The position numbers and the translations under genes are program-made. A DNA stretch of 64,000 nucleotides from Phorcus lineatus (taxonomy: Eukaryota > Mollusca > Gastropoda > Trochida > Trochidae). Location: the NCBI GenBank assembly GCA_921293015.1, contig OV121092.1:27637264-27701263 (forward strand). The letters are read 5' to 3'. Numbering within the stretch: position 1 is the stretch's first letter; every line of letters starts with the position of its first letter. Shown piece after piece: positions 1 through 64,000 of this stretch. The notes under the pieces are model-generated. The model did no database searches. It had not been told where the DNA came from and saw only the letters and a program-made list of their open reading frames with translations.

Positions 1-1520
1 TAAATATGTGTCTATCAATCTGTATTCAATACTTGATGCCACAGGCCTCTTGTGCTATTTCAAGATAATCCATTCCAAAAAAGGAAATCCAATATGCATA
101 TGAATAGTGATGTGATTAAAAACAAAAAATGTGCTAAACTGCCGGTGTGATTTTAAATTCGTGGTCAGTAAACATTGCAAGATTCTGTATTATAACAAAA
201 CGTTTACAGTTTAATAAAGCTGATAAATTATCTCTTGACGCATGGACATAATAAAATTCTTTAAGTTTTTAAAAAAATAACTTGTCATATAATGGACCCT
301 GGAAAAAAACATTGCTATTGCATAAGTTCCATAGTTAATCTGCTCTTTTCAGATCAAAAAAGGTTTTGTTCATTTGGGTCCTAATGTAATCATTTCATCA
401 CATTTTTTAAAAGGGCTTGTCTCAGCCACTATCTTAATATTTTAACTCCCGCGTTCACCATATACCATTGCATTTGGTATGTTAATATTTATCCTTTGAA
501 ACCTCCTGCATGTTTATAAATCATCTCTCTCCATTTTCTCCCAAATTTCAACCAAGTTTAAAGGAACTGGAATATTTTATACATGCACTTAATAATTTCT
601 CAGAATACCTATGAATATTTTTTGTGATTGAATAGATGCGTACTTTACATAGATTAACCAGGAAAGGTGAGTAGGTACTTACAAAGGTAAGTGATAACTG
701 CTAACAAAAATAACACATTGTTTCATTACAATTTAATCAATGACACAATGCCACGCTTATCTCAAAATGATCGTTTACTTTTTTCACTAACCTAATATCG
801 TAAATGAGGCGTAGATTTCCATTATGTATTGATGCTGGCGGTGGTCCCACTTGATAATTATTTGAGAACATGAATGGGTGAACTTATTCTCGACAAGCAA
901 CGTCATGCTTACGTTATGTTATTGTTGACTTTTACTGAGAATTTGGTCGATAAACTTTGGATTAATACATGACACCATTTGACTTGTATACATACATAGT
1001 AAACATTTACTATATTCTCCTAGAATATGAAATCATAATTTGATTCAATATTCACACAATTTGGTTCAATGGTTTCCACTTCAGAAAGTTTTAGTTGGCA
1101 ATTAATATTATAAAGACACATCTAATCACCCACATTCACACCTACACTTTACATGTTCGTCAATCTATTTCAGAAATAATATCCGATGCAATGTCAAATA
1201 TGAGTAATACATTTATGACATAATTAAAAGTGTCAACTTGACTTTTGTGCCTTAATCGATCTCACGGCAGTTTGAAAGCGTATAACCATCTGTGTATTAA
1301 ACTAATAATAACCTTACTGTAGAATAAGTATTTGATTAAATTTGACTTTTCTCTAAAACAATTAAAAGTCATATACTCTAACATCAGACATTTTCGAGAG
1401 TATACTAAAAACTTTAACACGTTATTAATGATTTTTGAAATGTAACGTCAGTTTTGAGAATAACATTGTTTTAAATTTCTCGATCATCAATAAGATTATG
1501 CTTAACATAAATAAATCGTA
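1..1520. other. AT-rich non-coding stretch
   Basis: No reading frame, repeat or RNA gene could be supported on either strand. The sequence is AT-rich with frequent stops in all frames. Confidence 0.5.
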
Positions 1521-1835
1521 TTCATAGTTACAGTGATGTGATAGACAGTATGTATTCATAGTTACAGTTATTTAATAAACAGTATATATTCATAGTTATA
1601 GTTTTGCAATGAACATTATGTATTCGTAGTTATATCTATGTCATGAACAGTATGTTTTCATAGTTAAAGTTATGTTTTGAACAGTATGTTTTCATAGTTA
1701 AAGTTATGTTTTGAACAGTATGTTTTCATAGTTAAAGTTATGTTTTGAACAGTATGTTTTCATAGTTAAAGTTATGTTTTGAACAGTATTTTTTCATAGT
1801 TAAAGTTATGTTATGAACAGTATGTTATGTCATAA
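1521..1835. repeat. 34-bp minisatellite, about nine copies
   Basis: The unit begins TTCATAGTTA and recurs at exactly 34-bp spacing from 1521 (1555, 1589, 1623, 1657, 1691, 1725, 1759, 1793), then decays after about 1827. The first four units differ from one another, while units from 1657 to 1792 are almost identical. This suggests recent homogenisation or expansion in the right half. The unit is not a multiple of three and is not coding. Confidence 0.95.
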
Positions 1836-2348
1836 CTACTAAATTGAATTCACCTCCCCTTCCATCACAGTGGTGCTACCCTAGCGTTCCTATAATCCCT
1901 GGATTGTGATCTCATCATATCCGCTATATATAACCAACCTATAAACCTTAAACAATGTTGGCAGTGCAAAGAATGGAGGAAATCATATCGGGGTTCAAAT
2001 TTTTCATTCATCATCACAATTGTTCAAATCTTTGTTGTTCAGACTAAGTTTTTATCTGTTAACTTGCATGCTAGTGAAATGTGGGGCCATCAGTAATTGT
2101 ATGTAGTTACAAATCTTGTAATGCTGTTATTTTGGCTAAATGTGGTATTATTTATCTGGGGAAGACCTCCAAAACACTGCTTTAATTGTTACGTAACGTA
2201 GACAAAATTTGGATTTATTTGGTCGAAATATTTTGTTCGATTATGGTTTCAATGTGTGGGTAATACAAACTAATTCTATAAAGAATTTCATATTAGATTT
2301 AGTGACTGCGTCAGGTATGTGGTTATTTCTGAAATGCACAACTGCTCA

Positions 2349-2540
2349 CCGCTCGTGTTTATTCAAGTATCAAAAATGCATTGTGAATTGAACTTTTGTG
2401 AAATCTAAAGATGAACTTTACCAGTTCGTGTTGAACTTTACCGCTCGTGTTTATTCAAGTATCAAAAATGCATTGTGAATTGAACTTTTGTGAAATCTAA
2501 AGATGCTCAATGCTTTTGTGAAATCTAAAGATGCTCAATG
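2349..2540. repeat. Nested tandem duplication (92-bp and 28-bp periods)
   Basis: A stretch starting CCGCTCGTGTTTATTC at 2349 is repeated almost exactly at 2441, a 92-bp step over about 65 bases. The end of the second copy (CTTTTGTGAAATCTAAAGATG) is then duplicated again with a 28-bp step, at about 2485 and 2513. The high identity implies a recent event. The short reading frame crossing it is not supported as a gene. Confidence 0.9.
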
Positions 2541-2859
2541 CTGGATGCTAGATAACAATGTAAAGATGCACTTCCAATATACAAGAACATCGGTAGATTC
2601 AATGGACTTCCAAGGCACCAAAGACTTTGTTACATTTGTTATAGTAATTTTGTAGAAATCGAATACATTTCTTATTTGAATGTAGAATTTATCAACTTTA
2701 CGCTGTGAGTAAATCAAAGCAATACCATGTCGCGCTGATCAGCAATATTTTTAATAATATTATCCTCCACAAACTGTACAAAAAACAACAAGATGTTCAA
2801 GTTATTTTAAGTAACAATGTTGGTACGTTTTCATTATATTTAATTGTAATTTCGTCATA

Positions 2860-2945
2860 GCTGTAGAGTCACTCGACTGTTTATTTTGCCTTGTATGTGG
2901 GCTTGAGGCCCGGTACGAAATAAAACAATATTGATTGATTTGACA
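2860..2945 (+). mobile_element. Possible LINE 3' tail
   Basis: A locally GC-richer segment contains GGGCTTGAGGCCCGGTACG followed by AATAAAA and a TGATTGATT tail. Such an island ending in a poly(A) signal and a short tandem tail is typical of a 5'-truncated non-LTR retrotransposon. No coding part is present and the family was not identified. Confidence 0.3.
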
Positions 2946-2991
2946 AATCATCACAGGTTGACTATGACGTTACGTTAAAAATACACTGACG

Positions 2992-3240
2992 GCGGATTAC
3001 CTGGCAGATTACGACGGCAGGTAATCTGCCGATATGCTTGCATGTTGAGTTTGATTATTTACGTTTTTTTTCGCAACTTCGGTTATTTATAGAATATCAT
3101 ATTCATGTCCATGACTTACCTTAGTTACGACACTCGTAACTAAATAACAGTCTTTCCCCGCTTTCGCTCGGAGAATAATCGTGTTCTAGACATAGTATTT
3201 CATGGACATTTATATAAAAAGTTCTCTATCTGGTAAGATG
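2992..3240. repeat. Short palindromes, possible MITE debris
   Basis: An imperfect hairpin at about 2992-3031 pairs CGGATTACCTG with CAGGTAATCTGCCG. A 23-base palindrome at 3121-3143 has 10-base perfect arms (TTAGTTACGA / TCGTAACTAA). It is followed by GCTTTCGCTCGG, which resembles the GAGCGAAAGCGAG centre of the palindrome at 27.7 kb. They may belong to one family of hairpin elements. Confidence 0.4.
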
Positions 3241-6200
3241 AGAAACAGGTCAGTAAAGGAGCAATGTTAGAAATGTTAGAAATACCAAGACAATTCCGTA
3301 AATGAACCGTACTGATTGATCATGCACTTGCTCCTATACAGTGAGTTGTTGTGAGTTATCTCGACTCTAGTTTAGTTATCACAACCTTTGCACATAAATG
3401 ATATAATCTAGGTTACCTACCGTTGAGCAACTATTGTAACTCTACCTATCAGTTATTGGTACTCCTAAATCAAATGTACTGTATACAGGAATAAATATAT
3501 ATTCATTCATTCCAATATGTTATTGAGTGATGTCAATTTCAAATAATATTAGATTGATATTAATTTCATTTTAAAAACACGTTCTTCTCCAAATGGTATC
3601 ATCGACAATAATCATTTTAGGAATCATAGGTATCAGATATTTGATTTTTTTGGAGAACACGTAATTAACTTATGTTTTCTCTGTTTGATAAAAATGACGA
3701 TGAAATGATGGTATGTACTTATCTATGCTTGGACATTTCATTCCAAACAGATCTCTACTAGGCAGATCACGTTGTTATAAGTAGAATAGAGTGACATCCG
3801 GACAACGAAATTTTCTGACAAATTTCACCTGACAGAGAATTCATGGCGAATAATTGCTTCGGTCAAGGTCAGAAGCGTGCTTTTAAAACTTTCTCATACA
3901 GAATTGTTAACGAGTCAAATGCAAAACAAATCTGAGAAAGCAATAACAACCTCTGTTATTGTTTCACTCAGTAAATAAATGTATTTACAAAAAGTTCTAC
4001 GCAATACAGGTATTAACTGAAAATGAAGGCCATTTCATACATACATATACTGTATATAAGTATGTACACATATAATTAAGAGCTTAAATACAATAGTTGG
4101 GATATCTAATGGTTATAATGGATTTATAACAATTCTAAATCTAATTTGGGAATTTCGGAATTCACCGATAATTTCCAAATGAAATTTAAGAAGCCCTCTA
4201 TTAAGTAGACGTTAGTATTTTGCAAGCGTAGTCTGCGTTCGTATTAAACTCTTTAACATTTACAAAATTTTCGTCATTATTTTTGCATTCATGTTGTTAA
4301 TAAAGTTTAAAGTAAGCGTAGCTTGTACTTAAGAATGTGTCGTATGGTATACTCTCTGGTATATGGTCGTATGATATCGTTTATCTGGGTCTACTGGCTA
4401 AGGCCATATCATTGAATAATCTAGATAGATAAACGTAAAGTTTTGTGATTCGGGTTATTTGCGTTGAGCATATGCATACTTAGGATTATACTATATTTAT
4501 GTCGTTCCATATTTTGCACAATAAAAACATGTTTTGAGCAAATGGCCCTATGCAGTAATTTCGAGAACTATAATCGATAGGCGAAATGGATTGTTGTGCA
4601 TTACACAAGTGAACAGAACACTGCATAACCAGATTGAACAACCTCGGATCTTTCACAATAGCGAGTCAGAATCAAGTATTTTTGTACATATCAATGAAAT
4701 AACCACTGTGGTATATATAATTAAATTCCAACAAGTGATTCCTGTTTCAGTGCAAATTGGCATATAGCATTTTCAACATTTATTGCTATATTTCATTATT
4801 AAATGTGTGTAACATAGAATTGAGGTGAACATTTGCAAAAGGTGATGGGTACCGTTGTACAGTTAATCATCTAATCCCAATATTGTAACTTTTTAACATA
4901 ATCACTCATGTGAATACTTACAATTGTCCATGGTAGGTTTCGTTAATAACAAACTATTTTATACATAGCGACATTTTAACATACATAGTATGAAATTTGG
5001 ATTAAGACCTCCTCAGAGTCAATCATAATTGGACAGACTTTCCAGACTGTCAATATTAAACAGTTTTCAAGATTGTTTAAAAAAGGGAAGCTTGGCCCAA
5101 TTCAAACAAAATGTAGATGTAGGAAATATATCAACGTTGTAGATTCACATTGTCACATTTGAGCACCCATTCTTATATTATAATTTAAAGATGACTCTCA
5201 ACAAAAATGAAATCAATCATCTGACCCTACATGTTTTAGTTAAGGTTTCAATCCGCCTTAACATTGCATATACATATACAGTTGTGGCTTAAGATTTTCA
5301 TAATTTTTATCGCTTGGAGAGCGGTCCACAACGAAAATGTAGTCTCCATTTTAACTTAAGTCAAGGTTTAAGCTGACCCTTCTTCTCATCCGTTTAAACA
5401 ACCGTTAAAGAAGACATTTCAAATAACATTTTACCTCATTGATAAATACGTAAACCTGGCTATTTAACCTGCACAAGTTATACACACACAAATCTTACCA
5501 GGAAGTACAGTTTAAATTCTTTGATTAAACCTTAATTCTCACCCTTTCGACCCTTTAAAGAAACATTCTTCGAACCTTAAAAAATTGGTCAGACGTTTTA
5601 TCAAATATTAATTTTAAGTATTAAGTTAAAGCTTTATCTTCTTGCCAAAATCTCGACGTTGAAACAGCACTTTCTCTTAAATCTTTACAAACAAAAGGTG
5701 AAATAATTTTGTAGATTAATACAAAACCAAACCATTGACGTGCAGATAGACAGATAAGTATCGTCTTTAGCTGTGTTAGAATAGCAAATATCATCTCTAA
5801 AATGTTTGGCCTATAGTTTGATTGTGAAGCACCTAACGTCTCGCAAACTAAATGTATTAAATACATCCCTAATGTGGCTTGTATTACTCATGCCAGAAAA
5901 CCTAATGGAATTCACTGTTCCAGAGGACGTTATTCATTAATCTGGAGGACAATGCCACTTTGTGGTCTCTCAAATAGAAAAGCCTGTGAGCAATAAGAAA
6001 CATGATCCTAGTAGGCTGTGAAACTAATACCTAGTTATTGAGTTGATTGATATAATGTGAAATTTGATTTACTTAATTCACTTATGATATATCAAATATA
6101 GTATATGAAAAAGTAAATGGCTTTGAACAGTTTAAGGACTTTTTTTTAGTGACGTCACCCTAATCTTCTCTTCGGACGCCATGTATCTAAATTTTCCTCT

Positions 6201-7440
6201 GCCTCATTGGATAAGGGAGTTCAGATATCGTCCTTCGGATGCAGAGTATATCGCCATCGGGAATGTCATTGCAAAACTTCTCCGTTAGAATTGCGTTTCT
6301 TTTCTTGTTTCTTTTGGGTTGATTTAAATGTGCATTTACATGAAACATTATCAATGCGTTAGGTAAGCTATAAAGACTATTTGATTCATAAAGGTATGTA
6401 AACGTGTGCAGAGGGTCACCGACTCGGCATTAAACAACGCCATTGCAGATCCTAGCCATATAGTCGTCCATTGATCTCTATACAGGACACCATGTTGCCA
6501 AAATTGTTCAAATTTTATCATTGACCGTTTGCCTCCTTTTTGCAATGTCAGAATTGTGCTGAGCAAGCTACAGATCTCTTCCGTGAATATGCAGTGCAAA
6601 TAATGTTGGCCCGGATCGGATTTTCCCCACGATATTGAAAATAGTCTATTTCGATTTGAAATTGGTGACAAATGCAAAATTCCTTAAATGGAAGATTTCA
6701 TATAGAAATTATTGCAAAGATAAACAAGCTGTTGTTCAGCAGCTGTGAAGACTCTCAGATTCCTTAAAAATTTTAAACGAATGCAAAGCTTCACCAAGAA
6801 TTCCAGCCATTTCTGAGTTTCGTCTTACATTTGTCTATAAACTGGACTACTAGCTACCAAAACTCGTTCACCTACACTCCTCTTTAACAAAGGATATGAA
6901 TCCATTACATGGTTTACATCATCGATGATTGACTGTATTCAGAATTAACGAGAGAGAGAACTATATTTATTTCACAACGATAGAGTCTGTTATGAACATC
7001 TTTTCCCTCTGATGTCCTATCTGTTTTATTTAGGAGAGCCAAGAGACACACTTGTGTCTGGACGCAGGATCGTGTCTTTTTGAAATATTGGATTAATATG
7101 TTTTCATTGCAATTCTCTGAAAAGATATTTGTTATTCATACTTAAGAAATGAACATCCTTTAAAGAGGGACTCGTACATTTTCACGACACAATTAGTTTT
7201 TCATATGTGGCCAAATTTTTTTATGTTGATGTTAATTCAAGACATCACACATATTATTCCCGGACTTCGAAATATATGGCATTTGACTTAAAATCAGACA
7301 AATACCTTTAATATGTGCAGAAATCGAACTCCCATGCCTCATTTACTAGTTGAATACTAGTCATTTGCTGATTCATAACGACCCGTTTACCAAAGAAATC
7401 AATTTCCTAATAAATTCAAACTTTACGTTGGTGTCCTCTT
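3241..7440. other. Non-coding, nothing firmly identified
   Basis: The stretch is AT-rich. At about 3490-3512 an AATAAATATATATTCATTCATTC string resembles a retroposon 3' tail. Open frames at 4534-4767, 5621-5866 and 6351-6677 were examined and not accepted as genes. They lack recognised domains and clear splice context. Confidence 0.45.
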
Positions 7441-7462
7441 TTGATCGTTTTGATTACACAAG

Positions 7463-7651
7463 GTCATGTGTATACATTTGAATAAACATCCTCACTTTTC
7501 GGGCATTTGCAAAATAAACGTCAGAACCGCTGAAGCATGGAGCATTGATGACACATCTTTCACAAAAGATATACCTGAATCGCATCTCTCGAGTAAAAAA
7601 AGCAAATTGGATCCTATTAGTAGTCGTATGTTACAAGCTGCATCAACATAA
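7463..7651 (+). CDS. Candidate 3'-terminal exon, unknown product
   Basis: An open frame of about 62 codons ends at TAA 7649-7651. It is preceded by a good-looking splice acceptor: a pyrimidine-rich run (CTTTTGATCGTTTTGATTAC) then ACAAG just before 7463. The residues are balanced and hydrophilic, with a Ser/Lys-rich segment (SHLSSKKSKLDPISS) near the end. This is unlike the Phe/Tyr/Ile-rich chance frames elsewhere. No family is recognised. A second candidate exon on the opposite strand ends 150 bp downstream, so two genes could converge here. The call rests on composition and acceptor context only and could be chance. Confidence 0.25.
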   Translation, partial: VMCIHLNKHPHFSGICKINVRTAEAWSIDDTSFTKDIPESHLSSKKSKLDPISSRMLQAAST

Positions 7652-7800
7652 GAATAGGAGAAAACTGTTATAAAACGTTCGTTACAATTAAATGTTGAAA
7701 AAAGAAAACACTTGGTTCAATATACACAAATCATCATTGAATATAAATCATAATAATATAAGTCCGTTTTTACGTAGTCGATATTGCTATGCCATTTATA

Positions 7801-8067
7801 TTACGATTTACGCACGCCATAACGTTTTGTTTGACTGGATTCCAAAGGTTCGAACTTACTAGCAGGTGGGGATGTTTCCATGACGTTCTTTGTGGACTTA
7901 TCTCTAGATGAAAGTGAAGCTCTCTTAGTCCTAAGAAAGTCATAAATACCATCATAAAACATTGGCCTACGACTTTCTCGACATTCAGAAAATGTTTGCC
8001 CAGGTGTTCTGACAACATATGGCCTTTGAAAGTTGCTGATTGACCTGAATCGTCGTCGCGTTTGTGC
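7801..8067 (-). CDS. Candidate 3'-terminal exon, unknown product
   Basis: On the minus strand about 88 codons are open from just after a TGA at 8070-8068 to a TAA at 7803-7801. There is no early ATG; the first Met is about 46 residues in. The peptide is Arg/Ser/Pro-rich and looks disordered, for example FQRPYVVRTPGQTF, SRRPMFYDGIYDFLRTKR and METSPPASKFEP. This composition is improbable for chance translation of AT-rich DNA. A possible acceptor is TTCTGAG just upstream, but its pyrimidine tract is weak. A different frame is also open over the same span, so part of the openness may come from locally higher GC. No family is recognised. Confidence 0.25.
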   Translation of the reverse strand, partial: AQTRRRFRSISNFQRPYVVRTPGQTFSECRESRRPMFYDGIYDFLRTKRASLSSRDKSTKNVMETSPPASKFEPLESSQTKRYGVRKS

Positions 8068-11000
8068 TCAGAATATATTCCTGTCACTAGCCAACACCTT
8101 TTTCATATAAAACTGTCACTGGATGATCCTTCACATTGTTGTTTTAGTAAGATGGTGGGCAGATGGTTGTTTTTTTACAGACAAAAATAATGTTTTAGTC
8201 CATGGAAGCCTCACAAGGTCGCCAATCTTGCGTGCTGTCTTTACCTGTAACAGATTCGGAATACCATTGTTTAACTTTAGTTTCTATAGGAAGAGGCAGA
8301 GGTGCCTAATGTATAAGACGTTTATAAGTGTTCCTCTTTTAGATGGAGATACTTCCTAACCACCCTACATTCATAAATACATAATTCATCGTAGACACTG
8401 GTTACATTCATCAGCAAGTGATTCCGTTAAAAGTTTATTGATAGACGTACTTGGTTTTCAGGTATCTAAGTCAACTATTCCGTGTTAACATTCACTACTT
8501 ATAGGTCAACCCTCGTACAAGCGTTAAAAATTCCTCACATTTTAAGAATGACACATATCATAAAAATGTATTTCATTTCAAGTCAGTGTAAGTTCAAAAG
8601 TGCAGCAATTTTATGCTCAAGGTGATATATACCAACTTTAAAATAGTCGGTGCTTTATATTTCCTGTTAAAGTGACAAGTGAGATTTAACACCTCCCAGC
8701 GAACCGCTGTAGTATCATATCCGATTCCCACAGTGCATATAGCTTATGGAAAGAATTAAATAAAAGTTGAAAGTCCGCACAAGGAGATTACTTTAAGTGA
8801 ACTAGCTCATTAGGGAAAACTTACAATGAATTGACACATTCAGTCTTGGCAATCCTTGCGATTTGAGGAGGGTTATCTGGAAACAAATTATGAATAGCAA
8901 TTTACTGAAGCACATTCAGTACATCGACTTAATGAACTGAATGCAATATCATGATAGATGAGTGAACTTTATTAAAGTGCAATGGAACATCTGGGAATCA
9001 ACATTGTAGAGAAGTGATCATTTTCTTGATGCTTTCGTAATGGCAAAATATCCACAGAGAGCAGTTGGAAGGAAAATGTTTATAAACACATTACCAAGTG
9101 TGTAGTATATGAAGACTATGGTAAAATTGAACCTTGAATGAATAGCGTCTAATTTACATTTCGGTTTTCCTGTGTTATAAGTATTTGCCTGGTGTTGGGT
9201 GTCCGTCAGAACATCCAATGTCTGCAATTCATAATAAGATGAAATAATAAATCATGTGGAATTCGGAAGCATTGAATCTAATATTGATGTTTCATATGTA
9301 GTGTTGTGATTTTATCGGTTTAAAACTAAATTAAAAGAACTTTGACCAAAGTGATATAATTTGTGACACGAAATCCTAAAAAATGCACATTCGAGTACGA
9401 AAGATAACGAGTTAATAGAAATATAGTTGATAAAGTTATACAAAGTTTCATTAGGTAATGGGAACATATCTACAGTCTTTCTTCAAGTTAAAGATCTGAG
9501 TGTGCCAAAATTCAAAAGAGACGTGGGGTGAATCTTTGGAAATTTAGTATTATTTTGCCATTTGATAAAATTTGATTATATTTTAGGCGAATTTTCGTAC
9601 AAAAAGTCAATATCGGTTAACGTAACGGAGATAAATATTTTTTAATAACACAAAACACCACATTTTGGATTTTGCATTTTAGGCCACTGTGATGCAAAAC
9701 TCGCTGCACGGTACGTTCATGTACTACTATGAGTTTAATCTTTAAGTGATAAGAATATGTGTTTTCCTCAATCAATTGTAACATTATTACTGACAGAACG
9801 AAACTTTAGTAAGTCGACTTTAAGCACAAATCAAAGGACACGCTATTCACGCTAAGTTCGAAAGTTGTATCAAATTTGATGTATCACTGTTGCGATGATG
9901 GTGTTGAATAGGACATGAGCATTTAACTAACATTCAATATTTCTCTATTTTAAAGAATGTAATGGTAAACGATCCGCTATAAATTTACGTTACAGAAACA
10001 TAGGGTAAAAAGCTCTTGATAAAGTAGGTTCGGCTTTACCTTCTTTCGCTATGCTGTATACAATTTTGTGTAAAGTGAAATAAATATTCTACTTTGTATT
10101 TGGAACTTTTCCCAAACTTGCTCGAGTTACTTAATTTTAGTTTTATGTGAACCAAAAGCTCTCCACTCGGTTTTAAAACAATACATATAAAACGACGACT
10201 TGTAGTACTTTCTAAAATCAATTAAAGGTTAATAAAAGGAACTGATTTAAGCATCTATATGAAACCTCGCTGTGCTTTATCGTAAACAATTGGTGACATG
10301 ACCAATTTGGCCGTGCCGCTACCATGTGGCTTCATAATTGGTGATTATATTTACATTATTCCAAAAGCACGCCATGTTATTACACAACGCGTACGCGTAA
10401 TAATACTTGAGATTTATTTAGCAGCGATGTCTTTAACGGCCGAGTAATGAAACAGTTTGTGTAACTCCAATTTGTGATCATATTTTAATTTGCTACTGAT
10501 AGGTTAAGGCTATAATGTACTTCACTATCTTTGACTAGCTCTAGCTCCAAAAACATGCAAAAATATCCAACAACAACCAGGTCGTTTTGTTATCGCTATT
10601 GATGACCAGATTATTGGGGATCAGTCACACTGATTTCAAGTTACTTAATCCATCAAATAAACGTAATTTCAAGCATGGGGAAAGAAAAGCCAATGTTTAT
10701 ATTACTTTCGACACAAATATCTATTTGATTATGTTTTATTGAGAAATAATATACATTTTCATATAAGTGGCTTGATACTTGGTTATTTCCTCTACAACTA
10801 TGGACGACCGGGTTGAGTAAAGAAATGTGCAGACCTTCTGAGAATAATACATTGGCATGAATTAATTTTCATTGGTGAAATTTTAAAAAATAAATCTTTA
10901 CAAAAACTAATTTTGCTGCTTCATATCTCTCAAGGCAGTTTTGAAGCCGTTTTCTCTGATAGACTTTGTAACTTAATTGGTACCAAAGATGTAAAGAAGA

Positions 11001-11290
11001 TATACCCCAGGCAACACGTGAAGGCGATGTAGTTTTTAGGGCTCCTGCTATTATATCCTGCCTTTATCCCTATCCAGCTAGCTAAGAGTAAATGTATAAT
11101 TTCTTAACATAGCTTTAAACCTAAGTTACTTTTGAAGAATGCAAGTTCTCATTAAGGCACGCAAAACTAACCTCTGTCAGATATTGCTTCCAACCCGCAT
11201 TGAAAATTGAATCATAAAAATAGAAACAACATATAGTCACTTGAACATACTCAACAAAGAAGACGGCCATCCACAACAAAACTAACTATT
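8068..11290. other. Non-coding, nothing identified
   Basis: Short open frames at 8123-8359, 9018-9227 and 10036-10221 have no recognisable domain. No repeats or RNA genes were seen. Confidence 0.45.
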
Positions 11291-11303
11291 CAAATCCAAA
11301 GTA

Positions 11304-11532
11304 AGCTGTTTGAGTGGCATTCTAGAAGTTGTCGGTATAAGGACAACACGGAATTTTATGGATAATCAACTTCTTTATTGTACTGGTAGCGACGTTTCGG
11401 TATAGATTCTTATACCGTTTTCAAGCCAGCATTAACAGGAGATTGGACAATAACGGTATAAGAATCTATACCGAAACGTCGCTACCAGTACAATAAAGAA
11501 GTTGATTATCCATAAAATTCCTTGTTGTCCTT
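11304..11532. mobile_element. Inverted-repeat element, Penelope-like tail pair
   Basis: Two 82-bp arms (about 11338-11419 and 11452-11533) are near-perfect reverse complements around a loop of about 32 bases. Each arm, read toward its outer end, contains GGTATA-AGAATC-TATACC (a 6-bp hairpin), then GAAACGTCGC and an AAAGAAGTTGATTATCCATAAAAT tail split by one to two bases in related copies. The 12-bp direct repeat AAATCCAAAGTA at 11292-11303 and 11533-11544 flanks the element and looks like a target-site duplication. A hairpin followed by GAAAC is the 3' half of a hammerhead core as found in Penelope-like element terminal repeats. The CTGATGA half is decayed here. The family assignment is inferred. 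Confidence 0.6.
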
Positions 11533-11770
11533 AAATCCAAAGTAGTAGAGTAAGTTTGTGAATATTGGGTTTAACGTGCCTTCAACAATATGTCCGTCAT
11601 TCAATACATTGAACGTTACAAATATCTGGTTATAACAGTCACATGTCAGAGCAATTAAAATAATCATTTAACTTTCTCCAAAGCTGAAAATTCGATTTCA
11701 TCGAGCCACTATTGTCCAATCTCCTGTCAATGCTGTAAATATCTGATGCTAAAAACGAAATACATCTTTA

Positions 11771-11960
11771 TTAAATTGCAGCATAATTTTGCAACGAGCC
11801 TTTGACGTTTTCCTCAAATATTGCTGACATGAATATTGGCTGTACATTGGCTTTCCAATCGAATTTGTTATTGACAATTATCACGTCTTGGCAAATAACT
11901 TCGACCGAGGCAAAGATTTCATGTTTACTACAGACCAACTGGTCGTCTTTTAGCGTCTTT
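11771..11960 (-). CDS. Candidate 3'-terminal exon, unknown product
   Basis: About 60 codons are open on the minus strand, ending at TAA 11773-11771. An AATAAA overlaps and follows the stop, so a poly(A) signal is in place. The peptide looks coding: DDQLVCSKHEIFASVEVICQ, then NNKFDWKANVQPIF and EENVKGSLQNYAAI at the C-terminus. Possible acceptors CCACCAG and CACTCAG lie at its 5' side. The next candidate exon upstream on the same strand is at 12070-12285. If its frame were left through GTTGAG near 12068, the phase would fit an acceptor after CACTCAG. No family is recognised. Confidence 0.25.
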
Positions 11961-12066
11961 GCTGAGTGACTGGTGGACCTTCATTAAAAGGTTCGAATCA
12001 CTGTTCGTTTTGTGTAGCTCGCATAGATTGGCATGTCAGTTTATCTAACACTTCACCATGTGGCCC

Positions 12067-12285
12067 TCAACTAAATAAGGCCATATAGTGTTGATTTCTG
12101 ATAACACAGTTTCTGTGCCCGGATGGATGTGAGGACAAGGTGTTTGGATTGAGGACAGGATATTTGTTCATCCACGTTTCAAGTTCGGCCAAGAAACGGG
12201 CCACGCACATGTTGGCTGACGAACCTGTCATTTCAGTAAAATATAACAGAATCGATGATGTGAAGAACAAGATTGGCACATCCAT
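12067..12285 (-). CDS. Candidate coding exon, unknown product
   Basis: The open frame of 72 codons has a hydrophobic N-terminal stretch (ILFFTSSILLYF) followed by a coding-like part (SSANMCVARFLAELETWMNK, then NPNTLSSHPSGHRNCVIRNQ). A possible acceptor, a T-rich run ending TGACAG, lies within the frame. The exon might therefore start at the Gly-Ser-Ser-Ala residues and exclude the hydrophobic part. It lies immediately left of Tc1 element 1, which could have inserted into an intron of the same gene. No family is recognised. A frame on the opposite strand (12140-12325) is treated as its shadow. Confidence 0.25.
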   Translation of the reverse strand: MDVPILFFTSSILLYFTEMTGSSANMCVARFLAELETWMNKYPVLNPNTLSSHPSGHRNCVIRNQHYMALFS

Positions 12286-12372
12286 TTTGAGATGTCAGTT
12301 ATTGATACGATGCTGTATACTTTGAATTGCTACTTGTCAATTTGTTTGACAATCCATAAATGTTTGGATGTA

Positions 12373-14216
12373 AACTGAACGCCAAAAGAAATGTTACACC
12401 TCTTTGAATTTGAATATAATAAAAAGTTACGTGTTCAGAGGAATTTGCTTTGTTGTGTTGTAACACTCCATCAGTGTAGTGTTTTGTGCTAAAACAGCAG
12501 ACCTGTAACTTTAATGGTAAATAAGTTATCACCAGTTCTTCATGGGAGGGGTCAATTGTCCTATTTCCGATAATGCACAAAAACAACAAAATTATAGAAT
12601 ACATAATCATTAGTTTAATGACAAATTGTATGTGATCAGTATCTGGTATGTCCGCCATTGGCATTCAAACATGCCTGAACTCTTCGTCTCGCAGAAAACA
12701 CCAGTCGTCTGATTAAAGCAGGTGGTATCTGCCTCCATTCGGCCATCAATGCAGCAATAAGTTGTTGACGTGTGTGTGGTTGGTGTCGACGTTGACGGAT
12801 CCTTCGATCGATGTAATCCCAGAGGTGCTCGATGGGATTCATATCGTGCGATCTGGCAGGCCAAGGCAAAACGTGGACGTTGTTGACGTTGAGGTACTGT
12901 AACGTCACTCTGGCTACATGAGGACGAGCATTGTCCTGTATAAAAAGGGTGTTTGGATGGCGTTGTAAGAATGGGATGACCTCTGGCTGTAGGACCCTGT
13001 CAATGGACCTCTGCGCCGTCAGATTGCCGTCAATGGCAATGAGGTCGGTGGTTGCTTTGCCGCGTATCCCAACCCAGACCATGACGCTGCCTCAACCGAA
13101 AGGGATAACTTCCTGTACGCAGCAGCGTGCCTCCCTCTCACCCCGGCGACGGTAGACCCTCTTTCTCCCGTCTGCTACGTGCATCTGGAACCGACTTCCG
13201 TCGGAAAATAACACTCTCTGCCAGTTTTGGTTTTGCCAAGGTCGAACAATTCTGGCCCAAGCAACCCTCTTTTGCCGATGTCGGTGCGTCAACAGCATTG
13301 CTCGCATCGGCCGGTACGACCTCAGTTCATGTTGTTGGAGCCTTCTTCTCAGCGTCTGGGGACTGATTCGGTGTCCAACTGCAGTAGAAGCTGTCGTTGT
13401 GGCGGCTTGCAAGCGGTTCCTGAGATGCATTGAAGTAGGTACCGGTCTTCATTTGGGGTTGTCACTGGCGGGCTGCCGCTTCTAGCTCGGTCTCGAGTGG
13501 ATCCAGGTTGTTGTAGACGTCCACGCAGCCTAAGAATGCTCTAATCGCTCTTTCCCGCCCTTCAGTTGTTAATCTCGGCATTGTAATCGAATTATGATGT
13601 GAAACAATGAATACAGGGGCCTTTTATACCCGTGACCAACTGATTTCATGTGCATTTCATGCGTGGTAAAAATTATATGGCTACGTTTTGGTGACATGAT
13701 CCTTCTGATAAAAACCGAAATGTTTAATCAGTTCACTATTTAGAAAGATTTAGAAACAAATCTAGTCCGTAAACATGCGCCAAAGCTTCCTAAAACAATC
13801 GAATCACATTTTTAACAAAAACGTTTTCTTAGAATCTTATGGTTGTGTTTAGAATAGAAAAATAACAAATCTCAATATTTCGTCATTTTCAGACAAAAAA
13901 ACGAATAAATATTTCCCAAAACATAACTTATTTCCTTTTTTTAAATGTGCATTCGTTATCAGAGAAAACAAAGTCAGTTTGGTTAATTGTTACAATTTTC
14001 ACTTCAATTAGTGCATGAGCGGAAATAGGACAATTGACCCCACCCATGAATAACTTGCGATAACTTATTTACCATTAAAGTTACAGGTCTTCTATTTTAG
14101 CACAAAACGCTAAACTGATGGAGTGTTTCAACACAATAACGACAATTCCTCTGAACACGTCACTTTTTATGATATTCAAATTCAAAGAGGTGTAACATTT
14201 CTTTTGGCGTTCAGTT
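12373..14216 (-). mobile_element. Tc1-like DNA transposon with 206-bp inverted repeats
   Basis: The element spans about 1.84 kb. Its termini begin AACTGAACGCCAAAAGAAAT on the left (12373) and the reverse complement on the right (ending 14216). The inverted repeats run about 206 bp (12373-12578 and 14011-14216) with scattered substitutions. TA flanks the left end at 12371-12372, whereas the right flank reads CA, so the TA duplication has decayed. A broken transposase gene lies inside on the minus strand. Repeats this long are unusual beside the 19-bp repeats of the related element at 25 kb. Confidence 0.9.
12636..13581 (-). pseudogene. Tc1-like transposase, DD34E, inactivated
   Basis: This is a cut-and-paste transposase of the Tc1/mariner superfamily. 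From the start (MPRLTTEGRERAIRAF at 13581) the N-terminal helix-turn-helix region is largely lost. A frameshift then separates VTTPNEDR from MHLRNRL. The catalytic domain is otherwise readable: first Asp in LFSDGSRFQM, second Asp in IQDNARPHVAR, Glu in DMNPIEHLWD, with 34 residues between the last two (DD34E). A single in-frame TGA (13094-13092) interrupts the PFGGGSVMVW motif. The protein ends near 12636 with a Gly-Gly-His-Thr-Arg-Tyr tail. With the DNA-binding domain deleted, a frameshift and a stop, it cannot encode a full enzyme. Confidence 0.93.
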
Positions 14217-14787
14217 CATGTTAGGCTATACTCATGTGCATGAGAATAATACAGTGTGTCTATTTTGTTTTGAAAGAAATTTAGGTTATATTTGTAAAGT
14301 GATATTACATTTAAAGAGAAACTACGTGAGTTGTTGAAGTTACACATTTTAACCGTCAATGTTTTTTATTGTTACGAGAAGTGCTTAATCATTGTTAGGC
14401 TATTCGGTTAGGCATAATGAAGTTTGATGTAGCAATTTTGATCGAAAACCGAACAATGCAAAGCTGACGTTGGTCAGTATCGATACAGGTTTGAAAGATG
14501 GGTTTTTCTGATTTCATTGAGATTTATAGGTTCGATTTATGTATAATGAAAAATTGAGAAACATAAACTGTCTTTTTTTGCATTTGATATTGATAGTTGA
14601 GATTTTTCAATTTTAACATCAAAATGTCCCTTTTTCTTGTAAAGCCAAATAAATGTCATTTAAACAAGATGTTTCCCTTAAAGATATTAGTGTTGACTTC
14701 AGTTTGTTGATTTATAAAGTTAATTTAAGCTATGTTTGTCTTTGAAAGGTCGTAGCATGTTAAACTTCTAAAATTGCTTGGAGGATA
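14217..14787. other. Non-coding, nothing identified
   Basis: This is AT-rich flanking DNA between Tc1 element 1 and the candidate frame at 14.8 kb. No repeat or gene was recognised. Confidence 0.4.
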
Positions 14788-15039
14788 ATGTTTTCAATCG
14801 AAATGCCGTGTAAGGCCGATATTGATGATCCAGTTTTTCACCTCCTTAGAAGAAAAGATAAGATGCCAGCCGCACTTCTTGTAAAGAAACATTTTTTTGC
14901 CCTAGGTGCGAAGGGTCTCTTTTCTAAAAAAACCCAGACTGGTCAGAAAGTACATTACGTACATATATTACATACATGCAAACATAGTATACTATGCGTT
15001 ATTTTAATAAAACGTCTTTTTATTCGTGTAAATACATAA
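14788..15039 (+). CDS. Weak candidate exon with SNAG-like peptide
   Basis: The open frame is 83 codons. Its first two thirds look coding; the last third (from about 14960) reads through simple ACAT-rich sequence and is unlikely to be exon. An internal Met at 14863 begins MPAALLVKKHFF. This resembles the N-terminal SNAG repressor motif of Snail/Slug-type zinc-finger proteins (consensus MPRSFLVKKHF), but the Arg at position 3, important in that family, is replaced by Ala. A has position -3 before that ATG. A donor could lie at about 14940-14950 but is weak, and no zinc fingers are visible downstream. It could be chance similarity. Confidence 0.15.
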   Translation: MFSIEMPCKADIDDPVFHLLRRKDKMPAALLVKKHFFALGAKGLFSKKTQTGQKVHYVHILHTCKHSILCVILIKRLFIRVNT

Positions 15040-16195
15040 GATACCGTCAAACAAGTTCAGCAAACAAATAAAATAGTTTTTTAAAATCTTTTATGAAAGG
15101 TACTACGAAATGATCTTTTGTGTAAGCGACAGACGTTTATAAGATAAGGAAAGATGAGAAATTACTCGAAAGGGAAATATTTTTATGAAAAATTGATTTC
15201 CGGAAACCATTAAGATCACTAGGTCAATTTAGAGTCAAATTGTAACTGATAAATAAATAACTGGATAAAAATATTGACCATATCTCCTTCAATACCGCAT
15301 AAACCTCCTAATTATGTATTCAACAAAAAAGTCAAGGAAAACTCCAATCAATATAAATGCATCATCCAGATTATCATATGAAGTACGCGTTTAAAGTATC
15401 TCAATCCAAAATCGAAGTGTTCTTTAACTTAAATTATTGCTCAGATTTGTTCAAATATAGTTTATTGTGGGAACGAAAATGTGAGTAGTCTCACTTAGAG
15501 TAGAGCGATGTCTGGAAGTTTTAACCTGCTGTCAAGGGACGGTGCATAACTCTTTGCTAATCACAGTCTGGCAGACTGATATTCCCATGATACGCTCCGA
15601 CCTTTCCTGCCAACTTCAGACGCCGTTGCTTATTGTTCTAATTTCGTAGACCTTTTGTCATTATGCCGTTTCAATATCAGGCTAAAACTGATGAAGTAAG
15701 TTTCTTCAATATGCATTAGGAATGATATGGATAGATTGATATGTTTTTATTTTCAGAGAAGAATTAATTTTCAAAATTTTCTAAATAGTTCTTTATTGCT
15801 GGTGTACTTAAAACTTAAAACAAATATACAGTGATGGGAATATGAATATTTGACAAGGAATTGGAAGAGTTCGCCATTGCATTGATTAAAATTCATTCTT
15901 AAAGTTATAGATGCTTGAGAATATGTCTACTGTGCGTTACGCTATGGAAGCGACCATAAAATCAATCATTACCGAACAATGATTCCGATTCCTTAGATAT
16001 TTCATGCGACGTTGGAACTTGTAAGTTGAACCTTGAAACACTGAAAATTAATTTTCAATGTCAAATAAAAAGATCATCATTTAAATGAATAGACGAACAG
16101 AAAATGAGAACTTAAAAAGTTATTTTTATATTTAAAACATTTACATACATGTCATTATTATTTCAAGCGTAGGTTAAATGAATATCAGTTAACTG
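15040..16195. other. Non-coding, nothing identified
   Basis: No supported gene, repeat or RNA element was found. Confidence 0.4.
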
Positions 16196-16208
16196 TCTAT
16201 GCCAGTAC

Positions 16209-16490
16209 TGGGGGCGGGATAGCGCAATGGTTAGCGCGTTCGGCTTCCGATCAAGAGGTCTGCAATGGAGAAGTGTTCTACACGCAGAAAGGTTCGGGTG
16301 CAATGCTACACTAAACCTCAGCGCAGTACCACCAATCGTTTGCTAGTTCCAGTGACCAGTCGATGATCATAGGTTTCACCGCAATACATAGTCATATTAG
16401 CGTTGCGGGCTTTCTTACTACTATAATACTAGCAACCGTGATAAAAGTGAAATAACTTGAAAGCGGCGTTAAACCCCAAGTCACCTCACC
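16209..16490 (+). mobile_element. tRNA-derived SINE with 13-bp target duplication
   Basis: The 282-bp element begins with a tRNA-like head. A box A-like sequence (TAGCGCAATGGTTAGCGCG) lies near its start, and a box B-like GGTTCGGGTGC lies about 80 bp further in. The 3' end carries AAGCGGCGTTAAACCCCAAG then TCACCTCACC. The flanks TCTATGCCAGTAC (16196-16208) and TCTATGCCTGTAC (16491-16503) form a 13-bp target-site duplication with one mismatch, which fixes both ends. RNA polymerase III transcription and LINE-driven insertion are known for this class. It is not a functional tRNA because no acceptor stem closes. Confidence 0.88.
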
Positions 16491-16503
16491 TCTATGCCTG
16501 TAC

Positions 16504-18040
16504 CAGATAAACTTTGTACGAATATGTTTAGCAGCACTGAACGCAGCATGTGGTTAAGTCGAAGACCTTGAATCAAACAATGATAGATGATACGTATACA
16601 ATAAGTAACTTTCAATATGAGGTTGTACATGGTTAACTCTTAAAAGCCACAACTACTTAGTAACATGGGAGGTCAAACGCTTAAACATTTTGTCCGAATT
16701 TTCTGCCGTGTTTGTTGATATACATTCTTGATATACATCAGAGGTTATTCAGTTCATTTCCTACTTTGTAACCTCCTTTACAAGGGGAGCAGAATAAAGA
16801 ATCCTGATTGGTTGCAACTGAATGTAGTTATGCAATCAGTGAGGTTTAAAACTGAGCATTCGGCCTGTTCCTGTAACCTTTGAGAGGACTACACCTGCGC
16901 ACGTATTTCTTTCAAAGAAGTATTTAGTCAGAGAAGAAAAACGATATTTGATTAAATAGGAATAAGAACCGGTCATTGTTGCAAATTTTCACCGTAAAGA
17001 AAAAGCTGAAAGCTTGTACAGGAGGTTATTTAAGAAGAAATGACTAAAGTGATGTTTATAGGAGAGAATACACTGAACATAACATATTGTCAAATGGACG
17101 CCAGTTTAAGTGTGTATACATATATGAGATCGCAAACTCTTGCCTCTCCATGACCTTCAAAATGTTTTAACATATGAGGTAAATCGTTTTAACACATTTA
17201 TAAAATTTGTCTGACAATACTCTCAACGCAAGTATGCAATGGGGTTAGGATAAAGAATTTTTCAGATCGTTAAGTTTGTGTCAGGCAGAATGATTATGTA
17301 CCATGTGAGAAACTGGCATCTGAAGAGTGTACGCCTTTTTGTCTTTTCATTCACAAATACTTGTCAGTTCCTTCAATCAGACGGGAACATATTGAATAGA
17401 TGTCCGGCTTGATAATTTGAAAACAATCCATCGCTGTCTAATGCCAAAAAAATCCTTTCGCACTTTCGATTTCTTTTCCGAGAATGGGTTCTGTAACAGA
17501 CTCATCGGCAGCTGACAGAAGCTATTAAGCGATTCTCTTTATTGTTTATCCTGCAAAAAGTGTGGGCTAAGGTAATGGATCAGCTGAGAGAATGTTATTT
17601 ATTTGTTCGTATGAAAATATTGTTGACATTCATCCGAACGGAGACAGGCCTCCTTTCCGGACAAGAAAAAAATATCATGGAGGTTCGAAAATGTATAAGG
17701 AAAGCCAAGTGTTTGTTATCTAAGATTTAAATAATTCTATGTCTCTGAGTTTTATGTTTTGAGATGAATTCTCACAAAAAAAATGTTTTATATGTTTCAA
17801 AATATACTTTCAAAATATACCTTGTGTACTTATTCATTTGATCAGTTATCAGATCAGTCGATTGTTGATACTTAGCTTTGTAATAAAATGTCTAATTCGG
17901 ATGTTGAGATCCCATCAAGGTGCGGGATAAAAGGGTAATTCTACCATGATAGGTTTTTAACCCGACGTTGAAACCCTTTCCTTTTTTTCAAAAGATGAAT
18001 AGGAGACAGATAGGCAAAAGCTTCAGACATAAAAACATAT
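16504..18040. other. Non-coding, nothing identified
   Basis: The stretch is AT-rich with a short open frame at 17542-17730 that has no recognised features. Confidence 0.4.
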
Positions 18041-18054
18041 CAATAGATGTTCAC

Positions 18055-18680
18055 AGATATAGAACTGAGACAAATGGTCGAAATGTTATATCAAGGAGAA
18101 GTCAGGAACAGTAAAACACAAAATAGAGACAAGAGAATTTAGACAAATCGGTAAACATATTGGCAAAGCAAGATATACTAGAAGGCATTTATGGACGATG
18201 GAGACAAAGTGGTCAAAATATTAGATCAAGTAGACAATCCGGTAGAGTAGGAAACAAAATAGAGATAGGAAATGGGTAGGCATATAGGCGAAGCTACACA
18301 CACAAGAACACATTGATAGAATGACAGAGACAAAATGGTCGAACAATTAGAACAAGGCGACAATGATATATAGTAAAAACCCACATAAACCGATCAGGTG
18401 GAATTGAGACACACGGGGAGACATCGAAGATGAAGGAATAGAGACACAAGAATTGAGAAGCGAAACAAACATTGACAAACACAGATACATAAAAATACTT
18501 TTGATATGTAAAAAGGAACTTGATAGGTAAATCTATCAATACGACAGGCAAAAGGAAGATTAAGATAATGTGAATAATGGCAAAAAGGAAGGTGCACGGA
18601 ATAGATAACAAGTTGAAATAGCGATATACCGTCATGAAGAAATAGTTGTAATAGAGGAGAGACTCGGAACAAAGCATTTC
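18055..18680. repeat. Purine-rich degenerate tandem repeat
   Basis: GAGACAAA(A/G)TGGTC-type units recur at about 18067, 18201 and 18327, a step of roughly 126-134 bp. A related block lies at 23240-23590 and a weaker one at 53880-54070. Long hydrophobic frames on the minus strand (18294-18677, 23243-23593) are simply translations of the pyrimidine-rich strand. They were not accepted as genes. Confidence 0.65.
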
Positions 18681-18810
18681 AGAGAAGGTATGGGGTTGGC
18701 TTTCAAGGAAAAACGTGGGCGAGAAAGAAGTGAAATAGATAGATATTGCTTACGACATATTGTTAAATCTAGCCTACGTGTTGTGTCAATTCTAATGTCC
18801 TCTTTTAGTG

Positions 18811-18895
18811 ACATTCCAGAAGTTGTAGTAGTATGAAGTACACGATTTTATGGATATTCAACTTCTTTAATTCTTGTGTTCATCAGACAAACTAT
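18811..18895 (-). mobile_element. Penelope-like tail remnant
   Basis: The segment is homologous to the left half of the 11.3-kb element: ATTC(C/T)AGAAGTTGT, then ATTTTATGGATATTCAACTTC on the plus strand. On the minus strand an intact CTGATGA (plus-strand TCATCAG at about 18889-18895) precedes the tail. The ribozyme stem and GAAAC between them have been lost, so this copy keeps the 5' core that the other copies lack. Confidence 0.45.
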
Positions 18896-21227
18896 GAATT
18901 CAAATACTAAACATTTTTTACTGAATCCTTGCTATAAAATTTTAGCAAACATTATCAGAAGTTGTGAATCTAAACAAAACATAATGAGTATCCTTAAACT
19001 GTTGTGGTATTAAGTGTTATCTGAGCCTACATAAAACCTCATGCGTAATGCCTGTGTACACTGTTACACAGTGGACTAATTCAAATTCCATGACTTAACC
19101 GTAGGCATGATCCTTGCTTAGATTTCAATCTGTACTAACTAGTGGTGCTTGAAGATGTAACAGATGTGAATCTAAAGCTTCCCCAAATTGGTATGTCTTC
19201 AATCTTTTGGGCTCTTTTAGTCATCAGTCATGCTTTGATCTTACAAACTTCTCTTGGCTGAAACTGGTAAAAAAGGAAGTCTAAGTTAAGGATAGATTCG
19301 TCAAAGACACAAGATATGTTTGAGGCCATTTTTTCAGGATAACATGTATAGAGAACAAAAACTTACACAATGAAAAGAACACTAAGTTAATGTTGCCAAA
19401 AAAAAACGAATATAAAGAAAGTAAAGTTGAAATTTGCAATTATGTATACAAAGATATCCAAGTATTCTTAAACCTTTCATTTGTTTGTTTGTTTCGGAAT
19501 ATGACTCCAAGATAAATCTTATAAAAGGATAACTGCTCCAAAGGAATACTGTATTAATAAGGTAATGCTTACGCTTACGCTTAATGTAAGGTTATTAGTT
19601 TGCTTATTAGCGTTTCATCAATAAATGAGATCTATCGAAAAGTGTAATAACTACTTTTTACAGTTTACTTTACATGAAAAACAGAATCCTTTGTAAGTAT
19701 CATATGCATAATATGCATGTTTAGCTGTTTGAAATGTTGTTTGTCATTTTCTCATGTTCATTTAAACCAATCACCACCTGAGTCCTACTATCAAACGCTG
19801 TTCTTTCGAATTCAAATGTCAATGTTTAACAAAAAATCCCGTTGAAACTTAAAATCTAGGATGCTTTTTGATCTGTCAGAAATAAATATTCCTTAAAATC
19901 AAGATTTTGTGGTCTTAATGATGCTAGACGGAATTGTCTAAAGACCCCTCCGCCGATTTAAGCTCGCCTTATTGAACTGGATTAGATTAGACAGTATGGA
20001 ATAAAACGTCCTCAGACAAACTTTGTAAAATCAATGAATCAATTGTGTGACAGTCTAAATTTGATTCAATCGTCAGGATATGACAGATTGTTTTACAGAT
20101 GTCATTTTGGATATATTAGGGACAAACATTATATCTGTACAATATGGAAAATAATGCCATTCAAGGTTCAATATTGATCCCGGTATGCTATATGATATTC
20201 ATTTATTTGAGTAATAATAAAATTAGATATAACCACTTACCTCGCTTTAGTTAATAACGAAAATGTTGAATTGTAATGGTTGATAATTTTCATTTTGATA
20301 TAGGGCAACCATTGATAAATAATTTTTTACCAAGATGAAATTTGGCTGAAAATTTTTACATTTTAGGTATGCCATTTTTATTGACTACATTTAAAAAAAG
20401 GAAGATCGATTCAAGCTTGAAGGGCATAACATCAGTTGTGGAACGTGTGATAAATGATAAGAAGCTCATATTGTGGTAAAGGATCGGCAAATGGTAGGTG
20501 TTGATTTGACAGCTGAAAATCTCTATTTACATTTAATAAGATCTGAAACAATATATTTCTGTACTCAATTTCAGTGTCTTATTATATATATAACATGATA
20601 TTGAACGTAAAATATTGTACATTTTAGAAGATATAGGAATATTTTGTTACAAAAGATAACGCAAACATCAGAGAGGATTTGCCCCCATTCTTTTATCAAT
20701 TGTTCCTGTCATAAACAACTTCCAAAATATACCACTATCTTGGCAGTTCATGTTTTAAAAGGAAAATCTAAAGTAAAAAATCTCTGTCCACAAAAGTCAA
20801 TTAACAATGGAACTGGAAAAGAAAGTTTCATCGCATTTAATTTTACACTTTATATCTTTCGACATGTTGGAGCGAGTACATTTACATGTATTGCATTCTT
20901 TGCTTAAGCGATAATGCATTGGCAGATGGATAGCCTCAAAAGTAGTGGAAATTGTTTGTAAGTGCAATACGTTTGGTAGGAAAATAAAGTTAAAGCGTGT
21001 AAATTGAAATATAGAAATCAATTTCAGTTATAAACAAATGTTACATTGTTAGTCCTAGCATAATTTGAGGGTCCTATCAGCATAACCGTTTAGTCAACAG
21101 AAACTCACTCGAAACAAAGTCTGCTAATTTAGCCTTACTTTCTATCAGCACCTTTAAAAAAAATCTAAACTGGCAAAACTACTAAGAAATCGAATGACAT
21201 GAAAAGTTAACAAATTTAACATTTGAA

Positions 21228-21333
21228 TTTGTTTGATAACGGTGTTAGTATCTACACCGAAACATCGTATTTATTGCAATAAAGAAGTTGACTATCAATG
21301 TGAACATCTTAATCAATCCGGCTTCTAAAATGC
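21228..21333 (+). mobile_element. Penelope-like tail with hammerhead-like hairpin
   Basis: This single copy is homologous to the right arm of the 11.3-kb palindrome: TTGATAAC, then GGTGT-TAGTATCT-ACACC, GAAAC, then AATAAAGAAGTTGACTATC, and an end resembling the complement of CATTCTAGAAG. The hairpin keeps pairing although its bases differ from the 11.3-kb copy, including an A-U to G-C change. TTGATAA matches the hammerhead CTGATGA box at five of seven positions. It is probably inactive. Confidence 0.45.
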
Positions 21334-22619
21334 CCCCTATAGAAAATCTAACATTTACTGTTAAAGGTAACTTTCCATAATTAAAGTTCATACCTGTTTG
21401 GTTAGGCGATCTTTGTTAACAACGCGATTGAGACTTAGTAAGCCGACCACTTAATAATTCCATTTGCATATCCACCAAGGAAACTATTGACATATATATA
21501 TATGTGATTTTTTTAAGTCTGTTTGCAGATAATGGCTTCTTTACTCTGCGACTTGCAGGAACAATTCCAAAAGACATGAATGTGGTATGACTACCATCTC
21601 TGATGAAAGACAGGACAGTCTGTAGTTTTCGTAGTTAAATATACTGCTTTCAATATAACTTTACTTTTAAATCAATTTGTACAGTGAAACATGTCAAAGT
21701 CTAGTAGATTCATTGTCACAAGGAGTAATTTGAAACAATTTTATGTTGTTTTTCTGGTAGATGGTAAAAATCTTCTTTTGCCATGTAAATTCATATACTT
21801 CTCTGCGACTGCCTTATATAATCATGAACTTCGAGCATTACACGATTCCAACTCTAATTGGAAAACAGAACGATTCAGAATATTTTTTGTCAGTGCTGGC
21901 GCATTTTCCAGAAACGTTTGAGTTAATAATCAGGACTTGCAAACAAAATCCGTGACAGATACCTTAAAGAAGAAAGCCATTTTGACATCTAAGAAGACAT
22001 ATCAATTTATACATATGGCATCATATGACTGAAATGGCATTTATCTGAAATTTAATTATACAAAGGCGTTTAATATCCAGCTAATAATGATTTACAATAG
22101 CCCTCAGAATACATGAATTATAACCTGTCTATATTTTTCACAAGACAAAAGTTCCTTAAGGAATGTTTGATTTTGACATCCCCCATTAATTTTGGTGTGG
22201 TAAACTTTAACATATAACAAATTTTCCCTGTTGGAATGTTGAGCAAGGTTACTTGTTATTACATACTTTATTAATCAATTTCCTTTCTCATTAACCAAGA
22301 AACATTTTATTAGATTCACAGCAGTTTCTAAACACTAGGGCACACATCCCTCGATTTCTCTAAACTATATGTTGACATATGTTCTACATTAAAATATTTA
22401 AGTATAACGGGACAAAAATAATTAAGGTACTACAAATGTAATTCATCATTGTCCTTGATGTGGTGTTGAATTATGCATATCATCATATCATCATATCGTA
22501 AGTCCTGATAATGTATAATAAACATTAGTGATTGCTGTCTACACCGATAAGCTGGGTTTAAAATCACATTCATGTACATTTGTGATCTCCGATTTCAGTT
22601 GAGTTATATACATCTTTAA

Positions 22620-23240
22620 CATACAGACAGTTTTAAATCGAACGTTTGAAACTCACACGACAATTTGACATGATATATGATATAAGAAATCATTCAATTG
22701 GCTGACAAGGCAAGTCATTAAAATAGACAATCATAATGGAACATTAAACCATATTTTTAAATCAAAATTTCAAAAATAGTTTCATATATGAAATACCGTT
22801 CAAATATTTAATCTTTCAAATCTTTTGATTTAAAAACTTTTGTCATTTCATATGCACAACCTCATGTTAAAGTGCTACATGTAAAGTGACACCGTTTTAA
22901 GTCTTAACGCATGGAATGCTTTCCTCCTGCCACGCTAGATAACTCTGAAATTTGTCTCAGTTCTCTGCTTATAAATCATGTGAATTCTAGAAATCTTAAT
23001 AAAATGACATCTAATGTACATTTGTTTTAATATGGTCAGTGGAATGGAATAAATGAATAATGACTTATAAGAATGGTTAGCGAGAATTATAGATATAAAG
23101 TCAAATGTTCTTTATGTAAACAAGTATCAGAATAAGAAATAATAATCCTAGATAATGAATTGTTCAGAATGTATGTACAAAAAATCTGATCTATAGTTAA
23201 ATGTTGAAACTACATGTTGATTGAGCAGCAGAGCAAAATT
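22620..23240. other. Non-coding, between duplicate copies
   Basis: No element or gene was identified. It separates duplicate copy 1 from copy 2. Confidence 0.35.
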
Positions 23241-24996
23241 TGTTAAGACAATGATAGGAGAAAGATAAACAAAGCTGAAGGAAAAGAAAGGCAAAAATAT
23301 ATGCTCATACAGAGAAAAAGAGACATAACGGTCGAATATGTACAACTAAGAGACAGACGGGTTGGGAAGGAAATTTGGACGGTAGAACTTAGACAAACGG
23401 TTAGGCACATTAGAATTAACAGATAGAGAAACCTTTGAATAAGACTGGCAATGATGAGTTTAAGATAATGTGAATAATGATAATAAAAGTATGTTAAAAG
23501 GACCACTAAATAGGGAAAAAAAAAGTTAAAATAGAGACACAAGTTTACGATCAAATAGTTGTAAAGATGGGAACAGGGACTAGGAAAAAGCAAATCAGTG
23601 ATTAACTTTTATGTAACTTTAAAGGCAAAGAATGGTCAAGAAGTGAAAAAAATTAGTTATTTATTCAGGCAGATTGCAAAATTTACCATACTTGCGATGG
23701 ATATTTCAAGAAAAAGCGCAACATATAGCACTAAATGTGTCCGTTGGTATGTCAATTTAACCAGCAATAACTTGAAATGGCTGAGATCCTTTATGGTATC
23801 CTTGCTTTAAAACTGTGTAGAAACAATATGAGAAATGATGATTGTAATAAAGGAGCTTACACGATTCTCATCACTAAACTAACGTGTCATCTTAGTCAAC
23901 ATCCGTCCGCTTGCAACCCCCTATTCCCCTATTCAACGTACGCTGTGACAAAATCGACAAATTATATGGGTAATGCACTTACGTTGGTTTGATTTCAATC
24001 TATACTAACCAGTAGTATAAAATAAAAATGTTAAAATAAAGCTCTCTTTACATGACATGCCCTCCATCTATTGGACCCATTAAGTCAGTAGCAGCGCTTT
24101 GATCTAACCAACTTGCGTTGGTCGAAGGTAGTCACACAGGAAATCCAAACTTAGGATAGATTCGTCAAAGACAAACATTTGTTTAATGCCGTTTTTCGGG
24201 ATTACAAGTACAGAGAACAAATACTTGGACAACTAGAACTGAATACTGAGTTCATGTTGCCAGAACGAAAATAATCCTTTAAATGAAAATGAAGTAGCTT
24301 TACTACAGTAAATATCAGTAAGTAAAAATTACCCGCCTGAACTGTCTGGGTTCAAATCTACCATGATTTGTCTCTGAATGGTGAAACTGTATACCCATGC
24401 AGGCGGACGATTTTGCGTATAAGCCAGTTGCCAGCCAGTTTAATGAATAAATTATATGTATCGAAAAACTTTCATGTATGTATATGCAAATTCAAACATG
24501 CATATCAATAGAGAAGCAAGACATTTCAACATAGTAATGGACAACAAATGGACAGAGTATATTTGAATTACAAAAAAACACAAATTATTCATTGATGGAC
24601 ATTATAATCTGTAGATGAACATGATACTTTTTTCAAAATGTTTCGAAATTGTTCGAAAAACTATTAACAGTACTTCTAACAGATTACTCCACATTCACAG
24701 GTTTTTGTAAAAAGTATGATTATAATCATTTCCAGGTTCAGATGTTTGAATTGTCATTTTACATTTTAAAAAATAATTCGCTTTTATCAATAAGAACAAG
24801 CTAAATCAAGATTCACTTTGAATTCGAATGTTAATGTATTATAACTAAAAAACTGATGATGTTTATATTCATAGATTATGTTGTTCACTTCATAAATTGT
24901 CTATTGTGATGTCCCTATGAAAGTTATATACAAAAATTTAAACTTCCACGTAATAAGACTTTTAAAAACATTATGAATATAAGAACATTTCGAATA

Positions 24997-26499
24997 AACT
25001 AACGGGCAAAAGAAACGACACCATGCATAATTGTTTAATAAATGACTTAATGATGAATTATTTATTTAATTTCTGTTTTGAAAACAGATGAATAGTCTAT
25101 CAGACAACCAACATTTGAAGTGTTTGCGGTAAACGTGCAAAGTAAAGCCTCCAAAAGTGCAAGCATGAAATTGTCCTGAATTCGATCAGCAACTCAGAAT
25201 GGAAAAGTCACATCAACAAGTTTGTCAGTACATGTATCTTGTATGGCCGCCACGGGCCTCGATGTATGCCCGAACTCGACGTCGTGCTGAGAATATCAGA
25301 CGTGAGACGACACGGTCTGATATTCTCTGCCATTCCTCCCTAAGGGTTTGGGCAAGCTCTTAGCGATTTCATGGAACAACAGCTCTTGACCTGACTTGAC
25401 GCCCCAAATGGTCCCATTAGTGTTCGATAGGTGACAAGTCAAGTTATCTGGCAGGCCATGGCAACACGTTGATGTTGTTCCTCTGCAGAAAGTCTCGGAC
25501 ATTACGTGCAGTATTGGGACGTAAAGAGCGTTCTGTTGTTGTGTTGCTGCAGGAATGGTAGGAGAACTTGGCGTAGAATCTGATTGTGGTACCTCTCTGC
25601 GTTGAGATTCCCATCAACCACAACAGGATCAATCTTCCCTTTTCCGGAAATTCCGCCCCACACCATTACGCTGCCACCGCCAAAGGGTTCCACAGTCTCT
25701 ATACAGCAACGTCGCCAACGTTTACCACGTCGTCGATACACCCGTCCTCTACCATCGTTCGTGTACAATTGGAACCTGCTTTCATCCGAAAGGATTACCT
25801 TTCGCCAGTTCTTGGCCTTCCATTGCCGAACGTTACGTGCCCAAAGGAGACGTTAACGTTGATGTTGACGTGTCAGGTGCACGCCTCGGTTTGGTCTGTA
25901 GGCGCGGATACCATACTGTCTGAGACGTCACTGGCAACTGTTCTTCGACTGACAGCATCAAGCCCAATCGCCGTTGATTCCGTCACTGTCAGGAAACGGT
26001 TCCTCAGATGAAGAATTCTTAAATGGCGGTCCTCGTTGGCGGTTGTAATGCGGTGTCTTCCACTCCTCGGCAAGTCCACTGTCCTCCCCGTCTGCCTGTA
26101 GCGTCTTATCAGCCTGGTGATGGTAATACGGCTGCAGCCTTGGGTTGTAGCTACGTGTACGTTGCACCATCTGCACCAATCCGACGGCTTTCTCTCTTTC
26201 TTCTGGCGATAATTAATCTTCCCATGTTTCTTGGTGCAGTTGAAGTAGTGGTATGTCGTTGAGTGATCCGACACATCTTTTATATCCAAATAATGCACGT
26301 GCAACACGTTATTTTGATCAAACAAATTCAAGCTTTAATACAGTTTTACGGGAACGAATCGCCAAAACACAACAATTTTCGTGAATCATATGACTACTGA
26401 AATAAGAACATCATTTCCATGTCGAGTTTTTAATTTTCACCGCTTTCTTAACAAAATATTCAATCTTGCAATTTGGAATCTTTCTTTTGCCCGTTAGTT
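24997..26499 (-). mobile_element. Tc1-like DNA transposon, 1.5 kb, TA-flanked
   Basis: The ends are exact 19-bp inverted repeats (AACTAACGGGCAAAAGAAA at 24997-25015; complement at 26481-26499). Each is flanked by TA (24995-24996 and 26500-26501), the Tc1/mariner target duplication. The termini resemble those of element 1 (AACT, then AACG, then CAAAAGAAA), so the two belong to related families. A degraded transposase fills the interior on the minus strand. Confidence 0.95.
25225..26225 (-). pseudogene. Tc1-like transposase, several frameshifts
   Basis: Read on the minus strand, the helix-turn-helix part is visible (GCSRITITRLIRRYRQTGRT, then a Pro-Arg-Ser-Gly-Arg linker and NEDRHLRILHLRNRF). 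The catalytic domain follows with the first Asp in ILSDESRFQL and the VYRRRGKRWRRCC segment, then GGGSVMVWGGISGKGKIDP. The second catalytic Asp motif (usually QDNARPH) is deleted; only PNTARNVRDFLQRNN remains. Frame changes follow at WPAR and again near the C-terminus, which ends with Gly-Gly-His-Thr-Arg-Tyr at about 25228. A frameshift also lies near the N-terminal ERKPSDW. The gene is dead. Confidence 0.92.
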
Positions 26500-27676
26500 T
26501 ATATCTAAAATTGCATTGAATGATTATAATTTCAGAAAGTGTTACAAGTCAAAATTGGATGTGTTCACCTAGGCCAAGTGTGAACAATGTACCGGGTAAT
26601 TGGATTATTTCGCGTCCGTTGAATATTTTTGTAGAAAGCAAATATAATTTGGCATGGCACTAACGTGTGATCTTTTACTTTTCACCTGATTTATCAAGTA
26701 TTCATAAAACTTTCAGTTGTTTGATTGTTTGAAAAACGATTCCCAGATGTACCGTATATGATTACTGTAAGGGGAATATATCAAGGAATCAACTTCCTAA
26801 ATAAATCTTGACATCTAACTAGAAATATTGAAAATGAAGACCAAAAAATAACTTTCAATACTTATTCAGCGTTTTGTCATCCAGCTTAAAGTGCAATACA
26901 AACGTCAATATCACAAAGGGTCATGAAACATTTTTGTGAATGATAAGTGTTGATGCGACATTTGAATATCTTTAAAATGCCATTCTACATTTAATTAGAT
27001 ATGAACCAATATTCCAGTACATGAAATAAAAGGAAACGAAAATGATATCCCCAATGTTAAGCATGTAGAACAATTAAGTTACACTTCTTATACATCGCAT
27101 ATATGGTAAAGGAAGATTAATACTGGATATTTCAGATGAATAAGGAAATTACGTTACCAAAAAACCCAACATCTTTAGCTATTAAACGACACAAGCTGAC
27201 TATAACGTACAATGTATACAAGAGGAGAATATATGAAAGCTTACAGTTTTCCTTTCGGAAAATTTTAGTACAACATAATTCATGGATACGAATGAAGATA
27301 CAAAAGAGGGAAGCACTCGAAAATGTAAAAAAATATACTTTACAATCAAACATTTTCCCAATTCCTTCTTTGCATGTTCAATTTCATAAACTACTGCAAA
27401 GAAAAATACCATAACTGTGTGAGCAAATCAAATAAAAAAGGGTCTTAAAGTAAACTTAACAATGAAAACTGAAAATGTTTTTTTAAATTTCAGTTTATGC
27501 ACAGAAGCTTTTCTGCGATCCATGTACATGGATTGATTTTTTTCAGAGTTGACACATGCAACAGTTTATGAATGCGATATGTTTATCAATGTCATATATA
27601 TATGGAAAGAACGTTTTACTTCAACATGAATTCCTTTCGAATAGTGGACACATTGTATATAAAGGATAGTAAACGA

Positions 27677-27793
27677 CCTTCCATTTAATACTATTTTTTA
27701 TTAAACGAGTTAATGATTCAGTATAAAACGAGCGAAAGCGAGTTTGATACCAAATCATTAACGTGTTTAGTAAAAATAGTATTAAATTGAAGG
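27677..27793. mobile_element. 117-bp palindrome, foldback/MITE-like
   Basis: The left arm starting CCTTCCATTTAATACTATT pairs with the right arm ending AATAGTATTAAATTGAAGG at about 90 percent of positions, centred on GAGCGAAAGCGAG near 27735. Pairing continues weakly outside (GTAAACGACC against GTGTCGTATTC). Related GAGCGAGAGC centres occur at 32466 and 60168 and a GCTTTCGCTC at 3160. This suggests a small hairpin element family with no coding capacity. Confidence 0.65.
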
Positions 27794-29999
27794 AAGTGTC
27801 GTATTCTGTCTATTACTTGACCTCAGTAATCAAGTATGATTGCCTGAAAGTGTACGGAACAATATTATGACGTCATACGTGTAGCGGTATTAAATATTAA
27901 ACTGCAGTATCTTACACGGGCGAGTAATAAGATGTTATTTTTGTAAAGCTCGGAACAGACCATCTGCAATCGCTGTAGTTAATAGGAAAAGTTGGTCCTC
28001 TACTCTGTCTCTCCTATCATCTGAGCCATATTGTACGAAATCATTGCTTGAAAGGAAATAGAAACAAATATTGTCAACATCACAGTCCGTTCTTCTCTAA
28101 TAGATCTAAATGTACACATCTCGTGATTCTGAGGGCATTCAAATCAAAAGGCAAAAATGTTTACCAAAGGATTATTTAAAATGGATGCGTGCAAAACAAG
28201 ATATTTACAGCTGCTTGTTCGATCTTTCTTAGTTTACGCTACAACTTATAACAAAAAAGCAAAACAGTTAATGAATTTTATTAACAAGTCCAACAAGCAG
28301 ACTTTTTACATACATTCATTTAAGTTTCTAAGTGTCAATGGCTCCTCTAGTCTGCGAGGCCTATGAGGAAATATAATTGTTAAGCAACCGAGACAGTATG
28401 TTGTTTTCGTGGTTAAATACACTGCTTCCGATCTAAAGTGACTGTTAAAACGATGTGAATAGATAGACGTAACATGTTTTGTCGACACAATGTTTCTAAG
28501 GTTTGTAATCTAAAACAAGTTTATGCTATCTCTCTGATAGAAGGTAAGATTACTGTTTTGAATATCTTTACTTGCACGTAATGTTCGAGGTAAAAAGTGA
28601 AACTGAAAGTCCCCTTACTTGACAATCCCTTTGTCTCTCAGACATCAGCTATGCAGAGACCAATCAGAGAAGGGTTTGGATCTATCTGCAACTTTCTTTA
28701 ACCAATAATACTCAAACTGGTAGCTGGAGCTAATATATATAATAATGTTTGTGTCAGCTACCGTTTTCTTTTTTTACAAAGAAATATTGATGACAACACA
28801 TTTCAGAACGTATTACACATACGTCAATGATGGCATATTTTCCAGAAACGTTTTAGGCAATAATCAAGACTTGCAAACAAAATCCGTGAACTGATACCTC
28901 CAAATAGAAGGCTATTTTAACATCAAAGAAGACATATCAACCTTATTCCTATGGCATGTTATGACTGAAGTTGCATTATCTAAAAGTTCATCAAGCCAAC
29001 GCGTAGAATATCCAGCTGCCCCTCAGCGTACGTGATATACAATCTGCCCACTAACTTAAAACTTTCCCTTTGATGTGTATATTTATCAAAATGAGAAAGT
29101 GACTGATATAAGTTTTGATTTCTATGTCCCCAAACGATTTTGAAGTTGTAAAAGTTTAACAATTGGGATTACATGAACAATCAAGCTTATTTTAAACATT
29201 AATAAATGTGTTTTACCACTTGATAGGGGTACAGCTGACTGGATTAGTTTATATATGATAAGCTTTTTTTGCTTTGAATACTTACGTTGATTCGTGTAAT
29301 TGTAATGATTAGTAATTGGTATGACGCATCTTATATATCAATTTCCATTCTCACTGGCTCATTTTATTCAAAGCAGTTTGTAAGCATTAAGGGACTGTCT
29401 CATTGCTTTCCCTTTTTATACTCACATGTATACTACACTGGAAATATAGACATGGTTAACGTTATAAAGTGTCCTTGACGTGGTTTATAATTTCCAAAAC
29501 AATGTACATCATTATCTAAAATATATTTTTTACCAAGCGAACTCGTCAAGTTTAACATGTTCATTTGACATGTATGGGTGATTTATCTGCGCCTTGAAAG
29601 TTCTATATGATGTGCAACACAATATAGCTGTGCTCTAGATACAAAGAATTGAGCCAATATCCAACTTAAAGATGCATGAAACATAATGTGGAAGAAAGTT
29701 TTAATAATTGTGATGGCAAAGAGTGTATGCCTTTTCACCAGTGCACTGTTACAAATGCACTTCTATGATAAAGCTTTCATTGCAACTTCAATCCTAATCG
29801 ATTGGTGTTCTAACTATAACATATTGTTAATAATTCTGTGTGCAATGATCATCTGTTTCTTCTTTAGAACTTCTTTTATAAAAATATTACAGACAAATAT
29901 TTTCAACCATGAAAAGAGCTAAAGCCTTTATTATTTTACAGAATAAAATACAAGTACAAGACATGTAATGTTGACAGTCCCGGAAGTACTAGTCGACAT

Positions 30000-30850
30000 C
30001 CTTATGTCACACTTTGGAGTCTCAGGATCCAGAAGTACCAAAGTCGAAATACAATGCAGGCAATTACTGATATATTTTTTTCTGTGACATAAACTTTTTA
30101 ATAAGCATATTATGATTGATAGAATAGTTTCAAACTGCGTCCGATAAGCATATTAATAAGCACTAATAGTTACTATTGAAAGTATTGTCTAATACTCTTA
30201 AATAGTCAGTATCATAAAATATATATCATATATGTGTTTTTGTCAAAACATTTTTTATTCCAACTATAACGTATTACAGAACATGAATTGAAATTAAACT
30301 CAAATTTGATATAAAGTAGTAAACGTTAGCTTAAAAAGTGTATTGACAATTCGGTCCAAGGATCAATCAGCTCAAGTCAACATATCACTAAGAATTTTTT
30401 CAAAAGTGCCAGCATGGTGATGTACAAATGTACAACATGATCATAAAGAACAACCAAAAATAAATACATAGATGATTACTTAAGAGACAAACGAGATATT
30501 ACACATTTGATAGAAATGGGTTTAAGAGAAGAGACCATCTCGAAAGGGAACAACAGAAACATCAAACAAGATTCAGTACGGTTGGGTGAAAGTTGTAGTT
30601 TTTTTACGGATATCTTTAGCCCTAAGATAAAAAAAAACGAAAATCACACTTTACAAGAATGCTGTTGAATATGAGTATAGTGATAAAAATTTTTTAATGC
30701 AAACATCAAACTGAATTCATGTGTCACAGTTGGAAAATTTCGACACAAGACTTGGTTTCAGTATATTGGTGAACTCAAAACCTAGATTAAGATCTTTCAT
30801 AAAAACAATCAAGGCATCCCTTTATCCTATATCAGAGTGATGAAACCTTG
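30000..30850. other. Non-coding, junction between copies 2 and 3
   Basis: A GC-richer patch at 29980-30060 contains GGAAGTACTAG and AGAAGTACCAAAG. No gene was recognised. Confidence 0.35.
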
Positions 30851-32391
30851 TCTAAAATAAATATTGTCTAGAGGTTATATAAAACATTTTGAATGCTAAA
30901 TCATTAGTTATTTGATCGTATTATTTACTATTTTAACAATAACATTTATACATAATCTGCACAAACAATTACCCACAACACCAAGTCTCAAATACATCTG
31001 ATATGATTAGTAATCATAAAGGATTATCGATGTGACTTGAATCACTATTATCGAATTATGTGTAATTTGCAGACCGTTGTGGTTGCTATATATGTGTTCT
31101 TCAATACAAGATTAATATCTTTAAACAGTCTTACGTGATCATTACTCTCTTAGTCTTAAAGTAACCTGAACATTTAATTAAAGGAAGAGAAACATGAAAA
31201 AGTCTTTTTTTACAGGATCCCACTGAAGGAGAAAATGATTCATTCACATGTTTTATGCAGAATATCCTGATATTATAAGCCTATCTCATCATGATAGAGC
31301 CAGTTCTGATTTATCGGCGAAAGGTAAATAAGAAGAATCTAAGGACATATTTACTAAATGTTGGCATATTTTCATAAACGTTAGATATAAATACAAACAA
31401 TACCATTATCCCTAAGCTGATACTTCAAAAGGAAAAACGTACTTTAACATAAAACAATACTTAAATGACCTTAACCTGAAAAGACATAAAGTTATTTCGC
31501 GTTCAAATTAACTCTCACCATACACACACAATCTGCACAATAAATCAAAAGTTTATGTGCCTATAAGACATTTTGTATACCTATTTGATAAGCAAGCTGG
31601 GGTTAGATCAAATAAATAATTATATGTGTAAGATATAAAATATGATTTTGATAACTGGTAATGCTCTATACAAATATCATTAATGTTAAATAATTTGCTT
31701 AATCATTAACCAAAGAAATATTTTATCAACTTCACAGCAGTGTCTAGACATTAAAGAACGGCCTCTCTGCTTTCAGTTGATTTCTTCCTTCGAATGATCT
31801 CATATTATTGTAAAGTATTAATAGGTTTAAAGCATTCTGTGAACAAAAGTGAATATGATAATCATCACTCTTCTTGACGTTGTTCAGAATAAAACAAAGA
31901 GAAGTGTCATGTTAATTCATATATTCTATCAAGTGAAAGTTATAGGTATGATATGCTTTATCTTAATGCGAACCTGTTTGATCCGCCATTTGTTATCCCT
32001 CGCAACAACGTTACAACTTTGTAACTAATCCACTATTTTGATTAAGCCTTAACTTGAAGAGGACAAACTTTGTTTTCATGTGTCATGTTTAATTATTTTC
32101 ATCTTTCAATCTTTATTTCGGGGGAGAGGAAACAGATTTACGAGGTCCTTTCAGGATCATTTTGTAAAATGTTAAGCTTTTTGATATTAACTTTTGAGTT
32201 TTGAAAATTGTGGCGAGTCATGTCTTAATCATATTTCGTTCTCTCTTAATTTTCTTGTAACCGATTAAATCAAACCCAGTGAACAGGATATATGAAGGCC
32301 AATTAAAAAAACACAGTAAGAAGACTTCAGCGATTCTGTGTTCACTGGCTCATATAATGCTTCTATTTGTTCATCATTAAACAAGCACAGA

Positions 32392-32476
32392 CATAGAGGA
32401 TATTATCGGACGAGGCGTGTCATATTACTTTTACAAAATGAGTTTGCATTTTTCTATTACCTGAGCGAGAGCATGC
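32392..32476. repeat. Dispersed short element, copy a
   Basis: GTGTCATAT(T/G)AC, AATGAGT and TTTTT(C/G)TATTACC(T/C)GAGCGAGAGC are shared with 60100-60180. The GAGCGAGAGC core links it to the palindrome family at 27.7 kb. Confidence 0.5.
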
Positions 32477-34355
32477 TTTTCGCTAAAGTCATATTTCAAA
32501 CTTCCGACTGTAAGAGTGTCTTAAATGCAGATTCGTTTCAATCAAAAACGCATGGAAATATTCATAAAATGTCCCGCTACCCTTTCGACAGCCCGCCACA
32601 GTGACGCCACAGGAGATGACATTAGACTCCTTCTCTGTTTTCGTGAATGAATTTCAAAAGTGATATGAGATATAAATCAGCAAACTAATAGTAAGGAATT
32701 TGTAATATTATAGTCATAGAAAAACCTTGATTTCATGATACATGCTTTTATTTCCTCTAAGATCACGGATGATGAGGTTGAGTAATGCATGTTTGATTAT
32801 CACAAGAGAATACAAATGACATACACCTATTTTATTTGGGAAACTTAGAGGAAATAAAACTTCCAAAACACGTGCAACCGCCCCTTTTAGATAGTTCATT
32901 AATATGTTTTGCATTATAGTTATCATGAATGTCAAGTAATAAAGCTCAAACAATCATAATAGTATTATTGTTGTGAATTTCCTTGTTGCGAAACTTTTAT
33001 CTAATGAATAAGTCACTTATAATAACATGAAATCCTTACAATGACGATTAAACAAGTCCTTGTTTTAATCTTCTCTTCATTTGAGTAATCGCTAAATTCC
33101 TTCATTATGGATTTGAAATCAACGTTAGAAGATTTTAATTTCAAGACAAATGTTAAAAATTACTCTGTTGTTGTAATCGGGTTTTGAATGCAATTTGGTC
33201 CAATTTAAACTGAATGGCCAAATAAAGGATTTTTTAAAGTCATCAGCAAATGACATTCAGCAGCAGATTTTCATGACTCTTACAAACATGTTCTTAAAAA
33301 GATCTACCACTCTCGAACACACTCCTAGCATTGATTTGTCAAAGTGTTTAATTTTGCTCTTAATGAATGCAAAATTGAAAGGGGTTTGGAAATCTTAGTT
33401 TTTTCAGTCCATTTCATCACATCTTCGAAATTTTAACTTTCACTGATAGACAATTTTTCTCATTATTACTAATAGCAAGTTGATGTAAAACAATTATCTG
33501 GAAAAGGATCTTTCAAGTTCAAGGACTATTACGAAAGTAATTCATTAAAATTCATAGCCAGTTAGTTTATAACAATTTACCATTACAAGAACTTAACGTG
33601 AATCACTCTGTATCACTTAATGATAAATGATTAACTCTGAGATCTACTTTAATCCCAAAATGAAATTAAGAATGAATAAAATCATATTTTTTTACAAGGA
33701 TTAAAAAATGATGCCATTTTACATTAAGACTATGTTGTTATCTTAAACATGGTGTGATGAATATCTTGATTTGAATAGGTTAAAGATCTCAAGTCCTAAA
33801 GATCTTATTTTCGGTTAACTTCATTAATCGTTTGCTCTGATAATTGAAACTGGAAAGGCGTTCAAGCTATGGGTACCATTGATATCAATTAACTTTGCTT
33901 TCAACTTTACTTAATTACTCTTACCACTTTCTCGAATGGTTAAACTGCATTAACATTGCATTCTTTGTCTTGTCAATTTATCCGTTCTTCATGGCTGCTG
34001 GTTGGAATTGCTTCCAAAAGAGTTTGTGGGTTGTTGATTTTTTTCTGCAGACATGTAGTTCTTATGTTGCAAGTGGCATCGGTGGTTGAAATTACTTACT
34101 GTTCTTTACCATTTCAAAACCATGCCTTCTGTACTTAGGACAGTGATGAATGTACCGCCATGCAATAATATGTGATGAAAACATGAGGTCAAACTTCGTG
34201 ATTAAAATGTGCTGGCCATGTAAATATATGTAAGTGTTTATTTTTTTACTTTTAACTTAGCCATTACCTTATTATAATTAAAGGCAAGTGGAACAGATTA
34301 ATTTGTCAAAACCGTTTAGGTCGTTGCTACTTCGCTTCTGGAGCAGGATCCTCTA

Positions 34356-35573
34356 GTTGGTTGATGTCAAAAAGTTTTGAGCCTTACACAGAAAGAGCTA
34401 AATATATTTCAACATAGTTCCCTTCCAACTCTACACATTTGTTCCATCGAGTTTGCCAATCAGTGATACCTGAACGGTAGAATTCTAAATCTTGGTCCCC
34501 TAAAATACCTCCACAGTAGCAGTCAATTCCCCATCATCAGCAAATCTCTGGCCACGAAGGTGTTTTTTCAGTTTGGAAAAGAGATGGAAATCACTTAGAG
34601 CCAGAAGTGGAGAATAGGGTGGGGAGGAAGGAGTTCATAGACACACTAGTGCACAGTTTCCATTGCAACTCGGCTGGTGTAGATTGACGCATTATCCTGG
34701 TGAATGAGAATTCCACAACGGATGTTGCCGCGGCGTTTGTCCGTGATGGATTGGCGCACTTGCTTCAGAAGTTTATCATGATATTCCCCATTCATTGTTC
34801 TTCCATTGGGCAGGTTGTCAATGTTAATCACTCGTTTGTTGTCCCTGAACATGATTGCAATAACCTTATTCGTGGATGTTCTTGGTCTTTGGAGAATTGG
34901 CATGTTTCAATTCCTTTTACTCCAGTTTGATCACCGGATCATAATGATAAAACCATAATAATAAAACCAAGTTTTATCACAGGTGACAACCTGAAAATGA
35001 AAACCTTTTAGTTTGGAATTGTATCACATCAGACAGCTTCATTTCATTAGAAACCATTTTTGGAACCCATCGTGCACATACCTGTGACATGTTGAGTTTG
35101 TTACGAAGTATGCTATGTATGGATCCTTATGACATGCCTGTTGCTTCTTTCTAACTCATGGAGGGAGAGTAATTCAACAATTTCTCAATGTTTTCAGAAT
35201 TTATATTGGTTGATGGTCTCTGTGACTGGGTGGTCATCGTCAAACCTCTCTGCCGCGTTGAAATTGTTTCAACATGCGTTTGTTAGTTGCAACAATATAA
35301 ATCCTCAACATAAACAGTAGTCAATCGCTCTTCAATCTGTTTAGCAGATTGACCCTCTGAGGACCAGAAACTTAACCACTGATCTAAATTCTCCATTTTG
35401 GCAATTGACATCGCGGAGGGTCTCCCAAACACGGCGTTGTGTCTCAACAGTTGGAGTCACCTACGTTATTCTTCAATCAATCAATAGCCAATATATCAAT
35501 GTTTATCAGGTTTCATCTATTGTACTGTATGACTCTAATAATTGTGTGAGGCTCAAAACTTTTCGTTATCTCC
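34356..35573 (-). mobile_element. mariner transposon, 1.2 kb, TA-flanked
   Basis: The terminal inverted repeats share AAAAGTTTTGAGCCT and end in TAC(A)C-type sequence at 34369-34389 and 35544-35563, with diverged outermost bases. TA lies on both sides (34354-34355, 35574-35575). The paralogous copy at 43470 reads CTCTAGTATG with no insertion. That matches the joined flanks here and confirms the TA target. Confidence 0.9.
34384..35396 (-). pseudogene. mariner transposase, degraded
   Basis: Minus-strand reading from MENLDQWLSFWSSEGQSAKQ (35396) gives the N-terminal helix-turn-helix domain, broken by frameshifts, then SIHSILRNKLNMSQVCARW and VPKM. The first catalytic Asp is in VVTCDKTWFYYY (family GDETW), the second in HQDNASIYTSRVAM and the third in SPLLALSDFHLF. 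This is the mariner D-D-D arrangement. A stop lies in the DPVIKLE segment and a small duplication of TTATTATTATGGTTTTAT-type sequence follows the first Asp. The C-terminus EGNYVEIYL ends near 34386. Several stops and frame changes make it inactive. Confidence 0.92.
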
Positions 35574-37582
35574 TAGTATGTAGGTTACTGTTTCAGATGC
35601 AGGTGCATAAACATGAACATGGATTGCCACAGACATTCTGTATTTTATCAGCTAATACAATGCATGGGATCAGTCAAAGGGGTATAAATGACACTCCTTG
35701 TAATAATAAGGGAATACAATTTCATTTATCAGAGCTCAAGTGCTTTACATACTAATGATATTGAACACATTTTAGAATTGCAAATACTTGCAAAAAGGTT
35801 TGCTCGGTTTAATATGATTATTTTCTATAATCCATAATACTTAAAAGTGAGAAAAAAACCCCAATGTGCAATAGAGTTATTCTCTAATATTCCTCAAACT
35901 AGAATATTTGGAATATGAATGGTATCTACTATATTCTACTGATCATATCAATAAATCTGTTAGAATGTTAAAACATGTCTTAAAAGCATATATTACCCAA
36001 TGTAGTTCTGCAAATCCATTTAACTGTCAGTAACCTAACAGAGACCGTGTAAATAGAATAAAATGTATCACTACATTATTCACACTCACTTAATTTGGCT
36101 TGTTAACTTGAATACGTACTGAACGAATTCTTCAACTAGAAAGGCATTATTTTTAGTTACATCGTTTCATGACGTCTATTGTCGAAAAAAAAAAAATGGT
36201 TTAGGAATAAAACCAATTTCGGTATTATTCAATTTAACGTACTCTGTTGTAACTGGATCGATCACATGCATTTCAGACGGCAAAATGTCTAAAAAATAAT
36301 ACCCTGATACATCAGACAGTTCGCATTTGCGCAGTTGATACAGAAATAAAACGCTATAAATCATCGATGCATCACCCACACTTCCTGAAAAGTCATGACA
36401 TGCTAAAAGACTGAGGGTTTCATGATTAACAATTCCTTTTATTTAGGAGAAAGGTCCCTATCATTTTGAGACAATGGTATCATAAGCTTATGATGATGTA
36501 CAAAATAAACAAAACACTGATTACAACGATATCATCAACTTTAGAGTAGTAAAGCCATAGTAAAGTCCAGTTTTAGTGTAAATGTGAGACTTTTACAATA
36601 CAATTACAAAAAACCCCATTTATTTTGAAAGTATTTAAAATAAAATTCTACATCTCAAGTATATTTCTACTTTGTCGAAACAAGTGATAAACTACTTAGC
36701 TTAACATGAATATTCTCTTAAACGTCAAAGGACTTCAAACAAGATTAATGATCGCAATTATCTTAACATCTCTGATCTAAATCCACAAATCTCACTTGAT
36801 GGTGAATCTCACGTCTTATTAATTGAAATCATTCATACCTACTGGGTGAGTGATATTTTCTTTTTACAATAATTTAACCTTTTTCATTCCAACTCTTTGA
36901 GCTTCATGTTGAACTTTTTTTGGCATATAGATAGTCATGATTTCACATTCAACCACGGACAAATATTGTGTAATACAAAACAGATTTGCCTCTTGGGTTT
37001 ACATCGCTTTTTATATTTCTTTTTATCTTTTCCTATTTTAAAAATGTCTTTATTACATCATAGATTCATTTAGATATAAATACATACAAAGGACTATCTT
37101 TTACTGAAACTTAATATGGAAATTCCTACTCCACGTAGTACCAATGTGGCAATTAAGAGTGTTCTATTTCCTCAATGATTGATAACAAAATGTAAAAATT
37201 TTCCTCATGAACTCTTACAATGATAGAATGGAAAGGTGAAAAAGTATATAAGTTTAAACATATTATGCATAGGGATATGATGCAGTGTCATGGACATATA
37301 TCAAAGTAATATATGAAAGCTCGATTCACCATTGTAGTCCAAGACAACATTTTAAAATATTTTTGATACCTTAAAAGATCACAGAAGTATTTCACAAACA
37401 GCGAATATTCATACACTTATGAAAATGTAAACGTATGTAAATTTATTATAGAGTTGATATCATATGAAATATTCCATCCATTGATTTTCAGTGTCGTGGT
37501 TTAAGAAGACAGTTACACATTGATGTTTTTGTAATTGATAATTAGCATTAATATAATTATAACATGTCTTAGGACAAACATT

Positions 37583-37598
37583 CCCCCCCCCCCCCCCC
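37583..37598 (+). repeat. Homopolymer C16
   Basis: A run of 16 C stands out in strongly AT-rich DNA. Its length should be treated with caution because such runs are error-prone in assembly. Confidence 0.9.
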
Positions 37599-38184
37599 TT
37601 ATAATGTGTAATTTGCATTTCGTATATAAATTAAATAAATTATCTACAGTGTGCTGTTCGGTGTTATGCTTATATATCTATATATCATATTCTAATATAA
37701 ATTGTCGAAGATATTACTTTCGTTGGCAATTTGATAAATGTTGAAGTAACATATTACAAATGAATAATACCCTATTCGTAATTAGTGAATCATATTTCAG
37801 ATAAATTGTGTAACAGAAAAAAAAGATATACAAACTAAATGTCATACAACTACAGGTGAAAGATATTGATCATCTTAATTAGTTCTTCATTTTACAAGTG
37901 ACTTACAGTTGAACATCTAATGTGGTTTAGTCTAAAAGTCAAGAAGGTTTTATTTAGATGTACTAATGCAAAGGATAATAGGAACTTCGACAATCAAAAC
38001 CCATGGGTTAATTTACACAGCTAATGGCAGTATGATATTAGCCGATAACCAAAAAATGGTGTTTTCTATTTTGAGAAAGAAAATTAGTCTGTTGTTTCAT
38101 TTTTTTTCATTTCGTGTTCAGTCAACTTAACGTGGCAAGTATTAATTAAGAAAGCAAACATAGACAAGATGTCACCATAACTTT

Positions 38185-38428
38185 TTATATGTAGCTATTT
38201 TCCGTTGTGGGTCTTGTAGTTTTTAGGTAGGTCACTGATTTGGATTGTATTTTTAACACATCAGTAATGATCTTGGGCACATAAGTAAGACCGGAAACTG
38301 CTTTACTTGTCTGGTCCACAGTTTCCTGGACATTAGCTTTTAAGAGTTTAAAGTTAGGCAGACAGTCTTGGATCTTTCTGCAATTTTTCTCAAGCCAATT
38401 GCTCACATGAGGAACTTGAGGACAGATT
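38185..38428 (-). CDS. Candidate 3'-terminal exon, unknown product
   Basis: The minus-strand open frame ends at TAA 38187-38185. The peptide is well mixed and helix-prone: NWLEKNCRKIQDCLPNFKLL, then NVQETVDQTSKAVSGLTYVP and LKIQSKSVTYLK. A plausible acceptor precedes it (TGTTTCTTAATTAATCTGTC then CTCAAG), so the exon may start near 38416 with no ATG of its own. There is no clear counterpart in the paralogous copy 3. No domain is recognised, and chance remains possible. Confidence 0.3.
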
Positions 38429-40557
38429 AATTAAGAAACACAAGTTCTGATTCATTCCATTTGGAATTTAAAAACTATAGATCTCATGAAACAAGGAGTG
38501 GGTCAATAAATGTGCTAATGTCCATTGCAAATCGTGACAAAATCTTTTAAAGCGATAGTGAACTTGACTTGGCTTAATGTGATTTTTGTTATTGAAAAAA
38601 TAAAGGTTAACTTATTTGAGGAATAATTACACAAGGATGTGACTTGAATAACTTATATGAGATATGCGTAATTTGCAGACTGTTGTGTATGCTTCTGTCT
38701 TAGTTTCTTCAACACAAGTTTTTTTTATCCTTAAACAATCTTACATGGACATAACTCTCGTAGTCTCAAGTAACCTGAAAACTTGACAGAAAAAAAGAGA
38801 AAAATGAAAAACAGGATCCCACTAAAGGAGAAAATGATACAAAAACATGCTTTATGTAGAATATCCTGGTTTCATATAAGCTTATCGAATCACGATCAAA
38901 ACATTTCTGTTTCATCTACCAAAAGTAAATAAGCAGGACCTTTCAATCTGAAAATATTTCCTCAGTGCCGGCATATTTTAGACAAAAATTTGTAGATATT
39001 CATGTAAACAATATTCCTGATCTGATATTTCAAAATGGAAAACGTATTATAAGATCAAAGGCTGATACGACCATAATCTTAAAAGACATCAAGTGAAGGT
39101 ATTTCATTTCAAAATCAGCCTTTAGCATAACACACAATTTACAGGGCGAGTTGTATATTTTTCTTTGATGTGTACATTAATCAACAGAGGATGGGCCTCA
39201 AAGACATGTTTGATATATTTGATAAGCAAGCTGAGGTTTCAGCATTTATTTGACTGTTTATCATTAGTTGTGTAAATTGATAAGTCTTATGTGCAAGGTA
39301 TGAAATACGGTTTTGTAATTAGTAGAATTTTCTACAAATATTTAATTATTTGCTCTCCCATTAACCAAGTAAATTTTATCAAATTCACAGCAGTATCGAA
39401 TCATTAAAGAACATCATCTCTGCTTCCCTTCCCCATATTTAACACATATATCAAGAGGCACATGAAGGCAAATTAAAAAAACCCACACTTTTATGGAGAT
39501 ATAAATTTGTTAAGGCCAAAAGTGACAACTTTGTAAGAAAATTTTAATGAGCCAACACTACAGATTGTCTGATGTCTTCTTTACTGATAAACTTGGCTTG
39601 ATACTGATTGCAAGTATAAAGGCAGTCGGACGTTTTTGACAGATATTTTCCAAATCTCCCCCGAGAAAAATTAATTCATTCAGAATGTATTGGCTTCAGA
39701 GGTCAATATATCTCATTACTCAACCCAATTATCCCTAGCGGCAGAGGTAATAATCAAGTTTCAAGCAAAAATATGAGATGAAATCAAAAGACAACAATCA
39801 TAAGTTAGTTGTCAAGAGGGCAAAGAAAATTCCTATGTCACCCGTGACTGAATGTTATAACGAATTTATCTTACCGAATATCTTCATGTATTATTAAAAA
39901 GACAAACAGAAATGAACAACACCTACAAATGTATGACTTGATCACGTGACTTTGGTTGATTGACGTAGAAGCACGCTTTACTCATGTAGCGGGATATAAG
40001 GGGTTTATCATCCCTCGGTGACGGTGAGTATGGATATTTGTTTAGGGTCACATGGACCAATCAGAGATTGGCATTCTTACATGAGGTAGGATAATGACAT
40101 ATAAATGTCCTGGCCTTAGTTTTAACTTTTTTTTGCAATAGGGAAATCGCAATATTATAAAAAAGTTAAAATATACGCTTTAAGTTTATAACATTATATT
40201 TTGATTGAATTAGATAAATTATGAACTTCAAACATATATTTAATTCTTTAAAACACTTTTAACATTGTTTTGTCCAAGTGCTGAATTTTGTTCTTGATAA
40301 ATCAGCAAGGGTTTAGAAATGGTAATTTCTGCAATTCATTTTATCAAACTCAATAACTTCTTCAAAGTTATAACCTTGATGTATAAACACTGTTATCTTA
40401 TCATTAACTGAATAACGCCAATTTGATCTCGAGAAATCATACATAAGTAATAGATATCTAAAAGGATCTTACAATTCTAAGGACTATTAGGGAAGTATAT
40501 CATTAAAATGTATAGACAAGTAGTTTATGACATTTTACAAGAAATTTATGTGAATCA

Positions 40558-41042
40558 CAATCTAGTTAAAACTAGATGTATTCATCCGTCAATACATCTA
40601 GAGAATTACTGATTGAGGTCATGTTCAGCTGACCTTTGACTAATTTTGAACCGACTAATAAAATAAGGGTAGGAAGACAGCTTTCAACCAATCAAAGGCG
40701 GGTTTCTTTTGCATCCTTCAAAACTTATTTTGTCATTGTTTGACCAAATGTGTTGATTTCCTTTTTCACAAATTACCAAATAAACAACCCAAAAATATTC
40801 CGTAAAAATTATCAGCACAGAATTTATGCTGTCATCATACTTTTCAACACAATTCACTGCGAAACATTGGTAGCATTCGGAATTTGTAATCGAGGTGCTT
40901 AAGATCCGCGATTCGAAGAGCTGGGCCAGAACTCTTTTGATTGGGTGATGTTTGCGCCTGCTCGACACGGAATAGACCTTTAATTCGCTAGATGTAATAA
41001 CGGACTTCGGGACTTTATTACAGCTAGTTTTAACTAGATTGT
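40558..41042. mobile_element. hAT-like non-autonomous transposon, 485 bp
   Basis: Terminal inverted repeats CAATCTAGTTAAAACTAG (left) and its complement (right, ending 41042) are flanked by the 8-bp direct repeat GTGAATCA at 40550-40557 and 41043-41050. Copy 3 has a single GTGAATCA at the homologous site (33598), confirming the duplication. Inside each end is a further hairpin: CTAGATGTATT / AATACATCTAG on the left and CTAGATGTAATA / TATTACAGCTAG on the right. An 8-bp duplication fits the hAT superfamily. A 125-codon frame on the minus strand (40684-41061) runs through the right end and is not a transposase. Confidence 0.82.
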
Positions 41043-41219
41043 GTGAATCAATCCTTATCACCTGATGTTAAACGGTTAATTCTGAGAACTACCTACATCA
41101 CTCATTGACATTTAGAATTAATGTTAACATGCAACAGCTTATATTTCGCATTTACATTTATACAATTCCATTACCTTGCACATGGGGTGATGAATTTGTT
41201 TATTTGAATAGGTTTGGCT

Positions 41220-41887
41220 GGGGATGTCTCTGAATGCCGGCAGGTCATGGTTGGTGAACTAATCCTTGTTGTTACAAGCATGGGGGTCGTATCAAAAACC
41301 TTTATATTGCCCCAATATGTCCCCCAATGAAACATGCAAATATTCAGAGCAACAATGATAAACTCAGAAAGGAATTTCTCAGTTTTTATTTTTGATAATA
41401 CACAATTATATACATTATATTACTACATAGTACAAATTAATACATAGTACATTACAGGCCAACATAATGTGCAACAGTGTCGTGGTACTGCTCCCTTGAC
41501 ATTTGTCCATTCATAATCTGAGTTTTCGCAAACCCAAGAGCACTGTCAAGTGCTCTATACTTCTTCTTCTTGGGTGGCATACGACCTCCAGCAGTTACCT
41601 GCAGGATGGTGATCTCGGTCGCATTCTGCTCATGTCGCAGCAAGTCAATGAATTTGAAGAGATTTGGGTGACTGGCGCCACGCTTGTTGAAGCTCGAGTG
41701 CCAGCCTTCAACATGGTTGGTCGTCCTGGGGCCGGTTGTGTGGAAATGGTTCCACATGGTCTGGTCAGGTGCTTCCACCCACTGCTCCGTCACATAGTCA
41801 GCAAACTTGGAGGTTTTTGCTACCAATTAGCACGCTTCATTGCTTTGCCTACCAAAATCCAGTCTGCCGGCATTCAGAGACCAAATC
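41220..41887 (-). mobile_element. MULE-type transposon, internally deleted
   Basis: An exact 18-bp inverted repeat (GTCTCTGAATGCCGGCAG at 41226-41243; complement at 41864-41881) bounds a transposase fragment. Six bases outside each repeat is the direct repeat GTTTGGCT (41212-41219 and 41888-41895). An 8-9 bp duplication is what Mutator-like elements leave. The outermost six bases of the two ends do not match well, so the ends are slightly uncertain. Confidence 0.7.
41452..41826 (-). pseudogene. MULE transposase, C-terminal fragment
   Basis: About 125 codons are open on the minus strand. The block RTTNHVEGWHSSFNKR, then HPNLFKFIDLLRHEQ, is the hallmark of the C-terminal region of Mutator-like transposases that often carry a FLYWCH domain (family pattern: Asn, Glu-Gly-x-His, then HPNxWKFIxxL). 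It lies after the catalytic domain, which is missing here. A Lys-rich PPKKKK and the end HYVGL follow. Upstream of the fragment a short open stretch (MPADWILVGKAMKRANW) is cut by a stop, so this is a 5'-truncated relic inside the deleted element. Confidence 0.8.
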
Positions 41888-42560
41888 GTTTGGCTATTGC
41901 TTCTTAAGCTTAAATAAGTTCTAAGGTATTTAGTTAATGCAAGTTTAATATTATTGAAAGCATTACATCAGATCTTCTTGTTTTCTCGGTGGCCAGCAGG
42001 TTGTTCTCCAAGTTATACAATTTCGATGTTTGCGATAAATTCTTCACTGAGAGGAATATTCTTTCTTTTGTAAGTTGTGAAACTTTTTTGAATGGGTTTA
42101 ACCATTATTACTGAAACTTACATGACGTTCAACCTGAGAGTTCATTTCAAAACGCATATGTACCAAGGCCTTGAAAACTTCGATGTAATCTCGTTAAGGC
42201 AAGTAACCATGTTTAACTGTGCCCTTGATACAAAGAAATGATCACAATAGCCTTGATAAAGATCAACATAAAAAAATTACCTAATAAGGAAACGATATGA
42301 TGCTTTAACGTTTCATATATCCTTTTAGATATGAAAATAATCTAAAATGAAAACAAGACGTTATAAACATATATTGTCAGAGGCTGAAAGAAGACTTCCA
42401 ATTTACATAAATACAAGAATAATAAGTATCCGGCCGTTCTCGTTCGATTCACAGAAGTAGTGGTTTGTTAATTTTTGCAAACATACATTTAGGGTCTAAC
42501 CTTTCCATTAAAGCAAATATCTCCTTTCCATTGCATGACACTAGCGGTATCGGTGCTTAA

Positions 42561-43267
42561 GGATGTCCGCTCTTCAAATTTAAAGTATTAAACTTTTTTT
42601 CTAACTTGTTTTTTTCAAAGGTTTAGTGTATATGCATGAAATATCCACCCCAAAAAATAGGGGTTAGTGTGGGTTTTTTCGAGATATTTTAAGACATAGA
42701 TTCCTCTGTCAGTCAGAGTTTTAACATGGGAGTCTATGGGGATATGATGACCTTTTCGGAGAAATCTTAAATTTTAATTAGTTCCTGTATTAAACTTTTT
42801 TGAATATGAAAACATGTTAGAATTAACATAATCTTCTTCCAGAAAAAAGTAAAATATATATATGGTACTGTGGGTTTTTAGCCGCTACGGCACATCATGT
42901 ATTCAAACATTTCAATTAAATTATCAACATTCAAGCTATTTTTGGACTAAAAACATGCTTTCTCCCACTCATTATCTTAAAATATACCTTAAGACATTCA
43001 TACAAATCATATTCATTCAACAACATCTACTTTCTAAGAAAAACAGATGATAGAACGTGCTCAAATAATAGTTACAATTAAAATTGCTGAGTCAGCAAAA
43101 TTGTGAATAATTTCAAAATGAAAATACTACGTTTCTTTATTTTGATGAATATTTAGTATGAAATCATCAAAATTGAGAAATTACCGCTTCATGTTGGTTT
43201 ATTTTATAAGAACATTATGATTTAAGGTTATTTGAATTTTGTAACTGTGACTGAGGAGCGAACATCC
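42561..43267. mobile_element. TTAA-flanked non-autonomous DNA transposon
   Basis: The 707-bp element has terminal inverted repeats GGATGTCCGCTCTTCA (left) and GGATGTTCGCTCCTCA (right, complement), 14 of 16 matching. TTAA lies on both sides (42557-42560, 43268-43271). Removing the element and one TTAA leaves flanks that align to copy 3 at about 34070-34105 (AGTGGCATCGGTGGTTGAA). TTAA targets are used by piggyBac and Kolobok families; the superfamily cannot be decided. No transposase is present. Confidence 0.82.
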
Positions 43268-43657
43268 TTAATTGACGTCACTCACTGTTCATTTACAAAT
43301 CATGCCTTCTAGACAGTGATGACTGAACCACTGGTAATAAGTTTTGAAAATATAACTATGCTAGAAGAAACTGCTGCCATTACATAATTAAAGTTCTGTG
43401 GATCGGTTTTTTTGTCAAGCCTCGTTAGATCGAGCTCTAGCAGTCACTGACAGTTGGTTTCTCTAGTATGTTAATATAAGTAGGTCACTGTTTCAACACT
43501 GACATAGTTAGCCCCATCCCACTAAGCATTTTACCTGACAATGCAATTCATAAGGTTATTTGCGGGATCAAGCTATCAGCTGTCAATGCTTATTTTAGAG
43601 GTCAAATATCATTTCTCACTTATAAGCTTACCACACGCTTTGATATAGGTCCATCGG

Positions 43658-43681
43658 TATATATATATATATATATATATT
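43658..43681. repeat. (TA)n microsatellite
   Basis: About 12 TA units directly abut the left end of the element at 43682. Confidence 0.95.
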
Positions 43682-43696
43682 TGAAAATAAAATACT

Positions 43697-44233
43697 TCAG
43701 ACGACACTTGCTGTAGATATCATTTTAATGATGACTGGATGCGTCGCATTTCGACTTGATAACAAGTAATAATGTACAATAGATTGTTTTAACAGCCAGT
43801 TTTTTCTTTTCATCCACACTTTTACACTTTTATTTTCCTCCCTAATTGTGTCATTCTTCCATATTTCCGAAAGATTATCTTGGCAATTATCTGCTCCACT
43901 GTCACTACAGATTTCTGAAATCAGTTCTAACATGAACTCATCAATCTCGTTATATTTTTGAACACACTTAGCGTGTTCATTAAACAGATTTTCTATCTCT
44001 GTTACAACAAGATATGTTGAAAATTGTATCCTGTATTCCTCTGAGGCAAATCGATTCCCCTTTTCCAAAAATTTATTTGGTATATAAGGGATCGGCATGT
44101 CTATGAAGTCACTATATATTTCCGCAGTCCGTTTTGTTCGGACTGTCCGTTTTGTTCGGCTGTTAAAACAACCATCAACTACATCTTCCAATGTGCAGAA
44201 AAATGAAAAAAGATCTACAAATAAGGGAAACAA
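43697..44233 (-). CDS. Unknown ORF inside inverted-repeat element
   Basis: The minus-strand frame is 178 codons long; an ATG at 44098-44096 gives a likely product of about 133 residues. It is rich in Glu/Asn/Ile and looks genuinely coding: MPIPYIPNKFLEKGNRF, then STYLVVTEIENLFNEHAKCV, EFMLELISEICSDSGADNC and KVWMKRKNWLLKQS. The middle part is helix-prone and acidic and the end is basic. No transposase, reverse transcriptase or GIY-YIG motif was seen, so it is not an evident Penelope polymerase. It ends within the left arm, which encodes its last 25 or so residues. Confidence 0.45.
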   Translation of the reverse strand: MFPLFVDLFSFFCTLEDVVDGCFNSRTKRTVRTKRTAEIYSDFIDMPIPYIPNKFLEKGNRFASEEYRIQFSTYLVVTEIENLFNEHAKCVQKYNEIDEFMLELISEICSDSGADNCQDNLSEIWKNDTIREENKSVKVWMKRKNWLLKQSIVHYYLLSSRNATHPVIIKMISTASVV

Positions 44234-44549
44234 TCACCTTCTGAAAAACAGGATCGAAAAGGATGGGAGGACACACGCCAGAACAACACCCCCAGTAATT
44301 GATCGAGAGCAACATTTGAAACAAATTTCAAATCAAAACCTACAATCGGAGGACTCCTTTACTGTAGAGAACTTGATTCAGTCTGAGGACTTATCATCAT
44401 CCGAGGACTTTCAACAATCCAACACAACTTTATCTAGTGTGAGAGAGGACTCTACTGTATCGCAATCGGAAGTGGAAGTAATGACAATTCATCCACATCA
44501 TTTCAGAATACCCTTTCAAAAACCTTTTGGAGTAAATTTAACTTTATAA
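44097..44549 (+). CDS. Unknown acidic Ser/Glu-rich ORF inside element
   Basis: The 150-codon frame starts at ATG 44097, overlapping the divergent ATG of the minus-strand ORF within CATG. An internal 17-bp duplication gives VRFVRTVRFVR near the start. The middle is basic and hydrophilic. Residues about 85-130 are Ser/Glu/Asp-rich with a repeated SED motif (SEDSFTVE, SEDLSSSEDF, SQSEVEVMT), and the end is HPHHFRIPFQKPFGVNLTL. Composition suggests a disordered regulatory-type protein. No family is recognised. It overlaps the other ORF by about 137 bases, and both may not be real. Confidence 0.4.
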   Translation: MSMKSLYISAVRFVRTVRFVRLLKQPSTTSSNVQKNEKRSTNKGNNHLLKNRIEKDGRTHARTTPPVIDREQHLKQISNQNLQSEDSFTVENLIQSEDLSSSEDFQQSNTTLSSVREDSTVSQSEVEVMTIHPHHFRIPFQKPFGVNLTL

Positions 44550-44922
44550 AAAGATATTCATCAAAAAACACTAAAACATATACTCCTAGAAATTACATGT
44601 ATACAAGTAGTGTCAACTGAGCAATTGAAACAAAAGATCAATTGATGGACTGGGACCGACCAGGAAGAAGCCATTACAATAACTCAAATATTAATCCCTC
44701 ATAAATAGCGCATTGTTAACTAATCGAGGTAACCACTTGTCACTTGCTAATCAATCAAAGTCTATTGTACATCATTTCATTGTTAAGCATGCGTACCTAT
44801 ATATTTGCCATGTTGTGAAAATTCCACACTGTTGAAAAGACTTGTTATCATCCAGTCATCATTAAAATGATATCTACAGTGTCGTCTGAAGTATGAAGTG
44901 ATACCTTCTTCACCTTTTTTAC

Positions 44923-44925
<3 letters not shown>

Positions 44926-44971
<46 letters not shown>
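44926..44971. repeat. (TA)n microsatellite
   Basis: About 22 TA units directly follow the right end of the inverted-repeat element. Confidence 0.95.
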
Positions 44972-44974
<3 letters not shown>

Positions 44975-46436
44975 GATCCAATCCATAGGATATAATTAAA
45001 AGTTAGAAAAAATGTGCAATATATTTATTATCTGATTAACCTCCAACTATGATATAAAACTATAAATATTTCTAATAATCATAGTATACAATTTTAAAAT
45101 ACGTTGTTAAAGCAAAGTTTACCCAATCAATTTCTGCAAAGCCGTTTTACTATTTTACCATTTTATCAAAAGTTTTACTGTACCTCTCACATGCATTTCA
45201 CTTGGCGAATTAAATTAATGTACTGAGCGAATTCCTGTACTGGCATCCAATATTCTTTTTATCAAATTATTTCTTGACGTCAATAGTTCCAAAAAATAAA
45301 TGGTTTTGGAATAAAACCAATTTTGTCATTATTGTATTTAACGTCCCCTGATGTAACTGGATCGGGAACATGTATTTCATATGGCTAAATGTCTGAAAAC
45401 TGATGCCCTGCTACATCAGATAGCAGGCACATATTAAGTAGACATAGAAATAACACGCTATTAATCGTTGATGCAACACCCACTCTTCCTGAAATGTCAT
45501 GATATAATATCAAAAGATGAATGTTTAGTGAGATACAATTAATTTCATTTAGGAAAAATTACAATTTTTTTTAGACAATGATATCATAAGCATATTTTGT
45601 TGATGTCGAAGTTCATCAAGATATTCTATTAAGATGGAAATCTATTGATCTAAAAACAACAAAAATTTCAATTTGAGACACTTACAGTTCAAATACAACA
45701 AAACAAATTCGTGAAATATCCTAAAGTTTTTTGGCAAATATATAATCTGAATCTCAAATATGTTTTTACTTTATTGACGTTGGTATTCAATTCCTGAACT
45801 TAATGTGAATATTCATTTAAAGGTAAACATAGATACCTCAAACATGAATCAGGAACGCAATTGTCTGTAATATGAATCCAAAAGTCTCATTTGATGTTGG
45901 ATCTCGCTACTTATAATTTGAAATCATACATAATTCATGCGTTTGCGACATTTTCCTGCTACAATAATTTAGCATTTACAATGCCGTAACTAAATAAGCT
46001 TAACGTTTCTCACTTTATTGACATTTATAAATTACAAATTTCACATACAGCCACGAAACAATGTGTTGTTCGCAACATGTTTGCCACTTCGGGATACTTA
46101 CTAAGATATTATGTGGAATCTCTACTTTGTTTATTACAATTATTGCAATATTGTAGATTCACCCAGTCTTTAATTGATAAGGGTGGCTAGTTTCAAAATA
46201 ATAATAGTTTAATACTATAAACAGGTAATGCTTGTGAAGATTCCTAAAGGCATTATGTGAAAGCTCAAGCCGCCATTTTAGTCAAAATAATTTCTGCTGG
46301 GTTCTCATTAGTAAATGATTGGTCACTTGAAATGATCATCAGAACCCGATTGAAAATCGGGGAACATTGTCACCATTTTACGAAATATAGTATAGAGTTG
46401 ACATCATATAAATTATTCCATCAAGTCTTTATTTTG

Positions 46437-46700
46437 ATAGTACATGGGTTAGCGCGTTCGGCTTCAATAGCTCCGAGGATTGAATCGCTTTATGGGCTCG
46501 GACAACTGTACTACATGCATTAAGGTTTAGATGCAATGCTATATTGAATATCAGGACGAAACCGACCATGTTGAAGCTGCGGTTTTCACCCCGATGCATA
46601 TCTACAATAGTGTTGCGAGCTTTCTCTTGCAATAACGCCGCTAATGGCTGAAATATTGCACAAGCGGCGTTAAACAATAACCCACTCACTCACTCACTCA
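46437..46700 (+). mobile_element. tRNA-derived SINE, second copy
   Basis: It is homologous to the SINE at 16209: GGTTAGCGCGTTCGGCTTC in the head, AAGGTTTAGATGCAATGCTA in the box B region, and GTTGCGAGCTTTCTCTTGC followed by AAGCGGCGTTAAAC near the 3' end. A (CACT)4 tail ends at about 46700. The first bases of the head are diverged. Copy 3 ends its alignment at this point, so the SINE is specific to copy 4. A minus-strand open frame across it is an artefact. Confidence 0.82.
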
Positions 46701-46760
46701 GTCTCTTGCAATAATATTGCCAATCGGGATATAAGTGAAACACTCCTGTAAACGGCGTTT
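46701..46760 (+). mobile_element. Partial second SINE 3' end
   Basis: Right after the CACT tail the sequence repeats the SINE 3' module: TCTCTTGCAATAATATTGCC, GGGATATAAGTGAAA and AAACGGCGTTTAATTC. This is either a nested, truncated insertion or a template-switch product. Confidence 0.65.
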
Positions 46761-47754
46761 AATTCACGGCGAGGATGAATGGTAATTATTACTTATTACT
46801 GTACATTGAAGGTATTGTAAGGAATAGAACACTAATCAATATTATAATATTCATAACATTTCCAAAGATACAAATAGTTTTTCCCCACAAGAATGTGTCA
46901 TTTTCGAATATAAACTTCAGTTCGACAATTGAAAAGAAATGTATAACTGTGCCACAGAAAAGTATACTTTGAATTGACACTAAGAAAATAAAAAAAACAA
47001 TAGTATTCCTGATTGATTTGGAACATTTTAAAAAGTTTTCGAAATGACTTCTTTGTTCACGTAAGCTATGAAGATGATTTTATTAACATAGCTTTATTAA
47101 TAATCAACCAAATACTTCGCTCTACCAAACTTCCAAGACAAATTGTCTTTTTGTATAAAGAATCTTCATATTGAATAATTATCAATTCCGCAAATCGATG
47201 CCATTATCTTTGATAACACATTTCGTTAAACAATCATTACTTTGAACCAGTGATCTGAGGCCTTGGTTATCAAAAGTTCGCCAAAGGGATTTTTTGAAGA
47301 AGAGTTACAGTAAAGAATCTATAAAGAGTAAGTACATACTACAAAGATGAGGAGGACCGTGTCTCAATAGACAAAATGATCAATTACTTGTACTTCTATA
47401 AGTATTCAGATTTGTTTATTAGCCTTTCACTTTGGGCAATACATGGAGTCAATCTCTTTAATTACCTTTAACAAATTGCTTACCACAAATAATATCCACA
47501 GTTTGAAAAGGTCAAGCCTCTATATTATGCACTCATAAGAGCGAAGATGGAAAGTAAATTCAAGGGTCACAATATATTTTGATTTACACATTAGATATAT
47601 TATTTCTTTGTAAGTTATCAATTTATATACATTTTCTAATCATATGGAAATGTGTAAATACATTAATGCAGATGGGCGTGTAAACAGTTATGTAAAATTA
47701 CTGAAGGTGTGAACACATGTATATGGGCCCGATGGCCTTCATACTGAATAGAGA

Positions 47755-47755
<1 letters not shown>
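46760..47755. other. Non-coding, nothing identified
   Basis: The stretch is AT-rich; short frames at 46775-46980 have no recognised features. Confidence 0.4.

Positions 47756-47792
<37 letters not shown>
47756..47792. repeat. (TA)n microsatellite
   Basis: About 18 TA units lie directly left of the hammerhead element. A shorter (TA)n follows its right end at about 48037-48050. Confidence 0.95.
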
Positions 47793-47796
<4 letters not shown>

Positions 47797-48036
47797 AGTT
47801 GAATTGGTTCAAACGCAAGGTCACTTATAGATTAAATATAACATACTTCACATAGTCTTTTGCAGAATCATTTTAATCCGATACTAGTATTTCGTCAATA
47901 GTATTGACTCATCAGGGATGAAACGGTGATCGTTAACATCGCATTAGAAGCGTTTTTATAACTACATTGTACGTATATTTTACTAGTATCGGATTAAAAT
48001 GATTCTGCAAAATTCTATGTGAAGTATGTTATATTC
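47793..48036. mobile_element. Hairpin element carrying a hammerhead ribozyme
   Basis: Two 59-bp arms (47831-47889 and 47981-48039) are inverted copies sharing TTAAATATAACATACTTCAC, TTTTGCAGAATCATTTTAAT and CCGATACTAGTA, with very few mismatches. Both ends run into (TA)n. The loop-side sequence next to the left arm completes a hammerhead ribozyme on the minus strand; the right arm carries only the part from stem III outward. Penelope-like elements are known to carry such minimal hammerheads in terminal repeats that may be inverted. No protein is encoded, so this looks like a solo terminal-repeat pair or non-autonomous copy. Confidence 0.75.
47872..47924 (-). ncRNA. Hammerhead ribozyme, minimal type I
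   Basis: On the minus strand the conserved core is complete: CTGATGA (47915-47909), stem II GTCAAT-ACT-ATTGAC (47908-47894, 6 bp), GAAA (47893-47890), then stem III formed by A-TAC / GTA-T with a 2-nt loop. Cleavage would follow C at 47880 (site ATC). Stem I pairs ATCC just before CTGATGA with GGAT just after the cleavage site. A further TTT/AAA pairs beyond one mismatch. The very short stem III is typical of Penelope-associated hammerheads, which have been reported to work better as dimers. Sequence shows the fold; activity is inferred. Confidence 0.8.
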
Positions 48037-48050
48037 AATATATATATATA

Positions 48051-48670
48051 ATTGACAAAAAGTGAATAACATAACGTTTTAATCAGAACTTATTACCTCA
48101 CAGCTGGCATGTTTTTCAGATTCGCTTAACATTATCATCAAAAAGTGCTAACAGTATTCTGAAAGAGATAGGTAATTTAACATCAAATGAGAAACATTAG
48201 ACTCAGTCTTACTTCTTATACAAAAGGTGGAGCATTATTATTCTAGAAAGCTTCGAGCGAAGGTGTACAATCCTAGGGCAAGTTGCAACTACCCTTTGAT
48301 GTCACAGCGATCAGAGAGAGAGATGCCTCAAAACTATGTATTTGATGAAATAAATGTGCCGATAACATACATTTTGTGTAAATCAACGTCTTATAAGTGT
48401 AAGATATTAGATAAGGTTTATAACTACTTTGAATGAGTTAAAAATGTCTTTCTCGTTAGCCAAAGTAACGAATTCTAGTTAATAGCAGTTAGTAAACATT
48501 AAAAAAAACTAATGTTAGCAGAGTATTTGACATGCTTTGGAAGATCAACAGTACAACATTAAATGAATTAATGAGTTATGCCTCATGAAGAATATTTATT
48601 TGACCCGATTAATGTTAATGCAAAGATGGTTCATCTGCCCTTTTTTAGTTTTACTTAATACTGAGCATGT
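48051..48670. other. Non-coding, possible 5' part of Gypsy remnant
   Basis: A small open frame at 48227-48436 is unrecognised. It may belong to the degraded retroelement to the right but shows no diagnostic motif. Confidence 0.3.
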
Positions 48671-48679
48671 TGATCATTA

Positions 48680-49135
48680 TAATAGCGTGGTGAATAATGA
48701 AGATTTGCTCCTGGAACAAGTGGATGTGAGACAGGAGAATGTTACTGAGACTGAACTTGCTATTATACTCGCACTGATTCTCAAATATAAGGATATTTTC
48801 TCAAAGGGAGATGACGACTTGGGCCAAAGCAACCTAGTGCAGACATAGGATTGACCTATATGATGATATCCTTTCAAGCATTGTCATCGACGCATACCTC
48901 CTGTTATGTTTGATGAAGTACACAGCCACTTACGACAACTTCTCTCAGCTGGGATCATCCGACCTTCTCCTAGCCCTTAATTGGTCATCCAACGTGCGCA
49001 AGAAGGATGAAAAACTAAGGATGTGTGTAGACTTTCGAGAGCTTAACAAACACAATTTTGACCATTCAAATTATCACCATATAACTGAATTCGGAATAAA
49101 CTCCATCGAACCCACCAGCAGCGCTTGTCGTTATT
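48680..49135 (+). pseudogene. Ty3/Gypsy pol remnant (reverse transcriptase start)
   Basis: The stretch just before and at the start of the reverse transcriptase of a Gypsy-type LTR retrotransposon is readable across three frames. The segment ILALILKYKDIFSK, then DDLG (about 48764-48826), matches the region that links protease to reverse transcriptase. HLRQLLSAGIIRPSPSP follows in a second frame. WSSNVRKKDEKLRMCVDFRE and LNK (48976-49050) are in a third frame. The catalytic YxDD box and integrase are absent, and stops and frameshifts are frequent. No LTRs were found. Confidence 0.85.
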
Positions 49136-49139
49136 AACA

Positions 49140-49640
49140 CAAGTTGACCCTGCTACACACAGCGTTTGATGTCTACCTTACGTATACACTTGGTATAATT
49201 TTGAATTGTGTATTAACATGGCTAATTGGTCATCCTGATTGCTACGTCACCAAGTCTGACAAGTTAATGCAAAAGTTTTACTAAATAATCATCTTCATCT
49301 GCAGAGAATTCAACTCCCTCACACTTTGGAATTTTCTTTGGATAATTTGTCAGTAAGACGATTGAACTGCCTTCAAAAAGCAGCAACAGAATTACAAGTT
49401 ATACATGCATCTATGATCTAGATAAAAGAACCAATATCCTAAATATTGTTCAGCACTACAAAAATATTTTGTCACTGGCAATGCTGAAACATAAACTTTT
49501 TACGTATCACAAACAATATGGTAAAATTAATAAGGGATGAATTCCATGAATGGATTAATTGGATGACAAACATAATATGATATAAAATACAACCAGCATA
49601 CTCGTAAATAATAATTGTTTGAATTGAAATATTGCACTCA
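49140..49640. other. Non-coding, possible further Gypsy debris
   Basis: No diagnostic motif or repeat was recognised. Confidence 0.3.
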
Positions 49641-51750
49641 GAATTTAAAAAGTTTTTTTATCAATTATATTCCCTTAAAAATGTTTTTCATCAATTATAT
49701 TCCCTTTCTTGATAGCATGTTAGACAATAGATTCCATTTTTTCCCCAAAGTTATTGTTATTTAAATGATTTTAGGTGCTCAAGCGATTCCTATCATCTCA
49801 ACGATTAATGTTTTTGAGCATAGTAAAGATGAGCATAATGAATATAAATTGAAGTTTGATATTTCAAGTTTTCATAATGATTGTAAGATATATACATCAT
49901 GTAGAGAAATTGTTATAAATTTTCAGCTTATCGATGTCTTAAATAAGTTACAAAAACAGTGAAGTTGTAATATGTCTCATATCATATTGCACCTTTTTTT
50001 CCAGACAAGTTATTTCAAAACAAAAACGAATCATTAAAAAGCCATAATATTCTTTCAAAACAAATTGTATCTTGAAGAACCTGTCTTATATTCAAATGAC
50101 AATTCCAATAACAATATCTATAAAACTTTTTTCTTAATGCGATTCTTTTCGTGGTACGTACGTTTTGGTTTTGCATCGTGGCTACAGTAGCGATAACCTA
50201 TATCACCACTACTCTACTGGGTGGTGACAAAGTATAATGCCAATGACGCCATCGGAACTATTTTATGACGTCACTTAGAAGTCTTTTACAAACCTTCTAC
50301 TGTAACCAATCGTTGAGGGAGGTCAATTGCAACATAGGATACACATATTGTCATACAATAAAAAGAATATGTTTCTCCTTAACAAATACCACGACTAGTA
50401 GATGGTGGCTACGCCACTCAAGCCTAGTTTTCTACCTCACTCGATTCGATAGGCATGGTTTTCAAGGAAATGCAGAACAATAAACCATGCCATATCAATG
50501 TCGTTAAAGACACAGTATAAATAAAATTGACGTGAATCCGATGCTACTTATTCAAGACGGAATATTTTCTTTTCAGGACGTGTTAATGTTAAATTACTAT
50601 TTATAATTATTCAGAAACTTCAGATTAAAAGTTCCGTGACTCTCGTACAATAAAAAATAGGCTTAAATCATGAGTGATCAGGTTGATAAACTGTTAAGCA
50701 AACGTGTAACGATAGTACCCTCTTAGAATTCTATCTTTACAAATTTGCTTATATGCACAAAATGAAAATATGCAACGACTGCTACGGTAGTTTTGCATGG
50801 AATATTTCTTTGATATCCATTTTCGGTAACCACATTTGGCATATCACAGCTTGTCAGCTTAACTCTCTGTAAACTTGTGGTCTTGATATTGTTACATATA
50901 TCAGCTTGGAAGGGTGCAAATGGAAGACTTCACTTACCATTGTTTTTCTTTTTGGAATGTTCCCTAGAGTTTGATTACTCTATAGAGACATTTTCTTTTT
51001 CCATCAGTTTCTCTCCTGGTGCATATTGGATACCATTCACCGGTCTTTTCAGGTGTATTCAAATTGATTTTTAGATGTCAGTAGTGCAAATGTGTTAGTA
51101 TAAATACCGTGTATCTGATTTTGAATGAACACAATTTATGGAACATATTTGGTTACACGTCTGTGAAGTTTGAAGGTTTTCTATCGATTAGTCCCATTGT
51201 GTAAAAATTAATTTGCAGCTCTTTTTAAATCAAAAGCTTTCGAAACAAAGCTATTGAATTCCATTCTATGCTCTGTATGGTACATTTGATGACTTTTCAG
51301 ATTATTGTTAGTACATACAAAATCTTGCAGAAAATGAATCAAATATTTACAATTTCTTGTCAGATATCTTTTGATGGGGGTGTCTGTTTTACATACTATT
51401 TATATTTCTTGATAATTCTCGCAAACAATTTTGAGAAGTAATCTATCACTTTTGTAACAGGTTCAGATTAAAAGTTCCCTTACTCTCATACAATAAAATA
51501 AATTGGAATCATGAATTGATCAGGTTGAGTATCTGATGAGCAAACATGCTGGTCTGCCAATATAGCATTTGAGTGTCCTTAGAGGACCGAACATGCACTC
51601 TCAGTAAATATAAAATGCTAAAACTATTTTACTGTTTTCTTATAGAAAAAAAGGCTTTTTTTGGGATGAACGCGTTTCCTGTTAACTGATTCTTAGTTCT
51701 GGTATCTTCATCTAAAATGCATCTCAGATAGATAACTGTCTATGTAATTA
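49640..51750. repeat. Diverged duplicate block X, copy 1
   Basis: It matches 61.8-63.66 kb in order. Anchors include TTATTTA(A/G)AT(G/T)ATTTAGGTGCTC, TTGGCATATCA(C/A)AGCT, GGAAGGGTGCAAAT and GGTGCATATT(G/T)GATAC. GGGATGAACG(C/T)GTTT lies near the end. A sub-unit beginning AGATTAAAAGTTCC and continuing AATCATGA, TTGATCAGGTT occurs twice inside this copy (50624 and 51466). The open frames in it are not conserved between copies, so they are not genes. Confidence 0.8.
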
Positions 51751-52899
51751 CTGACATAATTCTTTTTAAAACAAGTAAATTATTCTTTTGAAATTTTTCT
51801 GTTTGTCTGTCTAGATATATCTTAATCCCTTATATGGTGAACTTTGGCCAGACATCTATTTCTAAAGAAAGCCTTCAAGATAGGACAGAGACAAATATTG
51901 ATACTCCTCAATCAAACTATTCAGATAAACTTTGAACTTTTACAGGAATTGCAATTGTCTGAACGTCTGGAAACTTAATCCAATAATCCCACTTCATTGT
52001 TAAATGTCGTAAGGTTGTACATAATTCTAACAGTGGAAGTCGTATTTAATCAATTAGTTACTGACATTTTCTCATGTCAATGAATAATTTTCATCATGTC
52101 AACACTCTGAGTGCTAAATGATTATTTATTTAATCAGCTTATGACATTCGAGAATCATAAAAATAATTTACGAACAGACCATTCTTGTGTTGTTAATAGA
52201 GTATTTTAGTCTTGGCTATTTTCCGAACATAGCAAATACTGTGCACAATTTCTTTAAAAAAACACTCATCTGGGCGAATATTATATTAGTTTTTAGAAGT
52301 GTTGATTATATTAAATTTTATACATTAGAGATATTGTTATGATTGAAACTAAATTTACATCTTATACATTTCAGAATAAGCATTTCTCTCCCTTGTGTCT
52401 TCTATCTATTGTTTTGGTTTTGTTGCATGAAGTGTGTTTAATGTAAATAAAGAACCAGTAGATCGGAATACCATTGTGACATTGTGATATTTGATTCTGA
52501 CGTCAGAATAGCTCGTGCAATGACGTCATCGTATTGTTGACGGAATTTAAGAAGGTTAGTTGAATGCCTTATTTTATACATTTCTTATTTTGTATAAAAC
52601 GAATATTGACTTCAAACATACTGCTCTCCCTATGTCAAGAAGTTAAAAATTGTAAAATCATTTTGTAAAAAGATTTGTCTAATTTAACAGCAGATGACTG
52701 TCTAAATATATTTTAGAAGGCCATACGTGTACAGATACATATTAAAAAGGTTTGCACTAAGCAAAGTTCAATAGAGAAATGAAGGCATGGCAGAATAAAT
52801 AATTATTAGTAAAATGGAAATAATACTACCTAGATAAGCATAATGCCAGACACATCGACAGAGGTTTCAAAGCTAAATGATTATTTATTTACAGGAAGT

Positions 52900-53460
52900 A
52901 CAAGTCAAGGGTTGACAATGTCGTTTGTTCCAATTACAACGGGCAATATATTTGTATAAAGATAAGTTATTTTTTATGTGTGTCTACAGTCCTTTACATT
53001 ATGACTCCTGGGAGCAATACCAGAACACTGACTGCGATTTTCTTCTCAACCATAACCAAACAAGATGTTTTCTAATTCAAGAAAAAAGACAGTCATTTGA
53101 ATAATTGCCATGAGAACGGGAAATTAAGACAAACAAACAGGTTTTTTCATCGATGAGTCACAGATAGGAATTCGATTAAATGTTCAATAAGTTGGAGCTA
53201 AGGGGCTGTTGAGACTTTTGAGGCGCCATTTCCCCATGGTATTGCCTTTTACTGTATGGACAAATCCTTACCTAATGCAAACACTTGCATATTTCTAAAA
53301 AATCAGAATAAATTCCAATACATCTATTAACCAAAATGCAAGACAAGTCGTTATTTGACTGTAACGTGAAAGTAATATTTCTCTACCTGAACGATACCAT
53401 TCGTTTCATTTCAGATTTAATGTACAGATATTAATGTTGTTTAATCACACAAAATAATAA
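52900..53460. repeat. Diverged duplicate block Y, copy 1
   Basis: TCCTTTACATTATGACTCCTG, then GGAGCAATACCAGAAC and CATAACCAAA, are shared with 56218-56300. The match continues more weakly on both sides. Confidence 0.75.
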
Positions 53461-55270
53461 AAATGTCATAAAATTGAATCCAGTAAAGAAAGGAAATCAA
53501 AGGTCTACTCAGGATCCATTGGTAAGTCAAGTGAGTTTTGGAGTCACATTTTTAAACTCTATCAATGTTCTTGATTCAAAACAAGTATTTATCATTCTGT
53601 TATTATTTGGTGATGAATATATGGCATTTTAAATTTAAATTATGCCATATGTCGATGATGTCTATAATGGTGATCTTGACATTACGAATTCTTATTGATG
53701 GGAAACTAAACCTTTACTTGACCATGCTTTTTTGGGTTTCAACCAGGGCACCGACGTTGCTGACATAGACGTTTCTGCCTCAATTTCTTTTATCTACAAA
53801 TGATAATTCGTAACGGGGGATAATGTCATCTTAGTGGTAGTTACATGTGTTCTAAATTCACAAGGTACAGAAAAGCAAAAAGTGAGACGCTAAAGAAAGA
53901 AAGAAATGAGACAATTAGACGGTAATTTAGTGAGAGACGAAAGTAAAATGAGACATTTAAGTGAAAAAAGGAAAATTGAAACAATGACATTGACAAGGAG
54001 ATGGCTGAACGAAAACATCCTGATAAATAGCAAAACTAGTGGAACAAATTAGAATGACGAAATGTAAGAAGACATCATAAAACCTGTGTATCATAATGAA
54101 GAGAGAACAACCCATCTGGATTTAGAGAATTGCATTGACAATTTAGAAATTTATAAAGCAGACATGTGGCCTCAGAAGTCAGGGTTACTCAATTTGTTAC
54201 AGCAGGGTTGTGTAATTTTTTTCCTGTACATGTATTTGACTGTTTGCATTACATTTTCCTCTAAAGTTTAGTTTTTAAAATTTATTCTTGATTCATGACA
54301 ACTCTCAGAAACTGAAAATATCTATGAAGAAGTTGTTGGGTAGTGTGAATCCACTGTTTTACATATAATGACAAATATCATTCCATTTGGAGGTGTCTGC
54401 TTTAACATACTGTTTACATTTTATATTAAACCAATAACCCAGTTTTAGTTTTTTTTTTATCTCCTAGCGGATTTGATTTCGCATATCAGTTTATTAGAGT
54501 AATTTTGCCAGGAAGAAGTTTGTTTTGGGTGTCAACTATGTTCAGTTTCATTAAATGCTAATGGAAATCTCCAAATCAGATTTTGCTCCTTACTAGAATA
54601 ATCCATTTCATCTTTGCATGAGAACCAACTCCCCAATTGTATTGACTTAGCTGTATTAACCTTCAATTTGTAAATGGCAGCCATGTCTAATGTCGGCTAG
54701 ACAATCCCTTCAATCAGAAGCTGAATCTGTGTTTGACATCCGAATATCCCCTTGTTTGTGCATTTGACGAGTCTCTGTAAGCATACAGCTTGTAAAATGT
54801 AAGATATTGCAACTATAGCGTATTCTACTGGCTTAGAGGGGGTTCAACCATATCTCTTTTGGCATTACATAAAATTGTTTATGACAATCGTGGCGCTAAT
54901 TGTTCTCTTGACTTATTATTGTTTTTGCAAAGTTTGCTATTTATCTAAAATTTTTACATCTAAGGTAACTTAAGTATTACCTACATTGTATTACTATGAG
55001 AACAAAATGCAACAACTTTAGTTTTAATGTATATTTTGATATTTGCCATCAACATTTGAACACATGTAGATTATTGATTTACAAATTAAACACTGTACAT
55101 TTACACTCTTCAATTCTGTCTCAAGTTAAAAGTATACTTCATAGGAGTGAAACATATGACGTGGATATTCACAAATCAAAACAAGAATATATTTGTCTGA
55201 TAGTCTTGAATATGATCTATAGATTATCAAATTCATCAAAAAACAATTGTAAATTTTGAACTTTGATTCA
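53460..55270. other. Non-coding, with purine-rich block
   Basis: At 53880-54070 GAGAC-rich sequence resembles the degenerate repeats at 18.1 and 23.3 kb. A piece at 54390-54425 (GGTGTCTGCTTTAACATACT) resembles part of block X. No gene is supported. Confidence 0.4.
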
Positions 55271-55274
55271 TTCA

Positions 55275-55852
55275 TATTTTCATGCCCATGTGGTTACAGG
55301 GGATGAAACCTGGATTCTTCACTGAGATCCTGACACCAAGCAAGAATCCCTAGCACCCAAGAAGTTCAGAACTCAGCCTTCTGCTTGCAAGACCATGTCG
55401 ACTATGTTCTTGGAATCAAGAGACGTGATACTTATAGACTATAACCCACCTAAAACTACAAGGACACGAGCATACTATCCTGACTTGTTGAAGCAATTGA
55501 GAGCTTCAAGAAGAAGAGGCGCGGCATGTTGACTGCTGGAGTTATGCATATTTATGACTCTCCAGTTCACAATAGTAGAATTGCAAAGGCTGCACTTCAT
55601 GATCAACAAGGTGGCTTTGAATCACTTCATCATCCCTACAGTCTAGATCTGGCCCCAAGCGACTTCTATCTATTTCCCAATTTTAAATCACACTTGCATG
55701 GTACAAGATTTGGCGATGGTGTTGAATTTCAAGGCAACTACTGAGGCGTGGCTGATAAGCCACTCAAAAGACTTCTACCGCATGTGCAAAGACGGTCTCA
55801 AAGGTAAATGGGCAGAGTTGATCGAGGTCAAGAGAGATTATATTGAAAAGTA
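55275..55852 (+). pseudogene. mariner transposase, 5'-truncated and broken
   Basis: The catalytic domain of a mariner transposase is readable. The first Asp is in VVTGDETWILH (55290), followed by a stop before DPDTKQESLAPKKF. DVILIDYNPPKTTRTRAYYP comes next, then a frameshift with a stop near the RRRG segment. The second Asp is in MHIYDSPVHNSR (family QDNAPVH, apparently one residue short) and the third in YSLDLAPSDFYLFPNF. The frame shifts once more before the C-terminus, which ends RDYIEK at 55850. The N-terminal DNA-binding half is absent. It belongs to a different lineage from the mariner at 34 kb, judging by residues. Confidence 0.9.
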
Positions 55853-56109
55853 AAACCAATATCACAACCATTGGGTTCTGTATAATATCCTCTTCTATGA
55901 ACTTATTGACTTCCCCTCGTAATGAATGTAACCATGATACAAAGAATGTCATGTAATTTAATATTGTTATTGATATCACCTTTCTGTGGCATTGAATCAA
56001 TATGGAAGTAATTATAGAATTCATCTGAAATGTTTATATGTACTTATGTTCGAATTGTGTGTCAGGGTCAATTATGTTACAAATAACTGTATTGGTGAAC
56101 TGAATTCCA

Positions 56110-56900
56110 AGATGTCTAATCAATATTAGAGCTGGCAAGACATTAGTTCCTTTTTCTACAGACAACGTATTTGTTTACAGATAAGTAAATTTTGTTGTTT
56201 GTTTGCAGATAATGATATCCTTTACATTGTGACTCTTGGGAACAATACCAGAACGCTGACTGCGGTTTGAAAATAAACCATAACCAAAGAAAGTTGTTTT
56301 CCGTCTAAAGAACAAAGACAGTCTGTTGTCTTCAATTCAATAATGCTTTTTAAATAAGCCGTTTAACATTATTATGGGAATCGTATAATTTCCAGTGAAG
56401 ACAAGCTGGCGAAATAGTTACTTTGCATATGTTGCAGTTAAAAACCTCACAGACCTTCCTCAATCATATGCTATTCCTTACATATTCAATTAACGCATCC
56501 TAATGAAAGTGATATTGGTGAAATTAAATGTGCTTATGCCCTGTTTTATTGCATGAATGCTTAAAACGAGTCCTTTTTTTCTTTGAGATCATGCAAATTT
56601 CAGCCCATACATAATGTTTACTCTTACATGATCAAATTCTCCAGTTCCTAAAAAGCTCTGTTATTTCAGAATTAAAAAAAGGAAACAGCCCCTTGGTTGA
56701 TATACGCATACTGAATCACAATTCTTGGACTCAATACTGTTATATTTCAAAACGAAAATATTTCAATTTGTAATGTTATATAATCAACCAGGATCTACAG
56801 ATGCTACACATGTAGACAAATAAGTAACTGAAAAAAGAAACCAGTTTAATTCAAAGAAGTAAGGGACTATTTCATTTCTAAATCATGTCATTATTTTGGT
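56110..56900. repeat. Diverged duplicate block Y, copy 2
   Basis: Paralogue of 52.9-53.46 kb (CCTTTACATTGTGACTCTTG, GGAACAATACCAGAACGCTG). Same orientation. Confidence 0.75.
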
Positions 56901-58200
56901 TTAATGTTAGTTCTGTTTATATCATGCACTACAAGTATTATTCACCAAACGCATTACGATCTTCTGCTCAGTTCTCATTGACACTCGATTAATGATAAAA
57001 CACCTTGGTAGCAACCCTTGTTTTCATCATGATAGACATCAAAGAAAATGTTGCTTATTTTGAAAGATTCCTGCAGATAAGTTGAATGATTAGGGAAGTT
57101 CATGATGGATATGAGTCCACGTTTGATGACTTTTGGAACTTCCAGGACATATCTTTCATAAGAATCCAATATTTCTAGTTTGATATACGAGAAGTCTTCT
57201 ATCTACCGTGATGTGTCAGTTTAAGTATACTTATCCCTCTTGATTACTCTCTCTTCTTGGAAATGTTCGAGAACTAAGGAGATAGAAATATTGATAAATA
57301 GAAGGCTCTTTCTAATTTAATTTTACTTTTTCATCCCTCTCAATCATTACGACGAAAAGAAGAAAAATTGTCCTCAAGGATGATATTTTTTTGAATAAGT
57401 CAACTTTTATTTTTAAGCTAAACATTCTTTGTTTACAAGATATCAGGAATTTCTTTAATCAAACTTTAATTGCAACATGGCATCTTCATTTCTACAATCT
57501 TAATTATTCCAATTGGAATCCTTTTAAAATTCTTTTGTTTGTAGTGTTAAATAAAAAAAATCATATTGTATCTCAAGTTTTGTTCCAAGTTCGCTTATTG
57601 CAGGGAGATTACAAAAAAATATGTTGCAGATTAAGTTGACCTATTTCAGAAAATACCATCACAAATTACCACATCGTTTAATTATTTTCGTCTACAAAAT
57701 AATGGTCACAGAATAAGACAATTAGTTTTTATGGTTTCAAGTCCAACTGGTAAATGCATCTTTTCTCAGCTTAGATAAGATAATGTGTTTCTTAGTGTTG
57801 TAACGTCGGGGAGATATTCAAGAACCTTTGCTTTTGATTTTTGTAACTCGTTTCTAATTCATGAACAAAACGGGTGCTTGAATTCCTATTGTAGGTGAAG
57901 TTTTCAATTGTACATAATGTACATGCCACGCAATAGAGTTCTTGTGAACATCCAAAAAGGAAAAAATCGATAAACTCTTACTTTCGATTTTTAAACAGTA
58001 AAAAGGTCAAATATGTAATTGCTAGTATAAGAAGTTTTCATATGCTTTCTTTTTATCTTTAAAGAGGAACATTTTGAACAACAGTTACGAATTAAAATAA
58101 TCATTTTTTTTAGAGAATTAAAAATCTGATACTTGTTATCATTTATTTGGGCGACTATTTGATTACAATAATAGTACGGATCCATCCTGAATACAAACAC
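56900..58200. other. Non-coding, nothing identified
   Basis: The stretch is AT-rich. Frames at 56975-57169, 57391-57639 and 57991-58227 are unsupported. Confidence 0.4.
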
Positions 58201-58224
58201 ATTAAAATTGATCAATTGATGACC

Positions 58225-58270
58225 CACACTACTTGAGAAAAGAATACCACACTACTTGAGAAAAGGAATA
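58225..58270. repeat. 23-bp tandem duplication
   Basis: CACACTACTTGAGAAAAG(A)GAATA-type sequence occurs twice in direct succession at about 58226 and 58249. Confidence 0.9.
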
Positions 58271-58624
58271 GTCAATAATTTCTCAGAATTATTCTTTTGA
58301 CAAATGTGACATATATTACGATTGATCCAACTCTTAGCGAAATAAATCTAAATGAAAAGAAAAAGAACACAAATAATCAATACTTTGTATCCCGTTCTAC
58401 ATTGATATAAGTCAAATACGATTTATGCATTTTTTGGATCCGGAATCATAAATCTTTTAGAACAATATTTTTGTCTTGAATTAAATTGAAAAGATTATTT
58501 GATTTTTATTTCACAGTATAAGCTACAACTGTCTTTCAAGGCATGTTTACAAAGTAATCCGTACTTTTCGCACTCACTGCATGTTGCAATAGTTTACAAC
58601 ATTTTGATATTCACATTTTCCTAA

Positions 58625-58757
58625 AAGTTAAGTACATTCAGCACAACAGATCAGGTGATGATGTTACGAACAATCTGGGGTACATCACAATCTGCAGATT
58701 GTTTGCTCACAATCTAGGAAGTTAAGGACATTCAGCACAACAGATCAGGTGATGACA
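58625..58757. repeat. Direct repeat pair, about 37 bp
   Basis: ACATTCAGCACAACAGATCA, continuing GGTGATGA, occurs at about 58632 and 58726, 94 bp apart. The spacer contains AATCTGCAGATT, a perfect palindrome, and several ACAATCT motifs. Confidence 0.85.
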
Positions 58758-58759
58758 CT

Positions 58760-60640
58760 TTGTTAATGTAAGTCCATGTTTAGGAAACATGGAACATATT
58801 TATAGCATCGATGAAGTAAATACATGAAATCCAAGCAACACAACCATAATAAATAACCTTGAAAACTATGTTTACATTTATCAAAAGGAAAACCATATAA
58901 TAAGGTATTCCAAAACTCAACTACAAAAACTTAACTAAAAGCTAAAATAAATAAGTTTTATATGGAACGATCATAAGATAATTGCAGCAGTCATACTGAA
59001 TATATTCTTAATCTTTTTATAACAAATATTACATCTACAATTGTAGTAGACATTAAAGGAGAAGAGTTTGCTGTCATCTAATCATTACATAATGTGTATC
59101 GTATGCTGATTGACAGTTTGAATATCTTCGCTTGGTGACTTTTTGGATAAATGCAGTCTCAGGCATCATATTGAAATGATTGACATGACATTCTTCATGC
59201 CATGTCAAATGTCATGTCAAAGTAACTTTCCTTTGACAATTTTCTCTCTACGCATAATGTTTATAACTATTTATTGTTTCGGTAAACGTTTCTGAGCTGT
59301 AATCCAGTACTGAGCTAATACACCCTGATGACAATACGCTTTCGATCGCTTTTGTGAATTCAGGGGACCTGAATTATTACTGATCTCAATTATAGCCTGA
59401 TAAGCAAACAGTCCGTAAAGATCCTCATTTGACTGCATATGCAGGTTTATTTTGGTTATGAAAGAGTCTAATGAAAGAGTATAAATGTGAATCTTTCAGA
59501 ATAAAGCATGTCCAGGCACCATAAAATGAGAAACTACACTTCATATTTCTCAGTTAGACTACCTCTTTAGTGGGAGTTAATTTCGTAAACATACTGTTTT
59601 CTCTGGCTTGATAGGCTCATCTCAGAAAAAACATCCCGGCACTTTCATTATTGCTGCAGATTAAAAGGTTCCGTGAATCTATTTGGGTGATTGAAAAATA
59701 GCATGGAATCAAATATTACTAAAATATGCAAGCGGTTAAAAAATATTATGTTGGGCTGAATTTGATTAACATTTTTGCAGGTTTGAACTCACGCTGTCAG
59801 CAAGATTGTGTAATTAAGTTTGTTAATTAGATCGTTCTAATGACATGCCGTTAGAAAAACGAAAATGAATTACTAGTTTTCTTTCCCAAGTATTGTTAGA
59901 GGGTTTAATGCTATTTCATTTGACACAGAAAGATCGTAGTGACATTACGTGCTTACTAAGATATTCAAGATAGAGAAGGCTCTCGTTTTAGACTTGCTAA
60001 GACTATAAAATACTACTATTACGCCGATAGTATTTTGGATATACTCTGAGCTTAAGCGACGACTTTGACATGATTTTTCATAAGAGACTCATATATAGAG
60101 ATTATTACCCGAGGAAGTGTGTCATATGACTTTGACGAAATGAGTGCGAATTTTTGTATTACCCGAGCGAGAGCTATAAGTAATAAATAGTTATTCACAG
60201 GACCCATTCGGAATTTTTTCTAACACAAATAGTTGTTATTGTGGATATGTATCAATATATTTTATATTATACCATACATACTCGCTACATACTCCTTCAT
60301 TGTTCAAAGCTGACATATTGCACTAGTTTCATGTTTTATTATTATAACAGTCATTTGCAACTGTTAACTTGATAAATAAACAGGATTTGGTGATATCACA
60401 AAGAGTTGTTGATGTTATGTATACTGTCAAGCAGTGAAACCAAATATTCATATGGTTGAGATTGTTACCTTTTTCTATCAGTAATAAAATCCCTCTATTT
60501 GGTTACTGCGCTGATAAACGTTATCGGCACTCTACGGTATGAATAGCTATAGCCACTTGGAAACTGGTACTAGCTCTCTAAGTACCTGCAAAAACTGCCT
60601 AAATTGGTTTGTTTCAACATAAAACAGATTTAGTCAGATT
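58760..60640. other. Non-coding with dispersed short element
   Basis: At 60100-60180 lies copy b of the short element also seen at 32392-32476 (TATTACCCGAG, GTGTCATATGAC, GAGCGAGAGC). A fragment like block X (AGATTAAAAGGTTCCGTGA) is at about 59657. No gene is supported. Confidence 0.4.
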
Positions 60641-60689
60641 TAGTGATTTAGTTCATTGATTTATGAAATTTATATATTGATTTGTTTAC

Positions 60690-61290
60690 AATCAGATCAT
60701 TGCTTTAGAAGTTTTAAGCCAAACAGGACTCGAAACTGTTTTCTAACAAGTCTGCACTTCTTACCAAAAAACACAAAGTCAAAACAAAAAAGTAAAAGAA
60801 TTATTTATCATGACACACCTTCGTGTACCAAATGTACATCTAACTACTAAATTTTAAAAAAATTAGATGATAAATTTAGAAGTTGTTAGCTTGACAGGAT
60901 TTGAAAACTTTTTCATGAAGAGCCCCATTTTTGAAAAAAAAATAAAAAAATTCAAAATTGTTTATCAAGACACATCGTTATGTAATTATGCATGTTCATT
61001 CCAAATTACGTCAAAATTAGATGATTAGTTTAGAAGTTAGGAGCCGGACAGTACTTTAAACTTGTTTTTAATAGATATCCAATTTTATTTCAAAAACACA
61101 AAGTTTTACAAAAATATTTTCAAAATTGTTAATAATGACACATCATTACATATATCTGATATTCCTAACAAATTTTAATTGAAATAGGTGATTAGTTACA
61201 AAGTTATGAGCCGGAAACGATTTGTAACGGACGGACGGACGGTGCCCATCATTATACCCACGCAGCTTTATTTATGTGGGGGATTATTAC
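60690..61290 (+). repeat. Tandem ~155-170 bp units ending in GGAC repeat
   Basis: Four units share TTTAGAAGTT followed by a GAGCCGGACAG-type motif at about 60704, 60875, 61029 and 61195. Each is followed by an AAACACAAAG and a GACACATC(G/A)TTA motif. The last unit runs into ACGGACGGACGGACGG, then CATTATACCCACGCAGC and GTGGGGGAT, which can form a short hairpin (CCCAC / GTGGG). Units ending in GGAC repeats are widespread in marine invertebrate genomes; the mobile family is not identified. Confidence 0.65.
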
Positions 61291-61779
61291 GTTAAGCGGG
61301 TTGATAATTAAATAAGCATGGTGTATAGTCAATTGTTCACAATGTTTGATATTTTGTTCAACCTCTCACCCTTTTTAATTATTATCATGAAAAATTTACC
61401 TTGGAAAAGGGGAGTGCCTTCAAAAACCGTGGATCAACTAGATAATTACAAGTTAATGATATGAATACCTTTAATATAAGAATATCTTTCTGAAAGATAA
61501 TTTGGACTGTATCTGAGTTGAAACCAACTATGTGAAAAGTGACAAAAGAACTTTTGAAAGCTTATTGAAATTTCCTATGGTATACTGTAACACAATAAAC
61601 ATGCAGCTACATTCTAGATCTAGAAGGAATACCCTAAATCTAATTCAGCACTATTAGTTTATTTCATCAAGGAGGAAGCTAGAGCTTTAACATATTACGT
61701 TTCACATATAATGTGATAATATTAATAATTGATGGCTTAATGATGACAAACATGATATGATATACATCAGTCCTGGGAC

Positions 61780-63660
61780 GCACTCAGTGATACAAAGCTA
61801 CTTTCTTTACAGGCATTTTAAGACAATAGATTTTACATTTTATAACAGGTACCATTGTAAACAACTTCAGACTGTAAAATCATCTTTTCTATTATAAATA
61901 CAGTAATACGTTATTGTTATTTAGATTATTTAGGTGCTCTTACGATTTTTATCATTCCAAAGATGAATATGTTTCACTAATGATAAGTATGAATATAATG
62001 AATATGAATCGTAGTTTGACATTTTGATTTTTCTTAAACGTTGTTAGATTTATATTATGTATATATAAATTTAGTTATCATTTTCAGCTTAATGTCTTTT
62101 GAAAGTAACCAAACCCCCAGTTGCCCCTTTATTTCTAGATTAGTTATTTCAAAACAAAATACAATAATAAAAAGGTATATTTTTACTCTTTTGCAAAATA
62201 TCATTTTGTGAAAAACGTATAAAGCTTCATATAGCACAATTCCATAAAAGGATATCTATATAAAACTGAAACTGATTTCACTTTCTCTTAATGCGATTCA
62301 CTTCATGGTATGTTATTGAATTGCTTTGTATTGAATTGAATTGTATTGTAGTGTAAGCTGAGTATGCTCGGTTTGAAAACTTTTTTAACTATATGACTGA
62401 GAGTGAGATACTGTTATCTACCTGAAAAAACCTATCTGGCTAAAGATACGATAATCTAAACCATCACTTTAGTGAGTAGAGACAGTATAGGTATACTTGC
62501 ATGGCGTCATCAGAACTATTTTTGAGTTAGAGTCTTTGTAAAAGCTTTCTATTCTAACTAAAGAGGTCAATTGCGAAAAAGAATACAAGTACGCTCATAT
62601 AAAAAATGTTCCGCCTTGACAATTACCAATGTTTAACTCATCACACAAAGTAGAATTTGGCTACGCCGCTCATGAAAAACCTACTTTTCTACCTCAACCA
62701 CTTCGATAGAAATGGTTGTCTAGGTAATACAGAAATCTTCTTTATATCAATGGCATAACAAACACAATTTTAATGATATTAACATGATTTCAATACTTCC
62801 TTTAAGGACGTGTCTATTTAAACATACTGTTTACATTTTTTAGAAGCATCAGAAATAGATGCTTTGACTTTTTTACAATAAACGGTAAGCTGAAACCGCG
62901 TATTATCAGGTTGGTAAGCTGTTAAACAAACGGGCAACTAGAGTACCCTTTAAGAGTTCATATTTGCATAACCGGAAAAAATGAAACGACTTCTAGAGGC
63001 TTCGACATGGAATATTTCTTTGACATCCTTTCTGTTACCACTTTTGGCATATCAAAGCTAGTCAGCTCGACTATAAACTCTTGTCTGGATATTGTTAGAT
63101 AGTTAGGAAGGGTGCAAATTGATGACTTTACTTATCATTTCTTTTCTTTGTTATGATATTTGTTTTTCTTTGTCAACTAGACAACAAATAATGTACCTGG
63201 ATTAACTGCTATCATGAGTCCTTATGATCTGTTGATAAACATAAACGTTCCCTTGTGTTTGATTACATCACTAGAACCATTTTATTTTCCAACTAGAGTC
63301 TCTGCTGGTGCATATTTGATACTAACACTTGTAATTCTTGCAAACGATTTTGAGAAATATTCATTGAAAATAGATATGAATCATGTATTGATCAGAGTTA
63401 GGAGCTGATAAGCAAACATGTTTATCTGCCAATGTAGCATGTTAGTGTCCTTCGAGGGTCGAAATGCACTCTCTGTAAATATAAAATGCTGAGGATATTT
63501 TATTTTTTTCATGTAGAAGCTAATGGTTGTTTTGGGATGAACGTGTTTTTTGTTTTAACTGATTGTTAGTGCTGTTACCTTCATCTAAAATGTATCTCAG
63601 ATAGTTAACTTTCTGTGTTATAAGTAACAAAAGTCTTTTAAAACTACCAAATTATTCTCA
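61780..63660. repeat. Diverged duplicate block X, copy 2
   Basis: Paralogue of 49.64-51.75 kb in the same orientation, about 12 kb away. The sub-unit (AATCATG, TTGATCAG, TGATAAGCAAACATG) is present near 62890 and 63378. No reading frame is conserved with the other copy. Confidence 0.8.
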
Positions 63661-64000
63661 TAATATTATTCTGTACGGTATAAACTTCATTTAGCATGCG
63701 TTTAAGGTAAATCAATTTTTTTTTCTTAAATATTTTCTGTAAAAATTGTTTTAAACAGAAGTTTAGTCTTTGATGAAGCTGTCAATGACATTTGGTTTCC
63801 TCCTTGATCATTTGGGTTAAGCCAGTTGCATAAAAAAATATCTTACTAGTTCTGTTCTGTTTTCTTAAGGAATGATCATTCATGCATACTGAAGGTGGTG
63901 GCAATGCAGAGTACATCAATATCAGTGAAGTTAAGCAAAAATGGACGAGGCTCGCTTGATTAATGGGTAAGCCGCTCATTAAATATAAAATGCTGAGAAT

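What the first reader, a model, noticed from the sequence alone, without database searches (positions are those of the whole stretch)
47872..47924. Near-perfect hammerhead ribozyme on the minus strand
All core boxes are present in order and spacing: CTGATGA, a 6-bp stem II, GAAA, a short stem III and an ATC cleavage site. Stem I pairs directly across the cleavage site. Finding a full core by chance together with paired stems is very unlikely. Minimal hammerheads with short stem III are known in Penelope-like retroelements. Here the ribozyme sits in a coding-free hairpin element.
Basis: partly seen in the sequence, partly recalled or inferred. Interest (0 to 1): 0.8.

Follow-up and report, generated by a model that had tools for sequence, protein, structure and literature searches.

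The report
Retrotransposon ribozyme that marks the genome
The motif is a self-cutting RNA (a hammerhead ribozyme) belonging to an abundant Penelope-like jumping gene in a mollusc, and an estimated tenth of the copies counted in this genome begin exactly where that RNA would cut itself, which suggests that it works inside living cells.

Summary
The motif is real: a minimal type I hammerhead on the minus strand, scissile bond 47880|47879. It belongs to a Penelope-like element (PLE) with RT and GIY-YIG domains, ribozyme-bearing pLTRs 3,946 nt apart and insertion into (TA)n (40 of 42 ends). Its 36-nt core occurs 512 times. Rfam misses it, but three PLE families covary (35 of 36 cells paired), each with a different 8-nt palindromic stem III, as expected of a dimer. 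The 'hairpin element' is two 5'-truncated copies head to head. New here: copies stop exactly at the scissile position. Of 848 cleavage-product starts, 106 lack the expected preceding base; of 48 read, 41 are true breaks (corrected by eye). Two shifted positions give 14 and 13 candidates, few true. A second family repeats this (14 of 19); a third, with an altered core, nearly lacks it (1 of 61). Best reading: the ribozyme cuts in vivo and its product is reverse-transcribed. The kind is known; the footprint is the interest.

The parts
47916..47919 (-). Stem I, 5' strand (AUCC)
   Evidence: Direct reading; pairs with 47876-47879; changed on both sides in 2 of 4 pairs across three PLE families
47909..47915 (-). 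Hammerhead core CUGAUGA (C3 to A9)
47894..47908 (-). Stem II, 6 bp with 3-nt loop (GUCAAU-ACU-AUUGAC)
47890..47893 (-). Hammerhead core GAAA (G12 to A15.1)
47882..47889 (-). Stem III: 8-nt perfect palindrome UACUAGUA; dimerisation helix (inferred)
   Evidence: Different palindrome at the same place in each of three PLE families; dimer fold forms a 10-bp stem III
47880..47881 (-). U16.1 and C17; scissile bond 47880|47879
   Evidence: breakpoints of other copies in the genome fall exactly here
47876..47879 (-). Stem I, 3' strand (GGAU), 5' end of the 3' cleavage product
47793..47962 (-). PLE copy A: 5'-truncated 3' end of the element, with the whole hammerhead and the long 3' end ('tail' about 47793-47829)
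   Evidence: Compared by eye with copies L001-L030 and the unit in L062
47963..48039 (+). PLE copy B: inverted, 5'-truncated 3' end with the short 3' end; carries the cleavage-site half but no CUGAUGA, and an 18-bp segment (47963-47980) joined to TACTAGTATC by an internal deletion
   Evidence: by eye
47756..47792 (.). (TA)n flank of the insertion
   Evidence: 40 of 42 element 3' ends in L001-L030 abut (AT)5 or longer
48038..48050 (.). (TA)n flank on the other side

Best explanation
The motif is the hammerhead of an EN(+) Penelope-like retroelement. Shown from sequence: the element has an ORF1, an RT/GIY-YIG ORF2, and pLTRs each with the ribozyme; it inserts in (TA)n; it has two alternative 3' ends 38 nt apart; copies often lie head to head. 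Inferred: transcripts that run through pLTRs pair through the palindromic stem III into a dimeric hammerhead that cuts in the cell. RT primes about 55 and 93 nt downstream of the cut, at AU-rich sites that match the (TA)n target. On uncut RNA it reads on into the 3'UTR and ORFs. On cut RNA it runs off at the new 5' end (GGAUU...), and the cDNA is then joined to the target, to a cDNA made from the other nicked strand (head-to-head mini-elements), or, after a template jump, to another PLE RNA. In an estimated tenth of the counted ends of this family the genome therefore keeps the cut site as a breakpoint. The window copy is a head-to-head insertion copied from uncut RNA (its junction lies beyond the cut site), and its long arms probably keep it from acting as a ribozyme.
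For: Core exact 512 times, reversed control 0. Family 1 product start GGATTAAAATGATTCT: 742 with C17 before it, 106 without. 48 of those 106 read: 41 are breaks exactly at the site, with 16 joined to another part of the element, 18 to an inverted copy, 5 to other DNA and 2 to (TA)n (corrected by eye as told in the report). Shifted breakpoints: 14 and 13 candidates, of which 2 (4 with small deletions) and 4-5 are true breaks. In inverted junctions the other arm, mostly not selected for, also ends within 5 nt of the cut in 12 of 16. Family 2: 14 of 19 candidates are breaks at its own cut site, 7 distinct junctions, against 247 with the expected base. Family 3, core UUGAAAA (U3/A8): 1 of 61. Covariation. 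PLE domains, tandem pLTRs, two 3' ends and (TA)n. The Anolis PLE protein cuts and extends both strands and starts RT internally (PMC11167929, main text), which fits head-to-head insertion.
Against: No transcript or biochemical data. Rfam hammerhead models do not match. In the Anolis PLE, hammerhead mutants did not change insertion in vitro and no RNA-seq ends were found at the cut site (PMC11167929). The family 3 contrast is significant against family 1 (p about 0.015) but not against family 2 (p 0.32). In loci L001-L062, which were not chosen by breakpoint but favour longer copies, only 1 of 75 anchored copies breaks at the cut. 58 of the 106 family 1 candidates were not read. Breaks were classed partly by eye. 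One genome only.
Confidence: 0.78

Rival explanations
1. The breakpoints mark a transcription start site: PLE RNA begins at GGATT because a pLTR promoter starts there, and RT runs off a primary transcript; the hammerhead need not cut.
For: pLTR promoters are discussed for PLEs (PMC3846280, passages); an RNA starting there would leave the same mark.
Against: In two families with different sequence the start would have to coincide to the base with the hammerhead scissile bond; family 3, with an altered core, nearly lacks the mark (1 of 61).
Confidence: 0.1
2. RT stops at the folded hammerhead on uncut RNA (structural strong stop) and the cDNA end is then joined elsewhere.
For: The dimer is predicted stable; one shifted control position inside stem II has 4-5 true breaks.
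Against: A stop by structure should fall at or before the 3' strand of stem I, not exactly after copying it (inference); family 3 has the same kind of stems and palindrome but hardly any such ends.
Confidence: 0.07
3. A hairpin DNA transposon (MITE) that by chance, or for its own use, carries a hammerhead.
For: Inverted arms of 64 nt, 94% complementary.
Against: Copies in L001-L030 have variable 5' truncation, different inverted junctions, one or no arm, and 3' ends at (TA)n; relatives extend upstream into RT/GIY-YIG ORFs.
Confidence: 0.01
4. A metazoan retrozyme: short tandem hammerhead units spread through small circular RNA.
For: Retrozymes also carry type I hammerheads (PMC7229834, abstract); one fetched site has a 47-nt unit followed directly by a second (L082).
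Against: In L062 the two hammerheads are 3,946 nt apart with ORFs between; in L001-L030 the copies are dispersed or inverted, and I saw no 170-400 nt tandem array of them.
Confidence: 0.03
5. Chance match to the motif.
For: The loose core pattern is expected by chance; no Rfam hit.
Against: Full descriptor 0 in 400 simulated windows; 512 exact copies; covariation between families.
Confidence: 0.01

Closest known systems
Minimal type I hammerheads of Penelope-like elements (Cervera and de la Pena 2014; Lunse, Weinberg and Breaker 2017, whose title says they cleave as dimers). Neither paper is held; known here from passages of reviews PMC6155905 and PMC7761336
   Same: Type I, very short stem III, location in the pLTRs of PLEs, tandem ribozymes, expected dimeric action
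   Different: Here stem III is an 8-nt perfect palindrome in three families, one family has U3/A8 instead of C3/G8, and genomic breakpoints mark the cut site; I could not see whether those papers report any of this
PAc, the Poseidon PLE of Anolis carolinensis (PMC11167929, main text read)
   Same: RT/GIY-YIG ORF, pLTRs with hammerhead, two adjacent internal RT start sites that give a 'tail', cleavage and extension of both target strands
   Different: [quoted passage not shown] here the cut lies 117 nt before the first ATG of ORF1, there are two ORFs, and both inferred RT start sites are AU repeats that match the (TA)n target. PAc ribozyme mutants had no effect on insertion in vitro
Penelope families of the rotifer Adineta vaga (PMC3846280, passages)
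   Same: Direct and inverted pLTRs, head-to-head arrangement most frequent, optional 31-bp tail, palindromes at the 5' end of some pLTRs
   Different: Those authors proposed self-priming at palindromes and the main text holds neither 'hammerhead' nor 'ribozyme'; here many junctions fall on the ribozyme cut and the palindrome is stem III
Metazoan non-LTR retrozymes (PMC7229834, outline and abstract seen)
   Same: Type I hammerhead, non-coding copies in invertebrates
   Different: No short tandem array seen, unit of 3,946 nt with its own RT
HDV-like ribozymes of R2 and other LINEs (PMC7761336, passages)
   Same: A ribozyme thought to process the 5' end of the RNA that is reverse-transcribed
   Different: Different ribozyme and element; here the cut lies only about 55-93 nt upstream of the inferred RT starts, so it yields mostly short cDNAs

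Membership tests
Hammerhead ribozyme | CUGANGA and GAAA boxes, stems I-III, NUH cleavage triplet | tested here: met
   AUC triplet
Hammerhead ribozyme | Stems supported by covariation | tested here: met
   35 of 36 cells paired, 6 of 12 pairs with changes on both sides, 0 of 500 shuffles reach either; three families only
Hammerhead ribozyme | Match to an Rfam hammerhead model | tested here: not met
   minimal PLE forms are described as lacking helix III (PMC6155905, passages)
Hammerhead ribozyme | Self-cleavage of the RNA | not testable with these tools
   Indirect: breakpoints at the scissile position
Penelope-like element, EN(+) | Reverse transcriptase and GIY-YIG endonuclease in one ORF | tested here: met
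   L062 ORF2: GIY-YIG E 4e-07 (above cut-off), RVT_1 E 1.3e-05 (25.5 bits, below the 29.6 cut-off)
Penelope-like element, EN(+) | Tandem or partial tandem copies with pLTRs | tested here: met
   L062: 350-bp direct repeat at both ends of the unit
Penelope-like element, EN(+) | Optional 3' tail of 30-40 bp | tested here: met
   Ends at unit positions 312 and 350; 22 long and 20 short or other ends of 42, a few loci overlap
Penelope-like element, EN(+) | Inverted, head-to-head copies | tested here: met
   Family 1: 11 head-to-head, 5 direct, 1 tail-to-tail among the first 100 of 742 sites; family 3: 16, 0, 0 among 60
Penelope-like element, EN(+) | Target site duplication | tested here: inconclusive
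   Target is (TA)n, so a duplication cannot be told apart
Metazoan retrozyme | Tandem units of about 170-400 nt without ORF, circular RNA | tested here: not met
   Unit 3,946 nt with ORFs in L062; no such array seen in L001-L030; RNA not testable
MITE | Fixed terminal inverted repeats shared by all copies | tested here: not met
   Junctions and arms differ between copies in L001-L030

The most novel reading that the evidence does not exclude
Molluscan Penelope-like elements carry a fossil record of ribozyme activity in vivo: their hammerhead cuts the template RNA in the cell, the reverse transcriptase runs off at the 5'-OH end and jumps, and breakpoints pile up on one phosphodiester bond in families with an intact core, but hardly in a family whose C3-G8 pair has become U3-A8. 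The ribozyme would then shape insertions (mini head-to-head elements, chimeric 5' ends) and may limit full-length copying.
Probability: 0.7. Interest if true: 0.72.

Novelty: new member of a known kind. Interest (0 to 1): 0.6.

Why it matters
[quoted passage not shown] If genomic breakpoints record the cut to the base, any assembled genome with PLEs becomes an assay of ribozyme activity in vivo, with families of altered core as natural mutants. It would also explain many of the palindromic 'hairpin' repeats that PLEs leave (inference).

Tried and rejected
Rfam at gathering level and at E<=10: no hammerhead. Monomer RNA fold: does not give the hammerhead. Scoring of a complete dimeric hammerhead fold: my structure strings were not accepted by the energy function (value 100000), so only the unconstrained dimer folds are used. 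Breakpoints in loci L001-L062: these were fetched through longer matches, so they are biased against short copies; one of 75 anchors breaks exactly at the cut; set aside in favour of the genome-wide patterns. A regular expression for family 1 ribozymes found nothing through my own error. A two-family alignment for an out-of-sample covariance model came out misaligned (A2), so no model was built. The stretch fetched as the 5' region of one intact-ORF copy (L147) showed no element sequence. Ideas rejected: MITE, retrozyme, chance (see rivals).

Full report
What is there. On the minus strand the boxes read AUCC-CUGAUGA-GUCAAU.ACU.AUUGAC-GAAA-UACUAGUA-UC|GGAU, scissile bond 47880|47879. The complete descriptor (four stem I pairs, stem II, GAAA, closing pairs of stem III, UH) is met by this site alone and by none of 400 first-order Markov windows. 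Rfam finds no hammerhead (at E<=10 in 47400-48500; at E<=10 in three PLE loci). The monomer does not fold as a hammerhead on its own. The locus as a whole folds as a long hairpin with z -14.7 because of 64-nt inverted arms.

The host and the family. The window lies in an unnamed assembly of 958 Mb. Sixteen haemocyanin functional-unit matches in two clusters of eight, with 0 of 14 control genomes ringing, say it is a mollusc; gastropod is my inference from the eight-unit organisation (recalled). The element search scored 40 of 1011 candidates. The 30 loci brought in (L001-L030) share the ribozyme and a 3' end (two alternative forms) that runs into (TA)n, with variable 5' truncation; by eye two of the thirty, L004 and L006, have a changed core or product base. 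The exact 36-nt core occurs 512 times (242 + 270), reversed control 0.

It is a Penelope-like element. Upstream of the ribozyme lies a reading frame with a GIY-YIG domain. A genome search with it scored 147 of 2621 candidates and shows open frames of up to 836 aa. In L062 a unit of 3,946 nt lies between two ribozymes, with a 350-bp direct repeat (pLTR), an ORF1 whose first ATG lies 117 nt after the cleavage site and an ORF2 of 789 aa that matches GIY-YIG (E 4e-07) and RVT_1 (E 1.3e-05, below its curated cut-off); ORF1 has no Pfam match at E<=0.1. Two 3' ends, at unit positions 312 and 350, about 55 and 93 nt after the cut, are the PLE 'tail'; 22 long and 20 short or other ends among 42 in L001-L030, 40 of 42 followed by (AT)5 or longer (a few of these loci overlap, so some copies count twice). 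Both ends are AU repeats that match the target. L061 holds two ORF2 copies head to head. Neighbours within 10 kb: 11 head-to-head, 5 direct, 1 tail-to-tail among the first 100 listed of 742 family 1 sites, and 16, 0, 0 among all 60 family 3 sites.

The hairpin in the window. 47793-47962 (minus) is a 5'-truncated PLE 3' end with the whole ribozyme and the long tail; 47963-48039 (plus) is an inverted, shorter one with the short tail; (TA)n lies on both sides. So it is a head-to-head insertion, as described for animal PLEs (PMC3846280, passages) and as expected from a PLE protein that cuts and extends both strands (PMC11167929, main text). Its junction lies beyond the cleavage site, so the RNA copied here was uncut, and the arms now sequester stem III and the product strand; this copy is probably inactive (inference).

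Covariation and dimers. Two further PLE families, 56-58% identical to the first over the 258-aa query, have the motif in their 3'UTR: family 2 UUCC-CUGAAGA-stem II-GAAA-UAUGCAUA-UU|GGAA and family 3 AUAC-UUGAAAA-stem II-GAAA-UGAAUUCA-UC|GUAU. Across the three, 35 of 36 cells pair and 6 of 12 pairs change on both sides, 0 of 500 shuffles reaching either; sliding the partners destroys it (three sequences, 12 pairs named by me, the C3-G8 pair among them). The 8-nt stem III is a perfect palindrome of different sequence each time. Predicted dimers beat two monomers (-31.0 against -19.4, -31.7 against -19.6, -23.6 against -16.8 kcal/mol) with a stem III of 10 to 12 bp. Family 3 has U3/A8 in place of C3/G8; in the Anolis PLE single changes of C3 or G8 abolish cleavage and a paired exchange partly restores it (PMC11167929), so family 3 may be weak or dead.

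The footprint. If the ribozyme cuts the template, RT should run off at GGAUU, and genomic copies should begin there. The pattern 'not C, then GGATTAAAATGATTCT' has 106 matches, 100 of them listed (reversed control 1), against 742 with the expected C (these were not read one by one). I fetched 40 regions with 48 of the 106 sites: 35 regions (39 sites) in list order, from C1 to C5 with two C1 sites skipped and from C9 to part of C13, and 5 regions (9 sites) picked by hand on C7, C16 and C17, four of them because sites lay close together. The script sorted the 48 as 19 direct, 17 inverted, 5 other, 2 (TA)n, 3 point changes, 2 chance. By eye I moved L118 from chance to inverted (a small duplication downstream) and removed L069 (3-nt deletion) and both L078 sites (GGATT duplication). 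That leaves 41 true breaks of 48 (34 of 39 in list order, 7 of 9 picked): 16 joined to another part of the element, 18 to an inverted copy, 5 to other DNA, 2 to (TA)n. Not breaks: L063, L110, L126 (base change at C17), L069, L078 twice, L125 (chance). Extrapolated from the list-order part, about 92 of 848, or 11%.

Controls. The same kind of pattern 10 nt downstream gives 14 candidates, all fetched: 2 true breaks, 2 small deletions, 10 base changes. One inside stem II upstream gives 13, all fetched: 4 true breaks, 1 doubtful (L155), 8 base changes. So the cleavage position exceeds these two about 18- to 46-fold. In the 16 inverted junctions the other arm, mostly not selected by the pattern, ends within 5 nt of the cleavage site in 12 (10 of 14 without L079 and L081, where both arms matched and which were picked by adjacency). 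Family 2: 19 candidates, reversed control 3, all read: 14 true breaks in 7 distinct junctions, 2 with one extra G, 1 base change, 2 not element, against 247 with the expected base. Several head-to-head pairs of family 2 carry the same chimeric junction in both arms, which suggests that the chimera existed before the pair formed. Family 3: 1 candidate against 60 with the expected base; the one is an internal deletion ending at the site. Fisher: family 1 against 3, p 0.015 on estimated breaks (0.006 on raw counts); family 2 against 3, p 0.32. The family 3 contrast is thus suggestive, not proof. Against: among 75 anchored copies in L001-L062, which favour longer copies, only one breaks at the cut.

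Mechanism. RT starts about 55 or 93 nt 3' of the cut (inferred from the 3' ends). On uncut RNA it reads through; this is the majority. On cut RNA it runs off at the 5' end and the cDNA is joined to target DNA, to the cDNA from the other strand, or to another PLE RNA by template jump. That cleavage occurs in vivo is inferred from position, two independent families and the weak third family. What the element gains is open: cutting the upstream pLTR of a tandem transcript would release a defined 5' end before ORF1, while cutting the downstream pLTR shortens cDNA, so it may also limit copying.

Literature. Held papers found describe PLE hammerheads, but in what I read (listings; main text of PMC11167929; passages of PMC3846280, PMC6155905, PMC7761336, PMC12910113; outline and abstract of PMC7229834) I saw no report of genomic PLE breakpoints at the cut. 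The primary papers of 2014 and 2017 on PLE hammerheads, and the 2017 Terminon paper, are not held, so prior report cannot be excluded.

Noticed in passing
window 43700-44233 (-): Relic reading frame 35% identical over 130 alignment columns to ORF1 of this PLE, on the same strand as the hammerhead: a divergent PLE remnant.
   Followed up: partly
L085, L088 (family 3): Hammerhead-like motif with core UUGAAAA, i.e. U3/A8 instead of the C3/G8 pair, with the stems kept.
   Followed up: partly
L017:1-763: Copy in which an ORF1 segment is fused in frame directly to the GIY-YIG end of ORF2, without the RT.
   Followed up: no
L082: A 47-nt unit that begins at the cut site is followed directly by a second that begins at the cut site, as if RT had copied two short cleavage products in a row.
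   Followed up: no
window 12613-13448 (-) and 25299-26334 (-): Two degraded transposase copies; DDE_3 matches in a frame of each (E 9.4e-10 and 4.3e-04, the second below cut-off).
   Followed up: partly
window 1518-1834: 34-bp tandem repeat, 9.3 copies, 88% matches.
   Followed up: no
L062:4354-4602: Another near-perfect palindrome (88%) beside the PLE; Rfam gives below-threshold microRNA-like hits there.
   Followed up: no
G000:C12:7646582-7661095 and 16557773-16572398: Two clusters of eight haemocyanin functional-unit matches, which identify the host as a mollusc.
   Followed up: no
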